From Tribonema minus (taxonomy: Eukaryota; Sar; Xanthophyceae; Tribonematales; Tribonemataceae): 64,000 bases of DNA. Location: contig JAFCMP010000079.1 of NCBI GenBank assembly GCA_017506865.1, forward strand, positions 310,001 through 374,000. The letters are read 5' to 3'. The first letter of the stretch is position 1. The number at the start of each line of letters is the position of its first letter. Position numbers and translations under genes: made by a program. A model generated the notes under the pieces. It saw only the letters and a list, made by a program, of their open reading frames with translations, had not been told where the DNA came from and ran no database searches. Shown one piece after another: positions 1 through 64,000 of the stretch.

Positions 1-2
1 AT

Positions 3-92
3 GACGAGCTTGGAGGGGACCGGGAGGCAGCGGAACTGGTCGAGGAGGACCTGTCGCGCATGACGCACCACGGAAGGAAAAGAAGCATTTAA
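3..92 (+). CDS. possible terminal exon of a gene entering from the left
   Basis: From base 3 a frame stays open for 29 codons to a TAA at 90-92. It reads as a charged, helix-like tail (DELGGDREAAELVEEDLSRM, ending HHGRKRSI). Codon use is GC-rich like the real genes here, and the stretch ends sharply at the stop. No start or acceptor can be seen because the window begins here, and I recognise no family. It may be chance. Confidence 0.2.
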   Translation, partial: DELGGDREAAELVEEDLSRMTHHGRKRSI

Positions 93-743
93 ATGGGTCG
101 GTTGAGAGGGGGCTGAGGCAGGCGCGCATGCCAGCAACGGTACAGCTGGCTGACCACGAGTACTGACTAGGGTTAGCGATTGAACTTACCCCTGAACCTC
201 GTCATGCGTTCGGGTTTACAGTAGGTCTCTGCACAAGCAGGTCTATGCATGTCAATGAGGTGATGTGCAGGCCTGTCTCAGGTGATGTTGAAATTATGAG
301 TCGAAGTGCACGAAGGCATGCACTTCAAAGTACTGCACCAAGCGCGTGCAAGCGCAGTTACTGGGTTGACGTTAACATCAAACCCTGCTTTACTAAGCTA
401 CTTAAAATGTATTGAGTGCGCTAGATCACAGTAGACAACGCCTTAGTATCAGACACGCAGGAACCGAAAGCATTGAGGACCTGATGACATTAACTTATTT
501 CTCCGCATTACAAGTGCCTGGTACATACTTCAACGATGTTTGTCCTGCCACGGCAACTTCAGAAGCATACCTACCCTGCAATACCGTGCCTTGACCATCA
601 GCGCGGCTGCTATCATGGCATATTTTCAAATTGAATCTTCAACATGAAACTTCAATATCACATGCAAAGTACTGGTGGATATACAGTTGTGAATGTGTGC
701 ATTGGATGTAGCAGCAATGTCACGGTGATGGCATCGCAATCAC
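93..743. other. no gene recognised
   Basis: No convincing exon on either strand. The P-loop gene that ends at 744 in this model probably continues here on the minus strand, but I could not find its next exon. A short inverted repeat (GAAGTGCA...TGCACTTC, about 303-331) and CTTCAA-type words near 637-652 are present. Confidence 0.4.
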
Positions 744-3159
744 CTCAAATATGCAGTTGACCTCGTCCGTCGACAGCAAGGGGTCTGTCAGGTCCGCCAG
801 CAGCACCGCTTGCTCCTGCTTGCAACGCGAATCCAGCATGACGCACACGTGAGACATTCGTGCAGAAGCTACAATAGCGGCAGCGGTGTGAACCAGCGGA
901 GCACAGTACAGGGACATGGCAGGCGGAATGGCTTGCGATGAACAGATTGGCATCATACCCAACGACATACAGTTGGGTGACGCTTTGAGTTCAGTGCAGC
1001 CGCCCTGGTACACCCATGTATGCAGTGCCGCAGGACTGCCACTAACGCGTGGTAGTCTTAGGCACACTGTATGTAGGCATGCCAGAGGTATGCATGTCAA
1101 GCACTCAAAGGCCAGTACCACATGCCGCGGCGCAGTGCAGGCACGCAAACAATACATCGGTACGGCAGGCTGTGCAGCGACGCCCCCTTGCGACCACCGC
1201 CGCTATGTACGTGGCCAATGACTGCAGCAGCGGCGGCCACGGTTATTGGTGGAAGGTACTTGCGGCTAACCATCCCTTGTCACCAAGAGCTCTACGATCC
1301 TTTGATTCGTTTTCATGTACACAGCGGTACCGAGCACTGACCTCGATGACCAGCGCCGGCAGGCCCTGGTACTCCCCCGCGTAGCTCGCGCGGTTGCGCT
1401 CCGACTGCCAGACGACGCTGTCCAGCAGCGCCAGCCGCGCGCTGAGCCACGCTGCCTGCGCCTCATCCACCCCTGAGCACTGCCGCAGCGCCTCCTCCTT
1501 AAAGTCCTCATACTCCGGCTTGGCGTCCGCGCGCTGGCACCGCCGCAGCAGCTCCGTGAGCGCGTGCGTGCAGCGCGGCGCCGCCGCCGCCGCGCCGCCG
1601 CCGCCGCCGCCGTCGCCGAGGCGCAGCAGCGCGCGCACGTGCCCCGCCGACAGCGCGCGCCAGTCAAAGAGCAGCGGGAACACGCGCGCGCGCTCGTCGC
1701 GCGCGTACGCCCTCACGCGCTGCCAGTACGCCTCCGGCGAGACGAGCACTGCCACGCGCTCCACGGCGAGGCCGCCCGTGAGCGGCGCCGCGCGCGCGTC
1801 GGGGCGCGCGAGCCCCGCCAGCGCGCACGCCGCGCCGCTGCCGCCGCCGCGGTGCAGCACGAGCGCCGCCATCGGCGCCGGCAGCGCCGCCACGTGCGCG
1901 CACGGCAGCAGGCACGCCTCGGCGACGGCGCCGGTGGCGTGTGCCGCGCCGGACCCGCGCGCGCCCACGACGACCATGAGGAAGGGGTCGTGCGTGTTGA
2001 GGTACAGGGCGTCGGCGGCGCCGCCGCTGCTGCCGCCCAGTGTGCCAAGCAGTCCCCAGCGCAACGGCGCGGCGCCGTGCTCCAGCAGCAGCCGCTGCGT
2101 GAACAGCGGCGCGTGCCGCGCGGGGCCGCCGGGGCGCTGCTGCTGCTGCTGCGGCGACAGCGCGCGCGGGGACGTGAGAGCGTCCAGGATGGGTGCGCTA
2201 GGGTGGTGGCCCCAGACAGGGGTGAGGTGCGTAGCGCGCGACTCTTCATTGATGCTGTCATCTGTGTCCTGGAAGTGATCGATGTCCGTGGCGGGGGAAG
2301 GGTGCTGCTGCTGCTGCCGCAGCAGCGGCGGCGGCGGTTGCAGCGGCGGTGGCGGCGGCGCAGGCGGCTGCTGCTGCTGCATCTGTAGCTGCTGCTGCTG
2401 CTGCTGCTGCATGTCCAGTGCCTGCTGCCGCTGTAATTGCTGCTGCTGCTGCTGCTGCTGCTGATCCAGTGCCTGCTGTCGCTGCAATTGCTGCTGCAGC
2501 TCCAGCATACGGCTGGCCAGTGCGGGCACAGAATCCGCACTGACGGCGTCCGCAGGCACAAACAGCTGCATGGGCTCTGGCAGCGGCGCCGCCGCTGCTG
2601 CGCCCGCTGCTGTTAAGCCCGTTGTTCTAGACTCAAATGCGGGCTTGCCATCACGATGGGCAGCTATCACGCTGTCATAGCTTTTGTGGATGCAGCGCAT
2701 GAGGCCACTGGTGCCAGTCCTGCGCAGCATGGGCTGCGAGTCTATGAAGCTCTTGAGGGAGTCGCAGCCGAACAGCTGGCACTCGCTGTTGTTGAGCTTC
2801 CTGTCCGCGATCGTGACCAGGCTCGGCAGCTTTGACAGTAGGACACCTGCTGGTCCCGCATCCAGCGCCTGCACGTGAATGTAAGAGTTGAGAGCGGTGC
2901 CTGAGCTGCATGCTGTACTGCACGCATGCACATCGAGCTGATGCAGTAGATGCAGTCCGAGGCATGGCAGCGCGGTGCTCATTTGAATCAACTGAGGCCT
3001 CGCTGCACCTTGATGCATTTTGAGCTCCCATTTGGAGGCACGACTTACCACTTGACGCAGCTTGGTAGCAAACTGATGTTGCAAGCTGCCACCATCAGCA
3101 ATCACGCTCGGCTGAGGGACGACCATGGCTGGAAGGCCAGCACGCCACGGGCGCTTCAC
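744..3159 (-). CDS. P-loop NTPase-like protein with a degenerate Walker A motif (incomplete at the 3' end)
   Basis: The main exon is 3159 to 1342, with donor gag|gtcagt in phase 0. A second exon ends at 744 (donor gag|gtgatt) and encodes QEQAVLLADLTDPLLSTDEV. The core LYLNTHDPFLMVVVGARGSG, followed later by VAVLVSPEAYWQRVRAY, FPLLFDWRALSAGHVRALLR and a LxDLTDPLL strand, matches a P-loop family I know mainly from fungi, in which this first block is the ATP-binding loop. Here the loop reads GARGSGAAH, so the Lys and Ser/Thr of GxxxxGK[ST] are both Ala. Residues upstream of the core include poly-Gln/Pro-rich linkers encoded by CTG/CAG runs (about 2300-2500). The N-terminal part (3159 to about 2880) may include intron, so the start is uncertain. 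Later exons probably lie left of 744 or outside the window. Function is unknown. It is divergent from TTLL9, with about 130 bp between starts. Confidence 0.55.
1205..1322 (-). repeat. dispersed intronic repeat, copy 1 (reverse)
   Basis: About 118 bp that matches, in reverse orientation, the sequences at 38957-39085 and 51150-51280, and in the same orientation 53222-53325. Shared blocks include GATCGTAGAGCT, GGTGACAAGG and a CGCCGCTGCTGC stretch (minus-strand reading). It begins about 20 nt after the donor of the P-loop gene's main exon, so it lies in that intron. No tRNA-like promoter boxes or coding capacity are visible. Confidence 0.7.
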
Positions 3160-3292
3160 GCCAGGACTGCCTTAGTGACAGGAATCCATGCGTATATGTA
3201 CTTGAATCCCTATCGCGTGTCCATTTTGCAACAAGCTCCGGTGATCCCTCAAACAAGGAGGAACACATGCAACTTCAACTGGAACTTTACAG

Positions 3293-6200
3293 TTGGAGAT
3301 CCTCGAAAGGTGTTGCCTATATCACGCAATCATGCATTCAGCATCGGCGAATGCGAGCACGAAAAAGCAGCTACGGCACCAGCAGCTGAAGCAGCAGCAA
3401 CCGCAGCAGGTGCATCATCAGCAGCAAGTGCAACAAGATCACCAGCCGAAGGCCGCGCCTCACGTGGTCACGTTTCGCTGCACTGCGCAAAACCTGGTGT
3501 CGGATGTGATGCGGAATAGGCCTGGCTGGCAAGAGACTGAGGACGAAATCGACTGGGACATCCACTGGGCAGATGTGGGCTGGTGAGTTTCAGTGTCATC
3601 CTGCGTTGCGCGTTGAGCTGCCGAAACTTAGATGCTCACGGGCCTAGGCCATGAGGCGCGATATGCTACCGCGCCTGCCAGCAGCTGCGCTCGCGTCGGA
3701 TCTCCTGCCACATCAGCAGATGTGTGCCGCAATTGTGCTGCTGCGTGGTCAAAGCGGCAGTCACGCGTGTCCTGTCCTCACGCACCGCGCACACATGCGC
3801 TGCACCGCGCACCAGGCACCGAGGCACACTGCCAACACTGATAGTCATTGCGCAAATGCCGGCACTGCTCACCGCAGGGTTCGAGACATGTACGATCAGG
3901 TGCAGCTGGACGATGTGCAGCGGCTCAGCCATTTCAAGGTACAACGAGGTGAAACTGTTTTACTGAAATACTGCAGCCACTGCCGCACGAAGTGGCACTG
4001 TTGCTTGAGCATGGTCGGGGAAACGTCTGCACAGTTGAACCAAGCTTGAAACGGCCATACTGTGGTTTTGCTGAGGACGCTCAACAGTTGAGGAAGCTCG
4101 AGCTTTGCCGATGCACAGCTGTTGACCACTGTAGTCAACACAACACCACTGAAACATGCGGTGCGCCCAATTCTGTCTCTTTGAAGATCACAGTCGGGCT
4201 GGTGTCTGTGGTACAAAGCCATAGGCGACCTCGTAGCGGTGGAGCGGCGGGGCGCCGCAGGGGGGGGTGGGGAGGGGGGTGATCTAGGGGGAAGGGGGGG
4301 GGGGGGGGGGGTCAGAAGCCGGGGGGCTTGCCTTCAGTTCTGGAGAGATGTCTTAAAAGAGATGTTGCGCTGCCGACTGCTGGCACCCCCAAGCGTAGAC
4401 ATCCGTAGAGACGCAAGGATGCGCAGTTCCGTTTTTGAATAGCTGATGAAAGGTGTTGTTGCTCTATTGCAGCCGACATGTTACCAAGGTTTGTGTGTAC
4501 AAGCTGCGCAGCGCATTTGAAGTGTTGTTGAGGTCTTGGGTGTCTCCGCAAGCAGAATGCAATGCAGACGGTGCCAAGCACACCTTCCCGTGCCCTGCGT
4601 GCCGTATGAATCACGCCCTTTAGAACCACTACGAGCTCACACGCAAGGACCTCATGGTGAAGAACCTCAAGCGCATGCGGCGCCAGCTGCAGCGCAGCGG
4701 CAACGCCGAAGAGGCCGCGGCGTACAATTTCTGGTGAGTGCCATGTGTTGGGGACGCGCGTGCCTTCCTCCTCCCACCGTCACGCAGTGCTCCAATGTGC
4801 TGCGTCACCATAACTCGGATCGAAACTCTAGCGGCTTTAGGCTGACGTGTCGCGCATTACTTGCAAGTTGCATGACCCTAAGATCATGGGTAAAGGGCAA
4901 CGCGACTAAATTGACGGATGCCTCTGCATGTGGACACTTAAGTATCCCTAGAAGAGAGCGGGGGCGCTACATGCAGTGCGGGGAACACTGGGACGGTACG
5001 AGGGCCGTTGCGAGCGGCTCCCTTACTGTTGCTGCTACTGGGAAAAGGATGGTAGGCTAACGTGTCGAGCCGCACTTGCGTGACCCGGAGGTCATGGGTA
5101 GGCGGCAGCGCGACAAAACGGACGGATGCGTCTGCGTGTGGACAATTCAGTACTTCTAGAAGAGTCTGGGAGGCGCTACATGCAGTGCAGGGCACACTGG
5201 GATCGCACGAGAGCCGTTGCGAGTGGCCCCCTTACTGTTGCTGTTACGGGGAGGTGTGTGCAAAGTCGAGAACAAGCGGCTAAACACATGCTGGCGTTGT
5301 GTACGTGAGACTGCGGCCATGGCGTTATCTTGATCTCTAACGCTATGCGCATACCATTGCTGATGCTATGCGTCAACGGCGGAGGTGCCTGGATCAAGGC
5401 GGTTGCAATAGAGACGAGGCAGCTGGAACACATTAGAGAACTTCATTGCAATTCGAGTGCTGAGCGCACAAGTTGTTGCGCCATGTGATGCGGACTCTAT
5501 CATTTGATCTAATGAAGAGTGCTGGCATCGCCTCCTTTGCGCGCAGGACTGAAACCTTCATACTTCCCAATGAGTACAGCATGTTTATAGAGGAGTTCAG
5601 GCGGTGGCCAGACTCCATGTGGATCATGAAGCCCACTAACCGCGCGCAGGGGCGGGGCATATTCCTCTTCAACAAACTGAGCCAAATCAGCGATTGGAAG
5701 AAGGTGAGCACGATGGTAGAACAGGCTTTTCTGCACAATGCAAGTCTCGTTGTGCACCATGTGCATTTGCTGGAACATACACCCATGGATATTTACATCA
5801 ATACCAAGCGAGGCAGCCAGCGCGTGGAGCAATGCAAGAAATTGAGACCCTTTTTTCATGGCTCTAGCTGCATGATGCATGATTCAAAACATGTCGCTAT
5901 GTGTGTGCTGCAAGCCAGTACACCTGTACGTGTGCATAGGCCTCGCTGTTTGAGGGTGAAATGTGGTGTTTATAGCTGAAGCGGAAGGCCACGGCGGATG
6001 CTCAGCTCACCGCGGGCAGAGCTGTCTCACGTGCCCCACCCAATGAAGAGTGGGCATAGCGGCGAGGCTGCTGACGAAACCCTTCCTCCTGAACAGCGTG
6101 TAGATGGCAGGTTGGCAACACATGGAACAGAATGTGCACGCGCTCAGGCACTTTGTACGTCAGTCAGCTGTGAAAGCGAATTCCGCGGCCACATGCAGGG

Positions 6201-8244
6201 CCGCTGTCAAGGGTTTCGACATTCAACAGCCTAGGATTAGAAAAAAGCACACTGCACTCGCCCATGAGGATGCTCCGGCCGCTGATGGTACCCATGGAAA
6301 ACACCTGACCATGCGCCGCTCGCTGCACACGCCTTGCGCCCCCCCCCCCGCACCAGGATCACAACTGGAGGCCAGACCAGCCGCAGGCGGAGAGCTACAT
6401 TGCTCAGCGCTACATCATGAACCCCTGCACCGTAGGCGGCAAGAAGTTCGACTTGAGGTTGTACGTCCTCGTCACCAGCTTCAGCCCGCTGGCGGTGTGG
6501 CTGTATGGTGCGGGGTTCGCGCGCTTCAGCGGCCAGCGCTACACGCAGGAGCGCGGCAGCATGGGCAACGTCTACGTCCACCTCACCAACGTCGCCATTC
6601 AGAAGAAGGTGCGCGCGCGTGCTTTTGGGATGTGCGGGGGTATATGCTTTGGAGTGTGTATATGGTGTAGTGTGTAAGTATGTGCAACGTCTACGTCCAC
6701 CTTACCAACGTCGCCATTCAGAAGAAGGTGCGGATGCTTGCTTTTGGGGTGTGTGGGGCGTATGCTGAGTATGTGATGTAGCGTGAGTATGCAGATACTG
6801 ACATACGCGTTGGCTCAGCTGAGGGCGCTCGCGCAGGCGCTCATGCAGCATGGGGCAACGCATGCACGCCTTTGTTGCGTTTGTGACACAGTGCAGTCAC
6901 GTGATCACGAGGTAGCGTACTTGTGTGCGCATTCAGCATGCGTCCGTCGCGCCAGTGTCACAAACCTAACCCTGTGTCACATATACCTAACCCTGGCGTC
7001 AACCCTCAACCCTTAACCTAACCGTGAGTGGAGCAATGGCATTGCCGCCACCGATTTGATGCGCGTCCTGCATGTAATTGGTGACACCCTGGAGGCTACG
7101 AATGCAACATGAGCTGTGCATTCGGGCAGCAGATGCAGCGATGTGTCGACCCGGCAGTCAGCCTCATGGTCATCACCATGCGGCATGGCTGCAGCGCACG
7201 AGCCATTTCCTGTTGCCCCCCTTCAGAGCCTCGTATACTTCAAGCACACTTTTGAAGCGCTTGAAGACTCACCGCAGCGCGTGCGCGTGTGCGCTGTCGC
7301 ACGGCACGCAGGCGGAGGGCTACGACCGCGGCGTCGGCTGCAAGCTCGCACTGCACGCGCTCAAGCTGCTGCTCACGGCGCGGCACGGCGCCGCCGCCGT
7401 TGACGAGCTCTTCCACGACATGGAGTGCCTCGTCGTGCGCGCGCTGCTGAGCGTGCAGGCGGCCATCGTGCAGGACCGCCACTGCTTCGAGCTGTATGGG
7501 CTGGATGTGGTGGTCGACGACGCGCTGAAGCCGTGGCTCATAGAGGCCAACGCGTCGCCGAGCCTGAGCGCGGAGCACGCGACGGACGCGGCGCTCAAGC
7601 GCCAGCTCGTCTCCGACGCGCTCGACGTCGTGGACATGGAGGTGCGCGCGCGCGCGCGCGTAGGTTGAGCGCTGCAGCGGCACTTATTATTGTCATCGGG
7701 CTGCAGTGCCATCCATCACGTCGAGTTGAGAATCGTGCGGGCACCCACAGCTGTTCTGAAGTGGTGTGGACCGATCCAACGTGGAGGCATGCGTATGGGC
7801 GGTGGTAGGAGGTGTATGTATACAACTGGCTCACAATCATTGGCAGTTCATCTTCAGAGCCGTGTGTCGCCATTGCTGTCACAATTCTGCTTTCATGACG
7901 GAGTGGATGCTGAGGGTGGAAGTTCTGGATCGATGGCAGGCATGGGTATCGCCACAGTCACATGACCACGTCTCCTGTTATGAACGCCTTGTCCCTTCAT
8001 GCAGAACTGGATATGAGGAGCAGCCATTGTGTTGCGCTGTGCATCACGTTCAGATAGTGCACGCAAGCTCACCGCGCTTTGGGCTGTATGTATACATGTG
8101 CAGGGCGCGAGAGACGGTACAGAATTGGAGGTGGGCGGATTTCGACTCATCTGGGACAGCAATGGCCCTGTGGAGCAGCCTGTGGCAGGCTCGTTCAGAA
8201 CATGGCTGGGCTCTCAGCATGTGGCAAAGGCTCATTCTCGATAA
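3293..8244 (+). CDS. TTLL9: tubulin polyglutamylase TTLL9 homologue
   Basis: Seven exons join in phase: 3293-3582, 3878-3938, 4624-4733, 5547-5703, 6357-6608, 7312-7641 and 8104-8244, giving 446 aa (human TTLL9 is of similar length). TTL-domain landmarks appear in order: [107 protein letters not shown], and a C-terminal [13 protein letters not shown] block typical of TTLL9. The ATP-grasp residues (K in IMKP, the R in KFDLR, the E/N in LIEANASPS) are present, so it looks active. The family adds glutamate chains to axonemal tubulin, which implies a flagellated life stage. The N-terminus is Gln-rich and its start is the least certain point. Introns 3 and 5 carry tandem duplications, and a truncated exon-5 tail copy follows exon 5. 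Confidence 0.9.
4293..4311 (+). other. poly-G run in TTLL9 intron 2
   Basis: About 19 consecutive G, preceded by other G-rich blocks from 4260. It is on the sense strand, whereas most other tracts in the introns of this window are poly-C on the sense strand. It could form a G-quadruplex. Confidence 0.7.
4841..5271 (+). repeat. tandem duplication, about 215-bp unit, in TTLL9 intron 3
   Basis: Two diverged copies, 4841-5055 and 5056-about 5271. Shared blocks include GGACGGATGC/GACGGATGC, GCGCTACATGCAGTGC and GCCGTTGCGAG. Neither copy has coding similarity to TTLL9. Confidence 0.8.
6565..6789 (+). repeat. truncated tail copy of TTLL9 exon 5 (119-bp tandem unit)
   Basis: The last 44 bases of exon 5 (GCAACGTCTACGTCCACC... 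encoding [14 protein letters not shown]), its donor and the first part of the intron (6565-6683) are repeated at 6684-about 6789. Exonic bases are nearly identical (one silent CTC/CTT change seen) while the intronic bases have drifted. The copy keeps a donor (aag|gtgcgg) but has no acceptor. Confidence 0.85.
6964..7024 (+). repeat. telomere-like CCTAACCC tract in TTLL9 intron 5
   Basis: Degenerate CCTAACCCT units (five or so) on the sense strand, about 290 bp before the 7311 acceptor. Confidence 0.7.
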
Positions 8245-8578
8245 TGCACTGTTTGGTATCATATGGCGCGTGTTGTTGTGTTGTTATGAGTGTTCATCGT
8301 GAGTGCAGTTTTGCGTCACTCGCGCCACCCATGTACTGTCCGGTAACTCAGCCAGGTGCTTGCCATGACCCATGTAAATTGCACCCCATAGTTTTGCCAG
8401 GGCTCATTCGTTGCTTCTGATACTGTCACGTGCACGTTGTGTCTGCATGCGCCCCATACTGCCCCCCGGGAGCAAGTGACTCGTTGACCTCCGACAAAAT
8501 TCTCGACCTTCCCAGTATACGTAGACGCCATCTACCGCGTTCCCGGCGATGCGCTGTTGAGCGGAGGCCGACAACGCT
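8245..8578. other. intergenic, TTLL9 to transporter
   Basis: About 330 bp between two same-strand genes. I see no coding signal. It must hold the 3' end of TTLL9 and the start region of the transporter, whose first ATG is itself uncertain. Confidence 0.5.
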
Positions 8579-11500
8579 GTGGCGCGTGGCGGCGACACAC
8601 GCATGTGCTCTGGGGGGCACGTCCGGAGCGTCCTACCGCAGCACACAGAAAATAACCCCTCTGCCTCGAAGCACAGGGCAGTTCGGCTGCTGGGTTGGGA
8701 TGTGGCGCACCTCTCGCCAACCCAGCAGTTCGTGCTGATAGCGGGCCTCAGCATCTTCTTCAATCTCATATATGGCACCCTGCAGGAGTACCTGGTGGTG
8801 AATGTGTTCAAGCGGAGACTTGGGCTGTTTATGTCCCTGTTGCAAACGCTGTCTTTCTCAGCGTTGGCGCACCTTCAGGCAAGTACGCGATGAGCCCTGC
8901 CATGTGCTGAGGATGCGCTAGTTTCAGTGCAGCATGATGCTTGAAATGGTGTTGTGCGATGCGCTGCGTGTTATGGTTTTACCAGCCGTTCTCAATTTGC
9001 TTCGCCCGGTGAGGCTCCCAGACAAGGGTGCCTGACGCTTGTGCTGTTCATGCAACCCGTATGGTTTTAACACTCGTCGTCTGTTTTCTGGTCTTCTGCG
9101 CAGAGGTTACATTTAGGGGAGGCGCACGTGCGGCGAATACCGTTGCGATGGTACCTTCTGCTGGCGTTGGCGCAAAGCAGCTCGATGGCACTGGGCAACG
9201 TAGGCATGATGTACCTGAACTACGCCGCAAAGGTGTTATTCAAGAGCACTAAGGTACGACTCTGAACTTATTCGCCTGACGCTGTTGCACCTGCCGCTGC
9301 AATCGCCTCTTTTCTACACAACAGCATTGACACACTGGGTCATCATTGACGTTTCATCACAGAGCCCTCATAGCTTGCGAATGCTGCCATGGTTCTGTAT
9401 TCCAAGCTGTGCGGCTTTGCTGGCTGCTGCGCCGCTGAATCACCAGGTGCCATTCTTTTAATTGACCCAGCTGCAATTGTTGACCGTGCCCTTCTCAGGC
9501 TGTGCCCATGATGCTATGGGGGTCCTTCTTCCTGGGGAAGCAGTACAGGAGGCGGGAGTTTTTGAGCGTGGCCATCATGGTCACAGGCCTTGTGGTGTTT
9601 TTGGAGGCAGACGCGTCGTCGCCGGCGGTGTTCAGCCTTGTGGGGGTGGTTTTGATGGTGGCGTGCGTGTTCATGGACTGCTGCTATTCTAACCTGGCGG
9701 AGCTGCTGCTGCGCCGCTACGATGCGACCTCAGAGGAGGTGAGAGGCCAAGCTCGTTGGAGGGTTTGTAACATGCTCATAATAGCGCGGCGCATAGCCAG
9801 CGGTGGTGTGACCAGCATGACCGACATCAACGCCTGATAGCTGCATGGCCTGGCGCGACTTCCTAGTGTGATACTATACTACGCTGAGAGAATGTCTGTG
9901 CAGCTACGCCATCTTCTAGCCTCTCATGTGGGCATGAAATGGCAGCCGCCGGCAGCAGTTTGCACTGCGCAGTGTCTCATGCACTGATAATGTTGCCGCG
10001 CGTGTTGAGTGTTGTAAACATTGATGGAATGTCAGCACGGGGGCCGATTTGATGTCTCCACCAGTTACTGGGTACAGGGTGCTAATGCCACGGGGACTGG
10101 CTCAAGACTCAGTAGCAGAAGCGGTTTTACAGCTGCAATGATGACATTCGTGTAGTAACAGAGTTCACTCTCAGCAAAGTGCAGCCTGTCTCACGCGGTT
10201 GGTGTACAACCGCCAGTGTTGAGCAGGCTTGCATTTGAAATGATGCACAAACCTGAGACCCACTGCCTGACCACAGCGCCCGCTTGTTGCATCTCGCGAC
10301 TCTTTGCAGTAGCAGTGTACACCGGCTTTTCTACATGAAGATGATGCAAGATGATGTTGAATACTCATCACTGCTCAGCCGACTCAGCTATTGAGGCCAT
10401 TTTCAAAAGTTGTGTTTCAAAGCAATTGGCAGCGGCGTCTCTGCTTTTGTTGACAGAGGTGCCGGTCAGCGGCGTAGATCTGACGACAACTCTTCTGATC
10501 AGCTTTGAGTAGCATAGCACAGCTGTTGTGATGGCCTGCCCTTCAGCTCTGACGATTATATGTCATGTGCAGAGCTTTGTTGGAGCCTTGGATTCCAGAC
10601 CAATAAGACCGGCAGTTGCAAATCGATCAGGCGCACAAGGCACCCCATGTTTCATCAGAGTCATGAAGTTTCGGTAATGAGTAGATGAGGGTCAGAATAT
10701 GGCGGTGCTGAGAGCTGGGTTGTGACAGTCTGCGCTTGGACTGCTTTCACTCATGGAGGCACCGTGACCTGTTGGCAGGCGTATGCCGTTGCCTTGGGTG
10801 TGGACGCTGCACAAGCGTCACTTATCCCTTGAAACTCGGTATATTGTCAGCAGGGCTCATGTCAGTCACCATTGCCCATTCAGGCCAATGTGATGTGAAA
10901 CACTGGACTGCAGCGCAGCGCGTCAGCCACCACGGGCTCGGCTGCACTCATCACCGGGTGCCGCCACTCCTCGACGCAGGCACAGCCCTGATGTGATCTT
11001 GCCCACGTGCACAGAGGCCACTCAATTCATATGCACTCATCCCTCATCGCACCACGCACCGCCCCGTGCCCACGCTCGCACACACACGCAGGTCATCTTT
11101 TACACGTACATGGGCGGGGCCATGTACCAGGCCAGCAGCGCGCTGGTGAGCGGCGAGCTCGCGGCCGGCGTGCGCTTTGTCGCGGAGGGGGGGTGGCACA
11201 GCCTGCCGGTGGTGCTCGCGTACACGACGGCGGGGTACCTGGGGGCGTCCTGCGCGACGGCGCTCACCAAGAACTACGGCGCGCTGTCGTCGACGCTCGC
11301 GAGCGCGACGCGCAAGGCGCTCAACCTCCTGTTCTCCTTCGCGCTGTTCCCGAAGCCCTTCACGGCGCTGCACCTCATGGGCGTGTCGCTGTTCATGTCG
11401 GGGCTGGTGTCGAAGACGGCGCTGCAGCAGCGCTCAGGTGGCGGCAGCGGCGGCGGCGCGGCGAGCGGCGGCGGCGCGCAGCAGTCCCTGGCGTGCGCGC

Positions 11501-11742
11501 CGGGCATGGAGCCATTGAAGCTGCGCTGCCTCGATTCGGAGGAGGAGGGGTACACTGCGCCGCCGAGCGCGTACTCCAGCCCCGGGGAGCAGTCGCCGCT
11601 GCACCCGCTGCTACCGCTGAGCCCCGTGGCGAGCGTGCTGGCGAACGTCGGCAGCTACCAACTGCTCAAGACGGCGGTGCCGTTTGTGCGGTTGCGTGCG
11701 GCGCACAAGGTCGTCGAGGTGGATCCTACAAGCCTTGTGTAG
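8579..11742 (+). CDS. SLC35B-type nucleotide-sugar / PAPS transporter
   Basis: Four exons join in phase 0: 8579-8878, 9104-9253, 9499-9738 and 11092-11742 (446 aa if the first ATG is right). Landmarks match SLC35B2/B3, the Golgi transporters of adenosine 3'-phosphate 5'-phosphosulfate: FFNLIYGTLQEYLVV in the first helix, MALGNVGMMYLNYAAKVLFK, AVPMMLWGSFFLGKQYRRRE, and SATRKALNLLFSFALFPKPF near the end, where the family has its T-x-RK loop. About ten hydrophobic segments are visible. The C-terminal cytoplasmic tail is Gly/Ser-rich. Intron 1 starts CAG|GCAAGT, a GC-AG intron, and the reading frame requires it. The last intron is about 1.35 kb and holds nothing I recognise. Substrate is inferred from family resemblance only. 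Confidence 0.85.
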
Positions 11743-12536
11743 TGCTCTGGCAGCGGGGCGGCCGTGCGGCCTGCTGCGGCAGCGCGCGGCGGCATGGTGG
11801 AGGCGCTGTACCTGCCGCAGACAGGGTCAGTTGTTGCACATAATCAGGCGTCTGCCGCAGAGGTGCCTTGGCGCTCTGCTTTTCCTTCGCTTGTGGCCCA
11901 TACAGTCATTGTTGCCCTAACAGTCAATGTGCATCCCCATCCCTTCCCTATTCCAGACCGTGTTATCTTGTGGTGTGTGTTCGTATGCTCTGTTTGAGTA
12001 GGTAGGTCCATCTGCATGCATGTCGGAGTTTCCTAAAGTTTGACGTTGTTGAGGTTGTTGAGAAAAAGCCGTTGTCAACGGAAAAGGTAAAGTTGAGGTT
12101 GATAGTGGACAGTTTTTAAAGAGCGCCTTGGACGTCAGTGCCGCCAACATGATGTTCCGAATAAGTGCTACCTGTACAACGCGAGCATGGAAGCCTTCGG
12201 CTCAGTGATTAGACAGTGCGTGCAAACTCAATGCGTGTTCTCTCGCTGATGACCCTTCACACGCATTCAGACGTTTTGATTGCTTCTGGCAATCACTAGC
12301 GAACAGGACGAAATTGCGCTATACAGCAGGTCACTGGCACTGCATCGAGCGCGGCGTGCACAGGCTATTCACGTCTGAGCCGACCAGCTTAACTTCTTGG
12401 CGAGAGCCTCCGTGCGTCTGCGTGCGTCTGCCGCTATTTTTTCTGCGAAACACGGAACGATATCACCGCGATGGCGCTGGCGCTGCTCTAGCTAGCTGCT
12501 ACAGATATTGAGGAGTGAATAGCGACGTGCCAAGCC
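11743..12536. other. intergenic, nothing recognised
   Basis: About 790 bp between two same-strand genes. It holds the 3' region of the transporter and the upstream region of the kinase. No coding exon, RNA gene or repeat family stands out. Confidence 0.5.
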
Positions 12537-14045
12537 ATGGGCTGCGTACCGAGTGCAGAGCGGACCAAGCGTGGTCCAGGATTACAGGAGGACTCAGCTC
12601 ACGGACCCACACCTCAACTGACCGGCAGAGGAGACTACGTTTGCCCTGGCTTCGTGCAACCACCACAGCAGCTTGGGAATTCGCAGCGATCTCATGCTCG
12701 ATCATACACTGCTGACCTTACACTGCCACTCGGCGGCGATGAGGAGTGTAAGACGGAACGAGGGCCTTGGGTTCGTAAATCGTCCAAGCCGAACCTGCCG
12801 CCCATAGCAATTCTGGACGAGCCCGATGACCTGTTGCCAGTAAAGCAGTGCCCGGACAGCAGTGGCAGCCACAGGAGCAGCCATGGGTTCTTGGACAGCC
12901 CCAGTCAGGGTGGCGGTGGCGGTGCGGGATTGGGGCTGCGGTTGAGACAGAGCAATTACGTGGAGGCTGTTCAAGACCGGCTTGTCAAGGTGAGAAGGAA
13001 GTCTGTGCGAGAATTGAGAGGCAGGCTACTCACGCAGGTGCACACGCGTGCCCTCGAGTTCAAGGCTGAGAATCTGCCGTGGTGTACTTGCGCAGGTCGG
13101 CAGGCTGGGCCGAGGGGCCAGTGCCAAGGTCTTCAAGGCCGTCGATGTGGACACCCTCAAGCTCGTTGCAGTCAAGGTCATCAGCTTCAAAAGGGACTCG
13201 CAGGCGCACAGGCTCATCAAGCACGAGGTAACGGCCCTGCGCTCCCAGCGGGCCCCTCTGCTGAGCAAGACTTTCGGCACGGACGCTGCCACCACGCCCT
13301 GCCCCCACATCTCGAGATTCTATGGGTGCGTAGTGGATAAGCTCAGGATGCAGGCCAGCATAGCCATGGAGTACGAGTGCTGTGGGAGCCTGGAGGACTG
13401 GGTGAAGGATGGGCTGCCGACGCCTGAGCCATGGCTGGCGCACGTGGCATACTCCATCCTCCAGGTACCTACATACCTCGCTCCTAGCATGTTGTGAGGG
13501 TTGCCATGCAGAGGGTTGTATGTTATGCAGGATATATGTAGGTGAACGTCGCATGCAGTGCGTAATCTGTTTCAGCACGCGAATGTCAAGCGCTCATGAG
13601 CTGGCAGCACACGGTATCTGGAGAGTGCTGCCAGTGCTCTGCTGAGAAGCGGCATTTGTCTGTGTGACTGCTAGACTTAGTGTTGGGGGACTGCCCCTGC
13701 GCAGACGGCTGATTGCCAACATAAACTCCATGCTGACATTGCTGAGCACTGCGCTTGCATTTGACAAGGAGCCATCCGTCCCCTACTACATTGCTTGCCT
13801 GATAAGAGAGTAACGGTCACCGTCGGTCAGTGGGTGGCTGCTGTAGCCCGTGCAGCAACTGCACGTGTCTAGTTGCACAGCATGACGCTATCGTGTGCCT
13901 CAAGTGTGGCAGGCCTGCGCATCCCGCATGCTGCCTGCCTGTCGCATACACACAAACATAGCATGTATACATGCATACAGAGCATGTTGCGTGCAACCCC
14001 CCCCCCTCCCCCTCCCTCCCCACTGACTAACTTCTCCCCCCCCCC

Positions 14046-14082
<37 letters not shown>

Positions 14083-15506
14083 ACAGGCCCTGCAGTTCAT
14101 CCACGGCAGCATGCACAGAGTGCACAGGGATGTGAAACCGTCAAATATTTTGCTGAGCGATGCAGTGGCGGGCACCATGTCTGTCAAGCTGGCGGACTTC
14201 GGCATAGCGGTGGACGCGACACCTGTCACGGCGGGCGGCGGCGGCCGTGTGCGCGCCGGCGACGAGCCGCTGTCGCCACTGCCCGAGGCGTGCGGCGCCA
14301 GCAGCAACAGCAGCAGCGGCGCGATGCTCATGTCGCCGACAGGTGCGGTGCAAGCTGCAATCACACATTCATGCTGCAATAGGGGCCTGATGGTGTGGTG
14401 TGTGTTTGTGGGCAGGGGGCAAGGGGCGGTGGGCGGCCAATGCATGCTCCCCCCACTGCTTATTGTTTACAACGCTGCTGCGGAGGCCACCGTGCGCGCA
14501 GCCGCTGCCATTGTCTTGCCACCCCCTGGGCTAAACACACGAGAACAGCAGCTAAAGTAGATACCTCAACCCTGCCCCAAGCACGCATCTGACCCCAGCC
14601 TCGCGCGCTCCGCCTGCTGCTGCCCCATAGGAACGAGACGATACATGGCACCTGAGCGACTTGCGCTGGACGGCTACTCCTTTAACTCCGACATTTGGAG
14701 CGTGGGCCTCACGCTGGCGACCATCGCCAACGGCGGCGAGTGCCCCCTGCCGCAGGCTGGCAACGAGTTCGATCAGCTCGCCATCGCGCTCACCGCGGAC
14801 GTCATCATCTGCGGCAGAGACGAAGCCACCACCGCAGCCGCCGACACGGAGCGCGCTGCCACTGCCGCAGCTCCCGCCCCTGCTGCTGCCGGGACCAGGG
14901 CCGCGTCCGCCGCCGCCGCCAGCGCCGCCGGCGCCGCCGAGCCCGGCGCCGCCGAGCCCGGCGCCGCCTCTGAGCTCGCCGCCGTGGCTGCTGCCGCCGC
15001 GCAGCTGCGCAGCGCCGCCGCCGCCGCCTGCGAGGACAGCGCGTGGGACGCGGACCTGGTGGCGGCGCCGTCGCGCCTCACGGCCGCGTTCCGCCCGTCG
15101 GCGGCGCTGCGCGACTTCCTGCGGCGCTGCCTTGCGGCGGAGCCGGCGCGCCGCGCGGACGCTGCCGCGCTGCTGGCGCACCCCTTCCTCGCGCAGCGCC
15201 GCGGCTGGGAGGGCGCGTGCCCGGAGGTGCTGCGCGCGGCGGCGGCGCGGCGGCGCGCGCAGAGCGCGGCGCCGGGCGCGGCGCGCGGCGTCGTGGCGGC
15301 AGTCGCGGCGGCGCGGCGCGGCGGCGTCGCGCCGGAGGCGCTGCGCGGCGCGGCGTGCGCGGCCGGGCTCGGCGAGCTCGCGCGCGAGCTGTGCGTGTCG
15401 GAGGCGGAGCTGCTGCGGCTGTTTGACGAGGAGGCGGGCCTGCAGCAGCGCGGCGGCGCGCGCGCGCCCAAGCTGCACCACCTGTTCCCCGTCGCCACGG
15501 GCAGCG

Positions 15507-15541
<35 letters not shown>

Positions 15542-16312
15542 AGGAGCCATGGCGGCAGCGGCGGCAGCAGCGGCAGCAGCTCGGGCAGGCGTGGGCAGCT
15601 CATGCTGTCGAAGCCGATTGTGCCCAGTGCTGCTGCGTTTTCGCCGCTGGTCGACGGTGGCAGCGGCGGCAGCGGTGGTGGCGCATTCGGGCTCTGCCGC
15701 AGTTTCTCGGACGTGGAGGACCCTGACGAATCGCGCGCGAGCGTCGCGGAGGAGGAGGATGTGGTTGACGGTGGGTTGCACGGAGAGCAGTCAGACAAAG
15801 CAACGCGCTTGCCGCCTCAGCAGCAGCAGGAACAGCTGCAGCAGCAGCAGCGGCAGCGGCCGCAGGGCAGCAACGCAAGCTCAGCACAGTTGGCAGCTCC
15901 GGCGTCCTCGTCTGCCGTTCTGAGCGCCGCCCAGCGTCGCTACCTGCCCACCGGTCCTGTCAGCGGCGCCCTCTGCAAGAACCTGTCGGTGGTTCTTGAG
16001 GCGCCTGTCGAGGACTCTCCGGGGGGGCGCAGGAACAGCAGCGCCAGGGCGACAACAGTGCTCGCCAGCAGTGGCGGCGGCGAGGCGGAGCGTGCCCCGT
16101 CGGCGGAGCCCCCCTCGCCGCATGCGCCTGGCGACGGCGCGCAGCAGCAGCTGCGGCGCGCAGCAGAGGCGGAATCGCGCGCTGCCGGCGGCAGCTGCCA
16201 CCTGCAGCAGCAGCAGCAGCAGCAGCAGCAACGAGTCGGCACGTCGGGCGCCGCGGCAGCGCCGCAGCGTTCGCACTTCTGGCGGATGGTGGCGCCCACG
16301 GCACTCACGTGA
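12537..16312 (+). CDS. STE7/MAP2K-like protein kinase with an N-acylation motif
   Basis: Four exons: 12537-12989, 13096-13464, 14087-14342 and 14631-16312 (919 aa). It starts MGCVPS, a consensus for N-myristoylation at Gly2 with a palmitoylatable Cys3, which suggests membrane attachment. Kinase motifs are complete: GRGASAKV loop, VAVK lysine, the helix-C Glu in KHEV, HRDVKPSN, DFG, then GTRRYMAPERL and YSFNSDIWSVGLTL, which resemble MAP2K kinases. About 45 residues rich in Ser/Gly/Pro are inserted between DFG and the GTRRYMAPE segment. After the last lobe (LRRCLAAEPARRADAAALLAHPF) comes a tail of some 370 residues of Ala-, Gly-, Ser- and Gln-rich sequence. Intron 2 ends in a very long poly-C tract directly before CAG. 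Target unknown. Confidence 0.88.
13989..14083 (+). other. long poly-C pyrimidine tract before a 3' splice site
   Basis: Nearly pure C for about 95 bases, ending ACAG at the exon that begins 14087. It is the clearest of many poly-C tracts on the sense strand just upstream of acceptors here. Others precede 6357, 19616, 20990, 24329, 33162, 40957, 52562 and 53709 in the direction of their genes. Confidence 0.8.
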
Positions 16313-17093
16313 GGACACCTTGTGTGTACCAGCGAGCTTTCATCGTTGTACAGCTCAGCGTCACGGCGGCAGCGGTGGCAGCGGTGGCGACGACGGCGGC
16401 GGCAGCGGCGGCGGCAGCAGCGGCGGCGGCAGCAGCGGCGGCGGCGGCAGCAGCAGCGGCGTCGGCAGCAGCAGCGGCAGCAGCGGCGGCGACAGCAGCA
16501 GCAGTGGCAGCGGCAGTAGACACCTTGCTGACTGCGAGCAGCTGCGGCAAGCTCGCAGTGTGCCAGCCGGCGACAGGCGTTTCTGGCTTTTTTTCAAGCC
16601 GACATCGTGTGCTACATCACGGCGCTGTGACGAAGGCGGACAGCATCCGCAGTGATGTTTGTGAAGTTTTGGTAGATCCACAAGGGGAGGGGGGGAGACG
16701 GGGGACTGAGGGGGCTGTGAAACGGAGAAAGAGCTTTTCAGCGGCAGCGGCGGCTGCGTTTTTGTTCAGGTCTCATAGTGCACAGAGGTTAGTATTGAGG
16801 CATCACACACCCCATGGGCTCTTTCCTTTTCCTGGGCACGTGTACATAGAACACGCCACGGGAGCTGCGACGCGAGACTCCTACTTGAGACTCCGACTCA
16901 AGACGCCGCCGCGCACGCTTGCGTGCGGCGGTGCCGTAGAGGCACATGCCGGCCGCGCCACATGTAGGTAATGGCCACCGCATGGCCGAGTTGCTCCCTT
17001 AGACACCAACCTGTGGCTCCGCAGCTCTGGCAACTAGTGCGTTACCCTACCGAAGAGGGCGCTTTGGCGCCCTGCCATTGACGTATGTATGCG

Positions 17094-17125
<32 letters not shown>

Positions 17126-18621
17126 GTTCAGGGAAGTGTGTGTGGGGGGGACAAGGTAGTGTGTCAACGAGAGCGGTGTGTTATCACAGCGCTGCGCAAA
17201 CAGCTCCATGGGGCAAGCAATAATGCGGCGCGTCGTCTGTGTGGGACAGATGTCATCTGCCGTTGGCGAGCTTCAAGAGCGCTCGCTTAGCGTCGCTCGA
17301 CATGTCCGCGCAGTCAGCAAAGGGGAGCAGCGAGTGGGCGATTGGGGCGGCACAGCGCAATCTTCCTCTGTTACGGCAGAGCCACGTTCGGCGCACCATG
17401 CACCACAACATCAGCGCGCTTGAGATGTGTCCTTCTGGTCTCTCGTCTCTCGTCATTGCTGTCTGCAAGCTTGTGGCGTGGTTTTTGCTCCATCATATTC
17501 TAGTGACCAATTTGATGCAGCATGTCGAGAGTGCATGGTGTTTGTTTCTGGTGCCACAAAGGCTCCACATTCAGTAGGAGCCCACTGGTATGCAGCGTCT
17601 GTCCTCGATGGCTGTGGATATCTTTTTCTGCACACATGGATGCTGATGCTCAGCTGTTGCAACTTCAACTTCAACTGCCTTTGAGTTTGAGCATCCCCTA
17701 CTGTGCGGCAACTCCCATCGCGCCAACCCCATCAAGAAGCATGTGCTCCATTGATTTAAGACGCCATGGTCATTGTCAGAGCAGGGTCATTGCAAAGGGG
17801 CGTGCTGTGTACGCTGCCGCTCACTGCCGATGGATCCGCACACTGCACTGAGGCAACAAGGTGAGCGCCACACAGAGTTTGTGGACATTAGCGGCCTGAA
17901 AGGTTACTCGAGTGAACCAGGCCAAGAGCAAGTGCACCGCAAGGCAAGAGGCAGCCATTCGCATGTCGATCAGTGACAAGGCAGTCGCTGTACGGCCACA
18001 TTCAGCCACAACTGCACAACAGGCTCAGCGCAGCCGATGCAAGGCAAGAGCCTCATCATCAGGTGATCAATGAGAGCAGCCTTGCTACCTTGGCAGTGCA
18101 AGTTGGCACTGCGGATCTGCTCATTCCGTTGTCCTGTGCGGTTGACCAGCAATCACAGCATGCCATGTACTTTGCTGAAGTGCCTGCTCCATGCGTTTGC
18201 TTCAGCAACTGAGCCCCTATGCTTCCATCATGACACACAGCAAGGTCCACTTGTGCTGTTTCTGCAGCCTACTAGACGAGTTCTGCAATGATTGCGCTTG
18301 CAGCTTAGCGGAACAGGCTGCTGTGTCGGGCTTCCATCGAAGCCACGACTGAACTTGAACTTGAGACCCTGGCGCCCGCTAAGATGCAGAAAACACTGGA
18401 GGGTGGCTGTGCAGGCGACATTGTATGTCAAGAAAAATGTCCAGAATGTCACCAGCAAGTTGACTTTGACCAAGACAGCAAAGCTGCTGCAACCATGCGC
18501 CCTTTGTGGGCTTATGCTGCCGTATCTCTATTTAACCACACAAGCAGCGGCTGGCACTTGCCAGCCTTCCTACTGGTAGCGTGCCGCAGACCGCCAGCCA
18601 AGGCTGGCGACTGCAGCAGCG
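16313..18621. other. intergenic between convergent kinase and MORN genes
   Basis: About 2.3 kb with no exon I can support. 16367-16515 is an imperfect GGC/AGC triplet repeat just past the kinase stop. 17096-17122 is a run of about 27 G. Short CTTCAA words occur near 17661-17680. The ORFs here have no family resemblance. Confidence 0.5.
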
Positions 18622-20724
18622 CTATGTGTACTCGTGAGCGCTGCCGTCGGCAAGCGTCAGCTTCCCTTTGCCGAGCAATGAGATGGCATCTCCCGCCCAC
18701 TGGCCAATAAACTGCTCGCCGTTGCCAAATACGCATGTGCCCTGGCCTTGCCGCTTTCCCAACACAAATTCGCCTGCAGCGTACAGCAAGAAGTGGGCAC
18801 GGCGATGAGTGTAGAATTTCACAGCATGGGGGGGTTGGAATGCATTGGAACGTGTCAGAAGTGCTGCGTCGCGTCGCAGAATAAGTCAATCAGCGAAGTA
18901 AAAGGGTTCGATTGTGCGTTGTGATAGGGCAGTCGTCGGCGGTGTCATGTCACATGCATAATGGGTACAACATACACATACAGTGCTCAGGCGCACTCCC
19001 TTCACGCTGATATCAATGACGATCGATGTCTTCAAACGCCAGCGCAACAGAGCCCACTTCCATCACTCTCGTCAGCAATTTGTATCCGTCGCTACGCCCA
19101 TGCGCCAAGACTCAGCCCCTAACCCTGACCCTAACCCGCGCTCCGCTGCACACGCCTGTGAAGACGCCGCCGTTCGCATACTTGTACGTCCCGCGGCCGT
19201 GCGGCACGACCATGCCCGCCGCATCAAGCCCCATGGTGCCCACATAGTCGTCGCTGTCGTATCAAGACTCAGCTGCTGACTCTAACCCTACCCCTACCCC
19301 TAACCCGCGCTCCGCCCCACTCGCCTGTGAACACGTCGCCGTTCGCATACTTGTACGTCCCGCGGCCGTGCGGCACGACAAGACCCCCGGCATCGAGCCC
19401 CACCGTCCCCACATAGTCGTCGCCATTCGCGTAGCGCACGCGCCACTCCCCCCCCTCCACCGGCAACCCCCACTTCCACTCCCCCTCCAGAACGTCACCA
19501 GTGGCGGTGGTGAGCATGCCGAGTCCGTGCTGCTTGGCGGCGGCGAATTCGCCTTCGTAGCGGCCGCCGTCGGGCAGGACGAGGCGCCCCTCCCCCCACC
19601 ACTCCCCCTCGCGCCACTGAGAAGGGAAGAGAGCCGGGGCGGGGAGGGGGGGGAGGGGGGGGGGAGGGGGGGGTCAACTCAAGACGGCGCCGTTGCAACG
19701 GCGATTGTGCACCCGGCGTGGGCAAGTGGCACCGATGCACGCCAAGAAGCACTGGGGAGTAAGAGGTGGATGGAGGTGAAAGGCCACATCAGCAGCTTGG
19801 TATGCTTCAAAGTATGATGTGATCACTAACATGTCAGGCAACCATGCACGGACCAAGAAAGCGACACTGCACCAAGTGACATACTGGCAGCAGTCCAGCG
19901 CAGTCCAGCGGTGTACTCCACAGTCCAGCAGTGTACTCCATGATGCCTACGCGTACATACCTGCCCCGAGTACACGCGCCCGTCGCCGTAGTTGCACTGC
20001 CCCAGCCCGTGCTGCTTGCCCCCTCGCCACTCTCCAACGTAAACAAACCCATGCGGCGGCGGCGCCGCGCTGCCAGCGGAGCCATGACGCCGCCGCTGCT
20101 CGCTGCCACCTTCCGCCGCAGCGCCCGGGTCCAGTGACAGCTGCAGCTGCGACGATAGCGCGTTGGCGCTCGCGCGGCGCGCGCCGACAAAGGTATAGCG
20201 TCCTGCGCCGTGGCGCACGCCTCGGACGTACTCGCCCTCGTACAGGTTGCCGTCGGCGTCGCAGTGCTTGCCTGCGAGGCGCGCGCGGGCGCGCGTGCGG
20301 CGGCTGGATGAGCGATGCGCGAGCGCGCACAAAGGAAGAGGCGGGAAGCGGAAGTCCTGTGCAGTTTGAGCATGCGGCCTTGTGACTGGTGCTCTGCTGG
20401 TGTGATCATGGCAGTACTCGCCTGCAGTGCGCGTGCACGCGGGTGTCGGTGTACCGTCAACATGCGCAGAGCCGAGGCACGCTATGTGTGCAGCCGCGGC
20501 GCGAGTTGGCGCTCAGCAAGTGTGATCATTGCATCACACGAGCAGCATCATTTATGTACAGTACCAACACACCTGGCCCATTGCGCATACATGTTCTCAC
20601 AGCGCATACCACATACTTCAAAGTGGGTGTGTAGGTATATGTGTGTGTGTATGCGGTTGCGCCGGCGCTGCGCTGCTTGCCAGCAATTCGCAAGTGACGT
20701 TACGCAGCGGCAGCAGGCAGCAGC

Positions 20725-20755
<31 letters not shown>

Positions 20756-21657
20756 CACCAGCAGCAGCGCTCAGCACAGACCGCTGCCGGCGCGCACCGA
20801 CCTTGGCCGTGGAAGTGGCCCTTGAGCCACCACCCCGTGTACGTCTCGCGCCCGTTGATGACGCAGTGCCCCTGCCCCGTCCGCTCGTCCCTCACCCACT
20901 CCCCATCGTAGACCAGGTCCAGCCCGCCCGATGTGAGGACGCCGCGCCCGTGCCGTACGCCGTCGTGCCAGTCGCCCTCGTAAGTGTTCCCTGGGGGGGG
21001 GGGGGCAGGTTGAGAACAAGGGGTGAATAAGGGGTGAAAGGGGGGGGGGGAGGGGCAGTCACACTGCCGCTGCCTCCGCGCTGCACACAGCCCGCGCGCG
21101 CTCGCTGCCCTGGCGCACACGAGGCGTTTGCCTCTGAAACGCTTCCGAGCACATGGGTCATATGACTGATGAGCACGCCGCCGCTGCCTGTGTGCAGACG
21201 CCACTGCACACCTATGGCCGTACATGTGTGTACAGCCCGTTCGATGAGACGCTCAAAGCGTGAGCATGACGGTGTACTCATATCTCCCCCCTCACACACA
21301 GAGGTGCACCAGAAAGAACACCCTGAAGCACGTCACAAACCAGTGGTTTAAAACCACCGATGCAAGTGGCAGAAGAAGCGCAGGTAGAGCATGCATGTAT
21401 GGTTGAGTTTGGGGGACACCTGTCGCGTGCTCCGTGTACAGCCCCGTCCCCTCGCGCTTGCCATTCTGGAAACCCCCCACATACGAGTCCCCGCACGGAA
21501 AAGTGTAACTGTGGTGGCCGGACTGCGGCGGGCGGTTGCCGCGCCGCGCGCCGCCGCCGCTGCTGCCGCCGTTGCTGCTGCCATCGCCGGCGGCGGCTTC
21601 CGCGCTGACGATCCTTCTGTGCTTCGGCCGCGCCAGCAGTTCCTCGTCCGGTATCGC
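18622..21657 (-). CDS. MORN-repeat protein (5' end not found)
   Basis: Minus-strand exons in phase: 21657-21420, 20990-20802, 20271-19961, 19616-19325 and 18773-18622 (393 aa visible). MORN units (YxGxWxxGxxxGxG) run through it: DSYVGGFQNGKREGTGLYTE, NTYEGDWHDGVRHGRGVLTS, NLYEGEYVRGVRHGAGRYTF, FVYVGEWRGGKQHGLGQCNY, GGRYEGEFAAAKQHGLGMLT, and FTGEFVLGKRQGQGTCVFGN across the last splice. MORN arrays typically scaffold membrane or cytoskeletal contacts. The last intron must start ACAG|GCGAGT, a GC-AG donor, because only that joint restores the MORN periodicity. At least one more 5' exon is needed upstream of 21657, where no clear start was found. A truncated copy of the 19325-19616 exon follows it. 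Confidence 0.85.
19131..19431 (-). repeat. truncated tail copy of a MORN exon (169-bp tandem unit)
   Basis: The last ~100 bases of the exon ending at 19325, plus the start of the intron including TTAGGGG-type repeats (original 19300-19431), recur at 19131-19262. The copy still reads DYVGTMGLDAAGMVVPHGRG and ends TCACAG|GCGTGT, keeping the GC-type donor, but has no acceptor. Telomere-like tracts sit at 19116-19138 and 19281-19308, one beside each copy. Confidence 0.85.
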
Positions 21658-22230
21658 CTGCGAGGTGCACCTGTGACGTGGCAGCAGCGGCGGCGGCGGC
21701 AGCAGCAGCCTTCAGCAGAAAGCAGCGCTGTGCAGCTGGCCACCTGAGCACTTCTTCTTCAGGAGCAGGGACAGCGAGACCACTGCTGGCATCGTTGCGG
21801 TATGCGCTCCTGCGGCGACAGTGCCAATGGCTTTGTGTGCAATGGTGCATAGGCGACGGCGCCCAATGTCAGCGTTCAGCAGCATCGTAGCGTCAGCAGC
21901 GCGCTGCCGTGCTGCAGCCGCTGCATCCCAATACCACTAACCCTAACCTAACCCTAGACCTAATCCCAGTATTCGGTGCGCGCGTCATCCGCGGCATCTC
22001 ACCACGTGTGATCCCAGTAACAGTAACCCTTACCCTAACCCTAGACCTGACCCCACACTTCGAAGAAGTAAAAAAGTAGTATTTACCAATGTACGTCTGT
22101 CCGCTACAAGGCTGCCCTCATTGTTCATCAACTCTTGCTTTTAAGAGTAATAATCCGCAGCATCTCACCAGGTGTGATCCCAGCAACAGTAACCATAACC
22201 CCAGACCTAACCCTAGTAATCCGCAGCATC
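21658..22230. other. region between MORN 5' end and AVL9 3' end
   Basis: About 570 bp. It probably contains an unrecognised first exon of the MORN gene at its left side. The right side is the 3' flank of AVL9 and consists of telomere-like repeats and stop-codon duplications (see the repeat at 21937-22245). Confidence 0.5.
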
Positions 22231-22245
22231 TCACCACGTGTGAAA
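21937..22245 (-). repeat. telomere-like tracts with repeated copies of the AVL9 stop region
   Basis: The end of AVL9 (ccgcagcatctcaccacgtg on the plus strand, at 22221) recurs at 22155 and 21991. Each copy is followed or preceded by TAACCCTAACC-type tracts (21937-21965, 22024-22055, 22190-22216). The full copy is the coding one. Confidence 0.8.
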
Positions 22246-25200
22246 GTTCTCCGTCTGCACCCACGCACGCGCCCACGCCCGCCCGTACTCCTCCAGCGCG
22301 CCCGCCACCGCGCGCTGCGCCGCCGCCTCCGCCCCGCCGCCGCCGCCGCCGCTGCCGCCGCCGCCATTGAGCCACGCCAGCGGCGCAAAGGGGTCCGCGG
22401 CGCCGCCATTAGAGGGGGGGCTCGGCGCCGCACCCGGCAGCGCGCGCCGCGACAGCGACGACGCCCACGAGACGAGCGCATTGCCGAGTACTGCTGCGCT
22501 GCCGTCGACAACTCCCTCCGCACGCCGGCGCGCTGCCGCCTGGCGGAGGACGCGGGGTGTAGGGGGGGAAGGGGCACGGGCGGCGCGTGTAAATGAGCGC
22601 TGGCGTGCAGACGGCGGCGGCGTGTTTGGGAGTGGCCCGCTGCCTGTGCCCTCTCTTCGACAATGTCCTCTGTTGTACCGTTCACGAGTGAGCCCTGCCG
22701 TCGACAACTCCCTCCGCACGCCGGCGCGCCGCCGCCTGGCGACGACGCGACGTGTAGAGGGGAGGGATCACAGGCGACGCGTGTGAATGCGGCGCCATTC
22801 GGCAAGAGGTCCGATGCCTGCACTTCCTCTTCACGGCGCCTAATCACAATGGCCCCTGTCGTACTGTTCAAGAGTGGGCCGTCCCATCCACTCGGCACCC
22901 ATCACACTCCCAGCCATATCATCTTCAACTTCAACTACCACGGCGCCGGGCGACGCTCCGCGCCGCGCGACGCACCGCACGCACCTTCTCCCGCGCCAGC
23001 GCCCCCGCCGCGCGCGCCGCCAGCTCCTCAAAGAACAGCTGGAACTGGTCCGCAGCCCACGCGCCGCTGCCGCGCCACGCCGCGCCCTCCTGCGCGCCGC
23101 TGCCGCCGCCGCCGCTGCCGCCGCCGCCGCCGTCCTCCTCCGCCGCAGCGCCCGCCGTCGCGCCCACGAGCGACTGCGCAAAGGCGCGGTCGTCGTCGCC
23201 GCACGCGAACGCGGCGCGCGCGCGCGGCGTGCCCGCGGTGCTGACGACGCCCCTGTCGAGGTCGACCAGCGCGTCGAGCGCTGCCGCGGGCATGCTCTGG
23301 ATCATGGCGTTGGTGGTGCCGGCGAGGAAGCCGCGCGCGCGCAGGACCGCCGCGGCCTCCGCCATGACCAGCAGCGGCTCGAAGCGCACCTGAGAGCGCG
23401 TCCGCGCGGTTAAAGCGAGGCGCATGCAAGTCGTGAGTCGAAGAAGTCATGAGAACAGGGGCGTCGAACCATGGCAGCGCGCGCACGAGCGCGCGGGGAA
23501 GCGCATGCAAGTCTTGGGTCGAAGTAATGGGTACAGGGGCGTATAGCCGTGGCAGCAGCGGCTCGAGGCGCATCTGCGTTCGTGCGCGCGGGGCGACCAT
23601 GATGCAGCTTGTGAGCTCAACGGCGGCTTGCAAGGGCGCATGACCAACGCAGGGACCACGCAGCGCAGCTCAGAGTCCGTTCACCAGTTTGAGCTACAAA
23701 GGCTTCGAGCGCGACGCAGCTCACCGCGACGCCGCGACGCAGGGGAGCACGACGAGGGGTGAGCCGACGTTGTGCGTGCATGTACATGAAGAAAGCGCGC
23801 TGCACACGGCGCACGGCGCTGCGGCGGGCCGCTGCGATTCACACAGCGCAAGCAGCAGACACTGCACGCGGCCGCTGCTGTGTGAGCTTCAACACGAAGT
23901 CCCAATGCCAAGCGTGCCCATCGTACGCACCTCCGTGCCGCGGAAGACGGCGAGGGGGAAGCCGTACTTGCGCCAGCGGTACGCGCGCGCCTCGAATGCG
24001 GCGGGGCGTGGCGTGTCCGCAGTGCTGCCGCCGCCGCTGCTGCCGCCGCCGCCGCTGCCGCCCTGTGGCGCGAGGCCCAGCGCGAGGCAGCCCGGCAGCA
24101 GGGAGGCAATTGCGAAGGCGGCAGCGCTGGCGCGTGCGCCGCTGCGGCTGCGCAGCAGCACGCGGCCCTCCAGCAGGACGAGCCGCAGCAGCGACATGAC
24201 GTGGCCGCCGAGCTGCAGCAGGAGGCGCGCGACGGGGAGCTCCTGGAAGGCGAGGGAGTAGCCGAGCTCGCCGAAGGAGATGCGCGTGAGCGACGCGTGG
24301 AACCGCGCGAGCTGCTGCTGGCAGTCCTTCTGTGAGCGCGCATGTGTGTGTGTGTGTGTGGGGGGGGGGGGGCAAGGGCGTGAGAGGGGCATGAACACGG
24401 CGTTAGAAACAGCAGGCGCCGCGATGCAAGCCATGGTCACGCTTTTGCGCAGTTTAAGACTTCCTAGGTGAGGCTGAAGTGCTTGAGGCTAGTAGACTAG
24501 CGCTTGGTTGTCCCAGTCTGTCATGGCACTTGCATTCGTACACTGTGAGCTGCGCCCGTGGGGCTGAAAAGAAGACAGCTCTCGCCCTAACCCCCCACAA
24601 TCCCAGCAATGGCTTGATTCTAAACCGTTTGATGCACCGACGGCCACAGGCTTTCGCAAGCAAGGGCAGGACGTCGCGGTCCGCGCAGCGCGCCGCCCTC
24701 TCCGCGCAAGCAGCAGCAGCGCATTGAGCATTGCTGCACGAGCTACAGCACGCCGACAAACATGCAAGCGCTGCGCATCCGTCGTCCGCCCCGCAACGAC
24801 GCAAGCGGTCGCGCCAGACGCAGCACGCGCGCGCGCGCCCCCCACCCCGCCCACCCACCGTGTGCAGAACCTCCGTGCTGAAGGCGTGCAGGCGCTGCAG
24901 CAGCAGCCCCAGGTACGGCACGCGCGCCAGCACCACGACCGCCGCCTGGCTGAACCCGCGGCTCTCCGTCTCGTCCTGCAGCCGCACAAAGTGGCTCGCG
25001 CCGAACAGCACGTCGCCGCCCGCGCGCAGCACGAACATGCAGCGGTCCTCGCCGCCGCCGCCGCCGAGCAGCTGCGTCGCCGCGAGCCCGTTCTCCGGCA
25101 GCGACTTGAAGGGCAGCAGGTTAATAGCGGCGGCGCGCAGCGCTGCGGGCACGCCGCCGCCGCCGCCGCCGCCGTCCGCGCCGCCGCCGCCGCTGTTCAG

Positions 25201-25719
25201 CGCCGGCACTGCGCACACGAGCGTCGGGCCTTCGCGCAGGTGGAAGCTGGTGACGGCAACGAGCGCGATGGGGGACGCCGCGGAGTAGGCGGCGGGGGGC
25301 GTGCCGAGCGCGGCCGCGGCGACGGCGGCGGCGCCGCCGCCGCCGCGCGCGAGGGGCGAGTTGAGGCTGCTGTTAGAGCTGCCGCCGCCGCCGCCGCGCG
25401 CGCGCATGAAGTGCTCGTGCCGCTGCAGCAGCGACTCGGCCTCCGCGAGGATGGCGTCGCTGCTGTCGGAGATGCCGAAGGAGGCGGCGGCGCTCGCCGT
25501 GTGCGCCGCCGCGGCCGGCGAGCCCGCGCCGTCATCACGCGTGGCCAGCAGCGCTGCAATTTCGCGGCTACGCGACTGACCTGGGGAGGGTGCCGGCCGG
25601 ACTGCTGTGCTCGCAACAGGGATCCTAGTGCTGCTGCTGCCGCTGCGGGGCGTGGGAGCGGGGGACTCGAAGTCCTCTGCCTGGTCGTCCGCGGCGTCCA
25701 TCATGGTGGCGGCCTGCAT
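22231..25719 (-). CDS. AVL9: AVL9 homologue (DENN-family late secretory protein)
   Basis: Four exons all in phase 0: 25719-24859, 24329-23931, 23389-22985 and 22539-22231 (657 aa, near the ~650 aa of animal AVL9). Landmarks: SPIALVAVTSFHLREGPTL (first DENN strand), INLLPFKSLPENG, DVLFGASHFVRLQDE...RGFSQAAVVVLARVPYLGLL, MSLLRLVLLEGRVLLRS, AIASLLPG, YRWRKYGFPLAVF, RGFLAGTTNAMIQ, AWAADQFQLFFEEL, and finally AWVQTENFHTW, which matches the AVL9 C-terminal block. AVL9 acts in Golgi-to-surface transport in yeast and cell migration in animals. The N-terminus and linkers are Ala/Gly/Ser-rich. Intron 3 carries a truncated copy of the head of exon 4, and the stop region is repeated downstream. The start could also be the MMD at 25704. 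Confidence 0.85.
22499..22890 (-). repeat. truncated head copy of AVL9 exon 4 (196-bp tandem unit)
   Basis: The acceptor and first ~40 bases of exon 4 (around 22499-22560) recur at 22695-22745, upstream in the gene's direction. Both copies read cgccag or tcgccag followed by gcggc(a/g)gcgcgccggcg. The rest of the unit is intronic and more diverged. The copy has an acceptor but no donor. Confidence 0.8.
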
Positions 25720-26392
25720 GCGTGCGTGTGTGTGTGAAAGTGCCAGGCGGCGGTGGGTTGGGTGTGGGCACTGGAAGCCACGGTGGGTGTCCCTGTTGCA
25801 GTTGTCCCTGTTGAAGTTGGTGCTGACGGAAATGGTGCTGACTGCGTCCTTGTGTGCATAGAGTTATCTAACGGCCAAAATTCCAATGCCGCACAGCAAT
25901 GTTCCAGCATCTGCTGATTTTAGGAATGCTATGTACGTCTTAGTGGGCATGTCTGCACACAGTTGACATTCAGAAATGTCACCTTCAACTCTGTCGCTGG
26001 AAAGGTGGTTGAGCGGCTTCACCGCGGCAGGCAATTGCTCAGCTATATGTGTGACTGAACTTGATGCATGACACCTGGCGTCGTTAATCATTGGTTACTG
26101 TCACAGCATCGCAGCCGACTTTGAAACATCTTTTGCTCACCTCGTGTGACGCTTGCCGAGAACAACGCCTTTGCTCAGCGCATCAGCAACCTGTCGAAGC
26201 CGAGAAAAGCGCAATCCCGCGACTTCAGCAGCCCATCATCAGCAGCACACTGTTCTGCACTGTTGGTTCAACTTCGACGCTGTTTTGGAAAGTTCACCTT
26301 TGAAGCTCGCTGGTTAAAGTTCTCGGTTCCGACACCGTTGCTGGCATGCGGTGTGACGCTATCGTGCGGTACTGCTGACTGAATCTCGCCGA
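25720..26392. promoter_or_regulatory. shared upstream region of AVL9 and the HDAC-like gene
   Basis: About 670 bp between two divergent starts, lower in GC than the flanking exons, with no coding signal. It must hold both promoters. I cannot point to a specific element. Confidence 0.4.
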
Positions 26393-29300
26393 TTGCCACA
26401 GAGAAAGCAGAGGCTCTCCAGGTCATGGAAAGTCGGGATGCAATCCAGGCACACCGTCGTGTGCTTTGCATTAGCGTGTGCTTCAAAGCCGAACAGAGCC
26501 CAAGCTCTGAGCGCTGGCGGCGCAAGGCGGTTCTCGACCGCCGGCGCCGGCGGTGAGCTGCTCAAACACCGGCTAGCGCCTCTGACGCTGTTCTACAATG
26601 TGAGGGCGGGGCGACCTAATCCGTGCTCTCGGCGGCCAACAGCTTGCTTTGCCAATGAAAACGATTCAAAAGATCGAAGAGCTTGAACTTACATGATTCC
26701 TGTGCGCTTGACGGCCAACCAACACCATCGTAGATACTTCCCTGCATGCATATATATATCTGCGAAGATATGGCATGCCCTCCAGTCCCGCCGCGCTCCA
26801 TTCTTGATACAAACTCAGGTCAGTCAAGTGGACAGCCCTCGCACACACCCCGAAAACTGTAAAATCCTTATGATTCGTGTGTAGTCATCCGCGTGCACAC
26901 CACCATCACCGCCGCCGCAGGATGTGTACGAGGTGCCGCTGCCAACAACCCACCGATTCCCAATGCCCAAGTACCGGATGGTGAGAGAGATGATACAGGC
27001 AGAGCTGGCGGGGAGCAGCAGCAGCGGCAGCAGCAGCAGCGGCAGCAGCAGCGGCGGCAGCAGCAGCAGCAACAGCAGTGCTCCGATGCTCGCAACCTTC
27101 AGCGTGTCCCCGCTGGCGTCGTACGATGACCTGATCACGACGCACTGCCCTGACTACGTCACGCGCGTGCTCACCGGGAACCTGACGCCCAAGGAGAGCC
27201 GCAATGTCGGGGTAAGCAGCGACACACCGTCTTGTGTAGGCATCGCGCGCAGCCAAATAGGCTGCACCTCCCAGTTGATACCTCACACGCAACGCTGCAG
27301 GAGGGCTGGATGGTGCCATAGATTGCGTGTGGACCCTGTGTTCTGCTTGCTGCAGCATGGCTGAATGAACCTGGCACCTTTGCCATGCATCTCATTTGCT
27401 TCTGTGTTGCATGCTGAGCGCTGGGATGTTTCCTGTGCCGTGCCGCGCGTCGCGCGACGCCGAAACCCTCGATCAAGTGGGCACGCTCCTCATGATCCTG
27501 CACGGCATCGACAGCCTCTATTGTCTTTAATTGAGCAGTCCGGTGATTCTCAATGACTGGCTGCTTCTTTGGTCAGCGTGCCGCAAAGACGACTGTCCCT
27601 TGATGCGGCGATCCATGCTGCTAATGTTAACCCTAACCCCTCCTGTGCTCAGAAATCATGAAAACAATTTCATGTTCTGAGCGCCCACTGCCAGCATGCG
27701 TTGGTGCCGTCAACATCGTCGGCTGCACTCAACGGAGTGTCGATGCAGTCCTCGCAAGATGCGGCTGCAAGTCTCAACAGATGCTGCTGCGGCGCTCAAC
27801 AGTTGCTGCTGCAGTGCTCAACGGCTACAGCACTAAAGACGCAGGTGCAGTGCTCACCAGATTCGGCCGAACAGCTCAACCTTACATGTTGCAGTGCTCA
27901 AATCGCTGCAACTGCAGTGCTCAGCGCCTCCCCCTTCAACTCGCGGCCCCGCCTCACGGCTCTGCGCAGTTCCCCTGGAGCGAGGGGCACGTCAACCGCA
28001 CGCTCAGCAGCATCGGCGGCACCGTCGCGGCGGCGCACGCAGTGTGCACGAGCCCTGCCGCGCGCGACGCGGGCGCGCCGTTCTGCCTCTTTGCGGGGCA
28101 CGTCGCCGGCGGCACGCACCACGCCTTCTACGACAGGTGAGCGCTGCTGCAGAAGACTTGAAGTTGTGATGATGAAGGGTTGAGTTTGTGTGGAGAGCAA
28201 GTCAATGTCATTCATCGTGTGGCAAGAGTCATGCGGTGCGCGGCTCAGGAGGGCCGGTGTCTTGCTGTCATGTTGCTGCCTGCGCCGACAGCGGCATGGT
28301 CGTGCATGCTGCAAAGTGCGAGCTTTGCTGCTGTAAAACCAAGTACGGTTGGGATAAGGGTCAGTGTTGGGTGTGGGTACGAGTAGATGTGGATATCAAC
28401 ACGGTCAGGCATGACTAAGCGTTCATCAGCGCCAGCTAGTCCAGGCACAGCACTGCAGCACCGCAGTTGGTCTACAAGGTCAGGTGGTGCGAGTGGCAGC
28501 AAGCGCTCTCGCCGATACCCTGACCGTACCCTCCCTGGCTGCTACTACCGTAAGCAGCTTGTAGACCATAGCCGTTGAGGCCTTGACGTTGAGCTCAACA
28601 TGATGACAGCGCACAGTATCACAGCCGTACCATTATACTGCTATGTCAACACTATGTGTGTCTTGTACAGCGCTCACATCTCACACCGCTGCATCTATTG
28701 TGGGGTGGGGCCGGTCATGCGTGTTCAGTGGCATTGTCACAACCGCCCATGCAGCCTTGAAATCACGCGCATGCGGCCTGTCAAGCACCTACGGCTCGCC
28801 CAGAAGAAGGTCCCGTGTTTCAATCACTGTGACCCCACATATATGCGCGCGCTGCCAACTCTCCGCCGCTGCGGTCACAGAGGGGAGGGGTTCTGCGTGT
28901 TCAGCGACATTGCCGTTGCCGCAAATGTTGCCCTGCGCGACCACGCTGAGCTCGTGCGCAAGATCCTCATCATCGACCTCGATGTTCACCAGGTACCGCA
29001 CCTTTTGTCACATCGCCACATGTATGCAGATTGTCACCCGCCACCAGATATACTGTGCAGGTTTGCAGGAGCAGTGCGCATGTTGCTGCACTTCCCGTTT
29101 GTTGATCTGCGTGTCAGCTCGTGCGCAAGATCCTCATCATTGAACTAGAAGGAGGAGAAAAAGCAAATAAAAGAGGTGTTGACGTTGACCTCGATGTGCA
29201 CCAGGTAACGCCCCTGCCGCCTTTGTTCAATGTCGATGCGCCTATTGCCCGCAACACCCTGTTGAGCTCTAACGGGGGCTAGCAGGAGCTAAGCTGAGCT

Positions 29301-31812
29301 CAGTGCTCGGCTGTTGGTACATGTGCATTATTCAGAAGTGTGGAGGGGGCCAAGACACCTCATACATACATGCTCTACCGTTTCAGTACTACTGCGTAGC
29401 GTCTATGTGCGCCAGCAGCTACCGAAAACGCTGACTGGTCAGCCAGAACTGAATGAAGAATTGCCTCCAGTGGGCTTGCAATGTGCTGATGCTCAGGTGC
29501 CATGTGATGCGGTGCACTACTATTTATTTGTGTTCAACATGCGCTGCTTGCAAGACATGGTGTCCTGAAATCGTGTGCTGGTCCAACTCTGGTGATTGAC
29601 GACACTACATACCTGCCCCACGACAGTGCTCAGCGCCATCGTTTTTGCCCCCCCTGCTCCGCAGGGCAACGGCAACGCGGCGCTGTTTGCTGGCAATGAT
29701 GCCGTCTACACCTTCAGCATGCACTGCAAGGCAAACTACTTCAGCGCGCGGCAGTACAGCGACATGGATGTTGAAGTTGATGCCAGCGCAGGCGACGACG
29801 CGTACCTGTCTCTCGTCGAGCAGTGGGTAAGTGCAGTTGGTCCTGCAACATTTGCTGGCTTGATTACTATTTTTGACTAAAACGTCAATTTTATTTCTAG
29901 CAACTGAACACCGCTTTGGAATGAGGCAAAAACAGTTGGAACTTGTGGTTAGCGACGCCCAGAGGTGAGCACCGTGTCATGCTAGAGCAGCGCTCAGCAA
30001 GAGAGGCAGCGTGACGTGGGTCTGGTCGCACAGGCAGCGAATCTGCGCGGCAAAGATGGTCCATGTTCACCATTTGTGTGTTCCAGTTGGTTGAGTGCGG
30101 CTGACGCTCTCGCCGCCGTTGATTGATTGGGTGAGTGTACCCGGCGTTGGGTTAGGGTTAGGGTTAGGCTGGCGGCAGACTGCGGAAGAAATGTTGCAGG
30201 GAAAGCATAGGTAGACTGATGTAATGCCGGTGGCTGAGTCGCATGCTGGAGTTGTAGCTTCGCGAACGCGAGCGTGCTGTACAGTTTTGCCCTGTACTTT
30301 GCGAGCGACCGCAACTCAACTGCATGGTGATGACGCTTCATGTGCGCTGTTGCTCTGTGGAACGCATGGACAACTCTCGGAACGTCGCAGAAGTACTTGA
30401 AGCGCATTTCAAGGCCTTGATGAGTGGCAGACGCGCGGCTATCTCGCCAATAGAAGTATTTGCTATCAGTTGCTCCCCGTGTGGCTCCCTTGCAGTTGCA
30501 CAAACGCCTATATTTGAGGTAGGTTCAAGCTCTATCATGCGTGCTACTACAGACACAGGTGGACTCTCTGCGCTGCTACTGCGGTGACAAGGCAGCAGTG
30601 GCAGCGGCGTGGTACATGTGCTGCATAGCAGGTGTCGCTGCCTCTGCAGCCTCCGATGTATGCCTGCACAGGTGCCCAAGTTGAGTGGACCAACGACACT
30701 GGTGCCGTTGTCTTGCCTCCCCCCATGCTACCGACGTCAATGGCCTGGTGGGTACATAGCGAGCTCATCACAAATAGTGCTTGCTCTCGCGTGCCATGTA
30801 CCGTATGTATGTTGCTCAGGTGCCCAAGCTGTTGGACCAAGTGCGTCCAGACCTGGTCTTTTACCAGGCAGGGGTGGACCCCCTGTGGTGCGACAGGCTG
30901 GGACACCTCAAGCTGACGCGCGAGGGCCTCTCGCGGCGCAATCGCATCGTGTATTCCGCCGCGCTGCAACGCTGCACGCGACTGGTTGTCACCATGGGCG
31001 GCGGTTACCCAAGGGTATGTGTGCGTACGCATACAATCGAGGCATACTACAGTAGGGAAACACAGTAGCGGGACTACATTAGCGGTAAATAGTTACTGAA
31101 GGGTACGCTTGCTGTTGCAGAAAAGTGGGGAAATGCAGCGGCGGGACTACTGTACATGCACAGTATCAGTGGTAGGACACAAGGGTCAACACGCACTTGA
31201 ACTCCAGCATCATCAGGTCGCCTTGTACACGAGAGCCTTGTGACTCTTTCCACTGCTGCATTGCACTTTTGAAGGGACAATACATCACAGTCAGCAGTGG
31301 TGGCACCTAGGGGGTAGAACAGGACTTCAACTTCAACTGAACGCAATAGCACAGAAGCCGGCGGGCAGTATATCACGATGGAATACGTGCTCAGCGCTGC
31401 TGCTGCTGCTGCTGCGTGACAGCAGTGCCAATACTTTCTCATGCAAGCGTCGCAATGTACTTTGCCTGATCTTGCAAGGCCTGCAGCTGCTCTGAGCACC
31501 CACGCAGTGCGTGTTTCTTGACCTCCAGCACACGTGCGCCTGGCGTTGTGCGCAGACTGCTGTCGACGACGGCGCAGAAACGCGCTGCGAAACAACCCTG
31601 TTGCAGTCCAAACATGTTGCTGTAGCAGCGTGTTCCGCAACACTGCTCTCCCGCTGATTGCGTGCACCGCTGCTGTGCTGATCATCGATGTACAGGACAT
31701 GACTGCGGGGTCGGAGGACTACCACGCTATCGTCAGCGCCCATGCGGATGTCTACCGTCAAGCCGCGCACTCGCTGGCGCAACAGGGCGCCGCGCTGGTG
31801 CGGTGGCCGTGA
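26393..31812 (+). CDS. histone-deacetylase-family amidohydrolase (AcuC/HDA14-like) with organelle presequence
   Basis: Seven exons in phase: 26393-26599, 26921-27211, 27970-28136, 28881-28992, 29665-29826, 30820-31014 and 31696-31812 (416 aa). The zinc-hydrolase motifs are intact: VYEVPLPTTHRFPMPKYRM, FPWSEGHVNRTLSSIGGT, AGGTHHAF (the His pair), GEGFCVFSDIAVA, ILIIDLDVHQGNGNAALF (metal Asp and His), TFSMHCKANYF, DLVFYQAGVDP (metal Asp) and VTMGGGYPR. It resembles the bacterial-type HDAC/acetylpolyamine group and plant HDA14 more than nuclear HDAC1. The first exon is Arg/Ser/Ala-rich without acids (RAQALSAGGARRFSTAG), like a mitochondrial or transit peptide, so it may deacetylate organelle proteins or small molecules. 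Met at 26435 is another possible start. Introns contain truncated copies of exons 4 and 6. Confidence 0.88.
26653..26690 (+). repeat. dispersed intronic repeat, fragment
   Basis: About 38 bp (GAAAACGATTCAAAAGATCG then AGAGCT) matching the start of the family seen at 38957 and 51150. It lies in intron 1 of the HDAC-like gene. Only this end of the element is recognisable. Confidence 0.55.
29116..29210 (+). repeat. truncated, interrupted tail copy of HDAC-like exon 4
   Basis: GAGCTCGTGCGCAAGATCCT of exon 4 recurs as AGCTCGTGCGCAAGATCCTC at 29116. The last bases GACCTCGATGTGCACCAGGT recur at 29187, so about 45 unrelated bases interrupt the copy. The donor is retained. The original is 28948-28995. 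Confidence 0.8.
30147..30169 (+). repeat. telomere-like GGGTTAGGGTTAGGGTTAGG in an intron
   Basis: Over three perfect TTAGGG units on the sense strand in intron 5 of the HDAC-like gene. It is the purest telomere-type tract in the window. Confidence 0.85.
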
Positions 31813-32705
31813 ATGGCGCGCGTCGTCGCTGCTGCATGCTTTGGCAGCGCTAGCGTTACTGCCGCGCTGAGGGTTGAAATTACCTAGGTTAGGCTGACCC
31901 TACCAGAGGAGCACTGCCGTGGTGTTGTGGCTGACGCTCTGAGCGGCACCATTTCAATTGTAGATTTTGCTTTGTTCACACACATCCCCGACTTTGAATG
32001 CTTCAATCGCACTTTATATTTTGGCCGAGTTACAGAGTCTTTCGCGCGCCGCATGCTTTCTGCTGTCGTCAATGTCGTGTATGATGGTGCTGCTCTGAAT
32101 GCTGTGTCAGTGCATGCAGGAGCCCTTTGAAGGGCTGATACTTCGGTGAACAAAACCCCCAACTGCGGTCCCATTCCCAGCGACCCCATTCATTTATCTG
32201 CACACAAGTATCGCAACCGCTGCAGTCAATTGGCTTATTGATGCTCAGCTGCCTTGATGTCACTGGCAAAAAACGGGAAAGCATTTACAGCTGCAAGATG
32301 CGTCTCTCACAATCGCCATTGATCCTCAAAGACGACGCGGTTAGGGGGGGCGCCTCTGTGAATGCACAGGGCTACCTGTGCAGATGAAAGCCACCTGAGC
32401 GAGTGCGCATGTTCGTGAGGGGAGGGGGGGGGGTACGGGGGGATGTGCAGGGGGGGGGGAGGCGTGGCCGCAGTAAACAAGTGCGCACGCACGCCGTCAC
32501 GCCTCTGTACTACACTCACGGGACCACCGACAATAATAACTATATGTCTATCTACACGCAGCGGCAGCGCAGCACCCCCTCACCCCCCCCCAGCCCAATG
32601 TCAAACACACACACTTCTCACGCGTCAGTAGGGGGCCTGTACCCCCCTCTACCTAGCCCTAACCCTGACACCCCAAACCCTAGACCTAGGGGTTGACGCG
32701 CCCTA
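31813..32705. other. intergenic between convergent HDAC-like and cyclophilin genes
   Basis: About 890 bp with no exon recognised. G-rich runs lie at 32418-32460. A telomere-like tract (CCTAACCCTGACACCCCAAA) lies at 32654-32691, right behind the cyclophilin stop codon. Confidence 0.6.
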
Positions 32706-35700
32706 CTACTCGTCGGCGTCGCCGCCGCCGGGCCCCTTGTTGAGCAGCAGCTCCTTGAACGTCGCGGCGCGCGTCTTGACGAGGTTGTCTGCGCCGTAGT
32801 TCACATACACCTTATCCACGGCGTACGACGCGCCGTCGCCGGGGCGCAGCGCGCCCGCGACGGCGGCGCGGTCGCTGATGACGTACGCGAATACGCTGTA
32901 GCGGCCGTCCAGCGCCTCCGCGCTAGCGTCCATAAAGACGCCCTCGGCGTCGAGGTTCGCGTCCGTGAGCCAGAAGAACTGGCTCGAGCCGCCGTTGCCG
33001 TCGCCGGGCGGGTGGAACGCGGCGACGGCGCCGGGGATGCGGAAGGTCTGCACTGCGGGCGCCTTGGTGAAGACGCGCGTGTTGCGCGCCGCGCCGTAGA
33101 ACGGGACGTTGCCGCTCTTGGGGTCCGCGCGCAGGACCTCCAGGGGCAGGCGCCGCACGTTGCTGCGCGTGCGGGCAGGCGCAAAGGGGGGGTGGGGGGG
33201 TGGGGGGGGTTAGGGGGGACGCAGCGTGCGTCAAGAGGTTCCCGTGCGATGGGGGGGGGGGGGGGGAGGGCAGTTACATCACACTGACGCTCAGACCACA
33301 CTGTGCAAGGGGGTGGCGCTGCTGCTCTGGAGGGGGTCCTTGCGCAGGACCTGAATACATACCGTACGCTTTGCTGATCATGAGCATGATGCAATTGCGA
33401 AACACTAGAAGAACGTAGAGATGAGACAGAGCGATTGAAGCTGTCCTTGGTTTTACAACCCCTGTGCTTGTGCATCACACCAACGCCGTCCCACAGCGTG
33501 CCAATTCCACGGACTTCTGGCCTTGCTCCTTTGGGTGCACCTTGCTCTGCTGCTACTTCGCGCACAGCTTCAGGCAAGGCGCACCTCCAGCGGCTCATTC
33601 CTCCACACTACCACATACCCTTGAAGTCGCCATGAGCTTTACCATGTGATCGGGTCCACAGGGGCTCGTTTCCTCAAACTGCCACAGTACTTCAAGTCGC
33701 CATGCAAATCATAACCCAGAGAACTTGAAATTGTCATGAGCCTCACCCCGTGATCGGATCCACGAACCCCTCCTGGTACGTCCCGCCGATGACGACCTGC
33801 AGCGTGGACTTGGTCATTCAAACTGCCACAGTACTTCAAGTTGGCACGCAACTCGCGCTGGAGTTGGTCCTTCAAACTGCCACAGTACTTCAAGTGACAC
33901 AAAACTCACCCCGTGATCGGGTCCACGAACCCCTCGCGGTACGTCCCGCCGATGGCGACCTGCAGCGTGGAGTTGGTCCCCGCATCCTCCGTCGCGTTGA
34001 AGCTCACGGGCAGGCCGTTGTAGAAGCCGCGCAAACACAGGTCGATGAAGTTGCCCGCCGTGACGGGGGCGCTGTAACCGTCCACCACCAGCGAGACGTT
34101 GCCCATGATGGTCGACTGCAGCGGCGCCGCCAGGAGGGAGGCGTTGGCGGGGGCGGAGGCGGGGCCGTCTGCGGGAGCGTCGCGCCGTATGGTCATGTCG
34201 ACCGTGGCGCGGCCGAGGAGGCGCGGTATGGAGTCGTACTGCTCGTCCATGGTGACCTGGGAAGGGGGGGCGACGCGGGGGCAGCGAGTGTGAGCACCCC
34301 ACCAAAGTTCAAATGTGAAGTGCAGCGAGGGGGTTGAGCGGGGTGGAGTTGAGTTGTCTTGCTGACGGAGCGAGGTGTGGTATTTTTTTGTGGGCGGTTG
34401 AGATGTGAGCGCACTCGTCCAAACTCACAATGCGAAGTGCACGTGTAAGGATCAAGAGCGCGATGGAGTGTCTTGCGACCGACTGAGCAAGACGCGTTTG
34501 TTGCGCGCGACAGTGATGGCGCACACTGCACTGCGTCATGTCCAGTGCTGGTGGGCCCGGCAGGCGCAGCAGGGACATGCGCTTCTTGTCCATGGCCACT
34601 GAAGTTCACTACTTCAAGACATACAACCCCCACCTTGTCATGAGCAGTGGCTGGCGTGTGACACCAGTGGGCGCAGTTCAGGTTGAGGCTGTATGTCTGA
34701 TGCAGCCCCAATGACAGATGCGTACACAAAGTACCAATGCCGGCAGGCAAATTGAAGGCACTGGTAAGTCAATTTGTCAGGCAACACAAGTGACCGCTGA
34801 TCCTCAAGATGGTTTCCGTGTTCTGCGGCGGTGTGTACACACTGAGAAAGTATTAGGTATGCTGTGACTTGTGTGCGCGTAGAATTGGGTCACATAGATC
34901 ATCCACCCCTCACCCCGAGAAGTCGCCTGGTATTGGCAAGGTGAGCTGCACGTGATGAGTGACATGATCAAGGTTGACGTGTAGAAACCAAACCATCCAT
35001 CAGACCCCGCGACTGACATCACGTGGTGGGATCACCTGCCAGCTCACGTCACAGTATCAGCATCGACGCCGGTCATCGCGCAGCACCTCAGGCAGCGACT
35101 ACACACATGCCACCACTGCATGCTCATGCAGACTCCAGGAACTAACCCTAACCCCAACCCTCATACTAACCCTAAGGGGCGCGCGGCGCCCCCCCCCCTA
35201 CCAGAACGCAGACTCCAGACTCCACACAGAAAAGGGGGTGCAGGGTTAGGGTCAGGGGGTAAGCGCGCCGACCCACCTGGAATGGAAACTTGGGCACCAG
35301 CAGCTCCCCCATGTAGCTCAGGTGCAGCAGCGCTCCGGACTGGGCGTCGAGCACTGCGCTGACGTTGCGCGCCTCCGCGGCGTGCGTGAGCGCCATGAGC
35401 TGGCGCCGCGTCTCATCCAGCTCCTCCTCGCCCCTCTCCGCGCGGCGGATCTGCGCGCGGGGCGGCGGACGCGCGAGCGAGTCGGGGGCGTTGAAGTTGA
35501 AGTTGACAGCTTGACCAGGCTCGCGGTGCGGCAAGTCTCTGGCAAGCACTGCGATTTGGCTGTGCATCTTTGCTTGCCGTTGCGTGTAATTGAGAGCTTA
35601 GGGTTTAGCGGTGCAGGTGCTGGTTGAAGTCGAGCTGCGGTGGCGCGTGCGCCAGTTTTGCTGTGAGTGATGCGCTCACGTTGACTTGACGTGTGGAGCT

Positions 35701-37587
35701 TTAGTTAGCAGTTGATGAGGGGCGATGGTGACACGTCATCGCGCATGGGTGAACCGACATCGGTGGACCCAGTGAACCATGAGTGAATTGTGAATGGACT
35801 GAAGGTGTCACACCCAGAAGCTGTCTCAGACAGGTGGGCCACCATGTCTTCAGCGCCCATTGAGCGCTGCTGCTCCAGCTCTGAGCGCTGCTGCTCCAGC
35901 TCTGAGCGTTGCTGCTCCAGCTCTGAACGCTGCTGCTCTAGGGAGTGGAGCGCTGTCAGGTAGCGCAGTCAGCAACTCTGCAGCCAACATGGGCATACTG
36001 CTTTGAGCAGGCCAGTGCTGTGCATCATCCGAAGCTTTGCGATCGCACACAAGTATCCGGCTGACGAGCTGCGAGTGTTGCACATGTACATAGCGCCAGG
36101 TACTGCTGGCATCTGGTGTTGTTCTAACCATAACGCGCAGCAGCGGTGAAGGGCTTGTGATCACTCCTGTTAAAGAAAAGTGGCAGGGCTGCAGGACGAG
36201 TTCACATGAGTAGTGTGTATATTATTGGTTACGCTCAGCCTCGCAACCCTAAGTTCGTCAAGAGGGTGAACTTCAAATGCGGTTGGCAACTACCTCAAAT
36301 TCCGTGCTGCCACACAGCTTCAGTATCAGTGCACAGACAGGCATCAACCTCATCTGCTGATTGCGCGCTTGATGGCTGCAGTTGGCCAGCTCGTCAGCGA
36401 TTGCGACAAGTGCATGGTGCTACTGCCAGGCTGAGCTCACTCTGCGCGGCTGTGTCCCTGCTCGTGAAGGGAGGTGCACCTGATCTGTTGCACAATGAAC
36501 TGCTGGTAGAATCGACAGAAAAGCGTTCTCTGCGCACAGTGCTCCGAGTGGGCAAGAATTCAAGCGTGTCGCCATGGGGTTGGCAGCTGCATATCCTCAG
36601 CATGCTTCAAGTACCTGATCCAGGGCAGCGCACATATTTTGGCATGTAAAAGGTCGCAACACCCGACAGGCAATGATGGGTATAAGAGTAATCTGCATGG
36701 CTCAGGAACTGCAAACCGCCAAATTTTCATACCTGGCATTACAAAACACGCTTGATGGAACACCCCCGTTTTGACAAAGCCACGTGGCAGTTGCCAGATG
36801 CAGGAACGAGCTGCACACGCACGTAGCCAAATGCATCTCTGGCGCTCACCTGTACTTCAGCAGTATCCACCTCCCTGAAGGTAGGCTGCAACTCCCTTCG
36901 CCTCTCCTCCAGTATCGCCAGCGCCGTGTTGCCGACCTTGGAAATCTGATCCCACACGGAGCCCGGTATGGTGACGTTGCCAGCGGCGTCGTAGTCCTGC
37001 CCGCGAGTGTAAATGGTCCTCAATATGGTGGCTTTTTCAATCTCCCCCTGTACCATCCTCAGAGCATCTGCACCGGCGCCCTTGATCGGGAGTAGATCCA
37101 GCAATACCGATTCTGTGAGAATGGGAGAGCCGAGCTTGACGCGAGCGAGCGGGGCGGCGCTGGCAGGCCGCGCAAAATAGGTGAAGGCGAACGGGGCAGC
37201 CCCCAGAACGGCCGATGATATTACAAAATTGCGGCGCGTCAGCCGCACCGCAGCTTGGTACGCTGCTCTCTCCTCGCTGTCGCTGCTGCTCGAGTCCTCG
37301 CCGGAGGATGTCATCAATAGCGGTGAACTGCGAGAGGTCGGCCGTGTCCAAGCTGTGCCGAAGGTGGAGGTAGACGTACTGAAGCTGCGCCAGGCGTGCC
37401 TGGTGCTGTGCAGAGGACTCAGGGTGCCATGCAAGCCCAGCGCAGCAGCAAATGCCACCAACAATAGAAGCACATGCAGGGCGATGTGCCGCTGCGGCTG
37501 CCGTTGCCGTGCGGTACGGCGCATGGCGCTCCTGATGCTTGCACGCTGCTGTTGCAACAGCACGTCGATCAGTAGTGCCGCCTGCAC
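32706..37587 (-). CDS. CYP38/TLP40-like thylakoid-lumen cyclophilin
   Basis: Four exons in phase: 37587-36850, 35450-35277, 34256-33910 and 33162-32706 (571 aa, or 550 from MRRTARQ at 37524). The N-terminus has three signals. A hydrophobic ER signal peptide (HIALHVLLLLVAFAAALG) comes first, then a Ser/Thr-rich transit stretch. A twin-arginine lumen signal follows: RRNF, a hydrophobic core, then ASA before the mature AAPLARVKLGSP. Next come the helical leader typical of CYP38 (SVWDQISKVGNTALAILEER), KFPFQ|VTMDEQYDSIPRLLG, and the cyclophilin domain (VDGYSAPVTAGNFIDLCLRG, EGFVDPITG, RLPLEVL, GSSQFFWL, LDGRYSVFAYV). Plant CYP38 assists photosystem II assembly, and the same role is inferred here. 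Two truncated copies of the exon-3 tail lie in intron 3. Confidence 0.9.
33646..33975 (-). repeat. two truncated tail copies of cyclophilin exon 3
   Basis: The end of exon 3 with its donor (plus-strand CTCACCCCGTGATCGGGTCC at 33905) recurs at 33742-33815 (about 70 exonic bases kept) and, shorter, at 33646-33672. Unit length is about 163 bp for the nearer copy. Each copy borders an intronic block TTCAAACTGCCACAGTACTT. Confidence 0.85.
35142..35260 (-). repeat. telomere-like tracts after the donor of cyclophilin exon 2
   Basis: 35241-35260 (GGGTTAGGGTCAGGG on plus) and 35142-35174 (CTAACCCTAACCCC) have opposite polarity and lie within 140 bp of the 35277 donor. Confidence 0.7.
35859..35941 (-). 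repeat. minisatellite, about 24-bp unit
   Basis: Four near-identical units of TGAGCGCTGCTGCTCCAGCT in intron 1 of the cyclophilin gene. Confidence 0.85.
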
Positions 37588-37723
37588 ATCGCGAGCAACA
37601 AATAAATGTGAATGATCCTACAGTTGGGTCGGGGGCGACAGAAAGGGGGGGGGGCCTTGCTAATTAGCTCCAGGCGCTGTCGAACGTCACTACACATCTA
37701 GAGATAGCAACCCAGGCGCAAGG
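37588..37723. promoter_or_regulatory. short divergent promoter between two plastid-targeted genes
   Basis: Only 136 bp (about 200 bp if the cyclophilin starts at 37524) separate the starts of a lumen cyclophilin and a small plastid-targeted protein, so the two are likely co-regulated. It contains a run of about 10 G at 37647. No specific factor site is identified. Confidence 0.5.
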
Positions 37724-39302
37724 ATGAGGACGGTCGCTGTTTGCCTGCTGTGCCTTGCTGCTTCGGCGAACGCGTTCCTGTTTGCGCCAGCAGGTGAGCC
37801 GCTACACTCGCACTTGCAAGCTTTTTAGAAGGTTTTTGAACATCGAAGACACACAGCGTGCATGTATTACGCGCGCGCCATATGCTGCTCTCAGTGAAGA
37901 TCTGGCCTGGCTTCGTCCTGGCAGCACTGATGCACAGCCGTGCAGCACAAATCGAGGTGTCGCTGTCGGCAGGCGGGCAACAACGATAGGATCGTTTCGC
38001 TCAGTTGTGGCTGCTGCTGCTGGAGGAGCCATCACTCCCATGGACGCGTGCGGCAATGCTCCTTCCTGTGTCAGTACATGACGCTGCACAGCTGCAGTCG
38101 GCTCTTGTGCGATGGAATGTCACTGGCAGGCTCACAACTGAGCCCTGGGCCGTTGATGGACGCGCGGCACCAGCCGATGATTCGTTGCAGCATTTGAGCG
38201 TGCAAGAAGATGTGACAGAACTTCGCAGTATCTGATAGCTCCATTATGAAATCAGCTCCGGTGCAGTCGGCGCCGGGCCGATCACGGTGGCGCTGTTATA
38301 ATGGCAGCCTGCCGACCTTCGCCTTCGATAGGGCTGTCGGGGTGTAATGGCAAGGATTCACAGAGTTGTCGGTTACTGCATCATGTTGCAGCTTCTGCTG
38401 AGGACGTACCCCATAATATGCTGCAACGCGATGCTGCTCATGAAAGTTGTGTGTGCCCATGGATGAGATTGCTTGAATCTCACGTCTCTGAAGACCACTT
38501 CAAGAGCAGCGCGAGATCTCAAGTAGCAGCACTGTAATGATGTCAAGACTGATACTGCATGTACTGGCGCGCACGTGTACCAGCAGAAGTACCCGGGCTT
38601 GCAGCTGCAAGCTGGACTTGGCACTCCTGTCTGTGTGACTGCAATGCGTGAATCATCACATTCACATACTTCCTGTGCTGCATCAGGTGTGCATTGCATG
38701 GCAGGCACATGGCCGGTGCTACTCGCATGAATCATCACATTCACATACTTTCTGTGTTACATCAGGTGTGTATTGCATGGCTGGAACATATCCGGTGGCG
38801 GTCGCACCCACCTATTGACGCAGTAGCAAGCCAGCATCTGGTTTCCACAAGTCGACAGCAGACAAGTGGTGCAACAGCCATGCTCATTGCCACCAAAGCG
38901 CATGTCACTGCAACCTCCCATTTGCAAGGCAGACAATAATTCACGAACACAAATCAAAAGATCGTAGAGCTGTAGCTGATAAGGTGTGGCTAGCCGTCAA
39001 ATTGAATGCCTTCCACCACTAATCGTGGTCGCCGCTGCTGCGGCAATTGGCCATCGACAGTGTCACCACATCCATAGTAGTAATTCACGCTGTGCACTGC
39101 TGCCACGGCTGCCGCAGGCGTCCGCTCAACGGCGCTCGCGCAGAGCACCAAGAGCACCACGCAGGTGGAGAAGGTGGTGAAGGACAGGCAGTTCAATGAG
39201 CTCCTCACCAAGCTCAACGACAGCAGCATCAGGGGCCTCACGTCCGACGACAAGACGCCGACGTACGCCGTCAGCGCGGACGACGAGTCCAAGTCCGAGT
39301 AG
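37724..39302 (+). CDS. small plastid-targeted protein, function unknown (84 aa)
   Basis: Two short exons, 37724-37793 and 39118-39302, joined in phase 1 over a 1.3-kb intron. The first encodes MRTVAVCLLCLAASANAFLF followed by APA. This is a signal peptide with an ASAFAP-like cleavage site (ANA|F) as used for complex plastids in heterokonts. The second continues GVRSTALAQSTKS, a transit-like Ser/Thr/Arg stretch. A mature part of about 45 residues follows, with Lys/Asp-rich VEKVVKDRQFNELLTKLND and an acidic end DDESKSE. No family is recognised. The donor (cag|gtgagc) and acceptor (gccgcag) are good and the frame closes exactly. It would be missed by length-filtered ORF calling. Confidence 0.7.
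38957..39085 (+). repeat. dispersed intronic repeat, copy 3 (forward)
   Basis: About 129 bp starting ATCAAAAGATCGTAGAGCTG and ending CACCACATCCATAGTAG, closely parallel to 51150-51280. It lies in the intron of the small plastid-protein gene and stops about 30 bp before the acceptor. Confidence 0.75.
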
Positions 39303-39332
39303 AGTCTTTAAAGCTCACCGCAAGGCCGCCCG

Positions 39333-39815
39333 CTACACAGTCCCCCACTCACCCCCTGCAAACACAAGCCGATTCGAGCGCTGCTGCACGGTCTGCAGTC
39401 CTGCGTTTGGGCAACGGCGCCCCCAGTATTCGTTGATGTAACTGGAAATTGACGGGTCAGGCGGCGCGCATGTGCCGCAGCGCTGCTCCGCGCCGCGCGC
39501 CTCGGCCGCGCCGCCCTGCATGTCTTTGCGTAGAGGCCTGCGGGGGCCAGCCCACGTTGCGCAAGATTTGACCAGAACTAATGATGTTACGCTTGTGTTG
39601 ACGTACGTGCGGTGTGGCTGGCGTGCCTTGTGTGTGTGTGTGTGCATGCTGTGCGCTGGAGTGCGTCGATGAGATCTGCGGCATGCTGCGCGGGGAAGGT
39701 GCGTGCGGCGTTGCGGGCGCCGCGTTGATGCGGCGGTGACTAGCAAGCAGAGGGGAAACGTGGCAGCAGCCAGCAGCAGCAGCACGCGCCATTGCAGGTT
39801 GGCTTGAGCGGCCAT
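39333..39815 (-). CDS. possible secreted protein, unrecognised
   Basis: An open frame of 160 codons starts MAAQANLQWRVLLLLAAATF and continues with more hydrophobic residues to about 29, a good signal peptide. The middle is Arg/His/Thr-rich and contains a (CA)n run, so it may be an intron of 69 bp (39538-39606), which keeps the frame either way. The end (EQRCGTCAPPDPSISSYINE, YWGRRCPNAGLQTVQQRSNR) looks like real secreted protein with paired Cys. It may run on through a donor (ggg|gtgagt near 39352) or simply stop at 39333. It lies tail to tail with the small plastid protein, with 30 bp between stops. Confidence 0.35.
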   Translation of the reverse strand: MAAQANLQWRVLLLLAAATFPLCLLVTAASTRRPQRRTHLPRAACRRSHRRTPAHSMHTHTHKARQPHRTYVNTSVTSLVLVKSCATWAGPRRPLRKDMQGGAAEARGAEQRCGTCAPPDPSISSYINEYWGRRCPNAGLQTVQQRSNRLVFAGGEWGTV

Positions 39816-40660
39816 GACAATGAGAGTCGTGAGACGGCACAGGTTGCTGCATGGCCTTGCACGATGTGCCTGCTGTGCAGTACCATTCGCTCATGCCATC
39901 TGCAACCACATGCTTCACTTGAATGATGGCCGCCTTCAAGTTCAAGTATAGGGGGAGGGCTTAAAGTACCCAAATACAGCGCAGGTACAGATGTTACACG
40001 CAGCACATATATACAGACAACAGGCACCAGCTGCTGCCCGTGTTCAAGGCAATATCTGGCACCAAGTCTGTCAAGTGCTGGCGCAACCAAGTCGGATTCG
40101 CAAGTACGCCTACTACAGTTGTAATGAACACAATGCCTACATGCCTAGATCATGCGCTGCGCAGACGAATTATCCAGGAAGCAGAAGGCACACCTTGGCA
40201 AGAATTAGCTCAGAGCTGAGCCCAGAAGATGTTTTCCATTAATGAGAGATGCGGGGCGACGAGATCAAACACAAAACGGCGGGTATGTGATGCGTGCGCG
40301 CGGCCCCGCAGCGGCCAGGGCGGTGAGAACAGAAAATAATACGAAGTGCCTACATAATGCAGCAGACGATCAATGAGGTAGAGGACCTCTGACGTGCGCA
40401 CGCGCTTTCCCTCTTCGCCACACGCCCACTATCGTAGGTACAGTGAGGGGCTCGCCACATTGCTGAGCGTTGCGCCACAGTCTTGAAGTTGAACTTGAAG
40501 TTCACGCGCCATCAACTGTCCAGCAGACACAGCGCTTGGCAGCAGTATACAGCGCAGCAACGCGACAACGGCGCGTTCGCCGCCCGCCACCAAAAGGGGG
40601 CGCGCGCCGGCCCGCGCCACCCCCCTCCCACTGCACTTCAAGTCCCAAAACTTCAACAAC
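39816..40660. other. intergenic, nothing recognised
   Basis: About 845 bp. It contains CTTGAAGTTGAACTTGAAGT at about 40483 and similar CTTCAA words near 39930. No exon is supported. Confidence 0.5.
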
Positions 40661-43600
40661 TCACTCCTGCAGCAGGTCCCCTACGTAGAACTCCTGCAGG
40701 ACCTCCGCGGCCTGCGCGGGGTGCTGCGGGCCGTGGAACCCCGCGCTGCTGTCGGCGCCGGCGTTGTTGAGAATGGCGTCGCCGCCCGGGTGCTGCTCGA
40801 GGTACGGCGTGACGGCGTACACCTTGCCGTCGACGATGATCCAGGCGTCGTCCGCGGTGCGGTGCCGCGCGACTTCCGCCGCGCTGAAGGGGCCCACCGG
40901 CCGCACGCGCGCCGCGGGGTTGCGCAGCGCCCTAGCGTCGGCGCTCTGCAGCGTTATCTGCGGGGGGGCGGGGGGGGGGGGGGAGGGAAGGGAGAGATCG
41001 GTTAGACATGTGCACGCGCCGTGCAGAGGGAGACACCGTGGAACTGCCGCAGGCCGCCCGCGCAGGCTGCATCATACACTGGAACGTGAGTGAGGTCCGT
41101 GCTCCAACAAATCGGTGGTGTCAGGGACGGTGGTAGGTGTGTGTGTGCTCGGTGAACAGGCTGCACATGTACACAGAAGGGTTTGAGCAGCACTGTGTTC
41201 TGCAACACTACTACTGTCATTCGGTGTGCTTCTGGTGTCGTGGCCTGTCATGTGCCCGGCATGTAGACCTATGTACCCGCATCTTCGCACGCATGGGACG
41301 ATGACTGCTTTTGTATTAACTGTCATAAGCATAACCATAATGCAGATGATGCCGCGCGAACCCCACAGCGTCAATGGAAGCTCAATATTCATCAACTGCA
41401 ACTTGAACTTAAACTGCTCACCTGCAGCGCCTCCGCGCGCGACCACGGCGGGTGGTAGCCCAGCAGCTCGTGCGCCGCGGCGCCGCTGTAGTACTGAAAG
41501 CGCGTGAGCGACTTGAGCCTGCCGAGCGTGAGGCGCGGCCTTAGCGCTACCACGCTGCCAAACATGAACGCGACGGCGTGGAAGAAGAGCGCCAGGCTGA
41601 AGGCCACGGCGTACGGCACTGACGTAGCGGCTTTGCTGCCGTACCCCAGTCCTGCGCAGGTTGCGGGTAGGGTTAGGGCTAGGACGTGAGCTTCGCGTGC
41701 ACTCATTCGTGCAGTCCCGCCTGCGGGATGGGTCGACGCCGTGCATGCGAGAGCGGTGGTGGCGCCCTTGCAGCCGTACCTACATGCTTAAGATCCACAA
41801 GCCAGCACGTTAAGACTGCGCTGGGCAATAAGTGGGGGAAATGACCATTGCGTACACTTGAGCGCAACGTGACACTGCCTGTCCAGCAGCGCAGTGGCAA
41901 CAGTGACAGCGCGGAGGCATGGTCACTGGCACCCCCATTGGTCAACACACTCATCACCGGAATCACGCCTCCATGCGTTGCGTTGCGGTTACACGTTGAC
42001 ATAACAACATGACTCATGGAGCCAACCTGACACGGCACAAACGCCGCTGCCTACCGCACCCACGGAAGACGAGCGTGCGCTGACAGGCCAAGTTGAACAT
42101 TGGTACTGCAGAGAAGCAGCAGCAGCGAGCAGCCACATTGCGCGCCACACCGCAGCTCGTCGGTTCCCACCGTCCATCTGTGAGCGATGGCCGCGCGCGC
42201 GACACGCGACGCTATCTCAACCGCGGCCTTGTGCCATGGCGTCCATCGGCATCACACAGCGCCGCATCAGCAGCATCAGCAGCAGCACCAGCGCCGAGGC
42301 ATCTCTCAAGCCCCCGCCCCAGGCGACAGCACGCCGTCAAGCGCCCCCCCTTTCACTCACCCTCCAGCACCCCCCCCACAAACTGCCGGTACGGCACGGG
42401 CTCCGCGTCTGTGGCCACCACCGCGCACCCCGCCAGCGCCGCCGCGTCACTGCCGCCCGCCGCCAGCGCGCGCGCCGCCAGCAGGTGCGCGTGCGCGACG
42501 TTCCCCGCGTAGCTGAAGTCGACGACGTTGTCGCCGCCGCCGACGACCTGCATGCGCGCCTCGCGCGCATGCTGCGCGAGCGCCGGCAGCAGGTCCGCGT
42601 CGCCCGCGCCGTACAGGTTGTGGTGGCGCACGACGGCCGTCGCGAGTGCGCCGCCGCGCCCGTTGAAGGCTGCGACGCGCTGCTCCGCGGCGGAGAGCGC
42701 CGCCGTGTGCGCGTCGATGCAGGGGGATGCGGGGGGGAGGTCCGCGCCCGCCGCGCGTAGGTCGCTGCCGGTGAAGACCACGCTGCACACCGGTAGCACC
42801 GCAGCAGCAGCGGCGGCGGGCGAGCGCGTAAGCGGGCGGGCGGGCAGGGTAGGAAAACGTAGTAAGGCACGCTGTGCAGCGATCAACCAGACTAGCGGGT
42901 CTGGTGGGCACGCATGCTGTGCAGGTGTGTGTACGCAGCAGTGCGGCCATGCTGCGTGATGGGCTAGGCGACGTACAAGGCAGGTGGCACCATCAGGTCC
43001 TGGGCGGACATGCGCAATGTGCCCGTTCGCGGATCGGGTTCGACTGCGTCGAGCGACTGCTGCCTTTTGCTCACACATGAAGACGCATCAGTGTATGAGC
43101 ATATTGAAGGTGCATCATGACATCGGTGGATCACACAATTCACGGCTGACAACTTCCAGTGAGCAGACAGTGAGCCGACAAGTCCAATCGGGGCGGTCGC
43201 AAGCAATCTGCTGCGCGGAATTTCGGCTTGCTGCCGCTCGTGCAGCCACGCTAGTCAGCGCAATTCAAGAACAAAGAGAGGTTTGAATGCGGCAAAGGCT
43301 CACCTTGCAACGCTGGCAAACACAAAACTTTTGACCTTGGCTGAGCTAGCAGCATGAAGCAAAGCCTCCGTCTGCTGCAAAAATCGGTTCAGCTCCTCCG
43401 AGGTAGCATCCGCCTTTGGCAGGCCCACGTGTAGCACCACATCCTTCCCCTGCAGCAGCTCCTCCATTCCTGCATCACTGGTGCTGCCGACCTCTAGCAC
43501 TGTGGCATTGGCAGCAGTATATGTTTGCAGCAAGTCCAGCACGGCCTTCGTCAAGCATGAATTGGCGCCGCTCGTCACCAACACCTCCTGGGGCAGGCCC

Positions 43601-43668
43601 GGGTACTCCAAGGGCTTCCGAAGCACAGATGGAGGCAGCTCTATGTAGCTGATTTCAGGAGGACCCAT
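40661..43668 (-). CDS. sterol-4-carboxylate 3-dehydrogenase (NSDHL/ERG26)-like SDR fused to cytochrome b5, catalytic residues missing
   Basis: Four exons in phase: 43668-43304, 42782-42361, 41651-41422 and 40957-40661 (437 aa). The order of blocks follows NSDHL: an N-terminal Rossmann half (PQEVLVTSGANSCLTKAVLD), VKSFVFASVASVVFTGSDLR, TAVVRHHNLYGAGDADLLPA, VGGGDNVVDFSYAGNVAHAH, DAEPVPYRQFV, a hydrophobic segment (VAFSLALFFHAVAFMFGSVV) and RFQYYSGAAAHELLGYHPPW. A C-terminal cytochrome b5 domain follows (FSAAEVARHRTADDAWIIVD, EQHPGGDAIL, FHGPQHP), with both haem His residues plausible. Two enzyme signatures fail. The glycine loop reads SGANSCL, and the YxxxK position (IDYYTETK in animals) reads IDAHTAAL. 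It may be a non-catalytic or repurposed haem-carrying partner in ER sterol synthesis. Divergent from the PhoD-like gene. Confidence 0.82.
41665..41683 (-). repeat. telomere-like tract next to an acceptor
   Basis: GGGTAGGGTTAGGGCTAGG on plus, thus CCTAACCCT on the sense strand, 14-32 bp upstream of the exon that begins at 41651. It supplies a CTAAC that fits a branch-point sequence. Confidence 0.7.
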
Positions 43669-43890
43669 GACGAGCGGAGCGCGCTGGACAATCTACTTCA
43701 AGTAAATCTACTTCAAGAGTTTCAACACTGCCGATGAGGGTTGCACGCTAACGGAAAGATCTTCTAACGGAAAATATCTTCTGATGCATCGTCGAGCGCT
43801 TAAATCAGTTATGTCGCAACCAGAAGTGTCAATCACGACTTGGGGAGCCCAGCGGGTGATGGCCAGTAGAATCTAACAACTGAGGCACAA
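43669..43890. promoter_or_regulatory. divergent promoter region, SDR-cyt b5 and PhoD-like genes
   Basis: 222 bp between opposite starts, with repeated ACTTCAAGTAAATCTACTTC words near 43690-43720. No specific regulator site is identified. Confidence 0.4.
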
Positions 43891-46800
43891 ATGGGTGCTG
43901 CCGAGAGTTCAGGGGCAGATGATGATCTTCGCTTCGAAGGCTCTTTCTTCAACGGCGAAAATGCTCTGTGCAACAGATTGCGCACTCTGGAGGCCAGCCT
44001 CGCAGGCGTTGAGACTGCCTACAGAGAAGTGCAGCAGCAGCAGCAACCTGCAATCCCAGGCGACAGGGAGCTACACATGCATGGAGCGGCGCTGACTTGC
44101 GATCCCGATGTCAGCGTCTTGACAGGCCCGGTGGTAGGTCAAGTCACGCTGTCAGGAGTCGTGTGCCTGCTGGAGGTGGAAGTCGCCCCACGAACAGGGA
44201 GCGCTGCCACCATCACGGGCCACCTGTGCGAGGTGCCCCGGGGATCCCCCCACGGGCGTGTAGTTGCATCAGTCACTCTGCAGGTCACCACTGGCCGCCC
44301 AGTAGCGTTTCGATTCGGCAGCGGCAGCTCTGACCAAGAAACGCTGTGCCCCAGCGGCCACTACAAGGTCATATTCAGCGGGCTGCGCGCCAGCGACGCG
44401 CGCGCCTGCGTCGCCAGCTTCCACACTCCGGCGCTGGCCGACCTCCAGCGGCTGCGCTGCGTAGCCCTCAGCAACGACGATCCCCAGGCGCTTGCACCCG
44501 GGGAGCCTACGCTCTGGTCCCACCTCGCAGACAGGCTGCGCCACGACGCCACCTCCGTCGACGTCGTGCTGCACCTGGGCGGCCAGGTGCCCATCGCGGC
44601 GACCTTCGAGAGCTGCCTGCTGATGCTCTGGGAGGCGCACCGGCGCCGCGCGGCGACGGGCGCGGACGGCTGGGATGCTGCGCGCGCGGAGGCGGCGGAG
44701 CGGCTGCGCGGCGCGTACCGCCGCGCCTGGGCGCTGCCGCACAAGCGCCACGTCCTGGCAAACGCGTCCAACCTCATGCTCGCCGGCGAGGGCGACGTGC
44801 ACGCGGAGCTGTGGGGCGGCGTCGGCGTGCCCGCGTGCCTCGCGCACGCGCAGGGCGATGAGGAGGGGCGGCAGGAGGTGCTCAACGCGCTTGTGCGTGC
44901 CACGCGCCGCGTCTTTCACGAATACCAGGGGCAGCTATTATGGACTCCCGGTGCCACCGCCGCCGCCGCTGCCGCCGGTGACTGCGCATCAGGCTCAGCC
45001 GATCTCGACGACGATGCTGCCGTGGAGGCGGCGTTGGAGGGCGAGGCCGATGCGCGCCGCGTCCTCCTGACGGCGCAGCTGCGGCTGAAGGCGGCAGAGA
45101 CGGCTGTCACTCAAATACGCGCGTCCGGCGAGGACCTCGGCGCCGCCGGCGCGCAGGCCCTTGAGGACCACGTGAGCCGCGTCCGCGGCGACTGCGCGGC
45201 GGCGCGCGCGGCGCTGGAGGCGGCGCGCGATGCGGCGCGCGTGCCGCCGGCGCACGCGGAGGGCGGGCTCGCGCATCCTCACCCCGCCGTCGCGGTGGTG
45301 CTGCTAGACACGGTCTGGTCGCGCGTGCGGTGGGATGGCGCCGTGTGCAGCGGCGGCGGCGGCGGCGGCAGCGACGGCGGCGATGGCGATGCGTACGGCG
45401 ATGCGCTGCCGTGCGTCGCGCCGGACGCGTGGCTGCAGCTTGAGCGCGAGCTCAGCACTGACTCTGACTTGCGACTCGTGATCGTGGCCTGCCAGGTGCC
45501 GCTGGCGGGCGGCTTCAACAGCGGCAGCGACGGTGGCAGCGCCGTAGCGGACCCGTGGTCGACGCCGACCGCGCTGCCGCAGGGGGAGGAGGGGGGGGGA
45601 GCGGTTCAGGTTGAGGAGCGCACGCGGCTGTTCGACCTGCTGTCGAGGTGGAAGGCCGCGGAGCGCTGGCGCGAGGTGGTGCTGCTGTGCGGCGGCAGCA
45701 CCAGCGGCATCGGCGCGGGATGCGAGGTGGCGCTCACGCGGCAGTCGCCGCCTGCCGGCGTAACCCTGCGGCAGCTGGTCACCGGGCCCGTGACGGGCGC
45801 GCCGCGGTGGAGCTGGAGCCAGGAGACGACCGTCGATGGCCTGCTGCACTTTGCGCTGCAGCAAAAAGACAAAGGCGACGGCGGCGCCGCGTTGCAAGGG
45901 TCAGGGCTAGGGGTAGGTGGCGCCCTCATGCAGCGCTCGTACCTGGATGTGGTCTTCGACATCGGCGCCAGCCCGCTGGCGCTGGTCAGGACGCATGGCA
46001 TCGCTGCCGCGGAGGCGCACCCGCAGGGGCTCGCGCCGCACGCGCTCGCGCGCTTCGTGCGCACCTTCACCTGCGCACCCCAAGTCCTGCTCGGGCCCGT
46101 CGTCGGCCGCGTCACGCAGAGCACCGCCGTGGTCCTGATGGAAGTCGACCGCGCCGCCGCGGTCGCGTGCGTCCTCACGAACGCGGTCACAGGCGCAAGG
46201 CACGCGCTCGCCGCCGCGCTGCCGCCGCGCGCGCCGCACGCCTTCTACTTCCAGGACCTCGCGCACGGCACACCGTACGCGCTCGCGCTGAGCGGCGTCG
46301 CGCACGCGGCGGCTCGCACCGGCGCGCTCACCACGCTGCCGCTGTGGCTGGGGCTCGGCGTGCCGCGCGTCCTGCGCGCGGCGGCAGCAGCGGCGGCGCC
46401 TGACGCTCACGCAGCAGATACAGACGCTGCTGCTGAACCTGCTGACGCTGCCACTGCGGCAGTGCTGTCGGAGGCGACAGCAGCAGCGGCGGCGGCGGCA
46501 ACCGCGGAGGACGCAACCATGGACCTCCGTGCGCTCTTTGTGAGCGGCATCGGCGCCGCCGGCGGCGACGGCGACAACTTCGAGACGCTGGCACTCGCGC
46601 TTGGGCGCCCCTGGCCGCAGGCGGACCTCATGGTGCACCTGGGCGGCGCGGTGTGCCTGCGCGCGGCGCGCGCGGAGGCGCTGCCGCTGCTCGCCGCCGC
46701 AGAGGCGGAGCCCGGCGGCAGCGGCGCGCGGCGCGAGCTGGAAGGGCGTGCGCTGGAGTGCCTGCGCGACGCGTACCGCCACCAGTGGAGCCTGCCGCTG

Positions 46801-48282
46801 GCGCGCGCGCTCCTGAGCCGCGGCGGCCACCTCATGGCGCGCGGCCTCGCGGATGCACTGGGCGGCGGCAGCAGCGGCAGCGGCGGCGCGGAGGAGGCGG
46901 GGGTCAACATGAGCGCGTACGTGCGGGTCGCGCTGCAGCGCCTGATCGAGCGCGCGTTCGATGAGTACCAGGGACAGCTGTGGGCGCCGTCGACGGTGCC
47001 CGCGGGCGGCGACATGGATGACGTCGCGTACCGCTGCGGCGCCACGCCGCCGGACGCAACTGCGGATGCTTGCGACAGCAGCGGCGCCAGCTGCTGCGGC
47101 GGCGCCAGCTGCTGCGGCGGCGGCAGGTGGCACTTTCACATCTTCGCCGAGGCCGTAGGGCTCTTCGTCCTGGACCTCGGCGGCGGCGTGGCGGCGCTGC
47201 AGCGCAGCAGCGCCGCGCCCATGCTGTGCGCGCGCCAGTGGTCCGCGCTCGCCGCAGCTCTGCGGCTGCCGCGGCTGCGCGTGCTGTGCGTCGCCGGCGC
47301 GGCGGCGTTTGTGACGGACGCGCCCGGCGTCGCGGCGCGCACGGCGCGCGGCCCCTCCTCCGCGCGCGGCGCGCGCTGGCGCTGGGCGTTCCGCGGCGAC
47401 GAGCTGCTGCGGCTGCTGCGCGCGCTGCTGGCGTGGCGCGCCGCGGGCGACGGCGGCGGCGGCGCGCGCGCTGTGGTGCTGGTCGGCGGCGGCGAGGCCG
47501 CGCCGCTCGAGACGGTGGTGCGCAACGCCGACACCGGCGCGGAGCTTGCGCAGGCGGTGGTGGGGCCGTTCAGGGGCGCGGTTGAGCCGTGGCGCGCGCT
47601 GCCGCAGGGCGACGTGGACGTGAGCCGCAGCATCTCGTTCAGGCACGCGCCGCGCGCCGCCGCCGACGCCGCCGCCGCCGCGCCCTCGGGCCCGCACGGG
47701 GCGCCCGGCTTCCTGCTTGTGCGCTGCGCCGTGGAGGGCGCCGCCGCGGGCGCGCAGGCGCAGCTGTTCACGGCGGCGGCGTGGCGCGCCTGGCAGCAGA
47801 AGAGCGCAGCGCCGCAGGACGCTGGCGGCACGCCCGCCGCCGCGCGCGCGCCGCTGGCGCTGCGGCCGCGGCGCGCGCGGCCGGCGTGGGCGGCAGCGGC
47901 GGCGGCGGCGGCGCGCGCGCACGCCGGCATGGCAGCGCTCAGGGCGGCTGTGGCGCGCACGCTGAGCAGCGCTGGCGCCGCCGCGCTGCACGACGTTCTG
48001 GACCTGGTGCCATGCTTTGTGACCGTCTCGGATGCCATGCTGCTGGAGGCGCTGCATAGGCGCCTGGTGGATGCACACGCGCATGTGGACTGCGCGGCGC
48101 TGCGGTCGGCGGCGCCGCTGCCGCCGTCGTCGGTGGCGCTGGAGGCGGCGGTGGCGGCGGCGGTGGAGGGCGCAGTGGGGGCCACGGGGGTGGCGATTAC
48201 AGATAGAGACGCCATGCTTGAGCTTTGTGCAGATGCCATAGGTATGGCACAGTTGCTAGCAGAATGGCATCCGCCGCCTTAA
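43891..48282 (+). CDS. tandem PhoD-like (metallophosphatase-fold) protein lacking metal-binding motifs
   Basis: One uninterrupted 4392-bp frame (1463 aa), the longest in the window. It starts MGAAESS, a myristoylation consensus. It holds two copies of one architecture. Each has an N-terminal beta domain (LTGPVVGQVTLSGVVCLLEV at about 75; LLGPVVGRVTQSTAVVLMEV at about 730). A phosphatase-like domain follows (VVLHLGGQVP then RRAWALPHKRHVLANASNLM and FHEYQGQLLW; LMVHLGGAVCLRAAR then RHQWSLPLARALLSRGGHLM and FDEYQGQLWA), and then LLDT/FVLDLGGG strands. This is the layout of PhoD-like proteins common in oomycetes and algae. The usual HLGDQxY reads HLGGQVP/HLGGAVC, WDDHD reads AGEGD/ARGLA, and GGDVHxG reads GGSTSGI. 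All metal ligands I would expect are gone, so a binding or scaffold role is more likely than phosphatase. GC is very high and there are no introns. Confidence 0.8.
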   Translation: MGAAESSGADDDLRFEGSFFNGENALCNRLRTLEASLAGVETAYREVQQQQQPAIPGDRELHMHGAALTCDPDVSVLTGPVVGQVTLSGVVCLLEVEVAPRTGSAATITGHLCEVPRGSPHGRVVASVTLQVTTGRPVAFRFGSGSSDQETLCPSGHYKVIFSGLRASDARACVASFHTPALADLQRLRCVALSNDDPQALAPGEPTLWSHLADRLRHDATSVDVVLHLGGQVPIAATFESCLLMLWEAHRRRAATGADGWDAARAEAAERLRGAYRRAWALPHKRHVLANASNLMLAGEGDVHAELWGGVGVPACLAHAQGDEEGRQEVLNALVRATRRVFHEYQGQLLWTPGATAAAAAAGDCASGSADLDDDAAVEAALEGEADARRVLLTAQLRLKAAETAVTQIRASGEDLGAAGAQALEDHVSRVRGDCAAARAALEAARDAARVPPAHAEGGLAHPHPAVAVVLLDTVWSRVRWDGAVCSGGGGGGSDGGDGDAYGDALPCVAPDAWLQLERELSTDSDLRLVIVACQVPLAGGFNSGSDGGSAVADPWSTPTALPQGEEGGGAVQVEERTRLFDLLSRWKAAERWREVVLLCGGSTSGIGAGCEVALTRQSPPAGVTLRQLVTGPVTGAPRWSWSQETTVDGLLHFALQQKDKGDGGAALQGSGLGVGGALMQRSYLDVVFDIGASPLALVRTHGIAAAEAHPQGLAPHALARFVRTFTCAPQVLLGPVVGRVTQSTAVVLMEVDRAAAVACVLTNAVTGARHALAAALPPRAPHAFYFQDLAHGTPYALALSGVAHAAARTGALTTLPLWLGLGVPRVLRAAAAAAAPDAHAADTDAAAEPADAATAAVLSEATAAAAAAATAEDATMDLRALFVSGIGAAGGDGDNFETLALALGRPWPQADLMVHLGGAVCLRAARAEALPLLAAAEAEPGGSGARRELEGRALECLRDAYRHQWSLPLARALLSRGGHLMARGLADALGGGSSGSGGAEEAGVNMSAYVRVALQRLIERAFDEYQGQLWAPSTVPAGGDMDDVAYRCGATPPDATADACDSSGASCCGGASCCGGGRWHFHIFAEAVGLFVLDLGGGVAALQRSSAAPMLCARQWSALAAALRLPRLRVLCVAGAAAFVTDAPGVAARTARGPSSARGARWRWAFRGDELLRLLRALLAWRAAGDGGGGARAVVLVGGGEAAPLETVVRNADTGAELAQAVVGPFRGAVEPWRALPQGDVDVSRSISFRHAPRAAADAAAAAPSGPHGAPGFLLVRCAVEGAAAGAQAQLFTAAAWRAWQQKSAAPQDAGGTPAAARAPLALRPRRARPAWAAAAAAAARAHAGMAALRAAVARTLSSAGAAALHDVLDLVPCFVTVSDAMLLEALHRRLVDAHAHVDCAALRSAAPLPPSSVALEAAVAAAVEGAVGATGVAITDRDAMLELCADAIGMAQLLAEWHPPP

Positions 48283-48535
48283 GCACAGCACCTGTTCTGC
48301 AGTAGTTCCAGCAAGAATTTTGAGTATAATAGAAAACACGGTGGTGAGAACTGGCGCTAGCACCCTCCAATTCTGTTGCGCTCGCGCTTGTCAAACACTT
48401 TTTTAAAAACATCAGAGACATATTAGACTGCCTTTTTGGCTTTTTCTCCCCCGAGGGGCTGTTTATTAGTGGCAAAGTATCAGCCACACCTTCCTTTTTG
48501 AAAAAAAAATTTTGTTTTGCACCCTGCAAAGCACC
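48283..48535. other. short spacer, PhoD-like to oxidoreductase
   Basis: 253 bp, AT-richer than the coding flanks, with A and T runs at 48501-48516. It is presumably the 3' UTR of one gene and the promoter of the next. Confidence 0.5.
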
Positions 48536-51500
48536 ATGCGCTTGGTGGCGGTCAGCGTCGCATGTGCGGCGGTGATGGCGCATGCCTTCGTTCCGTCCCT
48601 GCCGGCGCGGACGCACACCCTTGCAGCTTCCCGGACGCTGTCTAGCACCAGATATGCCTCGGCGTCCTCCAGGTACACAATTTGACTCGCCACGCATGTT
48701 TGCTGCTGCCTGACACAGTCCACTGCTGCTGCTGTAACCGGCGTGCTGCATCAGTTCTGTAGGCTTGCTCATGGTGCCATCGTCGTTGCGCTTGCCAACC
48801 GCCTGTGTGTCCAGCAAACAGCGAGCTGCAGCTCGTCCAACTGCACAACAGATTTCCCAAGCCTGAAGACGCTTCGATGCGCCGTATGCTGTCGCTGACA
48901 TTGCACCTTTTCTGCAGAATGGATACGTCCATGAAGGTCATCAATGTTGGCGTCATCGGCGCTGGCCGCATCGGCATCGTACACCTGGAAGCCCTCGCCA
49001 GCTGCCCAGATGCCAAGCCCATCATCATATCCAACCCTACGGTGTCCAAAGCCAAGGATGCCGCGGCCAAGTTCAACGTTCCGGAGTTCACCAGCAACGC
49101 AGACGACGTGATCAACCATCCCAACGTTGACGCTGTGTGGATCTGCTCTCCCAGCCAGTACCACGCTGATCAGATCAAGGTGAATCAACAGCGATTCCGT
49201 CGCGAAATAGCAGGACACGTTAATTTTGCTTGCATATGTGCTGGCAGGCAGACGCGCTCTCACTCTGCAAGGGCACCGCTGTGCCAAATCACTGGCATCA
49301 CTGGGCGCATGCGTACATGTGCATGTCTGCGAAGATGTGCATGTAGCTGCCAGGGCTCACACTTGTGTCGTGTGGTGCAATTTGTACTATGAACTATGTA
49401 AGGCACGTGAATACATGAACCACACCACTATATATGCGCCGCAAGGACCTTGGGGCGACACCATAGCAAGCCAGGCAGCCCAGGCAGCCATACTTCAAAT
49501 GTGAAGTAGAAGACCTGAACTCCCAATAATTGAAGTTGATGAAGACTTCAGCAATCGCATCCTCGTCTCCTGCGACAGGCATGCGCCAAGGCGGGAAAGC
49601 ACGTGTTCTGCGAGAAGCCCATCGCGGCGGACATGGCGGAACTATTGAGGCGATCAACCATACTTCAAACATGAAGTAGAAAGACCTGCATCCACATATA
49701 TTGACGTTGAGGAAGCCTTCATGAATTTCCCTCGCCGCCTGCGACAGGCGTGCGCCAAGGCGGGAAAGCACGTGTTCTGCGAGAAGCCCATCGCGACGGA
49801 CATGGCGGAGACGATAGAGGCCATCAACCATACTTCAAACATGAAGTAGAAAAGACCTGAACTCCACTATATACTGACGTTGAGGAAGATGTCATCAATA
49901 CCCCTCGCGTCACATCCTCGCCCCCTGCGACAGGCGTGCGCCAAGGCGGGAAAGCACGTGTTCTGCGAGAAGCCCATCGCGACGGACATGGCGGAGACTA
50001 TTGAGGCGATCAACGCGTGCGCGGCGGCGAACGTCAAGCTCATGACGGCGCTGCAGCGGCGCTTCGACCCCAACTTTGCGCGCGTCAAGAAGGCCATTGA
50101 GGACGGCCAGGTGGGGGAGCTGGTGCAGGTCAAGCTGTGCTCCAGGGACCCTTCGCCGCCGCCCTTCCAGTGAGTTTGCAACAAATTTGCCATGTGTGTA
50201 TTTTATATGTTCAGCAGCACTTGCAGTTGCTCAGCGCCGTCCTCCGTATGTTCCCTCACGAAGCTGCAGAGTCAATGTATGATATACACGACACTGTGAT
50301 GGCGCGATGCCTACGGCACTTCCGTCTGCGCGTAGCAGCGGCAGCAGCAGCTGCAGCAGCTGCAACGCGCCGTAGAGACGTTGCGAGCAGCGCACACCAC
50401 CACCTTGAGGGCCGGCAGCATCTGTCCAGACGCGCCACCAGCTGTGCCCGCACGCGTTATTTGCGTGTTTCACTGGCAGCGCGGCCTTGCATTATTTGCG
50501 TGTGGTGAAGGGCGCGCAGGACGCAAGGCCCTGCTGCTGGTGATGCGCGCCGCCCGCTGCACTGGCGAGTTGCGGTTGCTTGTGCGCTGTGCAATGCACT
50601 GGGTGTTCAGCACGCATGTCCCCTTGCAGAGCGAGCGCAGAGCGACACCATCTACACGCGGGGGGAATGGGGATGGTGTAGACAATGGCACGCGTCTGGG
50701 CTGGTCCTGCAACATGGTACCTACATGCACGTTGTTCACTGTGGTTTGAGGTCTCGATGCCCATGACTCACTTGAACAACTTCGCCTCACGTCAGCTCTG
50801 ACTGGAAGCGCTCAAGCTCGCGGGCCGCTTTGTCGACTGGCAACAGTTCCACCCAAGTTCAACTTCATGTGGGTATACTCACGTACCCTAGGCGAAGTCT
50901 CAGATCAGTGGTGGGCTGTTGCGTGATGCGTGTTGATCCGCGCGGCACCGTGGATAAAGTGATGCAGCAGTGCTCATTCACTGTTCTGCCGTCGTGATTG
51001 AGGTCGTGCTGCCATGGCTCACCTGAATCTGAGCGCACACTTGAAACCTGGCCCTCAATTCATGCTCTCGAGCATGGGCCTGTCAGAGTCAGCGCGCCAT
51101 AGCTTTTGCGCGCAAACTGCTCCAAGTGCATCACTGAACTGATGGAAACGAGTCAAAAGCTCGTAGAGCCCTAGGTGACAGGGTGTGTTGAGCCACAGGT
51201 GCGTTCCGTTAATAAGCGTGGTCGCCGCAGCTGCAGCCATCGGCCACGAGTCAAACAGTGCCACCATATCCACAGTAGTCAAAAGTCTTCTCTGTGCAAC
51301 TGATGTTTGAATTCTTGCGCGGTAACATTGAGGGCGGCAGGCAGCTGTGGACGCGCTGTGTTGATGTTGAAGTTGAACTTGTGTATGTGCGCTTTTATGT
51401 TCCTACAGATACGTCAAGGGGGGCGGCGGCACCTTCAAGGACATGGCGGTGCACGACCTGGACATTCGCGGTTCCTCATGTATGTTGATATTGAAGTTGA

Positions 51501-54500
51501 ACTTGCATTTGCGCACTTTTATCTTCTTGCAGGTACGTCAAGGGAGGCGGCGGCATCTTCAAGGACATGGCGGTGCACGACCTGGACATGTCGCGCTTCC
51601 TCATGGGCAGCGAGCCAAAGGTGAGCACTGCCGCGCATCATTCAGCAACACGTGAGGGAGGGTTGGGCATGTGGATTGAAGAGCAGTGAGTTGAGATCAC
51701 AGCATAGTCGTCGCGCATCGGTCCTCGTCGGCAGGGAGCCGCAGGGGGGCGGCAGGGAGCCGAAGGGGGGCGGTGCTGCATGCTGTTAAAGGGCGGCGTT
51801 GAGTGGCGTTGAATTCATGCTCCTTTTCAAAGAGATGGTTTTTTATTTGCAGTTAACAGACTTCTAAGAAGTATCCCAACTGCTAACACCTGCCAACATC
51901 TGGAGACATACATGCCCATCATGGGCAGCGAGCCAAAGGTGAGCGCTGCTGCGCATCATGCAGCAATACGTGGCTGCGAAACCATGCTCTTGAGGGAGGG
52001 TTTGGAATCTGGATTGAAGAGCAGTGAGCTGAGATCACGGCATCGTCGTCGCACATCGATCCCCATCGGCAGTGAGCCAAAGGGGAGCAGTGAGCCAAAG
52101 GGAAGCAGTGCTGTGAGGAATCTACTTCTTGTCGAGGGACAGACCAAAGCTTTTAGAGGTTGAACTTTGAAGTGTTGAAGTTCACTTCTGATTTCAGTAG
52201 CTTGTGTACACTTTTCAGTGACATGACACGTTGAGCGCGCACGCCTGTCCCACTGCTTTGGGTCAAGCATGGGCACGGCACCGTCGCGAGTCAGAGTTGC
52301 CGCCCCCCGTTCATATCTCCGTTTCGCAAGTTCAAGCACATTGACAAGAGCACTTATGTGGGCGCCAACCACACTCCCAATCGGCCGAACACCAAAGTCA
52401 ACCCACAGTTCCTGTCTCGTCTCCGGAACTGAGCAGTAACACTCAGCGACGTCTGGTCCCCTGCCTTTGGGGATAGTCTGACAGCTTCAACAGCATTACT
52501 ACCACTCACCCCCGCCCCCCCCCCCCCCCCCCAATCCCCCTCAAACGCACACGCACTGCAGCGCATCCTCGCCATCGGCTCGTGCCACATTGACAAGAGC
52601 ATCGAGGTGCTCCCCGGGGCGGAGGCATATGACACTGCGACCATCATTGTGGAGTACGAGAACGAGCGCACGGCCACCATCGACGTGTGCCGCCAGGCGC
52701 CCTATGGCTACGACCAGCGCGCGGAGGCGCTCGGCACCAAGGGCATGATACAGACGGACAACATGTACCCCAACACGGTGAGTGAGGGCGCGCGCGCGTG
52801 GCTGGGGGTATCTAGGTATACATACCTCCATAGAAGTACCTCTATACCTGCGTATGCACGTATGTGAATGCAGCTACCTGCCCCGTTGTCAAAGCGGATC
52901 CGCGTTTACACCTAGCGTGAAGCGCGGAGGCGTGTGTCAACCGGAAGTGTGAGGTGCTGGATGTGTCGGTCAGGGCGCTTCAAGGTGATGACAGCGATCA
53001 GCGAGCGAAGACGATGACTCAGAGTCAAGTTGCCGACTCATGAGTCATAGCGGCAGCGCGCCTCTACCTGAACAACTTCATGGGCAAAGCGTACATGCCG
53101 TACGACTTCTTCATGTTGCAAGTTGCAATGCCGCGGTTCGCCCTCAAGTTCAAACTTGTACTTCAAGTTCGCATGCGCCGCGCATACCCCCCCCCCCCCG
53201 CCCTTCTCACACACATCACCCAATTGCTGCAGCAGCGGCGACCACGGTTCTTGGTGGACGGCACTTGCGGCTAGCCATACCTTGTCACCTAGAGCTCTAC
53301 GAGCTTTTGATTCGTCTTCATGACCCCTGTCCACGCATCTCCCGCGGCAGGCGCGCCTCTACCTGGACAACTTCACGGGCAACGCGGACATGCCGTACGA
53401 CTTTGTCATGTCGCAAGTTGCAATGCGGCGCTTCGCCCTCAAGTTCAAACCTGTACTTCAAGTTACCATGCCCCCCCCCCCCCCCTGACTCACACACATC
53501 CACGCGTCTCGCACCCAGGCGCGCCTCTACCTGGACAACTTCACGGGCAACGCGGACCTGCCGTACGACTGCTTCAAGTTGCAATACCGCGCTTCGCCCT
53601 CAAGTTCAAACTTGTCCTTGAAGTTGCGATGCGCCGCGCATACCCCCCCCCCCCGCCTCACACACAAAACCCCCTTCACTCACACACATCCCCCCGTGCA
53701 CGCATCAGGCGCGCCTCTACCTGGACAACTTCACGGGCAACGCGGACATGCCTTACGACTTCTTCATGTCGCGCTACAAGGAGGCGTACGTCCAGGAGAC
53801 GCTCGCTTTCTGCAAGGCCCTCGTGCACGACCTCCCCTCCCCCTGCAGCGGCGAGGACGGCCTCATGGCCCTCATCATGTCGGTCGCGGCCGGCATGTCG
53901 GCGGAGCAGGGCCGCTGGGTCAGCTTTGACGAGATCCCGGAGGTGCAGGCGTGCACGGACGCGACGCACTGTGAGATCTACGACCCGATCGAGTTTGCGC
54001 TGGAGCCCGTGCACCAGTAAGTACCCGCTCTCCGCGTGTCTCCCCCCCCCCTGCGCCCTGATCTGCTGCGGTTGTTGTTGAAGTAGCAGTTGCTGGAGTG
54101 GCCGCCCGCGTGCCCCCCGCGCGCTGATGTGCCGTTGTTGAAGTAGCAGTTGTTGAAGTGGCGTGAGACGACCCCGATCGAGTTTGCGCTGGAGCCCGTG
54201 CGCCAGTAAGTGTTCGCTCCGCGTTCCCCCTCCCCCGCGCCCTGATCTGCTACAGTTGTTGAAGTGAGATGAGTGGTACTTGAGGTGTGAGCGCTGGCCT
54301 GCGAGGTGCGGGTGTTGGTTTTGGCGGCGCAGTGACGCCCAATGCGTCAGTCCCGTAGGTATCCGTCCGCCTACCTGCCTGCCCTGATCTGCGGCCTTGC
54401 AATTAGATGTTGGAAGTCGGACGAATGGTACTTCAGGTGTGAGCGCTGGCCCGCTAGATGTGGGTGTCGGCGGCGCGGTGACGCCCGATGCGCCACATCC

Positions 54501-54999
54501 TGGCAGCAAGATACTGGCGGAGTGAGCAGGCCCATAGTTGTTGAACGTGTGCGTTGACCGCTGGGCTGTGAAACTCACAAATGCGCGTCATTTACTGTGC
54601 TGTAATGCTCATCAGTTCTCGTCATTCCCCGCCCCTCACCCCCCCCCCCTTCCCCCCTTCGCTGCTCTCGCCTGCCGTGGTGTGCCGCAGCAACCCGCCC
54701 ACTCGCAAGCGCGACAAGGTGAGCGCGTGTCTCGTTAACAGCATTGCCTGTGTTGCTATGTTAAGATGCCATGCATCGGACGCCATTCATCAATATTAAA
54801 TCGCGGCTGTGGATCTCCTCAGGTCGTCCAGATCCTCGGCAACACCTGCGTTCGTACCACGTATGTCTATTGCAAATACAAGTGCGCCGCGCTTGTCAGT
54901 TCTCAATATCCATGTCGCTTCACGAATCCAATAGCCGGCTATTGCTGCTGTGGAAGATGCCATTTTCAAAATGCCATGCCTTTTTTTTGTTTTAGATGA
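48536..54999 (+). CDS. plastid-targeted inositol 2-dehydrogenase-like oxidoreductase (Gfo/Idh/MocA)
   Basis: Exons in phase: 48536-48672, 48918-49179, 49934-50169, 51533-51620, 52562-52777, 53709-54016, 54691-54718 (28 nt) and 54823-54999 (483 aa; the last two exons are less certain). Exon 1 encodes MRLVAVSVACAAVMAHAFVP, a signal peptide with an AHA|FVP plastid site, then a transit-like stretch (THTLAASRTLSSTRYASASS). The enzyme begins at exon 2: VINVGVIGAGRIGIVHLEAL (GxGxxG NAD loop), VFCEKPIATDM, FKDMAVHDLDMSRFLMG (catalytic Asp/His pair), TIDVCRQAPYGYDQRAEALG and LYLDNFTGNADMPYDFFM. This matches inositol 2-dehydrogenase, and I see no missing catalytic residue. Targeting an inositol dehydrogenase to the plastid is unusual. 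The introns carry truncated copies of exons 3, 4 and 6 (and perhaps 5) and two dispersed repeats in opposite orientation. Confidence 0.88.
49489..49998 (+). repeat. three tandem copies of intron tail plus head of exon 3 (170-bp unit)
   Basis: Units start at 49489, 49659 and 49829 with CATACTTCAAA. Each contains intron tail, acceptor (tgcgacag) and the first ~65 bases of exon 3 (GCGTGCGCCAAGGCGGGAAA...). The first two units break off at gaggc(g/c)atcaac and re-enter CATACTTC. Only the third continues into the full exon. The exonic part is far better conserved than the intronic part. Confidence 0.95.
51150..51280 (+). repeat. dispersed intronic repeat, copy 4 (forward)
   Basis: About 130 bp (AAACGAGTCAAAAGCTCGTA ... 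CACCATATCCACAGTAG), the closest partner of 38957-39085, in intron 3 of the oxidoreductase gene. Confidence 0.75.
51361..51600 (+). repeat. truncated head copy of oxidoreductase exon 4 (about 122-bp unit)
   Basis: Intron tail (TTGATGTTGAAGTTGAACTT), acceptor (tacag) and about 60 exon bases (TACGTCAAGGGGGGCGGCGG...) at 51361-51480 are repeated as the real exon at 51481-51600. The copy ends after GACCTGGACAT. Confidence 0.9.
51604..52110 (+). repeat. truncated tail copy of oxidoreductase exon 4
   Basis: The last 17 exon bases, donor and about 150 intron bases (ATGGGCAGCGAGCCAAAGGT..., 51604-51770) recur at 51921-52110. Shared intron blocks include GGATTGAAGAGCAGTGAG and ATCA(C)GGCAT. Confidence 0.9.
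53055..53765 (+). repeat. three truncated head copies before full oxidoreductase exon 6
   Basis: The head of exon 6 (GCGCGCCTCTACCTGGACAA...) appears at 53055, 53351, 53519 and, in full, at 53709. Each truncated copy holds about 60-65 exon bases in the same frame and all but the first keep a clear CAG acceptor. Each then drops into TTGCAAGTTGCAATG-like intron sequence with AAGTTCAAACTTGTACTTCA palindromic words and a poly-C tract. Spacing is 296, 168 and 190 bp, and the extra length of the first is a dispersed repeat. Confidence 0.95.
53222..53325 (-). repeat. dispersed intronic repeat, copy 5 (reverse)
   Basis: About 104 bp matching 1205-1322 in the same orientation. It sits between the first and second truncated exon-6 heads and accounts for their wider spacing. 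Confidence 0.75.
53980..54230 (+). repeat. truncated tail copy of oxidoreductase exon 6
   Basis: The last ~38 exon bases, donor and early intron (GACCCGATCGAGTTTGCGCT... through CACCAGTAAGT, 53980-54038) recur at 54169-54230 with CGCCAGTAAGTGTTCGCTCC. GTTGTTGAAGTAGCAGTTG words lie between the copies. Confidence 0.9.
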
Positions 55000-57331
55000 A
55001 GGCATTCCTGCTCACGGCAGTTGTGCGGTTTACGTGCTGAAGTGCATCACAACGTGCATTCACCTGCAGTTTACGTGGCGTATTGGATGTTTGGGGGTAC
55101 TGGGGGAAAAAGCAATGCATTAAAGAATGTTGCCCCTTCACACCCAGTTGCAGAGCATCACAAACTTGAAGTTTCATACTGCAGTGGCAGTTCTGTTTCG
55201 AAGGTACATGTGACATGAGTAAGATGTGTGCTGTGTTTCAAACGATGTTTTGAAGGTACATGTGACATGAGTAGGATGCACAAGCATAGCCCCATGCTCA
55301 CCACCACAATGCCTGCATTCAAGCTGAGGTGGCCGTATCAAGTTTTCGGATTGCGCTGGTGCCTTGCGCGCCCCGGGGTCCATTGTACTTCACAGTAGAC
55401 ATGGATGTCACTCACAAGGCCTCAAAAGCTTTGACCACAACTGCCGTTGTGAGCTCGCTGCAAGTCCAGTGCGTTAGGAGCTACTGCGTGCACCATGGCC
55501 CACTCTGTTTGCTGACCGAAACAACAGAAACGCAACTTCTCATGCCACACCCAATCTCCGCCGCACGCTTCCTGTTGTGCGCAGGTGAAGGCGTTTTTGC
55601 AGGGTCTGTTTTGAGTGCCGCTGCCGGCGCGGGCGCATACCACACGCACACACACACTTACACACACGTTTAGATCGGTTCCAAGTGCTGGAACACTGCA
55701 CGGTCCACCGACGCAGATTTGCCATAGAGCGATACAGGGCGAGGTCTCTTGTGCCAGGCAGGATCTGGAATGTTTTTGTAGTAAGTGGGCGAGCCGCAGG
55801 CGGCGCGTGTAATATTACCTTCTGTTGTGTTGTTCCCAGCGGCATGTGATTGCTGTACTTCTAGGTGCCTTGACTGCTTGCTCATGGCTGCATTGTGTTT
55901 GCTGACACCTCTGCATGATGCTCAACCGTGGTGTGCATTGTATCTACACTGCATCAACAAGCCTGGCAATGATTGCTTGAAGGCTCGTATGACAAACTTT
56001 CCTCTACGTCCGCGCCTCACCTCCAAGTCACATGACACGTGTAGTGCTGCTGAAAAGTCTCCCAGTTGTTGGATGCAATGTGATGTCCATGTGCATATCT
56101 GCTGCGAGTAGGTAGGATGTGCTGAGGTGCACCAAGGCGCATGTAGGTTAGGGCAAGGCGAATATGATACGCAAGGCGAATGTGGTATGCGCTCATTTGC
56201 ATGCAAGCGACACGTGACGTCAGGTTGGTGCGGAGAGCGCACATTGTCAGTTACCAGTTGGGGTCTGTTGCGCCTGGTGCAGCAACGCTCAGAGCATCAG
56301 CACTGTGCAACACCTCCTTGCTGTAGTCCAGGGCAGAGGCGAAGCCTGATTTACCTTCTCACCAGATCACCAATGAGCTCCAAACAGCAATGTTCCTCTC
56401 AACACCCAGAACCACGGCATCAAGTCTGTAGGTGCACGGCTCTTGCTGTAGTCCCAGGCCTGGGAGGTGCAAGCTACGTGATTGAGATTCAAATGGCGTT
56501 TTAGGAGTGTTTAGGGCTCCAGACATTCCAGATCTTGTCATTGACCCACACAACCAAATCTTCGTAGCATCAGCTAGCATAACCATCTGCAGTTGGTGTA
56601 TTTTCTTGTAAGATATTGGTTGTACCACAAGCTGGTCATGCCTTCCTGAGCTGAGAAGCTTGAGTGGCTGAAGTTTTCCAGTCAAACACTGGTACACTCA
56701 CTGTGTTGACACCAGTCAGGGGTTGATTGGGGGCACTTTCCCCTTCACCTTCACTCACTAACCCTTTGTGAACAAACTGAACTGTACTGACTCAGGTCAC
56801 CTTCATGACACCCTGGAAGTCAGAAACAGAAGCCTGTATGTCCCCCTCAGCGACAGCAAAGCTGACTCACAAACGTCACAAATAGAACCCCCCACACCCA
56901 CACAACCCCCCCGTAACGATCGGATGGAGGATCTTTTCGGTGCATGGAGGATCTATTGTTTGCGACGCGCGCATGCAGCACCGTGAAGAACGACAGCACC
57001 TGCAGACGCAGTTGGCCACTCGCATGCTGCATGTGTGCCGTACTGATTGCCATTTGCAAGCGCCGCAAGAGGTGCACGGATGAATTCGCGAATTCGCGCG
57101 CAGTAATTACGTGCTGCTCCCGCTGCGTCCGAGCACATAGTGAGGCAATCCACAAGATCGTCATGACGCTCCTCGGAACGAACACCACGGACGAGAGATT
57201 CTGACCGTTGCTGACTCAGTGCCTTGAGGCTCCGCTCCAGCGCTGCCGCATCCTTTCCACAACCACGCTCAAGCTCACAACTTGAAAGTTCCACCCAAGC
57301 ACAACAACTTCGACCACCACCCTCAGCAACC
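55000..57331. other. long intergenic stretch, nothing recognised
   Basis: About 2.3 kb without an exon I can support. A small tandem repeat, AAGGTACATGTGACATGAGT at 55200 and 55254, is present. ORFs such as 55329-55673 have no family resemblance and end in a (CACA)n run. Confidence 0.5.
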
Positions 57332-58288
57332 ATGGTAAGCGCTGCAGCAGCTTGTGAGTGCACCGCCTGGTTCTGTATCCGCATCATGCGAGTGCTTCCA
57401 CACCTGTCACGTTGCTGCTTGTCGACGATGAGGTGCTCGCATCAAGCTGCCGTGTAGCGAACGCCGCTCCACGCCATCTACCGGCAGCTCTAGTGTGTGC
57501 GCAGCAATGATATGTCTACCACAGTGCCCTACGCTTCACTGCTTGCCTTACAGCTCGTTGTCTAAGCACTTCATCGGACCACTGTACAGCCGTCGAGAGG
57601 AGCTGTCGCAGCCGCCTATCCTCCGATGAGAATCTTGACATCGCTCTGCCCCGTGATTGCACTGCACTGACAGGACGGACGCAACCCAGGAAACGTGGCA
57701 GGTGTGTGCTTATGGCCTTGATCCATGTGTATGCATGCATAGATTGCACCCTATCCCTTAATCACCAACTTGTCTTGGTACTTGTCTCTGCAAGACTGAT
57801 GTGATTCCATTGTGCTGCGCAGAGCTTGCAATGATTTGTGCACCCTTGCAATTGTTCAATGATTGAGGTGTGACACTTGATGTGACTCATTATCCATCAA
57901 GCAAATGTCTGACTCCCTCACACGTGCGTGAAAGCCTGCATGCCCTTGCTACTGGCTAATGCTATTTTCTCATGCGTGACCATGACCCGTGACCATGACC
58001 ATCGAGATCACATGTGTGTGTGGAACATAGCACATAGGTGTAGCTGCATACCAACTAACTGCTCGCATTGGTAAAAATGTAACAGGTGGCATCAAGGCGG
58101 CCATCAACAACCCCAACGTGTCCGACGCCAAGAAGGACGAGCTTAAGAGCCGGCTCGACAATGAGGACTTCACACCCAGCGTGGACAAGAACCCCAACAA
58201 TGTGCAGGGGGGTGTGAAGGCTGCCATCAACAACCCCAACGTTTCGGATGAGAAGAAGTCTGAGCTTCAGAGCCGACTGGACGGTTAA
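57332..58288 (+). CDS. small CON-6-type repeat protein (77 aa)
   Basis: Three exons: an ATG-only exon 57332-57334 (ATG|gtaagc), a 28-nt exon 57674-57701, and 58086-58288. The joined protein starts MDGRNPGNVAGGIKAAINNP and contains two copies of the CON-6 unit, NPxNVxGGxKAAINNPNVSD followed by (A/E)KK(D/S)EL(K/Q)SRLD. The family is named after the fungal conidiation-specific protein 6 and also occurs in protists; its biochemical role is unknown. The 28-nt exon is supported because it supplies exactly the missing NPGNVAG of the first unit in the right phase. The exon carrying only the start codon is inferred from that phase and a perfect donor. AT-rich sequence follows the stop. Confidence 0.78.
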
Positions 58289-61283
58289 GCACATATATAA
58301 AGGTGAGCAGCCAGCTCTTTATTGCAAGCAGTGTCCCCTTCTCTTGATATACATATGCAATGTCCTCTTCACGAAGAACGTTGAGCTTCCGAGCTGGCTG
58401 GATGTTAAGCATGCGCACAAGTTGTATATCCCATCTTTTGGTTGCAATGCCATGTCCAGTTTTATATATTCGCAATAACTAATTCCGCTTCGGTGTGTGT
58501 AAATATGGTGGATTAAAGCTGCTGTACCAAAGAATTTACAAGTACTCCCAAGAAACCTGCATCAATTGTTTGCTGTGTATTTGTGCTCGCTGCACTGTAT
58601 GCAGCTCATGCTGACTATGTAGTTGTGTTGTGTGACTTTTAATACATTGACGAATAGTATGTGAGGTGATGTTGGTTTGTGTGATTTTAGAGTGAAGCCA
58701 TACCATTTGATTGGTGGTTTATCCAAGAAATGCAATGTATCTTACAGTGTGTTGTTTACTGATCTTTCTTGCGTTTCAGGTTATGATGCTGTGAGGCAAA
58801 AAGGAGCATATTCTGACGACTTCAGGCGGAGTTGAGCACTATTGCCACACACACTTCGTGCTGCAGATATATGAGTCTCTCAGCGACATCTGCATCCACC
58901 CGGCCCCTACCACCCTGTATACATCTTTATATAGCCATCACCTAGCTCACCTTCGAGGTGTGCTTACACATGGTGCTACATTCTTGCTGGAGGAAAAGCT
59001 GCCATCAATCGCTACTTAAATAATGACTCCATACATGACACACTTAAGGGGGTTGTGCTGAGTTTTATCGGTGTTTGCATATGTCTGCTGTTGCGTCAAA
59101 ACTTGTTGCAAATTCTTGATTTGTAACATTTGCATGTGCCCCCCCAGTTTTGTCGATACGATGCACCGCTATGTTTGCGACATGTGTTGTGCATATATTA
59201 AGTGTTACCTGTTCTCTTGCCTTTTGTGTCAAAGCAATATTGCAAGTGGGCTCCCATTGTTGAGTAAGAACAAGCAGCAGAGAGGCACTACATACCATAT
59301 GTATTTACAAATGTGTAATATGGGATGAGTATAAGGCATCTAGTATGGTAGAATGTGCGAAAGGCAAGAGTGGTAATATATTGGAATAGGTGACCTCATA
59401 TGGACAAATAGGTGTTTCTGCCAGGACACAAGGATTTTGTTTCTTTGCAAAGTAGAAAAAAAGTATATGAAGTGATTGTAGTGCGTGCAATGTGGACCAT
59501 AAAGTCAATTACATGTTGCAGTGTGAAGGTGGTATTGTATGTGTTGTATACTTGCAAACACACATGCTCCTGTGTAGGAGATATACATATCTTGACAGTT
59601 GTGAAGTAAAGATGATGCATTACAAACTTGTATCGATTGAGTGGTGTCTGCACTTGCCACAATGGAGCATGATGTGCAAACAGGTCTGCAATTTCTTTGG
59701 TGGAGTATAAGGCATCTAGTATGGTAGAATGTGGGAAAGGCAGAGTAGTAACATAAATTCGAATAGGTGTTTCTGACCCCATATGGACAAATAGGTGCTT
59801 CTGCCAGGACAGAAGGATTGTTTCTTTGCAAAGTATAACAAAGTATATTAAGTAATTGCAGAGCGTGTAATGTGAACCATAAAGTCAATTGTATGTTGCA
59901 CTGTGAAGGTGGGTGTATTGTATGTGTTGTATACTTGCAAACACACATACTCCTGTGTAGGAGATATACATATCTTGACAATTGTTAAGTAAAGATGATG
60001 CATTATGCACTTGTATCATTTGAGTGGTGTCTGCACTTACCACAATGGAGCATGTTGTGCAAACAGGTCTGCAATTTCTTTGGTGGTTAGTTATGCAGTT
60101 GCGCAAGGTGCCTGCTAGGTGGGAGTGGGGTGGGTGGGGTGTTACCCCACTGTTTGTGCATTTACTTTAATAGTTGCAGTCTCAAGCAGGGGCATTTGCC
60201 TTGCCACATCCTCAAGCACTTCTATGGATGTAAAGATGTAATAGCACGCTAAGAAACTGCAGTGTATCTCCATCATCATGTTTTCATCTGATTATGTAAC
60301 TGCCAACTAAGAAGCAGTGTATTGACATCATCATTTCGGAAGGAAAAACTGACATAAACAACATTGTTCAGCGCCCTTGGCATGTGCAGAACACTGTCAG
60401 AAAGTGACCGGCGCCAAGTGAGTGTGCACAAGCAGAAGTGATTACATCGCTGGTGTTGTGTGCAAGACAGAAAGGAAGTGTCAATAGCAGTGGCAGCAAT
60501 ATCAACACCACACAATCAGCAGAGCTTAGAAAGGTTGGCGGTAATGAATGTGGTGATGAATTGAGTTTTTCCACATCATATGGCTCCATCATGATCATCG
60601 ATACGCTCACTGTGCACACTGCATATCTGCAGCATGGTTGACTGAGCACTGTTGCAGCGTACACGACAAGCGCATATGTGCTGAGCGTTAGCAGCGGCAC
60701 CACTGCAACAGTGACGTGCCAATGTAACACCCATGGCCACAGCATCGCTACGTCGCAGCCTGTGTGTGGCTGCAGTATGAGCGCGCCACGCTAGGGAGGG
60801 CGCGGGCCGGGAACGGCAAGCTCAGCCATGCTGCACCGCCTTTGCCACACATTGCCTGTCCTGCGAGGTCGTAGGCAGCAGTGCACGTGACTGCGGCTCT
60901 GAATCCCAGTGTCCTTTGATGAAAAGCCTTGAAGGTGCTGCTACTGTTTAAGGTGGTTTTGGGGCAGCCATCTACTCCAATGTTGCCACCACTTTCTTCA
61001 TATCTCAGACAGTGTTGTGGCACGCTTCAACTCTGTGCTGAGGCGCCGTGCCAGCAGCATATCGAAAGGGGCCCGGCAGAACTGGGATGAAGCAGGACTG
61101 GAGACCACCGATCTGAGTAGTGTGCCCCCCCACCCTCCCCTTCCTCAGCGGCAATTCCGCCCGATTGCTGTGGCTTTCCTGCTGCCATGGCGAACGCCGT
61201 GTGCCGACATGCCCAAGAGAATGCTGTTACCACCGCATGAAAGCCGAGTGCACAATCATCGCACGCGCGCTCTCCCTCACTGC
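58289..61283. other. AT-richer gene-poor stretch
   Basis: About 3 kb, notably AT-richer than the rest of the window up to about 60.3 kb, between the CON-6 gene and the 3' end of the next minus-strand gene. It contains the tandem duplication at 59327-60086. I see no exon, tRNA or rRNA. ORFs of 60-160 codons in the repeats are low-complexity and lack family resemblance. Confidence 0.6.
59327..60086. repeat. tandem duplication, about 376-bp unit
   Basis: Copy 1 is 59327-59702 and copy 2 is 59703-about 60086. Both start GAGTATAAGGCATCTAGTAT and end GCAATTTCTTTGGTGG. They differ by scattered substitutions and a small duplication of an AATAGGTG(T/C)TTCTG block in copy 2. No coding frame is preserved. 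Confidence 0.95.
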
Positions 61284-63731
61284 TCAGGTGGGGAACTCCT
61301 CCAGCGCGAGCACCTCGTCCAGCGCCGCGATCGCGGGCAGCCAGTCGGCGCGCAGCTTGTGCAGCAGCTCCGCGGAGCGCGGAAATGCGAGCACCTCCTT
61401 GAAAACCTCCATCTGCAGCCGCTCCTTGTTGGCGCGCACATAGCGCCCGAGGCCGCGCGTCTCGTCCGCCGCGGCGGCGCTGCCGCCGGCGGCGGCGGCA
61501 GAGGCGGCGGCGGCGAGCGGCGACCTAGGGCTGGGGCTCGGCGCCTCCATCTCCGCGAGCGCGCGCAGGCACATGAGCTGGTCCACGAGCGTGCGCGTGA
61601 AGACCCAGCAGTAGCGGCGGAACTGCTTGCGCAGGCGCACGCGGCCGACGGCGCCGAGCTCGCCGCTGAAGTCGAGGCCGTACTTGTTGAGCAGGCGCTG
61701 CACGCGCATCTGGCACAGGATGAAGCACAGCTGCGGGCGCACGCGCGCCTCGAGGAGGCGCTCCGCGTCGCTGCGCAGCGCCGCCGCGTCGCCGCGGCCA
61801 TGGTCGCCGACCGTGCGCGCGAACTGCTGCAGCGCGCCGCGCGCGCCGTCGCGCAGCAGCGAGCCGACGCCCGCGTGCTCCAGCGTCACCGCCTTGATGA
61901 CAAAGTCGATGGGCGTCACGGCGCCGTGGCCGAGGACTTGGCGGCTGAGGTACTCGCCCGTGCGCGCCTGCGAGGGTTAGGGTTAGGGTCAGGGTTAGGC
62001 GGCGACGGCGGCGGCGGCAGCGCCAGTTCTGAGTGGCATGTGGGTGTGTAGGGGGGAGGGGGGCGCGGGTGCAGTGCAGCTGCGATGCGTGAGTGGACTC
62101 TGCCGAGCCAGGACGTTGCTTGTGCGCGCTAGGCAGCGACTGGCCAAGCGGCGGCGGTTGATAGGCGCGCCGTGGCAGCCTGGCGGACTATCTGTCTGCA
62201 TGATGTACCACATGTCGTGCGCTGTCTACCTAGAGTTAGGGTGAGGTTCAACCCCAAGCTCGCCCGCTTTGTGCAATGACAGCCGCAATGAGGCATGCAG
62301 GCGCCAAGCATGTGTGATCATAATCAACTCACTGCATCAGGGTCCCCGTCTATGACGTGCCCCTCCCCCCCATCTACAGCAACGATGTGTATTATGTCTT
62401 GACACCATGCAGTGAGCTGAGCTTGGCTGATGTGAGCTCGAGACTGAACTGCTGATACGCATGACTTGACTGAGGCATTGCACCATTGGTCGTTGATGAT
62501 GCGCGTGATGCGCTTGAGGTGCTGACTGGGCTGAGGTCGCACACTGATATACTCAGCACGTCAAGCATCAACGGGTCCAGTATTGCAACACCTCAGCCAA
62601 CTCAAGCATAGCAGCAGTTCAGCCGTACATCAGGCGTATCAGTCAAGGCCAGTCCGCTGCATGGCGTCATACATATCGTGGCAGTGGATGGGAGGGGGCC
62701 ACATCATAGACGGGACTCTGACTCAACGAGTTGCTATAATCAGACATAGATCGCAAGCGCTGAAGCATGCGCAAGCTTCATGTGAGCTTCTTGTGATGCT
62801 GCCAGAAAATGAACATGCCAGTACAGACCAGTTCAATTGACACCAAATATCGGTCCCGCGGCTGTCAGGCACTCAGCATTTTGGGCTGAATCAGACAGCC
62901 GCAGGACCGAAATTTGGTGTAAACTGAACTGATCTATTCAGCAGGGGTCCGCCCAACGGTCAGCGAACTACCGTGAAGTGGCAATAACGCAGTTGGGAGA
63001 GTCTTGCAGGTTGCACACCCCGGCAGACATGCCATGCTGACTGCTGTGATTGTTGCTTCTGCTGCTCTTGAGACAAGGGTGACAAGCAGTCAGGCACAAA
63101 ACGCCTTCTATCTCTACCTCTTGCGACCAGTCCTGATCCTTCAATCAAGGTTTGAGTCAAAGCTTCGTTGACCCTGAAGCTGAGAGTGCGCACACGCTTC
63201 GCATGGTCTCAACTTCGAGTGACCCATCACTCACACTTCGTGCATGAAGCTGGAAGCATGCACCAACATCAACTCACCACGTCACACGCTTACAACGACA
63301 GCACTTCATGAACATGTGTGAGATTGGAGATACACACCAACTTCAACTCACCATGTCGCACACTTACAACTCAGCACTTCATGTTCACGTGTGAGGTTGG
63401 AGGCATGCATCAACCTCAACTCACCATGTCGCACACTGACAACAAAGCACGTCATGTTCATATGTGAAGTTAGAAGCACACACAAACTTCAACTCACCAC
63501 GTCACTCGCGAAGAAGCGCTCCATGCGCGCCTCATACACGAGCTGCCCCTTGCGCGACCGCGCAACCTTCCCCTTGGTGAGCAGCTGAGCATCATCGCTG
63601 CTGGTTGGTGGGGGCTCGCTCAGGTAGGCCAATGCAGATGACACAGTGCTCAACAGTGACAGAACCAGCAGTATCTGCGTAGCGGCGATGGCATGCAGCA
63701 AAGAGCAGAGCCAGGGGGTGAGGCATCCCAC
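61284..63731 (-). CDS. unrecognised secretory-pathway or plastid-routed protein (305 aa)
   Basis: Two exons in phase 0: 63731-63498 and 61967-61284. The N-terminus MGCLTPWLCSLLHAIAATQI plus LLVLSLLSTVSSALAY is a long signal peptide or anchor (MGC could also be acylated). The rest is basic and helical: KGKVARSRKGQLVYEARMER, FFASDV|ARTGEYLSRQVLGH, then AVTPIDFVIKAVTLEHAGVG, LCFILCQMRVQRLLNKYGLD, FRRYCWVFTRTLVDQLMCLR, an Ala/Ser linker, and ADWLPAIAALDEVLALEEFP. I do not recognise a family. Coding quality is high (conserved-looking mixed residues, GC-rich third positions, exact phase). The donor region is repeated four times and the 1.5-kb intron holds two large inverted repeats and a telomere-like tract at the acceptor. 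Confidence 0.75.
61973..61999 (-). repeat. telomere-like tract at the acceptor
   Basis: GGGTTAGGGTTAGGGTCAGG on plus, so CCCTAACCCT on the sense strand. It ends 5 bp before the exon starting at 61967 (CCTCGCAG|GCG), so the telomere-type repeat forms the pyrimidine tract and possible branch site. Confidence 0.8.
62341..62716. repeat. large imperfect inverted repeat (foldback element)
   Basis: Arm 1 (62341-about 62490) is the imperfect reverse complement of arm 2 (about 62577-62716). Matching blocks include CCGTCTATGA(C/T)GTG, CATGCAG(T/C)G, GAACTGCTG and GGCTGAGG(T)-type ends. The spacer is about 90 bp. No coding capacity; it lies inside an intron. Confidence 0.75.
62826..62934. repeat. near-perfect inverted repeat, 41-bp arms
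   Basis: Arm 1 62826-62866 starts GACCAGTTCAATTGACACCA. Arm 2 62894-62934 is its reverse complement with a handful of mismatches. The loop is 27 bp. It looks like a miniature foldback/MITE-type element or a remnant of one. Confidence 0.9.
63243..63503 (-). repeat. four tandem copies of a donor splice-site region (about 72-bp unit)
   Basis: Each unit holds CAACTCACCA(C/T)GTC, which on the minus strand is the exon end plus donor (GAC(G/A)TG|GTGAGTTG). Only the rightmost unit, at 63493-63503, is joined to the coding exon. The units also share GCACTTCATG and GTGTGAG(G/A)TTGGA. Confidence 0.9.
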
Positions 63732-64000
63732 ACTGATATGCTAGCCTATTCACAGCAAGTCGGTGCGTTAAGTGATCAGAATTACAAGAAGACCAACAAG
63801 GCGCACGTCCACACAACACAAAACCTCATGAAAAAGGGAAAGTGAGCTGCCAATGGACACATTTTGCTGCCGCCAGTCGTAAGTTTCATGCTAAAGCCCA
63901 TCACTGCATGACATTGATCCCCCTAACAGTTCTTATGAACCCATCAAACGCGCTTTCCTATCCGTGATGATGACCCGTGGCCACTGAAGCATGGCAGTGC
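63732..64000. other. upstream region of the last gene
   Basis: 269 bp to the window end. No exon seen; presumably the promoter and 5' UTR of the minus-strand gene. Confidence 0.4.

Follow-up and report, generated by a model that had tools for sequence, protein, structure and literature searches.

Truncated exon copies in the introns of a Tribonema minus oxidoreductase gene as probable by-products of short tandem duplications that recur in many genes

The introns of an oxidoreductase gene of Tribonema minus contain eight truncated copies of neighbouring exon ends. We consider it very probable that these copies are decaying by-products of short tandem duplications, which are common in many genes, and not a system specific to this one. 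The gene lies in the window, a stretch of 64,000 nucleotides of contig JAFCMP010000079.1, to which all positions refer (Table 1). An earlier note on this DNA had described the copies and had proposed selection, gene conversion or recent recurrent formation to explain why their exon parts are nearly identical although their intron parts have drifted.

The gene is encoded on the forward strand and is intron-rich; it was modelled as far as the start of exon 8, all modelled junctions are GT-AG and the reading frame runs through them. The presequence-like N terminus encoded by exon 1 may point to a host alga with a complex plastid. Its product matches PF01408 (3.1e-30), PF22725 (7e-28) and PF02894 (1.4e-23), corresponding to an N-terminal Rossmann domain and C-terminal Gfo/Idh/MocA domains. 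Over most of its length it aligns, collinearly, with the solved inositol 2-dehydrogenase-like structures 3ezy (9e-77) and 4hkt (9.7e-72). Judged from its sequence, the product appears to be a Gfo/Idh/MocA inositol-2-dehydrogenase-like enzyme, with putative activity on inositol. The exon model, the domains and the structure alignment all give an enzyme that is complete without any of the eight truncated copies.

Table 1. Exons of the oxidoreductase gene and duplicated segments in its introns (window positions).
Feature	Position	Strand	Description	Evidence
Exon 1	48536..48672	+	presequence-like N terminus	GT donor, frame
Exon 2	48918..49179	+	Rossmann fold	GT-AG, frame, PF01408
Exon 3, complete	49934..50169	+		GT-AG/frame model, collinearity with 3ezy and 4hkt
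Exon 4, complete	51533..51620	+		GT-AG/frame model, collinearity with 3ezy and 4hkt
Exon 5	52562..52777	+		GT-AG/frame model; tblastn with exon peptide
Exon 6, complete	53709..54016	+		GT-AG/frame model, collinearity with 3ezy and 4hkt
Exon 7	54691..54718	+		GT-AG, frame
Exon 8, start	54823..54860	+		frame model
Exon-3 head copy A	49488..49658	+	intron tail 49488-49578, exon head 49579-49658, 1-nt deletion	repeats, tblastn, alignment
Exon-3 head copy B	49659..49828	+	intron tail 49659-49747, exon head 49748-49828	repeats, tblastn, alignment
Exon-4 head copy	51358..51481	+	intron tail, exon head 51409-51481, 1-nt deletion	repeats, tblastn, alignment
Exon-4 tail copy	51919..52113	+	exon tail 51919-51938, intron head copy	repeats, self-BLAST, alignment
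Exon-6 head copy 1	53056..53120	+	acceptor AG shifted 1 nt	repeats, tblastn, alignment
Exon-6 head copy 2	53351..53415	+		repeats, tblastn, alignment
Exon-6 head copy 3	53519..53583	+		repeats, tblastn, alignment
Exon-6 tail copy	54173..54261	+	exon tail 54173-54205, intron head copy	repeats, self-BLAST, alignment
Intron-only near-tandem duplication	54254..54495	+	54254-54349 / 54405-54495, without exon part	self-BLAST

A find-repeats scan and self-BLAST recovered all eight copies claimed in the earlier note, in the numbers claimed: two heads of exon 3, a head and a tail of exon 4, and three heads and a tail of exon 6. Searches by tblastn with exon peptides recovered the six heads, missed the two short tails and found no copies of exon 5. 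TRF detected just the head arrays of exon 3 and exon 4. Each copy consists of an exon end and the adjoining intron DNA in one contiguous piece. As the note had described, all eight retain their splice dinucleotide, with a 1-nt shift in the first exon-6 head, and all eight lack the other end of the exon. Its further statement that the copies all keep the coding frame fails for two of the eight, exon-3 head A and the exon-4 head, owing to their deletions. With a head acceptor or a tail donor taken as the splice site, seven copies lead to a stop and the exon-4 head leads out of frame; none of the eight could be used productively. Repeat pairs within the gene are 77–96% identical over 64–363 bp, a similarity far beyond chance, and are spaced 124–653 bp apart.

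In tandem exon duplications and mutually exclusive exons, the copies are complete and carry both splice sites. Exon sequence is repeated next to its exon here as well, but in each case as a truncated piece. In all clear cases heads lie upstream of the exon and tails downstream, an arrangement that calls for no selection, since no other can result when a direct tandem duplication spans an exon edge. Most near repeats in the window are direct (23 direct and 3 inverted, n = 26). The copies are arranged head to tail, directly and at short distance, as in local tandem (internal gene) duplication, and the duplicated unit is likewise contiguous intron and exon DNA. Exon edges are not preferred in the oxidoreductase gene, as 5 of its 14 internal exon edges fall in duplicated DNA, about the same rate as for its intron bases (1,859 of 5,012; 37%).

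Internal tandem duplication in eukaryotic genes was reportedly described by Gao and Lynch in 2009, a study cited in PMC3443670 and PMC4974935, and short direct duplications within genes are common to that process and to the present case. Here, however, truncated exon ends stand in introns, singly or in arrays and in many genes, and the DNA gives no sign of a new exon or intron. In a reported case from potato, the duplicated unit also spans intron–exon structure, but the event there yielded a new intron and an insertion of exon sequence, whereas here the structure is unchanged as far as the DNA shows. Compared with its closest paralog (on contig C134), in which exons 2–6 were matched exon by exon, the gene has no extra exon or intron. 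The process is of a known kind, internal tandem duplication; within the limits of our literature search, in which coverage of subscription papers was thin, we found no description of genome-wide arrays of truncated exon ends or of such a density at the exon ends of one genome.

The earlier note had judged the clustering of copies in one gene to exceed what random slippage would give. A reading of this clustering as a sign of selection finds no support, because the pattern recurs in other genes and, in the oxidoreductase gene, exon edges are hit no more often than introns. The gene is not special in carrying such copies, as truncated exon ends of this kind recur in other genes of the genome (158.2 Mb, 554 contigs). 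With one BLAST setting, 15 near-tandem duplication clusters were detected in the window, four of them in the oxidoreductase gene, and 37 in 20 other stretches (197 kb), namely 33 in 16 stretches of fixed coordinates (160 kb) and 4 in four stretches chosen as paralogs. The duplicated fraction of the gene region (40%) was exceeded by only one of 68 blocks of 3.1–4.7 kb, a set that includes pieces of the window; the gene region is thus the second most duplicated among them. It is an upper-tail case, and was picked for that reason, but it is not alone. Genes differ widely in their duplication load: two paralogs (L008 and L009) contain no near-tandem duplications at all.

Among 22 loci with ABC-transporter exons (PF00005), some of which overlap in DNA, 8 have a partial copy adjoining the anchored exon. 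Inspection of the sequence revealed five further exon-tail copies at one of these loci (L027), three heads at another (L032) and two tails at a third (L045), and the arrays match their own exons. A Ras-type gene on C446 carries three heads, and one on C77 carries a head and three tails. In the profile listing for the chaperonins (PF00118), grouped by eye and with one lone weak match set aside, exon-end copies were seen in 4 of the 10 groups of gene size: C51 shows three heads, C135 shows heads at two of its exons, and C5 and C516 show a tail and a head, respectively. Exon-tail copies of a proteasome gene on C434 were likewise seen in a profile listing. Within the window, a tubulin-tyrosine-ligase gene, a cyclophilin-type gene and a MORN-like gene, so labelled from its sequence pattern and with no Pfam match, each have an exon-tail copy, and a paralog on C147 has a head copy of one exon. 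Inspection by eye of the listings for kinases, short-chain dehydrogenases and ubiquitin-conjugating enzymes, which reveals only long, well-kept copies, gave no clear case. A few Ras groups (C50, C1) and a ubiquitin-conjugating enzyme group (C57) showed ambiguous overlaps and were excluded from the counts. Kinase matches with equal scores occurred on several contigs, suggesting recent duplicates or uncollapsed haplotypes.

Tandem repeats are error-prone in assembly, and if those kinase matches are uncollapsed haplotypes, mis-joined or uncollapsed reads might also be suspected of producing the copies. A simple assembly duplication is nevertheless unlikely: between each copy in this gene and the real exon, 1–7 bases differ in the exon part, and more differ in the intron part. 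The same geometry is moreover found in many genes on different contigs, and overall we regard an assembly artefact as extremely unlikely.

Our preferred explanation is that short head-to-tail duplications arise in many genes of this genome. A duplication with its breakpoints in an exon and in the intron next to it would leave that exon whole and would add to the intron a truncated end of the exon, together with the splice site and some intron DNA. The order within an intron would be donor, donor copies, acceptor copies, acceptor; no acceptor is then followed by a donor, and so no false exon is defined. We infer that exon definition lets the copies persist: the spliceosome would recognise an exon as an acceptor with a donor after it, and truncated copies never produce that order. 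Duplications at exon edges would be tolerated in this way, and those inside coding sequence mostly not. The machinery may be duplication of a microhomology type, with which the 10 of 50 adjacent repeat pairs that adjoin directly or share up to 4 bp would fit.

A mobile or motif-guided element, similar to an introner and associated with the word TTGAAGT, could in principle also make such copies. Introners (PMC9860276) affect many introns of one genome, which is the likeness to the present case. The sequence TTGAAGTT is 24-fold over-represented, lies near several junctions in the Ras and ABC genes, and reaches a density of 2.5 per kb in duplicated DNA versus 0.77 outside. However, the word occurs in 27 of 85 duplication clusters against 25 expected, and at 10 of 50 junctions, where copy midpoints give 7.5 and random positions 3.3. 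With junction and cluster counts this close to expectation, TTGAAGT was dropped as a cause of duplication, and we ascribe its higher density in duplicated DNA to the multi-copy arrays. In contrast to introners, no single shared element was found, and each copy examined consists of local DNA from its own neighbouring exon. When the 481-base DNA of the exon-3 array was used as a query against the genome, only this gene and paralogous exons were among the matches listed. A guiding element is, in our view, very unlikely.

The better preservation of exon parts that had been noted in the oxidoreductase gene was confirmed, with differences at 24 of 482 exon sites and 30 of 222 intron sites. The exon/intron divergence ratio is 0.37 in this gene and 0.70 in the other genes. 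Pooled over 36 copies, taken from 18 exon edges already known to carry copies and aligned locally, which favours well-preserved copies, divergence was 8.5% in exon parts (184/2154) and 13.7% in intron parts (130/949), a ratio of 0.62. By our own estimate, a ratio of 0.5 to about 0.65 is expected if copies drift freely and exons keep a fraction of their changes, and the pooled value is near this prediction. After duplication, the copy would decay freely while the exon stays constrained, and exon parts would look better preserved than intron parts for this reason. The lower ratio of the oxidoreductase gene could reflect hypermutable C-tracts in its introns, conversion or small numbers.

That low ratio would also be expected if gene conversion between exon and copies kept the exon parts alike, and exon-3 head A shares a base with the real exon (GCG) where head B has another (GCC). 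Conversion tracts should, however, extend over the intron parts as well; no conversion is needed for the pooled ratio, and the order of duplication also explains the shared base. We consider gene conversion very unlikely as the cause.

The pooled differences between copies and exons fall on codon positions 1, 2 and 3 as 40, 35 and 109, which had suggested coding constraint on the copies. In the 10 arrays that hold at least two copies, changes could be assigned to a side, and the signal that remained after this split was weak. Changes assigned to the copies were distributed as 25, 27 and 44, and those assigned to the real exon as 3, 0 and 14, indicating that the copies change largely freely, also at positions 1 and 2. 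A slight excess of third-position changes persists among the copies (p = 0.012). We read it as synonymous changes of the real exon that are older than the later duplications; slight constraint or gene conversion is also possible.

Selection might instead maintain the truncated ends as decoy splice sites by which splicing is tuned or paced. This small excess points in that direction, as do the low exon divergence in the oxidoreductase gene and the retention of GT or AG in 32 of the 34 copies with an aligned site, where about 29 would be expected by our rough estimate. Free change at the first two codon positions speaks against it, as do the broken frame within the exon part of two of the eight copies, the lack of preference for exon edges and the presence of copies in unrelated genes. 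The closest paralog, furthermore, has no second match for any exon (tblastn with exon peptides, E ≤ 0.05). Taken together, decoy-site selection appears distinctly unlikely. In a related but broader scenario, hyperactive tandem duplication in this lineage builds introns from their own exon ends, and the cell puts the resulting arrays of strong donor or acceptor copies to use, perhaps letting them compete as splice sites and so regulate or pace splicing where exon definition is strict; this, too, we consider unlikely.

Many exons of this genome stand next to one to five near-identical copies of their splice sites, each embedded in as much as about 110 bp of matching exon sequence. The genome thereby offers a natural experiment on site choice by the spliceosome and a test of exon definition, its introns being full of strong, apparently unused sites. 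The sequence around a site does little to tell true sites from false ones, and the choice must depend on exon definition or on position. The copies also show one route of intron growth, and they call for caution with gene finders and long-read aligners, which may call them as exons.

The closest paralog also provides an indication of age. Its exons 2–6 match those of the gene one by one at 85–97% protein identity, and exon 1 matches weakly. Third positions differ by 41% between this paralog and the gene, but by 15% between copies and exons of all genes pooled, which suggests that the detected copies are probably younger than the split between the two. Recurrent formation, one of the earlier proposals, is supported by arrays of 2–5 copies in several genes and by two sister ABC genes, in which the first tail copy is common to both and the second copies differ; in these sisters, either copy formation continued or copies were lost.

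Exon-tail copies, that is, partial duplicates of the 3' end of an exon with its adjoining intron, downstream of the real exon, were found in two further genes of the window and probably in a third. For the latter, named MORN-like from its sequence pattern, a Pfam search of one fragment returned no match.

Exon-tail copies (one probable) in three further genes of the window
Gene	Feature	Region	Copy	Strand
Tubulin-tyrosine-ligase-like	exon-tail copy	6558-6763	6677-6763	+
Cyclophilin-type	exon-tail copy	33674-33978	33674-33815	-
MORN-like	probable exon-tail copy	19109-19423	19109-19254	-

Across the window and the sampled loci of the same genome (L007-L050), TTGAAGTT/AACTTCAA was the most over-represented non-simple 8-mer (24-fold). 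The word TTGAAGT was biased towards the sense strand in genes of known strand (82 vs 41; 24 loci) and peaked 0-50 nt downstream of donor-like sites, with 16 occurrences vs 3-12 in the remaining 50-nt bins. It may be an intronic splicing signal.

Introns 3 and 5 of the inositol-2-dehydrogenase-like gene share a 102-bp inverted repeat (51142-51243 vs 53220-53321; 79% identity), perhaps a dispersed repeat. A tandem duplication with a spacing of 376 bp and 89% identity (59327-60086) lies in a stretch of the window with lower G+C. Elsewhere in the genome, kinase matches scored equally or almost so across contigs C144/C223/C278 and C90/C179, which suggests recent duplicates or uncollapsed haplotypes.
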